Positions 1-38,155 of a stretch of 38,155 nucleotides of DNA are shown piece after piece; position 1 is the first letter of the stretch; every line of letters starts with the position of its first letter. The notes beneath the pieces are model-generated. The model searched no databases. It was given only the letters and a program-made list of their open reading frames with translations, and was not told where the DNA came from. The DNA is taken from the NCBI GenBank assembly GCA_023248395.1, contig JAHFEQ010000001.1, positions 1 through 38,155 on the forward strand, in the 5' to 3' direction. Source of the DNA: Nitrospirota bacterium. GTDB lineage: Bacteria; Nitrospirota; 9FT-COMBO-42-15; HDB-SIOI813. The position numbers and the translations under genes were made by a program.

Positions 1-266
1 TGTCCCGCACCTCTTGCACCGGACGCGCCGAACCTCCACCTCCAGGTATATCCGGGCATCCCCGCAGGACAGGTCCCGTATTCGCCGCACTGTTTTGTCG
101 TAGTAGCTCCGATGTACGGTACCGCAACAGCCACATGCCATTTTTTTTCCGTACGATCAAGCCGTATGATCCGTGCCTTCGGGTCTCCAAACATCCCCTG
201 TATTGCCGATCGCGGACGAACCCCGGGGAATTGGTATTCGTCCAGTAATCGTCTCTTCTTGCCCAT
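1..266 (-). pseudogene. ISL3-type transposase, N-terminal part, cut by the window edge and split over two frames at an A8 run
   Basis: Reverse strand from ATG at 266 reads MGKKRRLLDEYQFPGVRPRSAIQGMFGDPKARIIRLDRTEKK up to an A8 run (141-148). The -1 frame then continues MACGCCGTVHRSYYDKTVRRIRDLSCGDARIYLEVEVRRVRCKRCG, an ISL3-like N-terminal zinc-binding region with two Cys pairs. The remainder lies outside the window. It may be a functional frameshifted gene rather than a pseudogene. Confidence 0.6.
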
Positions 267-351
267 TCAGAAATCATACAGTTTTTCTCAATCATAGAAA
301 AGCCCTTTTCCCCTTATCTGATGCCATCCTCTACAGCGTTATGTTCATCAG

Positions 352-378
352 TTTACCCACACTCTTACGCAAAGACCC
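352..378. repeat. candidate terminal inverted repeat of the ISL3-type element
   Basis: Reverse strand gggtctttgcgtaagagtgtgggtaaa lies ~86 bp upstream of the transposase start and resembles GGxTCTTT-type ISL3 ends. The partner end is outside the window. Confidence 0.3.
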
Positions 379-636
379 AAAATTAAAAACCCCATCGGTC
401 TTCATTGCTTTTCTTGCAATAATATTGTGTGATTTTATCGATTTCCAGATAAAACGTACTGCTTGCAAGGGTTGACTGTAAATCACACTTACAGGAAGAA
501 GTATAGCATTCAGGACAAAATGAAACCGCCCAATTTAATACAGTAAATCGGTGAGATGTCTTCCTGACTGATCATCAGGTCCCCATTTTACCACTCAATC
601 ACCTTAACACCTCTCCCCGTAAAAGAGGGTTTCAAA

Positions 637-789
637 ATGATGATTGCAGATCTCAAATGCGGGTGCAGCTACCTTCTGAAGTTCTACGATGCCTGCCCTG
701 AATGTGCGCAGGAAATCGGCGACTGCTTCAGGTGCACAAGCCACGGCATCACTTACATCATCAACATCAAAGAGAAGAAGGAGGATTAA
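637..789 (+). CDS. small Cys-rich (zinc-ribbon-like) protein, 50 aa
   Basis: ATG-initiated frame MMIADLKCGCSYLLKFYDACPECAQEIGDCFRCTSHGITYIINIKEKKED* with CxC, CxxC and CxxC motifs and an upstream purine-rich agaggg. Below the length cutoff of the supplied ORF track. Confidence 0.45.
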   Translation: MMIADLKCGCSYLLKFYDACPECAQEIGDCFRCTSHGITYIINIKEKKED

Positions 790-945
790 CATCCTGTAAT
801 GGGTCGTGTCCTCTTCCTTTCTCACCTGATGGACTTGCGTTTATCCTCCTTTGCCCTTTCATAGTTCTATGATAGAATTATCCCGTCCGGCAATATAATA
901 GTCTCAAAATCTTAGGGGTTATACGGATGTGAGGAGGCAAAAGAT

Positions 946-1275
946 TTGCCATTCGAGGATTTTCTTAATAAGATAAGAGAGGCGTCAACAAAGAATATTT
1001 TGTATACAATACATGCCCTTGATGAAATGAATGCCGAAGATGAGCTTATTTCTAATAAAGAGGTAAGAGAGGTCATATTGAATGGAGAAATAATTGAAGA
1101 CTACCCCGAAGATAAACGAGGACATAGCTGTCTAATGATGAGTTATACCCAAAAGGGAAGACCTATTCATGTAGTTTGTGCACCCAAGGAAGAATACCTT
1201 GCAGTTGTAACAGCATATGTCCCTTCTGTAAATAAATGGGAAGATAATTTTAAGGTAAGGAGGAAGCGGTCATGA
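946..1275 (+). CDS. DUF4258-like protein (putative toxin of a TA pair)
   Basis: 109 aa, TTG start behind an aggaggc RBS. Sequence ILYTIHALDEMNAEDELISNKEVREVILNGEIIEDYPEDKRGHSCLMM...GRPIHVVCAPKEEYLAVVTAY is typical of DUF4258. Confidence 0.75.
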   Translation: MPFEDFLNKIREASTKNILYTIHALDEMNAEDELISNKEVREVILNGEIIEDYPEDKRGHSCLMMSYTQKGRPIHVVCAPKEEYLAVVTAYVPSVNKWEDNFKVRRKRS

Positions 1276-1481
1276 AATGCATGTTCTGTGGCGGTGAGAT
1301 GGAAAAAAAGAATGTGCCCTATTCTGTAGACAGAAAAGGTTATCATCTCTATATCCGTGAAGTACCGGCGTATGTCTGTTCTCAATGCGGTGAAAGTTAT
1401 TTTGAAGAAGATGAAGTTGGGGAAATCCAGGATATTATCAAGTCCCTTGAACGACATATTGAAAAACTTAAAGTAGCTTAA
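1272..1481 (+). CDS. YgiT-type zinc finger protein (MqsA-N-like putative antitoxin)
   Basis: CxxC...CxxC pattern MKCMFCGGEMEKK...VPAYVCSQCGESYFEEDEVGEIQDIIK. ATGA overlap with the upstream DUF4258 gene. Confidence 0.75.
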   Translation: MKCMFCGGEMEKKNVPYSVDRKGYHLYIREVPAYVCSQCGESYFEEDEVGEIQDIIKSLERHIEKLKVA

Positions 1482-1502
1482 AAAGGTACTTCATCGCCCC
1501 CC

Positions 1503-1817
1503 TCATAGACCCATTCGATTGGGAACTCCATACCTGCCGATTACCTCAAAAAGTCTCGGCATCGAGAGTTTGTATATCTGTTTGATCTGGCTTGCTGTAA
1601 AAGACTTTCTGAACTCCAACGCCTCATATTCATAACCCTTGCCAATATACTTTCCAATATACCTGACTATAGAGTTCAGCTTCATTTTGATCTTGGGCGC
1701 AGAGATCTTGACAAATCCAAGTCTCCAGGATGAAGCGATATCAGCAGGGGAGGGGAAGACATACGGCTTGTTATAGACGCATAGCACGTGATAATGAATT
1801 GCTCCGCGAATCTGCAA
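1503..1817 (-). pseudogene. truncated HUH rolling-circle replication-associated protein (C-terminal portion)
   Basis: HYH motif in GAIHYHVLCVYNKPYVFPSPADIASSWRLGFVKISAP and downstream IVRYIGKYIGKGYE, as in phage/plasmid RCR Rep proteins. TTG is the only start and a TAA lies 6 codons upstream, so the region N-terminal to the HUH is missing. Confidence 0.55.
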
Positions 1818-1887
1818 AAAATTTGTTAGACAACCTTATCAAAAATCAATATAGTATAATAATTACGATTAATAAGGAGTCTGCAAT

Positions 1888-2799
1888 ATGAGGGTATGCG
1901 AAAGTCTTCACAGTAATCTTAATATCACCCCACCAGGAAAAGAAATAATAGCTAAAGCACTATTGGGGGACTGCAAGGAAGTATTAAAAACTATAGAGGA
2001 TAATTCAATCGATCTTATAGTTACGTCTCCACCTTACGCCGATAGCAGGTCAAATACATATGGAGGAGTCAGCCCAGGTAACTATGTAGAATGGTTCCTT
2101 CCAATAAGCGCAGAACTTCTAAGGGTTATGAAACCAAATGGCACTTTTATCTTAAATATTAAAGAAAAGGTAGTAAATGGTGAAAGGCATACATATGTGA
2201 TTGAGTTAATCCTGGAAATGAGAAAACAAGGTTGGTTATGGACAGAGGAATTTATTTGGCACAAAAAAAATTGCTATCCTGGAAAATGGCCTAACAGATT
2301 TAGGGATGCATGGGAGAGGTTACTACAATTTAATAAAAGTAAAAAATTTAACATGTATCAGGAAAATGTCATGGTATCAATGGGTGACTGGGCAAAGTCC
2401 AGATTAAGAAACTTGAGCGAAACAGATAAAACTCGCGACAATTCTAAGGTCGGGAGTGGGTTCGGTAAAAAGGTTGCAAACTGGTTGGATCGAGATAAGG
2501 TGTATCCGACTAATGTACTTCATATGGCAACAGAATGTTCAAATAAAAATCATAGTGCCGTTTTCCCGGAATTTCTTCCTGAGTGGTTTATGAAATTATT
2601 TACTAAGGAGGGAAATTGGGTTTTGGACCCATTCATGGGGTCAGGAACGACAATCAAAGTTGCCCAAAGAATGCTCCGAAATTCAATCGGGATCGAGGTA
2701 TCAAAGGAATATTACGAAATGGCCAAATCAGAGATTAAGGAAAAAGAACTTTGGTTGTTAGAGGACCAACCTGTTTATGAAACTAATCGGAACTGGTGA
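1888..2799 (+). CDS. DNA methyltransferase of a Type II R-M system (N4-cytosine/N6-adenine, TSPPY class)
   Basis: Catalytic motif DLIVTSPPYADSRS precedes the SAM-binding motif DPFMGSGTT, a circular-permuted beta-class order. Confidence 0.9.
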   Translation: MRVCESLHSNLNITPPGKEIIAKALLGDCKEVLKTIEDNSIDLIVTSPPYADSRSNTYGGVSPGNYVEWFLPISAELLRVMKPNGTFILNIKEKVVNGERHTYVIELILEMRKQGWLWTEEFIWHKKNCYPGKWPNRFRDAWERLLQFNKSKKFNMYQENVMVSMGDWAKSRLRNLSETDKTRDNSKVGSGFGKKVANWLDRDKVYPTNVLHMATECSNKNHSAVFPEFLPEWFMKLFTKEGNWVLDPFMGSGTTIKVAQRMLRNSIGIEVSKEYYEMAKSEIKEKELWLLEDQPVYETNRNW

Positions 2800-3541
2800 A
2801 GTAATACAATACGTTGAGGAAAATATTGGCAGTTTTCATACCAATAGGTTAAAGAACCTTAGCGGCTTTAAGTTAAATCAAATCTTAAAGAGAAAAAATC
2901 CTTATTTATTCAAAGCAAAAAATATTTTAACGGCTCAAGATTTAGTAAAGTTACTCTTAGATGCCCATTTATCATCTCAGGAAGAAACTATATTTGGGGA
3001 TTTTTTGGAAGGACTTGCGATCTTTATCTGCAATAAGGTTTATGGAGGAAAAAAATCAGCGGCACAGGGAATTGACCTGGAATTTAACAAAGACAGCATA
3101 AAATATATTGTCGCAATAAAATCGGGACCTAACTGGGGAAACAGCAGTCAGATTCGTAAGATGAAAGATGACTTTGTTAAAGCAATAAGAACTCTAAAAA
3201 CAAGTAATCAAAAGATCCACGTTGAGGCTGTAAACGGCTGTTGCTATGGAAAAGACAATAATCCGGAAAAGGGTAGTTATAAGAAGCTATGCGGCCAACG
3301 ATTTTGGGAATTTATTTCTGGTAATGAGAACCTATATACTGATATTATTGAACCACTTGGACACAAGGCCAAAGAAAAGAATGATGATTTTATGGAGTCC
3401 TACGCCCAGGTTATCAACAAGTTTACCCTCGAATTTATGAGAGAATTTTGCCAGGATGGGAAAATACAATGGGCAAAACTGGTACAATTTAATTCCGGAA
3501 AAGAGAATATGTCAAAAAGTAAAAAGAGTGGAAGTGTATAA
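2777..3541 (+). CDS. Type II restriction endonuclease (PmeII-like family, tentative)
   Basis: Overlaps the methyltransferase by 23 bp. Core EETIFGDFLEGLAIFICNKVYGGKKSAAQGIDLEFNKDSIKYIVAIKSGPNWGNSSQIRKMKDDF has a GIDLEF...VAIKSG PD-(D/E)xK-like arrangement. Confidence 0.7.
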   Translation: MKLIGTGEVIQYVEENIGSFHTNRLKNLSGFKLNQILKRKNPYLFKAKNILTAQDLVKLLLDAHLSSQEETIFGDFLEGLAIFICNKVYGGKKSAAQGIDLEFNKDSIKYIVAIKSGPNWGNSSQIRKMKDDFVKAIRTLKTSNQKIHVEAVNGCCYGKDNNPEKGSYKKLCGQRFWEFISGNENLYTDIIEPLGHKAKEKNDDFMESYAQVINKFTLEFMREFCQDGKIQWAKLVQFNSGKENMSKSKKSGSV

Positions 3542-3816
3542 TAAAGTATAGAAATAATGGTGGGAAGTAATGAGAGAGGGTACGTATGCTCTTGCTGAAG
3601 CATATATTCCCCCCTCTTTTTTTTTGCGATAGTTTTTCGGAAAGGTTGCTGAACTTGACGCTCTTATTATTATCACTCAGATTACTCTATTAGAACTCAA
3701 ACGCGGCCAGTACAATAACGGAAGATTGAAGAACTCATGGCAGCATAATTTAACCAGTGAGGAATCAAGCAGACCTACGTTGATCCTTCCTGTATATTAA
3801 GAAAACCTAATATATT

Positions 3817-4455
3817 TTGAGAAAAAAAGATAAAACAAAAGTACCAGTGACAGCATCCTCAAAGAAAGAAAAGATCATAGGTAATATAGTTTCAGCAATA
3901 GTAGGAGCAATAATAGGCATGATTATAACCCTTTTGTTTGCCGAATTCCTAATACCCCAATTTAGTATATATGTATTGCATCGCGATCATCTTCTAAATG
4001 TAAAACTCTATGGTCCTGTGAACTTCCCTGGTATGCCCCAAAATACTAAAAAACTTACTTTTGCAATAGAAAATAAAGATAAAGCTATTTCTCTCGAAGA
4101 TATAAATATTATTATTGACACACCTGAAAAGATTATAGAAGTATCTGTATCAGCAGACGAAGGTATTTTTGAATATCAAATATCAAAAGGCATGAAAGCT
4201 ACTATTTATGTTAATGGTCAAAAAACAAGTAATATTCCCTCGAACCACAGGAATATTAAAATTAGAAAGATTTTCCCTGGTTCCCTTTTCGGACTTGAAA
4301 TTTATACTGACACATCTCAGGAGGGAATTGAATTCGCTCCAAGGACTGGCATCAATTCTGGGAAAATTAATTACGAAATAGAATATTCTTATAGATATCT
4401 TGGTACAACAGTTAGAAGAAAACTACAAAAAGAATTTGTTGGAGGCAATTTATAA
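3817..4455 (+). CDS. hypothetical membrane-anchored protein with one N-terminal TM helix
   Basis: 212 aa, TTG start. Lys-rich N terminus, then IIGNIVSAIVGAIIGMIITLLFAEFLI, then a beta-rich extracytoplasmic-looking domain. Confidence 0.6.
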   Translation: MRKKDKTKVPVTASSKKEKIIGNIVSAIVGAIIGMIITLLFAEFLIPQFSIYVLHRDHLLNVKLYGPVNFPGMPQNTKKLTFAIENKDKAISLEDINIIIDTPEKIIEVSVSADEGIFEYQISKGMKATIYVNGQKTSNIPSNHRNIKIRKIFPGSLFGLEIYTDTSQEGIEFAPRTGINSGKINYEIEYSYRYLGTTVRRKLQKEFVGGNL

Positions 4456-4642
4456 GTACCAACTATTTCTAATTGGCCAATTGCACATTTAGTTGTGCTA
4501 ATTTTGTGCTAAAAGACATACAAAAGGACATTAAATATAAAAATAGACATAATGATTGCAACACTTATAACCCTTTGATCTTCAGAATAATTCGGGAAAC
4601 CAGGCCAAGAAGCAAGGAGTTATAAAAGTTAACTTAAGCGTC

Positions 4643-4687
4643 CTACGAATCCGCAGGTCGCAGGTTCGATCCCTGCCAGGCGCGCCA
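4643..4687 (+). other. 3' fragment of tRNA-Arg(ACG), positions 32-76 including CCA; probable att site of an integrated element
   Basis: CTACGAA|TCCGC|AGGTC|GCAGG|TTCGATC|CCTGC|CAGGCGC|G|CCA fits tRNA positions 32-76 exactly (45 nt). No 5' half (expected acceptor gcgcctg) is present upstream. Confidence 0.75.
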
Positions 4688-4697
4688 GGAATCTCAA

Positions 4698-4729
4698 GGG
4701 TTTGCGGGGCCTCCTGCAAGCCCTTTTTT
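4698..4729 (+). terminator. intrinsic terminator, probably the original tRNA terminator
   Basis: GGGTTTGC-ggggcctcct-GCAAGCCC-TTTTTT. Confidence 0.75.
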
Positions 4730-4746
4730 GAGGATTGAGTCCCTTT

Positions 4747-6543
4747 TTACAGCGGCCAAAAAACAGGGATGAAGATCATGGCTATGATAAAGGCCACGAT
4801 GGTAAGAGGAAAGCCGACGCGGATAAAGTCCGTAAAGCGGTATCTCCCGGGCCCATAGACAAGCACAGAGGCAGGTTCAAGGGGGGTAATGAATGAGCAG
4901 GATGCGGCAATCGCCACATTCATCGCAAAGGTCTTCGGGTTTACCCCAAGTTGGAGGGCCGTATGAATCGCAATCGGCAAGACAAGGAGGGCTGCGGCCA
5001 CATTGGACATCGGTTGGGTTAAAATTACAGTCAGGATGAAAAAGGTGCCCAGGAGGGCATAGATCCCATAGGGTGCTGTCAACTTTATAATCTGGTCGGC
5101 AAGGAATTGGGCTGTACCTGTCTGTTCTACCGCAATCCCGAGAGAGATCATCCCGCCTATAAGTACCAGGAGATGCATATTCACAGCCTTGTATATCTCA
5201 TCCGTATAAAGACATTTGCTGAGGACCATCAATACGGCACCGGCAAGGAAAGATACAGAAACAGACAGAAGCCCGGTGGCGCCGGTTATGATAGCGACGA
5301 GGAAGATGCCGGCGGCTATACCCGTCTTGTTTATGCGGAACCGCTCCGGGGTGACATCGCCTATTACGATCAACTTCAATATATCTTTCAGGGCATCGAT
5401 ACGATCCCGTTCTCCTTGAATTAACAGGACATCTCCAACGCGCAGAAGGATCCTTCCGACCTTCTCCCGTAAATGGATACCATGCCGGTAGAGGGCGATA
5501 GCAGAAAGACCATAAGTATGCCTGAAATTTACCTCCTTCAGGGTCTTCCACTCGAGGAGTGAGTCGGCAGCAATAACCGCCTCAAACATACGCACATTTC
5601 CATGTTCTAAATCCTCATCACTATGTTTGACTCCGGATTTCAGCTTCACCCCCCTTATCTGGCCAGCCTTCGTAAGATTCTCGATACTCCCGGCGACCAG
5701 TATTGAATCACCTCCCTCAATGGTATAGTGTTCTCCAGGAATATAGATATTCTTACCGCTCCTATAGATACCCACTATGGTCAGATCAGGGCCCCCTTTG
5801 AATGTATCTTCTGATATATTGATCCCCACAAGAGGTGAAGCAGGCAATACCTTGAGCTCTGATAAATATTCTCTGATTCCATACTCTTCTATGGCCGCCT
5901 CTTTTTCCCTGTCGGGCAGGAGGAGCCGGCCGGCAGTCACAAAAAACAAGAGACCGCCACCGAAGATTAATAACCCTATGGGGGTAAATTCAAATAAGGT
6001 AAAGGGGGCGATCTTGTAGGTAGAAAGGGCCTCTGACACGGCTATATTGGTGGAGGTCCCGATCAGGGTGCACATCCCTCCAAGCATCGACCCAAAGGAG
6101 AGCGGCATAAGAAGTTTGGAAGGACTGATCTTCGCCATCCTGGCGACACCGACCGCTGCTGGAAGGAGTATCGCCGTAGCCGCCACATTGTTGATAAATG
6201 ACGAAATCAGACCAACCGCAATAAGGAACGCAAACATTAACCGTACCGGATGGGTGCCTGCCCTTTTCAGGATAAAGTGTGCAATCCTGTCAGCAACACC
6301 GGCTTTAATCAATCCATCTGTCATGATCAGGATACTCGCTATCATGACGAGGGCCGTGTTGCTAAATCCTATGAAGGCATTCTCAGGGGAAAGTACCCGA
6401 AAAAAGATCAGTGCAAGGACAACCAGAATAGAGATGATATCTACTGACAGGATTTCGATAGAGAATAGTACAACAGCGGATATCATGATGGCGAGGGTAA
6501 TGATTATATTTGTGTCCGGCATGGGAGGCATTATACTTGACAA
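4747..6543 (-). CDS. SLC13/DASS-type permease with internal TrkA-C (RCK_C) domains
   Basis: 598 aa. Hydrophobic halves (SFINNVAATAILLPAAVGVARMAKISPSKLLMPLSFGSMLGGMCTLIGTSTNIAVSE) flank two TrkA-C-like segments (LVAGSIENLTK, LLIQGERDRIDAL). Confidence 0.9.
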   Translation of the reverse strand: MSSIMPPMPDTNIIITLAIMISAVVLFSIEILSVDIISILVVLALIFFRVLSPENAFIGFSNTALVMIASILIMTDGLIKAGVADRIAHFILKRAGTHPVRLMFAFLIAVGLISSFINNVAATAILLPAAVGVARMAKISPSKLLMPLSFGSMLGGMCTLIGTSTNIAVSEALSTYKIAPFTLFEFTPIGLLIFGGGLLFFVTAGRLLLPDREKEAAIEEYGIREYLSELKVLPASPLVGINISEDTFKGGPDLTIVGIYRSGKNIYIPGEHYTIEGGDSILVAGSIENLTKAGQIRGVKLKSGVKHSDEDLEHGNVRMFEAVIAADSLLEWKTLKEVNFRHTYGLSAIALYRHGIHLREKVGRILLRVGDVLLIQGERDRIDALKDILKLIVIGDVTPERFRINKTGIAAGIFLVAIITGATGLLSVSVSFLAGAVLMVLSKCLYTDEIYKAVNMHLLVLIGGMISLGIAVEQTGTAQFLADQIIKLTAPYGIYALLGTFFILTVILTQPMSNVAAALLVLPIAIHTALQLGVNPKTFAMNVAIAASCSFITPLEPASVLVYGPGRYRFTDFIRVGFPLTIVAFIIAMIFIPVFWPL

Positions 6544-6584
6544 TCCTGCCAGTTTTCAAGTAAATTAGCGTGATGACAATACGC

Positions 6585-6667
6585 GCGAGAGTGGCGGAAC
6601 TGGCAGACGCACTGGACTTAGGATCCAGCGGGCAACCATGGGGGTTCAACTCCCCCCTCTCGCACCA
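6585..6667 (+). tRNA. tRNA-Leu(TAG)
   Basis: gcgagag acceptor pairs with ctctcgc; anticodon loop CTTAGGA; variable arm; GGGGGTTCAACTCCCCC T-arm; encoded CCA. Confidence 0.92.
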
Positions 6668-6676
6668 GAGGAAAAT

Positions 6677-7915
6677 ATGATGAAAGTTGATATGAAAGAG
6701 GTCTCAAAGATTAAACGGATTTTTACGATAGAGGTCCCCTCTGACGTGGTCTCAAAAGAGTTTTCTGATGCATACGATGATCTGAGGAAGAGGGTGAAAG
6801 TCCCGGGCTTCAGGCCTGGAAAGGCCCCTCTCTCCCTTATTGAACGCAGATACGGCAAGGACATCGAGGCAGATTTATTACGAAGGCTGATCCCTGATTA
6901 CTACTTTAAGGCAGTTAAAGAGAGCGGGGTTACCCCTGTCGACATGCCAGAGATAGAGAATGTAGACCTGAAGAAGGATGGGCCATTAACATTTACGGCT
7001 ACTGTAGAGATCAAGCCAAAGATAGAACAGGTGGTCTATGAGGGGATAGAGCTAAAGAAGGAGGATATCGCCGTTGCTGAGAAGGAGATCGGGGACAGGA
7101 TTGAAGAACTGAGGAATTACCATGCCCGGTTAGAGGTGGTCGGGGAAGGACGCATCATAGCGGACGGTGATTATGTCCAGGTTGATTATACCGGGTTCAG
7201 GGAGGGTAGCCCGGTGAAGGGGGCTGAACGCAAAGGGGTTATATTCCAGTTGGGTTCAGAGACTCCCTCTGAGATAGATAAGGGGTTAATCGGCGCCCAA
7301 AAGGGTGAAGAGAGAGAGGTAGAGCTTGCTGAACAAAATCTGCTCTTGAAGATAAAGATCATCGAGATAAAAAAGAAGGTGTTGCCAGAGGTCAATGATG
7401 ACCTTGCAAAGGAAATAGGAGGGTATAACTCTCTCACTGAATTAAAAGAAGGGTTGAAAGAGAGTATCCTGGAGGAAAAGAAGGAGGCCCGGCAGGCCCG
7501 TTACAAGGAAGAGATTATCAGGAAACTGATAGAACGGAATCCTGTAGAGTCCCCGCCATCCCTTGTGGAAGGAGAGATGAAGCGGTTTTTGGCAAGGACA
7601 ATGAGGTTTATGGGCAAACAGGGCGCGCTTGAACCTGAAGAAGAAAAGTCATTCAGGGAAAAATATCTGCCTCATGCGGAAGAGCAGATAAAGGGTTATT
7701 TATTGCTGACAGCGTTGGGAGAGCGAGAGGGGATAAACGCCACAGAGGATGAGGTTGAGGAAGAGATAAAGAGGATGGCACAAAAGAGCAGGCAGGGGGT
7801 ATGGAAGGTCAGAAAGTCCTTAGAGTCTATGGAGGGAGGATTAGAAGGACTAAAGGTCAGGATCATAGAAGATAAGGTCATCAAAGTCATTATGGAAAAG
7901 GCCAAATGGGCTTAA
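6677..7915 (+). CDS. tig: trigger factor
   Basis: RIFTIEVPSDVVSKEFSDAYDDLRKRVKVPGFRPGKAPLSLIERRYG. The track ORF start (6638) lies inside the tRNA; MMKVD at 6677 is the better start. Confidence 0.95.
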   Translation: MMKVDMKEVSKIKRIFTIEVPSDVVSKEFSDAYDDLRKRVKVPGFRPGKAPLSLIERRYGKDIEADLLRRLIPDYYFKAVKESGVTPVDMPEIENVDLKKDGPLTFTATVEIKPKIEQVVYEGIELKKEDIAVAEKEIGDRIEELRNYHARLEVVGEGRIIADGDYVQVDYTGFREGSPVKGAERKGVIFQLGSETPSEIDKGLIGAQKGEEREVELAEQNLLLKIKIIEIKKKVLPEVNDDLAKEIGGYNSLTELKEGLKESILEEKKEARQARYKEEIIRKLIERNPVESPPSLVEGEMKRFLARTMRFMGKQGALEPEEEKSFREKYLPHAEEQIKGYLLLTALGEREGINATEDEVEEEIKRMAQKSRQGVWKVRKSLESMEGGLEGLKVRIIEDKVIKVIMEKAKWA

Positions 7916-7935
7916 TGGGAGGGTAATAAAAATTT

Positions 7936-8535
7936 ATGCTTATACCTATGGTCATTGAACAGACGAGCAGGGGGGAGCGGGCTTACGATATATATTCCCG
8001 CCTTCTTAAGGACAGGATCATATTCATTGGGGCCCCGATAGATGATAATTTTTCGAACATCATCATTGCCCAGCTCCTGTTCTTAGAGGCAGACGATCCT
8101 GATAAGGACATTAGCTTATATGTGAATTCCCCTGGCGGGGTTGTGACATCAGGTCTGGCCATCTACGATACAATGCAATATATAAAGCCGGATGTCTCGA
8201 CGATTTGTATCGGGCAGGCATCCAGTATGGGCGCCCTTCTGCTTGCAGCAGGCGCAAGGGGGAAAAGGTTTGCGCTCCCCAATGCCCGAATTATGATCCA
8301 CCAGCCTATGGGAGGATTTCAGGGTCAGGCTACGGATATCGAGATACATGCCAAGGAGATCCTGAGGATGAAAGAGTCTCTCAACCAGATCCTTGCAAAC
8401 CATACTTCTCAACCTATTGAGCGTATCCGCCAGGACACTGAGCGGGACTTTTTTATGTCTGGCGAAGAGGCTAATAAATATGGTATAATTGATGAAGTAA
8501 TAAAGGAGAGGGCCCTTAAAAATAAAAAGGGTTAA
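7936..8535 (+). CDS. clpP: ATP-dependent Clp protease proteolytic subunit
   Basis: [36 protein letters not shown] and [20 protein letters not shown]. Confidence 0.98.
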
Positions 8536-8541
8536 AGATTT

Positions 8542-9807
8542 ATGGGAAACCAACATAATAATAAGGGAAAAGAAGGCGACATCAAGTGTTCTTTCTGTGG
8601 GAAGAACAGGTCAGAGGTCAAACGGCTAATAGCCGGTCCTACAGTCTATATATGCAATGAATGTGTGGACCTCTGTAATGACATTATTGCTGAGGAATGG
8701 GAGGAAGATAAGGGGAAGGATAGCGTAAAGTTACCAAAGCCTTCAGAGATTAAGGCCATCCTGGATAATTATGTGATCGGTCAGGATCGTGCCAAAAAGA
8801 CATTGGCCGTGGCAGTCCATAATCACTATAAGCGTATATTCTCTGATATCAAGATTATGGATGACATCGAGCTCTCGAAGGGGAACATCCTCCTGATAGG
8901 GCCTTCCGGAACCGGTAAAACACTCCTTGCCCAGACGCTTGCCAGGATCCTGGACGTCCCATTTACAATCGCCGATGCCACCACCCTGACTGAGGCAGGG
9001 TATGTGGGAGAAGACGTCGAGAATATCATATTAAAGCTGCTGCAGGCAGCAGATTATGATGTGGAAAAGGCAGAGCGTGGTATTGTTTATATCGATGAAA
9101 TAGATAAGATCAGCAGGAAGAGTGAGAATCCTTCTATTACGAGGGACGTATCCGGTGAGGGTGTCCAGCAGGCGTTACTCAAAATCATCGAAGGTACCGT
9201 GGCAAGCGTGCCGCCCCAGGGAGGACGCAAGCATCCCCATCAGGAATTTGTCCAGGTGGATACCACCCATATCCTCTTTGTCTGTGGCGGTACATTTGTT
9301 GGCCTTGAGACTATCATCAAGGGGAGGCTCGGTAAAACGTCTATAGGCTTTGGCGCGGATGTAAAGAGCAAGCATGACATGAGGATAGGAGAAGTCCTTT
9401 CTAAAGTGCAGACAGAAGACCTCCTGAAATTCGGTCTCATACCAGAGTTTATAGGCCGCCTGCCTATCGTGGCTACGCTTCATGATCTCGATCATGACGC
9501 CCTGGTAAAGGTATTAACAGAGCCCCGGAATTCCATTGTAAGACAGTACCAGAAACTATTTGCGCTTGAAAAGGTAACCCTGCGGTTTACGGACAGCGCC
9601 GTTCATGCGATAGCCAAAAAGGCCCTTTCTCTTAAAACAGGGGCCCGCGGATTAAGGGCTATTTTGGAAGAGGTCATGCTCGAGCTGATGTATGATATCC
9701 CTTCAACGAAGGACGTTAAAGAGTGTATTATCAACGAGGATGTCATCCTGGGGCATGCAAAGCCTATCCTGATCTACATTAACGAGCAAGAGGCGAAATC
9801 TGCCTGA
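8542..9807 (+). CDS. clpX: ATP-dependent Clp protease ATP-binding subunit ClpX
   Basis: N-terminal zinc-binding [18 protein letters not shown]...ICNECVDLC, Walker A GPSGTGKT, Walker [10 protein letters not shown]. Confidence 0.98.
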
Positions 9808-9881
9808 ACAGTTTTTCCAGTAACTCCTGTTTCCTTTTATTAACTTTTAGCTAATCATATATTTTTTATATTTGATTTTTG

Positions 9882-10664
9882 ATGATTCCTCTCATCCCGG
9901 TAAAAAAGATCATGAGCAGAAAGATTGCTGCAATAGATGCCCATGAGCCTATTGTATCCGCAGCCAAAACGATGAAAGAGTTAAAGACCGGGAGCCTTTT
10001 AGTAACGAGAAATGAAGAACTGGTTGGCATTGTCACGGACGTGGATATGACGAGGAAGGTGTTGGCAGGCGAGGTAGATCAATATGCCACACCCGTCGAA
10101 TATGTGATGAGTTCTCCCTTCTATACCATTGATGTGGAAGATTCAGTGGTAAAGGCAAACGAGTTGATGAGTCAATATAATGTACGCCACTTAGTCGTCA
10201 CAGAGGCTGGCATACCCGCAGGCGTTATATCCGCAAGGGACATCCTGGAACCTATATACGAAGAGGAGGGCGGCATACCCTTCTGGCCCAACCATGCCCT
10301 GAAAGAGATCGCCGCGGCATTCCTTTTAATTGGGCTGATAGCCACTCTTACCCTCCTGTCACCCGCACCGATGCCCCCAAAGGCAGACCCCCTTACCACC
10401 CCGGAGCATATTAAACCGGAATGGTTCTTTCTTGCGGCCTATCAGATATTAAAGGGTGCTGAAATATTAAGATTGTTAGGTGACTGGGCCCCTAAGGTGA
10501 TAGGGATATTCTTTGAGATCGCTTTTGTCATACTCCTCTTTGCAGTCCCCTTCATTGATAAAAATCCTGAAAGGGCCTACCGAAGGCGACCTATAGCAAT
10601 TGGGCTAGGGATACTTTTTTCGCTCATCTTTGTCCTGTTTACAGTCTGGGGGTACATCTCCTGA
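9882..10664 (+). CDS. tandem CBS domains fused to a cytochrome b/b6 C-terminal (subunit IV-like) membrane domain
   Basis: Two CBS repeats (MSRKIAAIDAHEPIVSAAKTMKE...; VMSSPFYTIDVEDSVVKANELMSQYNVRHLVV) followed by IPFWPNHALKEI...PPKADPLTTPEHIKPEWFFLAAYQILK...DKNPERAYRRRP with ~3 TM helices. Confidence 0.88.
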   Translation: MIPLIPVKKIMSRKIAAIDAHEPIVSAAKTMKELKTGSLLVTRNEELVGIVTDVDMTRKVLAGEVDQYATPVEYVMSSPFYTIDVEDSVVKANELMSQYNVRHLVVTEAGIPAGVISARDILEPIYEEEGGIPFWPNHALKEIAAAFLLIGLIATLTLLSPAPMPPKADPLTTPEHIKPEWFFLAAYQILKGAEILRLLGDWAPKVIGIFFEIAFVILLFAVPFIDKNPERAYRRRPIAIGLGILFSLIFVLFTVWGYIS

Positions 10665-10667
10665 GCA

Positions 10668-11381
10668 ATGTCTAATCGTTATCCTTTAATAATCTTCCAG
10701 TATCTTTGTCTCACCATTGCACTCTTGATAGTTTTCAACGCCACTCCTGCTCAATCACAACTCACTGATGTGAATGAGCTTATGACCCTTGGTAAAGAGG
10801 TATATAACTTGAAGGGCTGCGGCAGCTGTCACAAGATAGCAGGGGCAGGGGGGGATCTCGGGCCAGACCTGACCAACGAGGGGAATATCATCTCCCACGA
10901 TACGACGTGGCATAAAAAGCATCTCCTCGATCCGCAGTCCGTAGTCCCCGGTTCAACAATGCCAAAGATCGACTTGTCTGACCGTGAAATAGTTGCCCTT
11001 ACAGTATTGATACAGGGCTTAAAGAGCGAGGAGCTCCCCAGGGATGTTGAAGGCGCAATAAAGATGGCCCATGAAAGGCTTGATGAGGCCAGAAAAGGGA
11101 TAGATGAGATCAAAAAGAGTGGTTTCAATGTAGACAATCTTGAAGTTAAATATGTCCAGGGCTGGACACACCTTGAGACAATCAATAATATGATCTATAC
11201 ACACAACCTGACAGGGGTCTATAAAGAGACCGAAGAGGCAATCCATATTGCAAAAGAGATCATGCAGGATGTATTATCCTATAATAAAGCGCTCGAACAC
11301 AGGGTCATGCAGACGATCATTTTTATCGTGTTAATGGTTATAATCGTGGTACTTTTATTTGTAAAGCTCCTGATAGTGTAA
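10668..11381 (+). CDS. membrane-anchored monoheme c-type cytochrome
   Basis: Signal peptide, one CxxCH (GCGSCHKIAGAGGDLGPDLTNEG) with distal Met region (PGSTMPKIDLS), helical domain, C-terminal TM anchor. Confidence 0.88.
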   Translation: MSNRYPLIIFQYLCLTIALLIVFNATPAQSQLTDVNELMTLGKEVYNLKGCGSCHKIAGAGGDLGPDLTNEGNIISHDTTWHKKHLLDPQSVVPGSTMPKIDLSDREIVALTVLIQGLKSEELPRDVEGAIKMAHERLDEARKGIDEIKKSGFNVDNLEVKYVQGWTHLETINNMIYTHNLTGVYKETEEAIHIAKEIMQDVLSYNKALEHRVMQTIIFIVLMVIIVVLLFVKLLIV

Positions 11382-11487
11382 AATCAAAGATAATTCTTCC
11401 AGGAGCTTATTTCATAAATTTATTTTTATATTGTTATATGTATTTTTGATTTTTTATCTTTAATTTTTTATTTAATCTGGATAGCCC

Positions 11488-12495
11488 ATGAGAAAAATAG
11501 AGATATGTGCTCCGGCAGGAAACCTGCCTTCCCTCAAGGCGGCTGTAGATAGCGGAGCGGATGCCGTGTACATGGGATTTTCAGGGGATACGAACCTTAG
11601 AAACTTCCCTGCCCTCAATTTCACAGAAGATGAGGTCTATAAGGCCATCCAATATGCCCATAGCAAAGACAAGAAGGTCTTTATTACAGTAAACTCCTAT
11701 CCTCAGGAGAGAGAGCTTCCCCTCGCATACGGTGTTGCTGATAAGGCCTATCACTTTGGTGCAGATGCTGTAATCGCCTCTGATATAGCCGTCTTATCCT
11801 ATATTAAAAAGAACCATCCGGGAAAGAGGGTCCATCTCTCGGTTCAGGCAAGCGCCTCGAATGTCCAGGCCATAGAGTTCTATCGCAGGCATTTCGGGAT
11901 AAAGAGGGTAGTGCTTCCGAGGGTCCTTACCATTGATGAGATACGGGCCTTAAGAAAGGAGACAGATGTCGAGATAGAGGTATTTGCACTGGGCCTCCTC
12001 TGTATTAATAGTGAGGGACAATGTTTTCTCTCTTCCTATATTACCCGTGAGTCTATTAACACCTATGGGGCATGCTCCCATCCAAAATTTATTGACTTTG
12101 TCCAGGATGATCATGACGATAGTCTCAAAATATTCTCAAATGGGGTATTGTTGAATAAATATTCTCCAGCAGAAGAGGTGGCATACCCAACCCCGTGTAA
12201 GGGGAAATATTATAATAGGGCAACCGGTCAGCTTAATAATGCCATACAGGACCCTGAATCACTGAATGTCCTTGAAATCCTGCCAGAGATTATCCATGCA
12301 GGGGTAGATTCCATAAAGATTGAAGGCAGGCAACGCAGCAGGACCTATGTGGAACAGGTGGTCCGTACCTTTCGGGAGGCGGTGGATAATTATTATAAAA
12401 GCGGGAGTTGTAAGATAGACCGCTCTAAAGTGCAAAATATTCAGTCACTGTTTGAGGGTCTTGCACCCAGTTATGGATGTTATAAAGGAAAATGA
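11488..12495 (+). CDS. ubiU: U32 family peptidase-like protein, UbiU-type
   Basis: MRKIEICAPAGNLPSLKAAVDSGADAVYMGF; candidate Fe-S cysteines in LLCINSEGQCFLSSYITRESINTYGACSHP...PTPCKGKYYN. Confidence 0.8.
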   Translation: MRKIEICAPAGNLPSLKAAVDSGADAVYMGFSGDTNLRNFPALNFTEDEVYKAIQYAHSKDKKVFITVNSYPQERELPLAYGVADKAYHFGADAVIASDIAVLSYIKKNHPGKRVHLSVQASASNVQAIEFYRRHFGIKRVVLPRVLTIDEIRALRKETDVEIEVFALGLLCINSEGQCFLSSYITRESINTYGACSHPKFIDFVQDDHDDSLKIFSNGVLLNKYSPAEEVAYPTPCKGKYYNRATGQLNNAIQDPESLNVLEILPEIIHAGVDSIKIEGRQRSRTYVEQVVRTFREAVDNYYKSGSCKIDRSKVQNIQSLFEGLAPSYGCYKGK

Positions 12496-13418
12496 AAATC
12501 ACCCTCGGTCCAATCCCTTTTCTATGGGATGAAGATAAGATCCTCTCTTTCTACAAAGAGATCGCAACTTCACCTGTATCTGTCGTTTATATTGGGGATG
12601 TCATCTGCAGCAAACGTTTTATCCCCGGGATCGATGCCATAGAGACGATTGGCCGGATGCTGCTTGATGCAGGGAAGGAGGTTGTGATCTCAACCTTAGG
12701 CCTGATTACAACCAGAGAAGAACTTGACTTCATAGAGGCGTTATGCAGGCTTCCCTTTACCATAGAGGCCAACAACATCGGGGTACTCAACACCTGTTCA
12801 GGTAAGGAGATCATTGGCGGACCTCATCTTGCCATATACAATGCCCCAACTGCAAAATTCCTTGCGGATCTTGGCATACAGAGGATTGTCTTTATGCCTG
12901 AGTTAAATAAGCCGGCTATAGAATCTATCTCTTTGTCTGTCCCTTCTCTTGAAAAGGAGATCATCGTATTCGGCAATCTTCCCCTCGCATTCTCATGGAG
13001 GTGCTATACAGCCCGTGCGATCGGCCTTTCAAAGGCAAATTGCGCTATTGTCTGTAAAAAATACCCTGAGGGTATGCCGCTTGAAACGATGGATGGGATG
13101 CCCCTGTTCAATATCAATGGCACACAGCTTATGAGCGCAAAAAAGGTCTGCATGGTCGGGTCACTTGATAGTTTAGAGGCACTCGGGATAGAGTATCTCC
13201 GGATAATCCCTCAGGCCAGGAACACTTCAGACGTTATTGGCATCTTCAATAAGGCCATAGAAGGTGTCCTTTCTTACCCGGAGACCCGTGAGGCCCTGAA
13301 AAGATACGCACCTGAGGGGATGAGTAATGGCTGGTTCTATGGGCAGGCAGGGTGGGAGTATGTTGACAACGAATCTATTAAGACTGGTCCCGAACAGGCT
13401 ACACAACATTATATTTAG
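12492..13418 (+). CDS. ubiV: U32 family peptidase-like protein, UbiV-type
   Basis: ATGA overlap with ubiU. Cys pattern GDVICSKRF ... GNLPLAFSWRCYTARAIGLSKANCAIVCKKYPEG as in UbiV; LFNINGTQLMSAKKVCM. Confidence 0.8.
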   Translation: MKITLGPIPFLWDEDKILSFYKEIATSPVSVVYIGDVICSKRFIPGIDAIETIGRMLLDAGKEVVISTLGLITTREELDFIEALCRLPFTIEANNIGVLNTCSGKEIIGGPHLAIYNAPTAKFLADLGIQRIVFMPELNKPAIESISLSVPSLEKEIIVFGNLPLAFSWRCYTARAIGLSKANCAIVCKKYPEGMPLETMDGMPLFNINGTQLMSAKKVCMVGSLDSLEALGIEYLRIIPQARNTSDVIGIFNKAIEGVLSYPETREALKRYAPEGMSNGWFYGQAGWEYVDNESIKTGPEQATQHYI

Positions 13419-13734
13419 GATCCTCGTTGATAAGACGATCAACAGGAATCCCGCGGTCTGTCAGAGACTGCAGGAGATCAAGGGGAAGGTATTTCTTTTA
13501 GAGGCCTCTGATATCCGTAGAAACTACTCCTTTTATGTAGATGATGGACGAATGATAGTGGATTTCGAGGGAAAAAGAAAGCCTGATGTGGTGATGCAGG
13601 GGAATTTTGATACCTTCCTAAGTCTCTTTCTCCGTAAGGCGGATGCGGATAGCCTCTTCTTTTCAAGAAGGCTTGTCATCAAGGGGGATGTAAAGACCTC
13701 CGTGTTTTTTAAGAACCTCCTTGAGCATCTATAG
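13360..13734 (+). CDS. ubiT: SCP2 sterol-binding domain protein, UbiT-like
   Basis: MLTTNLLRLVPNRLHNIIFRILVDKTIN...KGKVFLLEASDIRRNYSFYVDDGRMIVDFEGKRKPDVVMQGNFDTFLSLFLRKADADSLFFSRRLVIKGD. Overlaps the ubiV 3' end. Confidence 0.78.
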   Translation: MLTTNLLRLVPNRLHNIIFRILVDKTINRNPAVCQRLQEIKGKVFLLEASDIRRNYSFYVDDGRMIVDFEGKRKPDVVMQGNFDTFLSLFLRKADADSLFFSRRLVIKGDVKTSVFFKNLLEHL

Positions 13735-13736
13735 TC

Positions 13737-14570
13737 TTATTCAACTCTCCTTTCCTTTCCCACCGTAAGCGCCAATATATCGCCTGCAACCTCCTCTACC
13801 GCCCTGTTTGTAACATTGATCAGAGGCCATCTATTTTTCCTGAAGAGATTCTTGCTGTAATCCACCTCCTGAGTGACATGATCCATGTCCGCATAAGACG
13901 ACAGCTCTTGCCCAAGATGCCGGAGCCGGGCCTTGCGTATGTGCGTCAACTTTTCCGGATCTATGGTAAGTCCCACGATCTTTCGCTGGTCCATAAGAAA
14001 TAACTCCTGAGGGAGCGGGATATCCAGGACTATAGGGATATTTGCAATCTTCCACCCCTCTTTTGCAAGATAGATACTCAGCGGGGTCTTTGTGGTCCTT
14101 GAAACCCCTAACAAAACGATATCCGCCTCCACCATGGTGCGAAGGTTCTGACCATCATCATGTTTGACAGTAAAATCGATGGCCTCAATACGCCTGAAGT
14201 ATAAATCATCTATCTTGTGGAGGAGACCTGGTTTGGCCTGGGGGGACTTGCCAAGATACAGCGAAAAGGTTTCAAGCAGGGGACCAATGATATCGATCGT
14301 AAGGATCTGGAATTTGTGAGCCTCTTCGTTAAGCACCCTTCGCAACCGGTCAGAGACCAATGTGTATACGATAAGTCCCCTGACCTCCGCCACCTCTTTT
14401 ACAGTGCTGCGGATGTGCTCATCGGTCCTCACATGGCCAATCTTTGATATGACAACATCCTTTTTCCTGAACTGTGATAGCGCTGCAAGCGTAACAGTTT
14501 CGGCCGTCTCACCCGTCGAGTCAGAGAGGACATAGATATGATATTCAGCCTTCTTGATCTCGTCTGACAT
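13737..14570 (-). CDS. ppsR: pyruvate,phosphate dikinase / PEP synthase regulatory protein (DUF299)
   Basis: YHIYVLSDSTGETAETVTLAALSQF, GVSRTTKTPLSIYLA, KIVGLTIDPEKLTHIRKARL. Confidence 0.92.
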   Translation of the reverse strand: MSDEIKKAEYHIYVLSDSTGETAETVTLAALSQFRKKDVVISKIGHVRTDEHIRSTVKEVAEVRGLIVYTLVSDRLRRVLNEEAHKFQILTIDIIGPLLETFSLYLGKSPQAKPGLLHKIDDLYFRRIEAIDFTVKHDDGQNLRTMVEADIVLLGVSRTTKTPLSIYLAKEGWKIANIPIVLDIPLPQELFLMDQRKIVGLTIDPEKLTHIRKARLRHLGQELSSYADMDHVTQEVDYSKNLFRKNRWPLINVTNRAVEEVAGDILALTVGKERRVE

Positions 14571-14618
14571 AGCCTTTATTATAGTCGAAGTAGCGAGCCA
14601 TGGCAAATTCCCCACATT

Positions 14619-14646
14619 ATTCCCCCTCCCCCTCGGGAGGGGGAAT
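14619..14646. repeat. perfect 12-bp-arm palindrome between divergent genes
   Basis: attccccctccc-cctc-gggagggggaat. Confidence 0.8.
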
Positions 14647-14695
14647 CCAAATTATCCTTGCTAAAAGCCGGCGCAGTTATGCTATATTATTTCCC

Positions 14696-15430
14696 ATGCA
14701 AACTCAGATCATTTTTCCGTTAGACTTCTCCGATTTGAAACAGGCACTGAGGTATGTAGGCCTGCTAAAAGATCATATAACTATCTTCAAGATTGGCCTT
14801 GAACTTTTTGTAAATAGCGGCCCTGAGGGTGTAAGGGAGGTATTGGCTGCTGGTGGAAAGGGGATCTTCTTGGATCTGAAATTCCATGACATCCCGGAAA
14901 CAGTCCGCCGTGCGCTAAAGAGCCCATTGATGGAAAAGGTAGAGTTCATTACCGTTCATACAGCGGATGGGCCTGGCATATTATCGGCTGCTGTGGAGAG
15001 TGTATCTCCTGAGACAAAGATTCTGGGGGTCACTGTGCTAACCAGTCTAAGTAAGGCAGAGCTTCATAAGATCCTTCTCCTCAAAGAGGATATTACGATG
15101 TGCGAACTCGTTATACACAGGGCAAAGATGGCAAAGGATGCAGGTTGCGCCGGGATAGTATGCTCAGGGCTTGAGATATCTGACATAAAGGAGCACTTCG
15201 GAACAGAGCTTATTACAGTCGTCCCGGGAGTTCGACCTCTCTGGTCCCTCGTGGAAGGGGATGACCAGAGGAGGATTGTCACCCCCCGTGATGCGGCTAC
15301 TAAGGGAGTGGATTATATCGTAGTGGGTCGTCCCATCAGAGATGCAAAGGACCCCGTGGAGGCGACAGAAAAGATTTTGGATGAGATAGAAGGGACGGCA
15401 AACCTTAATTTACCACGAAATATACCTTAG
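14696..15430 (+). CDS. pyrF: orotidine-5'-phosphate decarboxylase
   Basis: IIFPLDFSDLKQALRYVGLL...KIGLELFVNSGP...IFLDLKFHDIPETV...VVPGVRP...DYIVVGRPIRDAKDP. Confidence 0.95.
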   Translation: MQTQIIFPLDFSDLKQALRYVGLLKDHITIFKIGLELFVNSGPEGVREVLAAGGKGIFLDLKFHDIPETVRRALKSPLMEKVEFITVHTADGPGILSAAVESVSPETKILGVTVLTSLSKAELHKILLLKEDITMCELVIHRAKMAKDAGCAGIVCSGLEISDIKEHFGTELITVVPGVRPLWSLVEGDDQRRIVTPRDAATKGVDYIVVGRPIRDAKDPVEATEKILDEIEGTANLNLPRNIP

Positions 15431-15599
15431 CCTTCATCGCGTAGATAAGCCCGTTGCACTTGGTGCATGGAGGAAGGGCAACAGGGTGCTCTCCCTTGAG
15501 ATTAGACTTGGGGTTCATGTCTGCACAAAAATTGCAATATAATTCATCAGTAAAAAATATCTCTTCAATTTCATTTTCATGAACTGCCGGTCTGTGCAT
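15405..15599 (-). CDS. small zinc-ribbon-like hypothetical protein
   Basis: 64 aa with CNFC...CTKC spacing; 26-bp convergent overlap with pyrF. Confidence 0.5.
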   Translation of the reverse strand: MHRPAVHENEIEEIFFTDELYCNFCADMNPKSNLKGEHPVALPPCTKCNGLIYAMKAKVYFVVN

Positions 15600-15687
15600 T
15601 GCGCCTCCTGAAATTTAGGAATGATTCATGTGCCGTGTTACGCCTATTCTATCGGATATAGCCACAGCCTTCTTTAATAGGGTGAAC

Positions 15688-16386
15688 TTACCTGGAAAAG
15701 AAATTATCGTAGAAGAGTTCTGCGTGATGATTCAGGCGATTAATATTTTTAGTAGTATCCTTGATTATCCTGTCAGGGTCAGTATAATCCAGCGATGACA
15801 GCTCATCCTGATATTCTGACATCCATTGTCTGATCATCTCTTCTGTTACCTCCAGGTGAAACTGAAGACCATAGACCTTTTCTCCTATTCTATAGGCCTG
15901 ATTCCGAAAGAGCGCTGAACTTGCAATATGTGCTGCTCCCTCAGGGATGTCAAATGTATCCCCATGCCACTGAAATACTGTAAGCTTTTCAGAGAACCCC
16001 TTAAAGGCCGGGTCCTGCCCTCCGTCGGATGTCAGGTTTAACTCATACCATCCAATCTCCTTTTGGGTCCCCTTTCTGACCTTCGCATGACAGGCCTTTG
16101 CAATTAATTGGCCGCCAAGACATATCCCGAGTATGGGAATACTCCTCTCTATCCCTCTTTTTATAAGGCTGTCTTCATCCTTCAGATAGGGGTATTTATC
16201 TTCTTCATATACATTCATTGGACCGCCGAGTATTATGAACCCTGAATATCGTTCAAGGTCCTTAGGAACGGGCTCCCCATCAAACAGCCTGACATACCTG
16301 TGTCCTATCCCTCTCCGGGACATTGCGGGTCCAATTGTCCCAAGGTCTTCGCAACCTATATGCTGCAGGACAAGAAATTCTGACAA
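15688..16386 (-). CDS. class I glutamine amidotransferase (GMP synthase GATase-like)
   Basis: GFIILGGPMNVYEEDKYPYL, ILGICLGGQLIAKACHAKV, VYGLQFHLEVTEEMI. Confidence 0.92.
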   Translation of the reverse strand: MSEFLVLQHIGCEDLGTIGPAMSRRGIGHRYVRLFDGEPVPKDLERYSGFIILGGPMNVYEEDKYPYLKDEDSLIKRGIERSIPILGICLGGQLIAKACHAKVRKGTQKEIGWYELNLTSDGGQDPAFKGFSEKLTVFQWHGDTFDIPEGAAHIASSALFRNQAYRIGEKVYGLQFHLEVTEEMIRQWMSEYQDELSSLDYTDPDRIIKDTTKNINRLNHHAELFYDNFFSR

Positions 16387-16398
16387 GGTTTCCTCCTG

Positions 16399-16944
16399 TT
16401 ATAGCGTGGCTAAAGGCTCTTTTAGCGTTATCCCGAATTTTTGATGCTTAAAGGGGTGGACCGATGGAAATTTCTGGAATAGCCATCCCTTAAAGAGCTC
16501 TTTTCCATCCTCTGTGATTAACACATGGATGGCCGGATTTAGAAGTTCAGAGGTTTCTGTTGTATAAATATTGCCATCTATTTTCAAATCAGGAAGAAAC
16601 TCTTCCACCTGAACCTCGATCTTACTACCAGGAATAGTAAACCTTCCACTAAGTCGGACAGGGTAATCTTTAGCAGCCGTGGTCTCCTTGTCTATCACCA
16701 TCAGTACCACGCCCTTCCACTTTGATTTAATATCGTCGGGGACGATGACCTTCATCTCTTCTGTGGCAGGCATTTGTATATCCCCATGTCCAGACATCGG
16801 AGGCATCCCGCTTTCAGGCGTCATGGACTGCTGTTCCCGTGCAGGTGGTGGTGGTGCAGGGGCCTCTTTCTTTGTACAGGAGACAAGGCCGGCTATAAAA
16901 ATAAGTAATACTGCGAATGGAATCGAAAGTTTATACATCTTCAA
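16399..16944 (-). CDS. hypothetical lipoprotein
   Basis: Signal peptide with lipobox-like FIAGLVSC|TKKEAPAPPPP. Confidence 0.7.
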   Translation of the reverse strand: MKMYKLSIPFAVLLIFIAGLVSCTKKEAPAPPPPAREQQSMTPESGMPPMSGHGDIQMPATEEMKVIVPDDIKSKWKGVVLMVIDKETTAAKDYPVRLSGRFTIPGSKIEVQVEEFLPDLKIDGNIYTTETSELLNPAIHVLITEDGKELFKGWLFQKFPSVHPFKHQKFGITLKEPLATL

Positions 16945-16974
16945 TTGCTTTATTTACCTCCTTCGCAATTTTAT

Positions 16975-17068
<94 letters not shown>

Positions 17069-17079
17069 GGTATTTTAAA

Positions 17080-17131
17080 AACAGTTTAAACCGTTCAAAC
17101 CGTTTAAACGGCTTGAACGGTTTAAACTGTT
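17080..17131. repeat. 52-bp near-perfect palindrome with three GTTTAAAC cores
   Basis: AACAGTTTAAACCGTTCAA-A-CCGTTTAAACGG-C-TTGAACGGTTTAAACTGTT; 19-bp outer arms are exact reverse complements and the centre is a 12-bp palindrome. Confidence 0.9.
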
Positions 17132-17136
17132 ACTCA

Positions 17137-17223
17137 TGGCGGAGGGGGTAGGATTCGAACCCACGGTGCTCATCGCACAACGGTTTTCAAGACCGCCACC
17201 TTCAACCACTCGGTCACCCCTCC
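17137..17223 (-). tRNA. tRNA-Ser(TGA)
   Basis: Reverse strand GGAGGGGTGACCGAGTGGTTGAAGGTG...CTTGAAA anticodon loop, GTGGGTTCGAATCCTAC, CCCCTCCGCCA. Confidence 0.95.
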
Positions 17224-17350
17224 ACTGTGATGCTGAAAAGTGTCCATCTGCGGCGTCAGGACTGCGGATTTGAGCCTCAACGTACAGGAAGTACGTCTCG
17301 GATCAAATCCTTGTCCTTCCTTGCACCTGGACACTTTTGAGCATCACAGT
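17224..17350. repeat. long imperfect inverted repeat (MITE/REP-like hairpin)
   Basis: ACTGTGATGCTgAAAAGTGTCCA at the left against the reverse complement of TGGACACTTTTgAGCATCACAGT at the right, with inner complementary GGATTTGA.../...TCAAATCC and ACGTAC-aggaa-GTACGT apex. Confidence 0.85.
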
Positions 17351-17381
17351 GCAACATCGAACCTTCTGCCAAAATTATGTA

Positions 17382-20113
<2,732 letters not shown>

Positions 20114-21050
20114 CGATTAGAACCTCCTTCCATTTACCTGATATCCCGAGGTGGCACAGGGCAAAATCATATTTGAGAGGGTCCTCCGGGGCCAACAACC
20201 TGAACCTCTCTGTAATCTCCCCGGCCATTGCCCAACCTGCGGATTTTCTCTGAGTCATATTTAGTTCCCTGCATATCCGGGCAATATGCGTATCCAGGGG
20301 GATAATAAGCACAGAGGGTGCAACCTTTTTCCAGAGTCCAAAATCAATACCGTCATCAGGCCGAACCATCCATCTAAGATACATATTGAGCCTCTTACAT
20401 GGCCCGCCACTCTCAGGCGATGGCACTAACTGAAGCAATCCCCTCGTAAAGCTCCTCTGGCCATAAACAGGAGTCGTATCAATCTCCCTGAGGCTGTTTA
20501 CAAATCTCTGGAGACCCTCTCTTATATTGTTTGAAGAACGATCATAGCAAGAGTAAAACAGATTGCCTATGGTGCCATATTTTCTAATGACCTCCCTCAG
20601 CAAAAACAGGAGGCAGGCGATATCCCTCCCTCTGCACATCCTGTAATAGAGGTTCTCAAAATATTTGACATCTGTATGGGGATCAAAATTTATGACAAAG
20701 TTATAAAGGTCTCCATTTGAGAAAGAGAGGATCTTTTTTATCACTGGTTTGAACAGATCTATTCTTCCAAAGGCGAGTGCAGAGGCAATAAACCCGGCAA
20801 GCTCTATGTCTCTTGCGTCCTGATAAGAATGAGGAAATTCTATCGGGTCATCTTTTATATAGGTCCTGAGGATGTGAATATTGCATAACTTATCCAGGCG
20901 CTCTTTAAGTTCAATGACCCTGATATCGACAGCTTCCCTCATCGTGATATATATAACACATATTTTTAGCCAATGCACAGAGAAATATTCTATTGGCAGG
21001 CGGGATATTGTCTTGACATAGACAAAGTAAAGATGCTACAGATAAAGCCT

Positions 21051-22085
21051 ATGAAGGCCGCGATATTCCGTGAATTCGGGGGGCCGGAGAAACTCCGCTA
21101 CGAAGATGTCCCTATCCCATCCATAGGCCGTGATGAAATCCTTATACGCGTTAAGGCCTGCTCGATAAATCACTTAGATATCTGGGTACGGGAGGGGATA
21201 CCCGCATATAAGCTCACTCTACCCCATATATCCGGCTGTGATATAGCTGGCATCATCGAAGCGGCAGGCCAGGACATTGATAGCCGCAGCATCCAGGCCG
21301 GTGATAGGGTCATCGTGCCCCCCGGCCTTAGTTGTTTTAAATGTCCAAACTGTCTTGCAGGGATGGATAATCTCTGCGAGAGCTACCGGATCATCGGCGC
21401 CCAGGTAGACGGCGGCTATGCAGAGTATGTAAAGGTACCTGCGATAAATGTCATGCCGATTCCAGAGGACCTATCCTTTGAAGAGGCAGCGGCATTTCCC
21501 CTGACATTCCTGACCGCCTGGCATATGCTGATAGGAAGGGCCCAACTCTCACCAGGGGAGGAAGTACTTATCCTCGCGGCAGGAAGTGGAATAGGGGTGG
21601 CGGCTATCCAGATAACTAAGCTTGCAGGAGCACGGGTTATAGCCACTGCCGGTACAGATGAAAAGCTCGAGCGTGCCAGGACCCTCGGTGCTGATGAGAT
21701 CATAAACCATACGAAAGAGGATGTTGCTCAAAAGGTAAAAGGTTTTACCAGTGGCAGAGGTGTGGATATTGTCTTTGAGCATGTAGGACCTGCGACATGG
21801 GATAAGAGCCTCACCTCTCTTGCAAAAAACGGGAGGCTCATCACTTGCGGTGCAACCACAGGCCCTGAGGTTAAGCTTGACCTGAGACATCTGTTCATGC
21901 GGCAGCAGACCATCATGGGCTCTGTCATGGGCACACGTAAGGAGTTATTGGAGATTACAAGGCTAATTGGCCAGAGGAGGCTTAAACCAGTTATTGACTC
22001 CACATATCCGCTCTCTGAGGCCCGCCAGGCCCAGGAACGTATGCTTCGGCGGGAGAACTTTGGTAAAATCATCCTTTTGCCGTAG
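21051..22085 (+). CDS. zinc-binding alcohol dehydrogenase / quinone oxidoreductase family protein (MDR)
   Basis: MKAAIFREFGGPEKLRYEDVPIPSIGRDEILIRV...CFKCPNCLAGMDNLCESY...ILAAGSGIGVAAIQITKLAGARVIATAGTDEK. Confidence 0.92.
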   Translation: MKAAIFREFGGPEKLRYEDVPIPSIGRDEILIRVKACSINHLDIWVREGIPAYKLTLPHISGCDIAGIIEAAGQDIDSRSIQAGDRVIVPPGLSCFKCPNCLAGMDNLCESYRIIGAQVDGGYAEYVKVPAINVMPIPEDLSFEEAAAFPLTFLTAWHMLIGRAQLSPGEEVLILAAGSGIGVAAIQITKLAGARVIATAGTDEKLERARTLGADEIINHTKEDVAQKVKGFTSGRGVDIVFEHVGPATWDKSLTSLAKNGRLITCGATTGPEVKLDLRHLFMRQQTIMGSVMGTRKELLEITRLIGQRRLKPVIDSTYPLSEARQAQERMLRRENFGKIILLP

Positions 22086-22152
22086 GTGCTCCTTTTGACT
22101 CTCTGAAGTAATTCTGTTAGTATATGTTAAATTTTGAAACGCGGGTCTCCTT

Positions 22153-23484
22153 ATGGTGGAACGTATAATACTTAATTGCATAAGCGACGGCGTCCTGACT
22201 ATCGGCTTAGAGGGTAATATTCTATATATAAATAAGGCGATGCAGGAGCTTTTAGGTTACCCCGAGGGTGAACTTATTGGTAAGAGATGCGAACGGTTTA
22301 TCCGGAGTAATATATGCGTCTCTGAGGACTGCATACTTCGCCGCTCGCTTGCAAAGAAAGAGAAGATCTCCAACTATGAGACCTATATTGTAAACGCTGA
22401 GGGGCGGCGCATACCGGTTAACATCAACACGGACCTCCTATATGATGAAGCAGGCAACATTATCGGGATCGTGGAGGTCTTTCGGGATATATCCCAAATT
22501 AAGGAGCTAAAAGAGCGGCTGACAGATGTATATCAGTTCGATAATATTGTGACGAAGGACAGGCGCATGAAGGAGATACTGTCCATCCTCCCATCTGTGG
22601 CCCAGTCAAAAAGTACGGTATTGATACAGGGAGAAAGCGGTACAGGAAAGGAGCTGATTGCAAGGGCGATCCATAATAACAGCCTGAGAAAGGATAAGCC
22701 CTTTATTGCTGTGAACTGCGCAGCGATACCGGAGCCCCTTATAGAGAGTGAGATCTTTGGTCATGTAAAAGGGGCCTTTACCGGGGCGCATCAGGACAGG
22801 ATGGGCAGATTTGAGCTAGCAAATCATGGCACTATTTTTCTGGATGAGATCGCGGATATGAGCCCATCCACACAGGCCAAATTGCTCCGGGTCATTCAGG
22901 AAGAGAGGTTTGAGAGGGTTGGGGGATCAAAGACGATAGCCATAGATGTACACATCATAGCTGCAACAAACAAGAATCTCCTGAAAGAGGTAAAAGAGGG
23001 GAGTTTTAGAGAAGACCTCTATTATAGAATCAGTGTTTTCCCTATCACGTTACCCCCCTTGCGCGAGCGTAAAGAAGATATCCCGCTCCTTATTACACAC
23101 TTTATTGAAAAGTTTAACAAAGAAATGGGCAAGTCGATAAACAACATCTCCCCACAGGCTATGAAGGTCCTGATGAACTATTTTTACCCCGGCAACATCC
23201 GTGAGTTAAGAAACATTATAGAACATGCCTTTGTCTGCAGCCGGGGAAACACAGTATTACCTGAACACCTTCCGAAGGAGTTGGTCCATGCAGCCGAGCA
23301 ACTTGAAATAGCCCCGGAAGGTAGCTCCCTTAACCGGGTGGAAAAAAAATGGATTTTATCCGTGTTAGAAAAATCCGGGTGGAGGTACCAAGAGGCAGCC
23401 AGACAGTTGGGGATCAGCCGAACCACCCTATGGCGAAAGCTAAAGGCCTATGGTCTCACTGAAGAGAAGGAGCATGTCCATTAA
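22153..23484 (+). CDS. PAS-domain sigma-54-dependent transcriptional regulator
   Basis: PAS (VLTIGLEGNILYINKAMQELLGY) with Cys-bearing segment CERFIRSNICVSEDCILRRSL, AAA+ with GESGTGKE and GAFTGA, C-terminal Fis-type HTH (YQEAARQLGISRTTLWRKLKAYGL). Confidence 0.95.
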   Translation: MVERIILNCISDGVLTIGLEGNILYINKAMQELLGYPEGELIGKRCERFIRSNICVSEDCILRRSLAKKEKISNYETYIVNAEGRRIPVNINTDLLYDEAGNIIGIVEVFRDISQIKELKERLTDVYQFDNIVTKDRRMKEILSILPSVAQSKSTVLIQGESGTGKELIARAIHNNSLRKDKPFIAVNCAAIPEPLIESEIFGHVKGAFTGAHQDRMGRFELANHGTIFLDEIADMSPSTQAKLLRVIQEERFERVGGSKTIAIDVHIIAATNKNLLKEVKEGSFREDLYYRISVFPITLPPLRERKEDIPLLITHFIEKFNKEMGKSINNISPQAMKVLMNYFYPGNIRELRNIIEHAFVCSRGNTVLPEHLPKELVHAAEQLEIAPEGSSLNRVEKKWILSVLEKSGWRYQEAARQLGISRTTLWRKLKAYGLTEEKEHVH

Positions 23485-23642
23485 CGAAACGCTTTGTTTT
23501 ATTTAGAAACATCTGTGGTATGCGTGGTATTTCTTATGCGAAATCTATCCAAAGACTCACAACGGATCATGGCTGTTTCATTATAAAACACACCCTATCT
23601 GGCCTTGCTTTATATCTATTTGATTTTAAAGGGTTTTATTTT

Positions 23643-23658
23643 TAGCACACCTCTTGCT
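23643..23658 (+). promoter_or_regulatory. weak candidate sigma-54 (-24/-12) promoter
   Basis: TAGCAC-ACCTC-TTGCT matches TGGCAC-N5-TTGCW in spacing, with one change at the first G of the -24 GG. Confidence 0.25.
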
Positions 23659-23735
23659 ATCTATTTTAAATAGGATTATCTTTAAATATGAGGGAATCAT
23701 CCCTTATATATAAATACAAAGGAAGGGTGATTAAA

Positions 23736-23930
23736 ATGAAATGTCCAAAGTGTGATGGTTTTATGATCTATGAGAAGTTTATGGATATGGAGGAGTCGAG
23801 TAGTTTCTTTTTTTATGGCTGGCGGTGCATCTCCTGTGGAAACATCGTGGACAGCATTATTCTTGCCAACAAGGTTTATAAAGATCGTGAGAAGGAGGGT
23901 AAACGTCATCGCCTAAAAAAAGCGGGCTAA
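23736..23930 (+). CDS. small zinc-ribbon-like hypothetical protein
   Basis: MKCPKCDGFMIYEKFMDMEESSSFFFYGWRCISCGNIVDSIILANK with CxxC...CxxC. Preferred start is 23736, preceded by gaaggg. Confidence 0.75.
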   Translation: MKCPKCDGFMIYEKFMDMEESSSFFFYGWRCISCGNIVDSIILANKVYKDREKEGKRHRLKKAG

Positions 23931-23936
23931 GGTACG

Positions 23937-23966
23937 TTGACACTGAACCTTTAGAAGCACTACAAT
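23937..23966 (+). promoter_or_regulatory. candidate sigma-70 promoter for the kor operon
   Basis: TTGACA (23937-23942) - 18 bp - TACAAT (23961-23966), ~68 bp upstream of korA. Confidence 0.5.
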
Positions 23967-24033
23967 AATTATCCCATCACATAGCTCTCGCTCGACAGGG
24001 GGGGGAATTAAGAGGAGGGAAGAGGAGGCAAAG

Positions 24034-25749
24034 TTGGCAAAAGATCTTGTGATCAGGATTGGAGGAGAGGGGGGGGAGGGGGTTATCAGTACCGGCGATA
24101 TGCTTGCCCAGGCTTCTGCACGCGCAGGGCTCGAGGTACTCACCTTCCGGACATTCCCGGCAGAGATTAAGGGTGGATATGCGATGTATCAGCTTAGGGT
24201 ATCGCCGGAAAAGGTGCTTTCCCAAGGTGACACATTTCATGTATTCGTAGCATTCAACGGGGAGGCCTATGAGATGAACAGGGGTCTCCTAATCCCGGGA
24301 ACGGTACTTGTTTATGACGGTCCTGGGGGTGATTTTGAGCCAGAACCTATGGAGGGTGTTATCCAATATCCAATCCCTATGACAAAGATTAGCAAGATAG
24401 AACTGGTAAATCCTATATCAAAAAATATGGTCGCCCTTGGCGCCGTGATGCAACTCTTCTCCTTTCCCATAGATAGCCTTAAAGAGCTTATAGGGGCAAA
24501 GTTCAAAAAGAAGGGTGAAAATGTTGTGGAAATGAATATAAAGGCCCTTGAGGCAGGGGCCGCGTATGTACGGTCGAATATCAAGAAAACAGATCGGTTC
24601 TATGTTCAGACAGCCCAACCCAGGGAAGATGTGATTATGGTGTCGGGCAATGAGGCCGTAGGTCTGGGTGCCCTTGTAGCAGGCTGCCGTTTCTTCTCCT
24701 GCTATCCTATTACCCCTGCAACGGATATCGCAAATTGGTTATCCAGGCATCTGCCAAAGGCAAATGGGGTTGTCGTGCAGGCAGAGGATGAGATTGCCTC
24801 CCTCGGACAGGTTATTGGCGCCTCTTTTGCCGGGGCTAAGGCCATGACAGGGACTTCAGGACCGGGTCTTGATCTGATGCTTGAACTGCTTGGATTTGCC
24901 AGCATGGCTGAGATACCCATCGTAATAGCAGATGTGCAGAGGGGTGGACCTTCCACAGGGCTCCCTACAAAGAGCGAGCAGTCCGACCTGTTCCTTGCCG
25001 CAAGGGGGGGGCACGGCGACTTTCCGCGTATTGTACTCGCTGCGGCAACTATTGAAGACTGCTTCTATCTGACAGTAGAGGCCTTCAATCTGGCGGAGAG
25101 ATATCAAATTCCTGTGATCCTTCTCAGCGATGGCGCCCTTGCCTTCAGGACAGAGAAGATAAAAAGACCTGATCTCTCAAAGATAAGAATCATAAATAGG
25201 GAGCTCTATTCCGGAAATGGTGAATTTCAACGCTATGCTGTAACTGAAACAGGCATATCGCCCATGTCAATTCCAGGTCAGGCCGGGGGGCGCTATATTG
25301 CCTCAGGCCTTGAGCATAGCGAAACAGCGGCCCCGAAATACTCACCTGATTATCATACGCTGATGACAGAAAAGCGTTTCAAAAAGTTAGCAAATATTGA
25401 GGAGGAGTTCCCAGAGCCGGAGTGTGAGGGCGGGAGAGAGGGAGACATCGGGATCATAAGCTGGGGCCTTACACAGTGCGCTGTAAGGGAGGCGATAAGG
25501 AATTGTGCCGATGACGGACTGTCGGTCAAGGCTCTATACCCGAAGCTTCTGTTCCCGGTACCTGTCAAGGCTATCAGGAGATTTGCATCAACGGTAAAGA
25601 AGGTTATAATCCCGGAACTAAACTACCAGGGACAATTTGCAGAGCTTGTCGCTGCACATGCTGGCATTGATTCCATAAGATTTAATCTGTATGGAGGTCT
25701 CCCGTTCACACCAGACCAGATCAGGAAAAAGATTAAGGAGGTTCTATAA
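24034..25749 (+). CDS. korA: 2-oxoacid:ferredoxin oxidoreductase, fused gamma-alpha subunit (KorA-like)
   Basis: RIGGEGGEGVISTGDMLAQASARAGL...TFPAEIKGGYAMYQLRVS gamma domain; VSGNEAVGLGALVAGCRFFSCYPITPATDI and GTSGPGLDLMLELLGFA alpha domain. Confidence 0.93.
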   Translation: MAKDLVIRIGGEGGEGVISTGDMLAQASARAGLEVLTFRTFPAEIKGGYAMYQLRVSPEKVLSQGDTFHVFVAFNGEAYEMNRGLLIPGTVLVYDGPGGDFEPEPMEGVIQYPIPMTKISKIELVNPISKNMVALGAVMQLFSFPIDSLKELIGAKFKKKGENVVEMNIKALEAGAAYVRSNIKKTDRFYVQTAQPREDVIMVSGNEAVGLGALVAGCRFFSCYPITPATDIANWLSRHLPKANGVVVQAEDEIASLGQVIGASFAGAKAMTGTSGPGLDLMLELLGFASMAEIPIVIADVQRGGPSTGLPTKSEQSDLFLAARGGHGDFPRIVLAAATIEDCFYLTVEAFNLAERYQIPVILLSDGALAFRTEKIKRPDLSKIRIINRELYSGNGEFQRYAVTETGISPMSIPGQAGGRYIASGLEHSETAAPKYSPDYHTLMTEKRFKKLANIEEEFPEPECEGGREGDIGIISWGLTQCAVREAIRNCADDGLSVKALYPKLLFPVPVKAIRRFASTVKKVIIPELNYQGQFAELVAAHAGIDSIRFNLYGGLPFTPDQIRKKIKEVL

Positions 25750-26625
25750 ATGGAAACTGTTCAGCAGTCAAAACCAAAAGATTATAAGTCAGATGTACCC
25801 CCTATTTGGTGCGCAGGCTGCGGTGATTATGGGGTCCTTGCATCTCTCACTGCTGCCCTTAGCCAGAATAACGTAGCGCCTGTTGATACCGTCCTCGTCT
25901 CTGGAATCGGTTGTTCAAGCAGGCTCCCCTTCTTTGTCACCACCTTTGGTATGCACACGTGTCATGGGCGGGCACTCCCGGTAGCCACAGGGATTAAATT
26001 GGCAAGGCCGGAGCTAAGGGTCATCGTCGTTGGGGGTGACGGCGACCACTTCAGCATCGGAGGCGGTCATCTGCCTCATGTAGCAAGGAAGAATATAGAC
26101 CTGACGCTCATCGTGATGGACAACTCCATATATGGATTGACTAAAGGACAGGTGGCCCCTACAAGCAGACCCGGCATGGTCACGACCACAACACCCTATG
26201 GCTCTGCAGATATGCCGGTTAACCCTATCGCCTATGCCCTTGTCTATGGTGCATCCTTTGTCGCCCAGAGCTTCTCATCCAATGTAAAGCTGACCACGGA
26301 TCTGATAGTAAAGGCGATCCGTCACAAAGGCTTTTCCTTTATCAATGTCATTTCGCCATGCCCCACCTTTAATAAGGTGGACACCTTTGAGTACTATAAA
26401 CCACTGCTTAAAAGCATCGATGAAATTCATCCGGACAAGAGCGACAAGGTCAAGGCCCTGTCCCTTGCAATGACTATGGGGAGGGAGAGCGGAGAGGTTC
26501 CGGTCGGGCTCTTCTTTCAGGAGGAGAGACCCACTTATGTCGAAATGGTAAAAGAGATAAAGATAAAAAACAAGGGGGCAGATAATCCGGATCTGGAGAG
26601 AATCATAGATATACTCAGGCCCTGA
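25750..26625 (+). CDS. korB: 2-oxoacid:ferredoxin oxidoreductase, beta subunit (KorB-like)
   Basis: IWCAGCGDYGVLASLTAAL, VSGIGCSSRLPFFVTTFGMHTCHGRALPVATGIKLARPELRVIVVGGDGDHFSIGGGHLPH, TPDP-binding region. Confidence 0.95.
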   Translation: METVQQSKPKDYKSDVPPIWCAGCGDYGVLASLTAALSQNNVAPVDTVLVSGIGCSSRLPFFVTTFGMHTCHGRALPVATGIKLARPELRVIVVGGDGDHFSIGGGHLPHVARKNIDLTLIVMDNSIYGLTKGQVAPTSRPGMVTTTTPYGSADMPVNPIAYALVYGASFVAQSFSSNVKLTTDLIVKAIRHKGFSFINVISPCPTFNKVDTFEYYKPLLKSIDEIHPDKSDKVKALSLAMTMGRESGEVPVGLFFQEERPTYVEMVKEIKIKNKGADNPDLERIIDILRP

Positions 26626-26637
26626 GGGTTATCCTTA

Positions 26638-27174
26638 TCAGGAACTATCCTGATCTAATTCTACATTCCAGTAGAGGTAATCCCGCCAATTCTCCGGTGT
26701 ATTTTTTATACCGATGGTTATTGTCACATGGGGAAGCCACTTAGGCTCACAGGGTTGTTTAATTAGCTGCATCCCGCTCTCTGATGGGGTGCAACCACTC
26801 TTTTTATTATTACACCGCCAACAGGCCGTTACAATATTGTCCCAGCTCTTTTTCCCTCCCTTTGCTACAGGTACTACATGATCAAATGTCAATTCCTTAA
26901 CATCAAACTTCTCACCACAGTACTGACACTTGTAGGTATCTCTGGCAAAGATATTGGCCCTGGAAAATTTTACCTTATGGATATCCTTGGCCCGTACACA
27001 CTTTAAAAGCCGAAGGACAGATGGCAAGAAAAATGTAATTGAGACACCGTGAATCTCTTTATTGTAGACCTCTAAAACCTCTACTTTTCCCTGGAAAAGA
27101 AGTGTTATTGCCCTCTTCCAGTGTATTACCTTCAGGGGCTCATAAGTCGCATTTAAAAGTAGTGTATGTTCCAT
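26638..27174 (-). CDS. HNH endonuclease
   Basis: MEHTLLLNATYEPLKVIHWKRAITLLFQGKVEVLEVY...CQYCGEKFDVKELTFDHVVPVAKGGKKSWDNIVTACWRCNNKK. Confidence 0.9.
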   Translation of the reverse strand: MEHTLLLNATYEPLKVIHWKRAITLLFQGKVEVLEVYNKEIHGVSITFFLPSVLRLLKCVRAKDIHKVKFSRANIFARDTYKCQYCGEKFDVKELTFDHVVPVAKGGKKSWDNIVTACWRCNNKKSGCTPSESGMQLIKQPCEPKWLPHVTITIGIKNTPENWRDYLYWNVELDQDSS

Positions 27175-27285
27175 GGCTAAAGATATCCCGGCCCAGATAC
27201 CAATTAGAGACATTATACACAATCAGTTATGAAAAAGGCAATAGATTCATTGACTTTATACAGATAGCTATGTAAACTAATTAAC

Positions 27286-27837
27286 ATGCCGGTGTTGAGC
27301 AAAAGATATCTATTGACCTTTAGCCTTCTATTATTGGCTATTCTATTTACCTCAGTTTTGTGGCTTCCCCGGTTTGCCGGCAGTGTGACTCCTGCAGATA
27401 TATGTCCCACGCATAATGTTTCTTCAGGCGAATATACGGCATGTTTTTACTGCCATAATGCTGAAACTCCGGATGAGGCAGGTTTTACTATTAATAGTGA
27501 GAGTGGGTTTTGTCTGAGTTGTCACGATGGTTCAACCCTGAGTGCTTCTTCATTTACCTCCATAGGAAGTATTGCTGAACGGATCTCCCGGCCAACTCCT
27601 TTAGGATATACAGGACATACGACGGGTGTGGACCACCCATTTTCAGTAAGCTATACAGATGCCAAAAATCTTAGTCCTACTCTGAAGTTAAAGGCTTCTC
27701 CAAATAACCCGATAAAACTCTTCAATGGAAAGGTGGAGTGTGCAAGCTGTCATGACCCTCATAGCTGCAGGAACCCCCTGTTCCTTCGTCTATCAAATGA
27801 CCGCAGCACCCTCTGCGTTGCCTGCCACGATATGTAG
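27286..27837 (+). CDS. tetraheme c-type cytochrome
   Basis: N-terminal hydrophobic signal and four CxxCH motifs: CFYCH, CLSCH, CASCH, CVACH. Confidence 0.85.
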   Translation: MPVLSKRYLLTFSLLLLAILFTSVLWLPRFAGSVTPADICPTHNVSSGEYTACFYCHNAETPDEAGFTINSESGFCLSCHDGSTLSASSFTSIGSIAERISRPTPLGYTGHTTGVDHPFSVSYTDAKNLSPTLKLKASPNNPIKLFNGKVECASCHDPHSCRNPLFLRLSNDRSTLCVACHDM

Positions 27838-27942
27838 TTCTTCAAATTTTCTTCTTGACGATGGGTAATTAATATGATAAAAATTATGGATACTTTTTCG
27901 TTGTAGGTGTAGTAATGATGATGATGTAGAATGGCTATTGGT

Positions 27943-27978
27943 AACCGCTGGGGTTGTAGTGGCCTCTGCGGTTTTTTT
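27943..27978 (+). terminator. intrinsic terminator-like hairpin in the csp leader
   Basis: AACCGC-N19-GCGGTT with a following T-run, 30 bp before the csp start. Confidence 0.55.
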
Positions 27979-28007
27979 ATTTTATGAAGAAAAGGAGGTT
28001 AGAAGCA

Positions 28008-28208
28008 ATGCCAAAAGGTCGTGTCAAATGGTTCAATGACAAAAAAGGCTACGGTTTCATTGAACAAGAAAACGGCGATGATGTGTTCGTACACTTCTCA
28101 GCTATTCAAGGCGACGGATTCAAAACTCTGGGCGAAGGTCAGGAAGTAGAATTCGAAGTAGAGAATGGCCCAAAAGGTGTTCACGCAAAAAACGTCGTCA
28201 AAATATAA
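28008..28208 (+). CDS. cold shock protein, CspA family
   Basis: [57 protein letters not shown] behind aaggaggt RBS. Confidence 0.97.
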
Positions 28209-28223
28209 TCCGTGCGATTATCA

Positions 28224-28247
28224 AGCCCCGCCACTTTTGGCGGGGCT
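28224..28247. terminator. hairpin between convergent csp and pepA (bidirectional terminator-like, no T-run)
   Basis: AGCCCCGCCA-CTTT-TGGCGGGGCT, perfect 10-bp arms. Confidence 0.6.
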
Positions 28248-29754
28248 AATGGCAAGTATCTACTAAAAGCTGTACAAGGAGTCTCACCCCGATAGCAGAT
28301 GCCCCTACTGGTATATAGGCCCTTTCCTTATCGTTCCATGCTACACCTGCAATATCAAGGTGCACCCAGGGGTAGTCTTCTACAAATTTACTTAAAAAGA
28401 TTGCTGCGGTCATTACCCCGCCTTCTCTCCCTCCTGAGTTTTTCATATCTGCTATCGGACTCTTGATCTGCTCGAAGTAGTCATCCCATAGTGGCATCTC
28501 CCATACCCTTTCCCAGACCTTCTCTCCAGCCTCTGTCGTCCTCTCCTTTAGCTCCCTGTCATTTCCCAACATCCCTGTGGCATAGTTTCCCAAGGCAATC
28601 ACACAGGCCCCGGTCAGGGTAGCTATATCTATGATCCATTTTGGTTTGTATCTTGTCGCATAAAAGAGGGCATCCGCTAAGGCAAGCCTCCCCTCTGCAT
28701 CTGTACTTATAATTTCTATAGTCCTGCCATTCATGGAATGTAAAATATCCCCTGGCCGGCTTGCTGTCCCGCTCGGCATATTTTCTGTCGCAGGAAGGAG
28801 GCCAACAAGATTCACCGGGATACGAAGCATCGATGCAGCCCTTAACACCCCTAATGTGATTGCCCCCCCGGACATATCGTATTTCATCTTCCCCATCCCC
28901 TCACTTGGTTTAAGAGAGATACCCCCACTATCGAAGGTGATGGATTTACCTACGATCACTATGGGTTTATCCCCTTTCTTGCCACCGTTGTATTCGAGAA
29001 TGATAAATTTGGGCGGCTCCTGGCTGCCTTTGGCGACCCCTAAAAATGCCCCCATGCCAAGCCGTTCTATCTGCGGCCTTGAGAGGATCGTACACCTTAT
29101 CTTATTCACTTTCGCCATCGTTTTAGCCGTCCCTGCAAGTATCGTCGGTGTCATTTCATTGGCTGGATGATTAATTAAGTCCCTGGCAAAGTTGACGGAC
29201 TCGGCTATAATCCTCCCTTGCGCAACCCCTTTTTCTGCCTCTCTTGCAGCGTCCCTCTCCCCCTCAACCACTCTCAGTTCTTCGATATACCTTGAGTTCG
29301 TATCCTCCTTGACCTTATACTTTGAAAATTGATAAAGGGCAAGGACGGCGCCTTCGGTCATAGCAGAGGCGACATCCTTTATGGTTGCGTCTCCCAATTG
29401 ATAGCTAAAGGTCGCTGTGGTAGTAGCCAGGGTCTTTAACCCCATCTCTCTTGCACGTAATGACGCCCTGCCCATGGCCTGGCGTATTTGTTCAAGCCCC
29501 GCCTTTTCTGCCTTACCAAGCCCACATAAAAAGACGTATGTTGCCTTGATTGCCACTCCGGCACTTATGACCTCTACCTGTTCCGGCCTTCCGGTAAATC
29601 CCTTCCGCTCTAACACCTTACGGATAGCCCCGCCTGAAAGCCTGTTGATCTCCTGGACTACCGGATTAAACTCTGCACCGTTTTCATGAATCCCTACCAC
29701 TATTGCATCAACCTTCTCCTGTAAAACAGCGCCTTTCTTAACGGTAAGCTTCAT
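28246..29754 (-). CDS. pepA: leucyl aminopeptidase (M17)
   Basis: VGKSITFDSGGISLKPSEGMGKMKYDMSGGA, NTDAEGR-type ISTDAEGRLALADALFYA, TGACVIALG. Confidence 0.95.
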   Translation of the reverse strand: MKLTVKKGAVLQEKVDAIVVGIHENGAEFNPVVQEINRLSGGAIRKVLERKGFTGRPEQVEVISAGVAIKATYVFLCGLGKAEKAGLEQIRQAMGRASLRAREMGLKTLATTTATFSYQLGDATIKDVASAMTEGAVLALYQFSKYKVKEDTNSRYIEELRVVEGERDAAREAEKGVAQGRIIAESVNFARDLINHPANEMTPTILAGTAKTMAKVNKIRCTILSRPQIERLGMGAFLGVAKGSQEPPKFIILEYNGGKKGDKPIVIVGKSITFDSGGISLKPSEGMGKMKYDMSGGAITLGVLRAASMLRIPVNLVGLLPATENMPSGTASRPGDILHSMNGRTIEIISTDAEGRLALADALFYATRYKPKWIIDIATLTGACVIALGNYATGMLGNDRELKERTTEAGEKVWERVWEMPLWDDYFEQIKSPIADMKNSGGREGGVMTAAIFLSKFVEDYPWVHLDIAGVAWNDKERAYIPVGASAIGVRLLVQLLVDTCH

Positions 29755-29795
29755 CTTCAGTATACCCCTCTCCATTTTTATAACCCCAGAGGCTT

Positions 29796-29825
29796 TTCTC
29801 TGTGCCCTCTGTGTCTCTGTGGTTT
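29796..29825. repeat. short (C)TCTGTG-rich repeat element
   Basis: ttctctgtgccctctgtgtctctgtggttt; reverse complement aaaccacagagacacagaggg... Confidence 0.5.
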
Positions 29826-29833
29826 GATTAATG

Positions 29834-30469
29834 CTAATCTTTTCTTGTAATAAACGTCACAAGTCCATCCGCAGACAGTTCCTCTGCCAGCTGCTCGGCC
29901 TCTCCCATTTCCTTCATCGAGCCTACCCTGACCCTGTAAAATTTTATATCATTCGTTATGTACGGGATGATAGAGACATCCGGGTATTTTTGCTCTAACC
30001 GATTCTTCAATCTCAGGGCATTTTCTTCGATTGCAAATGAACCCACCTGTACCGTAAGGTTAGTGACTCTTTCTCCCCATTCCAGGACCTCTATCTCTAC
30101 AGAGGTTAATCCGGCCTCTGCCATCTCAAGTGCTACAGCGGCTGAGTAGGATAGATCTATGATTCGCCCGTTTACAAAGGGTCCTCTGTCATTTATTTTT
30201 ACGGTTACTGAGCGTCCATTTTCTATATTGGTAACTTTTGCCACTGTGCCCAGAGGCATAAGCTTGTGAGCTGCTGTAAGTCCGTACATATCATATATTT
30301 CCCCGCTGGATGTTGGCCGGCCATGAAAATCCTCTCCATACCATGAGGCAATCCCTCGCTCTATATAACCAGGGGCATAGGGCACTCGGTAGGCAGGGAG
30401 GGTACAGGAGGAGATTATTATGGAAGTGATTACAATAATGAGAGGCCGCGGGTTAAAGGACCTCTTCAT
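29834..30469 (-). CDS. rlpA: RlpA-family septal ring lytic transglycosylase (DPBB + SPOR)
   Basis: [44 protein letters not shown]...[22 protein letters not shown] plus SPOR-like [19 protein letters not shown]. Confidence 0.92.
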
Positions 30470-32897
30470 CTTCTCTCTCTGCTAATGTCGCGACACCAAC
30501 AACTTTGTCGTTATCCTCTGTGTCGATGAGCCTTACACCCTGAGTATTACGGCCAATCACTGTAATGTCTTTCGTCTTCATCCTGATGATCTTACCCGCT
30601 GAGGTAAGTATCATGATCTCATCTTCGTCGGAAACCTGAAGGGCCGAAACCGCCTTACCATTCTTTTGTGTAGACTTGATGGTTAGTATCCCCTTACCGC
30701 CGCGTCCCTGCATCCTATATTCAGAAAGGTCTGTCCGCTTCCCATACCCTCGTTCAGTAACAGTGAGGACTGTAGAATTGTCGTGTACGATCTCCATACC
30801 CACAACAAAATCATCTTCATCAAGATCAATACCTTTAACACCCCTTCCAACTCTCCCTATCGTCCTGATCTCTTCTTCATTAAATCGTATAGCCATCCCA
30901 TTATGAGTGCTTAACAATACCTCCTGATTGCCAGACGTCAGCCTTACAGATGTCAGTTTATCGCCCTTATCAAGCAAAATCCCGATAATGCCCCCTATCC
31001 TTATATTGCTGTAAGCCTCTAATGAGGTCTTTTTCACCACTCCTTTTATGGTGGCCATAACAATATATTTATCGCTGCTAAAGACAGATACAGGCAGAAC
31101 AGCCGTAACCCGCTCATCTTTATTAAGCTGCAGGAGATTTACGATGGCCTTACCCTTTGCAAGCCTGCCAGCCTCTGGTATCTGGTACACCTTCATGCCA
31201 TAGACTTTTCCGCTGTCCGTAAAAAAGAGCAGATGGTTATGGGTTGAAGCCACAAACAGGTGCTCAACAAAGTCCTCCTCTTTGGTCTCCATCCCTATCT
31301 TCCCTTTCCCTCCCCGCTTCTGGCTCCTGTAAGTAGTGACAGGGTTTCTTTTTATATAGCCCGTGTGAGATATCGTGATGACCATATCCTCTTCAACAAT
31401 AAGATCCTCTACCAATATCTCTCTGGTTTCCGGTATGATCTCTGTCCGTCTTGGGTCTGCATAGGCCCCTTTGATTTCTAATAACTCTTCCTTGATGATC
31501 TGCATCACAAGGGAATCACTTGCAAGAACAGAGTGTAAGTAGGAGATCCTTTCGATGAGTTGCCGATACTCTTCTTCAATCTTTTCTCTCTCAAGGCCGG
31601 TGAGCCTCTGAAGCCTCATATCGAGAATGGCCTGGGCCTGAATCTCTGTCAATGCAAATCTTGCGATAAGAGCATTCCTCGCCTCTTCAGGTGTCCTTGA
31701 GCCTTTTATCAGATTGATCATCTCATCCAGATTTGAGAGGGCGATCTTTAAACCTTCTAATATATGCACCCGTTCCTCAGCCTTCCGCAACTCATACTGG
31801 CTCCTCCGGATGACGATCTCCCGCCGATGCTCGATAAAGTACTGGATCATCTCTTTCAGGTTTAGTATCCTGGGTTGATTATGCACAAGGGCCAGCATGA
31901 TAATACCGAAGCTGCTCTGCATCTGGGTATGTTTATATAAATGGTTCAGGATGATAGCCGTCTGTTCACCCCGTTTTACCTCCAGAACGATACGCATCCC
32001 TTCACGATCTGACTCATCCCTGATCTCAGAAATCCCTTCTATCTTTTTATCGCGTACAAGGCCGGCAATATCTTCGATTAGCTTTGCCTTGTTCACTTGG
32101 TAGGGAATCTCTGTAACGATAATGCTCTCCTTCTCTGTTCTGGGATGCGTTTCTATAAAGGCCTTGGCCCGCATCTGAACTATCCCCCGGCCGGTTCCGT
32201 ATGCCTCCTGGATCCCTCTTAGCCCATGGATAAACCCTGCCGTTGGAAAATCAGGTCCTTTTATAACCCTTATAAGCTCTTCCACGGTGATTCCAGGATT
32301 ATCGATATACAGAATCAGGCCATCTACGATCTCCCCCAGGTTATGCGGGGGTATGTTTGTCGCCATCCCAACCGCAATACCTGCAGCGCCATTGATCAGC
32401 AAGTTAGGGATCTTGGTGGGAAGGACAAGCGGTTCCTTTAAGGAACCGTCATAGTTTGGAGCAAAGTTTACTGTCTCTTTATCAATATCGGCCAGCATCT
32501 CCCCTGCGATTTTTGCCATTCTGATCTCGGTATATCTCATGGCCGCCGGGGGATCCCCATCGACAGAGCCAAAGTTCCCCTGACCGTCTATTAGTGGGTA
32601 TCTCATGGAAAAGTCCTGTGCAAGCCGTACCGCCGTATCGTATACTGCAACATCTCCATGGGGATGGAATTTACCGATCACATCTCCAACGATTCTTGCA
32701 GACTTCTTATAGGGCCTGTTCCAGGGAACACCCATTTCATACATGGCGTACAGGATACGCCTGTGAACAGGTTTCAGGCCATCCCTTATATCCGGCAGGG
32801 CCCTGCCTACAATAACGCTCATCGCATAGTCGAGATAGGATGATCGCATCTCCTCTTCTATGCTGACAGGGATTCTCTTTTCGCCTGATATCGCCAA
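30453..32897 (-). CDS. gyrA: DNA gyrase subunit A
   Basis: [50 protein letters not shown], GyrA-box-like QKRGGKG. Confidence 0.98.
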
Positions 32898-32938
32898 CTA
32901 ACGTCCTCCAAATCTGACTTCTAACCTCTAACTTCTAA

Positions 32939-32956
32939 CGCAGGCTAAAGCCTGCG
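32939..32956. repeat. short perfect palindrome between gyrA and gyrB
   Basis: CGCAGGCT-AA-AGCCTGCG followed by gctac. Confidence 0.8.
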
Positions 32957-32976
32957 GCTACTGGATACCCCCTAAT

Positions 32977-36565
<3,589 letters not shown>

Positions 36566-36594
36566 TTTAATTTCCTTCCATTTTAAATTTAATG

Positions 36595-37923
36595 TTATCC
36601 GCCTTCCTTTATCTTTTTTATAATATCCTCTATCAAAAAAACTGTATTGGAATCCTTCTCTTTTTGTTTTTCTATAATCTTACAGGCATAAATCACGGTA
36701 GTGTGATCCTTTCCACCGAAAAGTCTTCCTATCTCAGGAAAGGACATCTTAAGCAAATCCCTGCATAAAAACATGGCGATCTGTCTTGGTAAAACGATGG
36801 TTTTTGTCCTCTTCTTTGCCTTAAAATCTGCAAGTTTTATATTAAAGTGTGTTGCAACCACCTTTTGAATCTTTTCCGCTGTTACCTTCTCTACCTTTTC
36901 CTTAATAATGTCTTTGAATACCCGTTTGGCCATTTCCTCCGATATCTCCTGGCCTGTTAAGGATGAAAAGGCCCCTAATCTGATAAGGGCACCCTCTAAC
37001 TCCCGGACATTTGTCTTTATATTCTCCGCTAAAAAGAGGGCCACATCATCGGGAAAGTTTATGTGGGAAAATTCTCCGGTTGCCTTTTTTTTGATAATAG
37101 CGATCCTTGTTTCTAAATCCGGGGGCTGTATGTCTGCCAATAGCCCCCACTCAAACCTTGACCGAAGCCTCTCATCAATGTTTCTGATATCCTTTGGAAA
37201 TTTATCACTCGTGATGACTATCTGCTTGTGGGCCTCATACAGGGTATTAAAGGTGTGAAAAAACTCTTCTACCGTTCTCTCTTTCCCGGCTATAAACTGT
37301 ATATCATCCATTAACAGGATATCTGTGTTATTTCTATATTTATTCCTTAGTTCCACTGTCTTATCATTGAGAATCGCCTGAATGACTTCATTAGTAAATT
37401 GCTCAGAAGAAACATACAACACCCTTAGGGCGGGTTTCGTGCTAAGGATATGGTTTCCTAAGGCGTGTAACAAATGGGTCTTTCCTAAACCAACACCGCT
37501 GTATATAAAGAGTGGATTATAGGCCTTTCCAGGCGATTCAGCAACTGCCCTTGTGGCGGCATGGGCAAACTGATTACTCGGTCCCACAACAAAAGACGCG
37601 AAGGTATATTTTGGGTTTAACCGTTCCTCTCGCCTTTTTTTATAGGTAGCAGGAGGGACTGTTTCTGCCATATCTTGTTTTAAATCCTCACAGACCACAA
37701 AATCTATATTAATATCTTCTATCCCTGTAACCTTTGTTACAGAACTCTTTATGACATCAATAAAATGGTTCTTTAACCAATTTCCCAGGAAGACACTGGG
37801 AACCCCTATTTCAACTGTATTTCCCTGAAAAGAATGAAGTTTTGTCGAACGAAACCAATTCTCAAAACTCTGCCTTGTCAGAATATTTTCTATCTCCTTA
37901 AGACTTATCTCCCATATATCCAT
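36595..37923 (-). CDS. dnaA: chromosomal replication initiator protein DnaA
   Basis: NPLFIYSGVGLGKTHLLHALGNHIL, DILLMDDIQFIAGKERTVEEFFHTFN, DnaA signature FPEIGRLFGGKDHTTVIYACKII. Confidence 0.99.
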   Translation of the reverse strand: MDIWEISLKEIENILTRQSFENWFRSTKLHSFQGNTVEIGVPSVFLGNWLKNHFIDVIKSSVTKVTGIEDINIDFVVCEDLKQDMAETVPPATYKKRREERLNPKYTFASFVVGPSNQFAHAATRAVAESPGKAYNPLFIYSGVGLGKTHLLHALGNHILSTKPALRVLYVSSEQFTNEVIQAILNDKTVELRNKYRNNTDILLMDDIQFIAGKERTVEEFFHTFNTLYEAHKQIVITSDKFPKDIRNIDERLRSRFEWGLLADIQPPDLETRIAIIKKKATGEFSHINFPDDVALFLAENIKTNVRELEGALIRLGAFSSLTGQEISEEMAKRVFKDIIKEKVEKVTAEKIQKVVATHFNIKLADFKAKKRTKTIVLPRQIAMFLCRDLLKMSFPEIGRLFGGKDHTTVIYACKIIEKQKEKDSNTVFLIEDIIKKIKEGG

Positions 37924-37932
37924 TTCAACACT

Positions 37933-37941
37933 TTTTCCACA
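37933..37941 (+). promoter_or_regulatory. DnaA-box-like site upstream of dnaA
   Basis: TTTTCCACA fits TTWTNCACA, within the AT-rich dnaA upstream region. Confidence 0.5.
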
Positions 37942-38155
37942 GGTGTTAATAACTATATTTTCTTTTTATTTTCAATAAGATATATAGTTTTTTATTTTCT
38001 TATAAACCCTTTATTGGAATAATAACTGAGGAGTTTTCAATATATCAGAATCTGTATTTAAAGACAATCCATTTTTAAAAACCCTAAATAATTTTAAACA
38101 GCCTTATCATTTAAATTCTCTTTTTGTTTCATCTGGTTCTGCAGATATTAACAAA

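Follow-up and report, generated by a model that had tools for sequence, protein, structure and literature searches.

Control of electron flow through cytochrome bc and b6f complexes is usually attributed to proton-motive force, redox poise, or phosphorylation. In the b6f complex, cytochrome b consists of a four-helix b6 (PetB), carrying a cysteine for haem ci, and a three-helix subunit IV (PetD), with a Rieske protein as partner. The N-terminal arm of PetD from Chlamydomonas lies in the stroma, close to the Qi-site residue Asp35, and cutting five residues from this arm impairs electron transfer (PMC13287000). Two anammox complexes, encoded by Kustd1480-1485 and Kuste4569-4574, comprise a b6-like and a SUIV-like cytochrome b, a multihaem cytochrome c and a NAD(P)-oxidoreductase gene, and CBS domains are not mentioned in their description (PMC12954380). 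Tandem CBS domains form the Bateman module of CBS-pyrophosphatase, AMPK gamma, and AcuB, in which adenine nucleotides regulate the attached or partner function. The possible ligands of CBS domains further include SAM, NAD, and metals; there may also be none, with dimerisation as the only role. The ribose-phosphate motif of CBS domains has been defined as G-h-h-S/T-x-x-D (PMC11172384).

The window analysed here, a stretch of 38,155 nucleotides, comes from a groundwater Nitrospirota bacterium whose genome (2.01 Mb, 119 contigs) is 95% complete. It encodes a protein in which these two kinds of module are joined (Table 1). Pfam recognises two CBS domains (PF00571, 2e-22) and a Cytochrom_B_C domain (PF00032, 1.3e-16, residues 167-257), whereas no NCBIfam model matches the fusion at or above its cut-off; the PetD equivalog TIGR01156, whose cut-off is 127 bits, scores 40.4 bits. 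An in-frame TTG is found at 9879, upstream of the ATG at 9882. The initial annotation had reported tandem CBS domains in frame with a subunit IV-like C-terminal half and, 3 bp downstream, a monoheme cytochrome c with a C-terminal anchor. The former is borne out by Pfam and the latter by ORF calls, domains, and hydropathy. Since the fusion is intact in 14 genomes and both its CBS half and its cytochrome b half are under purifying selection (dN/dS of 0.03-0.12, rough values because dS is saturated in many pairs), the observation is neither a chance product nor an assembly error.

Table 1. Coordinates of the fusion, its parts and neighbours, and of the Rieske loci on other contigs (positions refer to the window unless a contig is named)
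Feature	Position	Strand	Details
CBS-CBS-cytochrome b C-terminal (subunit IV-like) fusion	9882..10664	+	260 aa from ATG
CBS domain 1	9900..10061	+	PF00571 match; motif G-h-h-T-x-x-D = GIVTDVD, residues 49-55, 10026-10046
CBS domain 2	10098..10253	+	PF00571 match; motif G-h-h-S-x-x-D = GVISARD, residues 114-120, 10221-10241
Subunit IV (PetD)-like part	10272..10661	+	PF00032; PDB matches; hydropathy/charge; three transmembrane helices E, F, G
Monoheme cytochrome c, C-terminal membrane anchor	10668..11381	+	237 aa; domain search, hydropathy
UbiU, UbiV, UbiT homologues (O2-independent quinone hydroxylation)	11488..13734	+	Downstream neighbours, conserved in f1
Rieske protein	C110 9042-9479		Both cluster motifs, CTHLGC...CPCHG
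Complete Rieske/cytochrome b operon	C112 7655-13292	minus	CBS - GltD-like - Rieske - b6 - longer subunit IV - multihaem c

The sequence of the C-terminal part matches that of solved subunit IV (7r0w_J, 1q90_D), with residue 131 of the fusion corresponding to G28 of PetD. By co-linear extension, W135 would lie opposite W32 of PetD, and H138 opposite D35. Because the PetD match begins at residue 28, the CBS module can be regarded as a replacement of PetD residues 1-27. The resulting arm is about 125 aa long, and a linker of about seven residues separates the second CBS domain from the point where the Qn pocket region starts. Three hydrophobic helices and a positive fg loop (five K/R) follow the pattern of PetD, which places the predicted N-terminus of the fusion on the n-side of the membrane, in the cytoplasm. 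The Qo motif reads I-K-P-E-W-F, with PEWF at residues 179-182 (10416-10427). The initial annotation had thus read PEWF in place of PEWY correctly, but the motif is no mark of the fusion. Whereas the fusions of the window's family (hereafter f1) have PEWF, those of its sister family (f2) have PEWY, and PEWF is also found in ordinary cytochromes b of Binatota, KSB1, and Planctomycetota, so that PEWF was rejected as a functional novelty.

In the CBS module, the key residues of the ribose-phosphate motif are invariant in both domains (G49, T52, and D55 in the first, G114, S117, and D120 in the second; alignment A1, 13 sequences). In the 14th fusion, from genome G010, an alanine replaces the first glycine of the second motif. 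A structure model of the fusion is of uneven quality, with a pLDDT of about 80-88 in most blocks of the CBS part and of about 45-66 in the membrane part, which is poorly modelled. The closest PDB folds of the CBS part are themselves CBS pairs, among them the AMP-bound 2rif, the AMP/ADP/ATP-bound AcuB, and the SAM-bound MJ0100 (3kpb). The genome as a whole contains 18 CBS matches. Two other CBS genes, on contig C79, were set aside, their surroundings looking ordinary and electron-transport genes not adjoining them.

The cytochrome c encoded next to the fusion belongs to class I. It has one CxxCH motif (residues 51-55); its N-terminus is hydrophobic and resembles a signal sequence, and a strong transmembrane segment lies towards the C-terminus, at about residues 213-236. 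The UbiU, UbiV, and UbiT homologues that follow are not part of the complex proper; genes of O2-independent quinone hydroxylation here adjoin half of a putative quinol oxidase complex. Elsewhere in the window (1888-3541), a DNA methyltransferase-like gene is followed by an apparent restriction endonuclease gene, as judged from translation only.

The distribution of the fusion was followed by a profile search of 396 Nitrospirota genomes. Full-length fusions were found in exactly 14 of them (E at most 4.4e-119), the following hits being CBS-only or b-only (5.8e-41 or weaker). The 14 genomes fall into two families, f1 (10/10 genomes) and f2 (4/4), and the fusion was found nowhere else among the 396. 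Outside Nitrospirota, the distribution comes from one pattern scan, which is insensitive because the f2 members did not show up in it. Within f1, the order tig-clpP-clpX-fusion-cytochrome c-ubiU-ubiV is kept in all contigs long enough to show it. In f2 (4/4 genera), the fusion is part of a single operon with the order (cytochrome c -) Rieske - b6 - CBS/subunit IV - cytochrome c. The last gene of this operon encodes a multihaem cytochrome c whose final module matches the cytochrome c of the window; the latter corresponds to this last haem module together with the anchor of the f2 subunit. Over their full length, the f2 fusions are 45-50% identical to that of the window (three aligned members).

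No cytochrome b N-terminal half or Rieske protein is encoded in the window, as noted in the initial annotation, and profile searches found none on the whole of contig C42 (69.6 kb). The search for an unpaired four-helix cytochrome b and a Rieske gene that it had proposed for the rest of the genome found both on contig C110, without a C-terminal half. The gene order there is glmM - cytochrome c - Rieske - b6-type N-half - TonB receptor. The C110 b6 is a four-helix protein of 248 aa (PF00033 and PF13631). Its haem ligands (H119/H133 and H220/H235) are invariant (alignment A2), with 13 and 14 residues between the members of each pair, which is a b6f-type spacing. Cys68, the residue expected for haem ci as predicted from sequence, is invariant as well. 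The genome thus holds both parts of a split cytochrome b architecture, the four-helix b6 on C110 and the three-helix subunit IV of the fusion.

The inventory of the genome bears on how these parts are paired. A six-frame search found only two PF00032 C-terminal halves, one in the fusion and one in an operon on contig C112, and the two Rieske proteins of the genome are encoded on C110 and C112. The initial annotation had named complete complexes together with the lack of an unpaired N-terminal half as evidence against its reading; the C112 complex is indeed complete, yet the C110 b6 is unpaired. Since the C112 complex has its own C-half, it does not use up the fusion and, the only other C-half belonging to the C112 operon, the C110 b6 needs that of the window. 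Pairing of the C110 b6 with the C112 C-half is unlikely, as the C112 operon already provides a b6 and a Rieske protein. Loss of a C-half beside the C110 b6 by a frameshift or an assembly gap was also rejected, since no PF00032 match is found there in six frames and the pattern is repeated in 8 genomes. The orphan b6 is present in 8/10 f1 genomes, always at a glmM - cytochrome c - Rieske - b6 locus with no adjoining C-half; the two remaining f1 genomes, both about 70% complete, are also missing the adjacent glmM. The f1 orphan b6 proteins share 62-66% identity with f2 b6 versus at most 52% with others. In a b6 tree, f1 and f2 form one clade (SH-aLRT 99), while the tree of the short subunit IV does not resolve their grouping; the closest relatives of both the f1 b6 and the f1 subunit IV are nevertheless those of f2. 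In one f1 genome (G002), a single contig carries both loci, with about 35 kb between them.

Two further cytochrome b loci were seen in the genome. On contig C3 (2-976, minus strand), a cytochrome b N-half and a partial C-half with a PEWY motif are cut by the contig end, and neither of the two Rieske proteins of the genome belongs to this cytochrome b. On contig C107 (4557-6659 and 8031-9101), one gene joins a cytochrome b N-half to 4Fe-4S ferredoxin and FlpD/MvhD-like domains. A NuoF-like gene and a shortened paralogue come next, and haem-copper oxidase genes adjoin. This locus has the look of a module linked to quinone or ferredoxin.

The C112 operon also has a link to CBS domains. Its first gene is a stand-alone CBS-pair gene whose product is 42% identical to the fused CBS module, and the position of the Qo motif in its subunit IV reads APWYF. 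Both Rieske complexes found in the genome are thus tied to a CBS pair, one by fusion and one as a separate gene. Neither locus of the window's complex encodes a counterpart of the GltD-like NAD(P)-oxidoreductase subunit of this operon. The CBS-GltD-Rieske-cytochrome b order is kept in f1 and in families f3 and f35. CBS genes do not generally accompany bc operons in the phylum: among the closest hits to stand-alone CBS genes, only those of f3, f35, and perhaps f28 lie near one. In the latter family, a CBS-pair gene is located about 4 kb upstream of, and on the same strand as, a Rieske gene and a fused cytochrome b (genome G156, contig C14, 1811-8252, minus strand), which may be a third association between CBS and a bc complex.

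Taken together, these data suggest that the fusion is subunit IV of a two-locus b6f-type complex carrying an adenine-nucleotide sensor, a reading that we consider probable as a whole. Its parts differ in strength. That the fusion serves as subunit IV paired with the C110 half is highly probable. As f2 has a single operon and only f1 and f2 carry the fusion, its assignment as subunit IV of a Rieske/cytochrome b complex follows, and by this comparison of gene orders the operon of that complex is split into two loci in f1. The split bc-type complex put forward in the initial annotation is therefore well supported, by the unpaired b6 and Rieske protein on C110 and by the one operon of relatives, and assembly of the products of both f1 loci into one complex is strongly implied. 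Regulation of this complex by adenine nucleotides through the CBS module is only slightly favoured over other roles: we infer nucleotide control as the best account of the module, ligand and regulatory direction included. Bolder still, and held tentatively, is the proposal that turnover of the complex might be set directly by the adenylate energy charge via an n-side Bateman module, with the stand-alone CBS as its parallel for the NAD(P)-linked complex.

In such a scheme, the f1 complex would draw its subunits from clpX-[CBS-subunit IV]-[anchored cytochrome c] in the window and from glmM-[cytochrome c]-[Rieske]-[cytochrome b6] on C110. Quinol would be oxidised at a p-side Qo site formed by b6 and the PEWF loop of the fusion. 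The Rieske protein would hand one electron on to the anchored (or soluble) cytochrome c, and the second would reach the n-side Qn site by way of hemes bP, bN, and ci. Nucleotide binding might then shift the n-side arm, or a CBS disc across the dimer, and this shift could tune quinone reduction or turnover to the energy charge. Because the CBS module is predicted on the n-side and is fused directly before the Qn pocket, it would more probably act on Qn, haem ci, or the dimer than gate the Qo site on the p-side directly. The gated quinol oxidation proposed in the initial annotation would be possible by an indirect route only, the Qo site being on the opposite side of the membrane.

Other explanations accept the same complex and assign the CBS module another role. 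It might be structural, joining the halves from separate loci or dimerising subunit IV with no nucleotide control, an idea that fits with the dimeric state of bc complexes and with the common dimerisation of CBS pairs into discs (PMC11172384). However, the fusion is also found in the unsplit operon of f2, so that its origin can be explained without a split to bridge. Both ribose-phosphate motifs are moreover kept across proteins that are about 50% divergent, and a structural role is thus unlikely. To a similarly low degree, we allow for a sensor of something other than adenylates, such as SAM, NAD(H), a dinucleotide, or a metal: CBS modules as a class bind varied ligands, and the stand-alone CBS gene on C112 adjoins a NAD(P)-oxidoreductase-like gene. 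Against this, the motif is of the adenosine ribose-phosphate type and the nearest folds include the AMP-bound 2rif and the AMP/ADP/ATP-bound AcuB, although the SAM-bound 3kpb is among them too.

It is far less probable that the fusion and the cytochrome c form a stand-alone sensor module outside any Rieske/cytochrome b complex. The fusion does lie far from b6 and Rieske in f1, and to our knowledge a cytochrome b C-terminal half alone binds no b heme. Yet in f2 the fusion shares one operon with Rieske and b6, the b6 of f1 would on this view lack a C-half, and the Qo loop and fold are under purifying selection. An assembly artefact or a chance fusion deserves practically no weight: most of the genomes concerned are draft assemblies (including this one), but the same fusion recurs in two families with differing gene neighbourhoods, and G002 has both loci on one contig.

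If the reading of a nucleotide-controlled subunit IV is true, the energy charge would be linked to the quinone pool within one polypeptide, and ATP/AMP would exert direct feedback on a complex III-type enzyme, an unusual brake or throttle on respiration. In the literature searched, no nucleotide-sensing domain built into a bc or b6f complex was found, nor anything relevant on CBS domains with cytochrome b or Rieske proteins. Each part is of a known kind, whereas the combination of CBS with subunit IV was not found in that literature, and the energy-charge-controlled complex is put forward as a testable proposal. The locus also illustrates a bc-type operon split in two, whose orphan halves are recognisable only via a sister family that keeps them joined.

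Compared with known systems, the complex resembles cytochrome b6f in its four-helix b6 and three-helix subunit IV, its Rieske partner, the haem-ci cysteine, the 14 residues between the second pair of haem ligands, and the alignment with PetD from residue 28 onward. It differs from PetB/PetD by the tandem CBS domains in place of PetD residues 1-27 and, in f1, by halves encoded at two loci and PEWF versus PEWY. Its partner cytochromes are anchored class I cytochromes c, and no cytochrome f was seen. The anammox complexes (PMC12954380) are instead matched by the C112 operon, apart from its CBS gene; the window's complex differs from them in that it lacks a NAD(P)-oxidoreductase and its subunit IV has three helices. 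With CBS-pyrophosphatase, AMPK gamma, and AcuB, the fusion shares a tandem CBS Bateman module with G-h-h-S/T-x-x-D motifs, but here this module is attached to the predicted quinone-binding subunit of a respiratory complex, with adenine nucleotides as candidate ligands. Finally, like PetD of Chlamydomonas, the fusion would have an n-side subunit IV arm near Qi. In Chlamydomonas, the arm is regulatory and affects electron transfer, and it is phosphorylated at Thr4 by STT7 (PMC13287000), whereas the arm of the fusion carries a CBS module instead.
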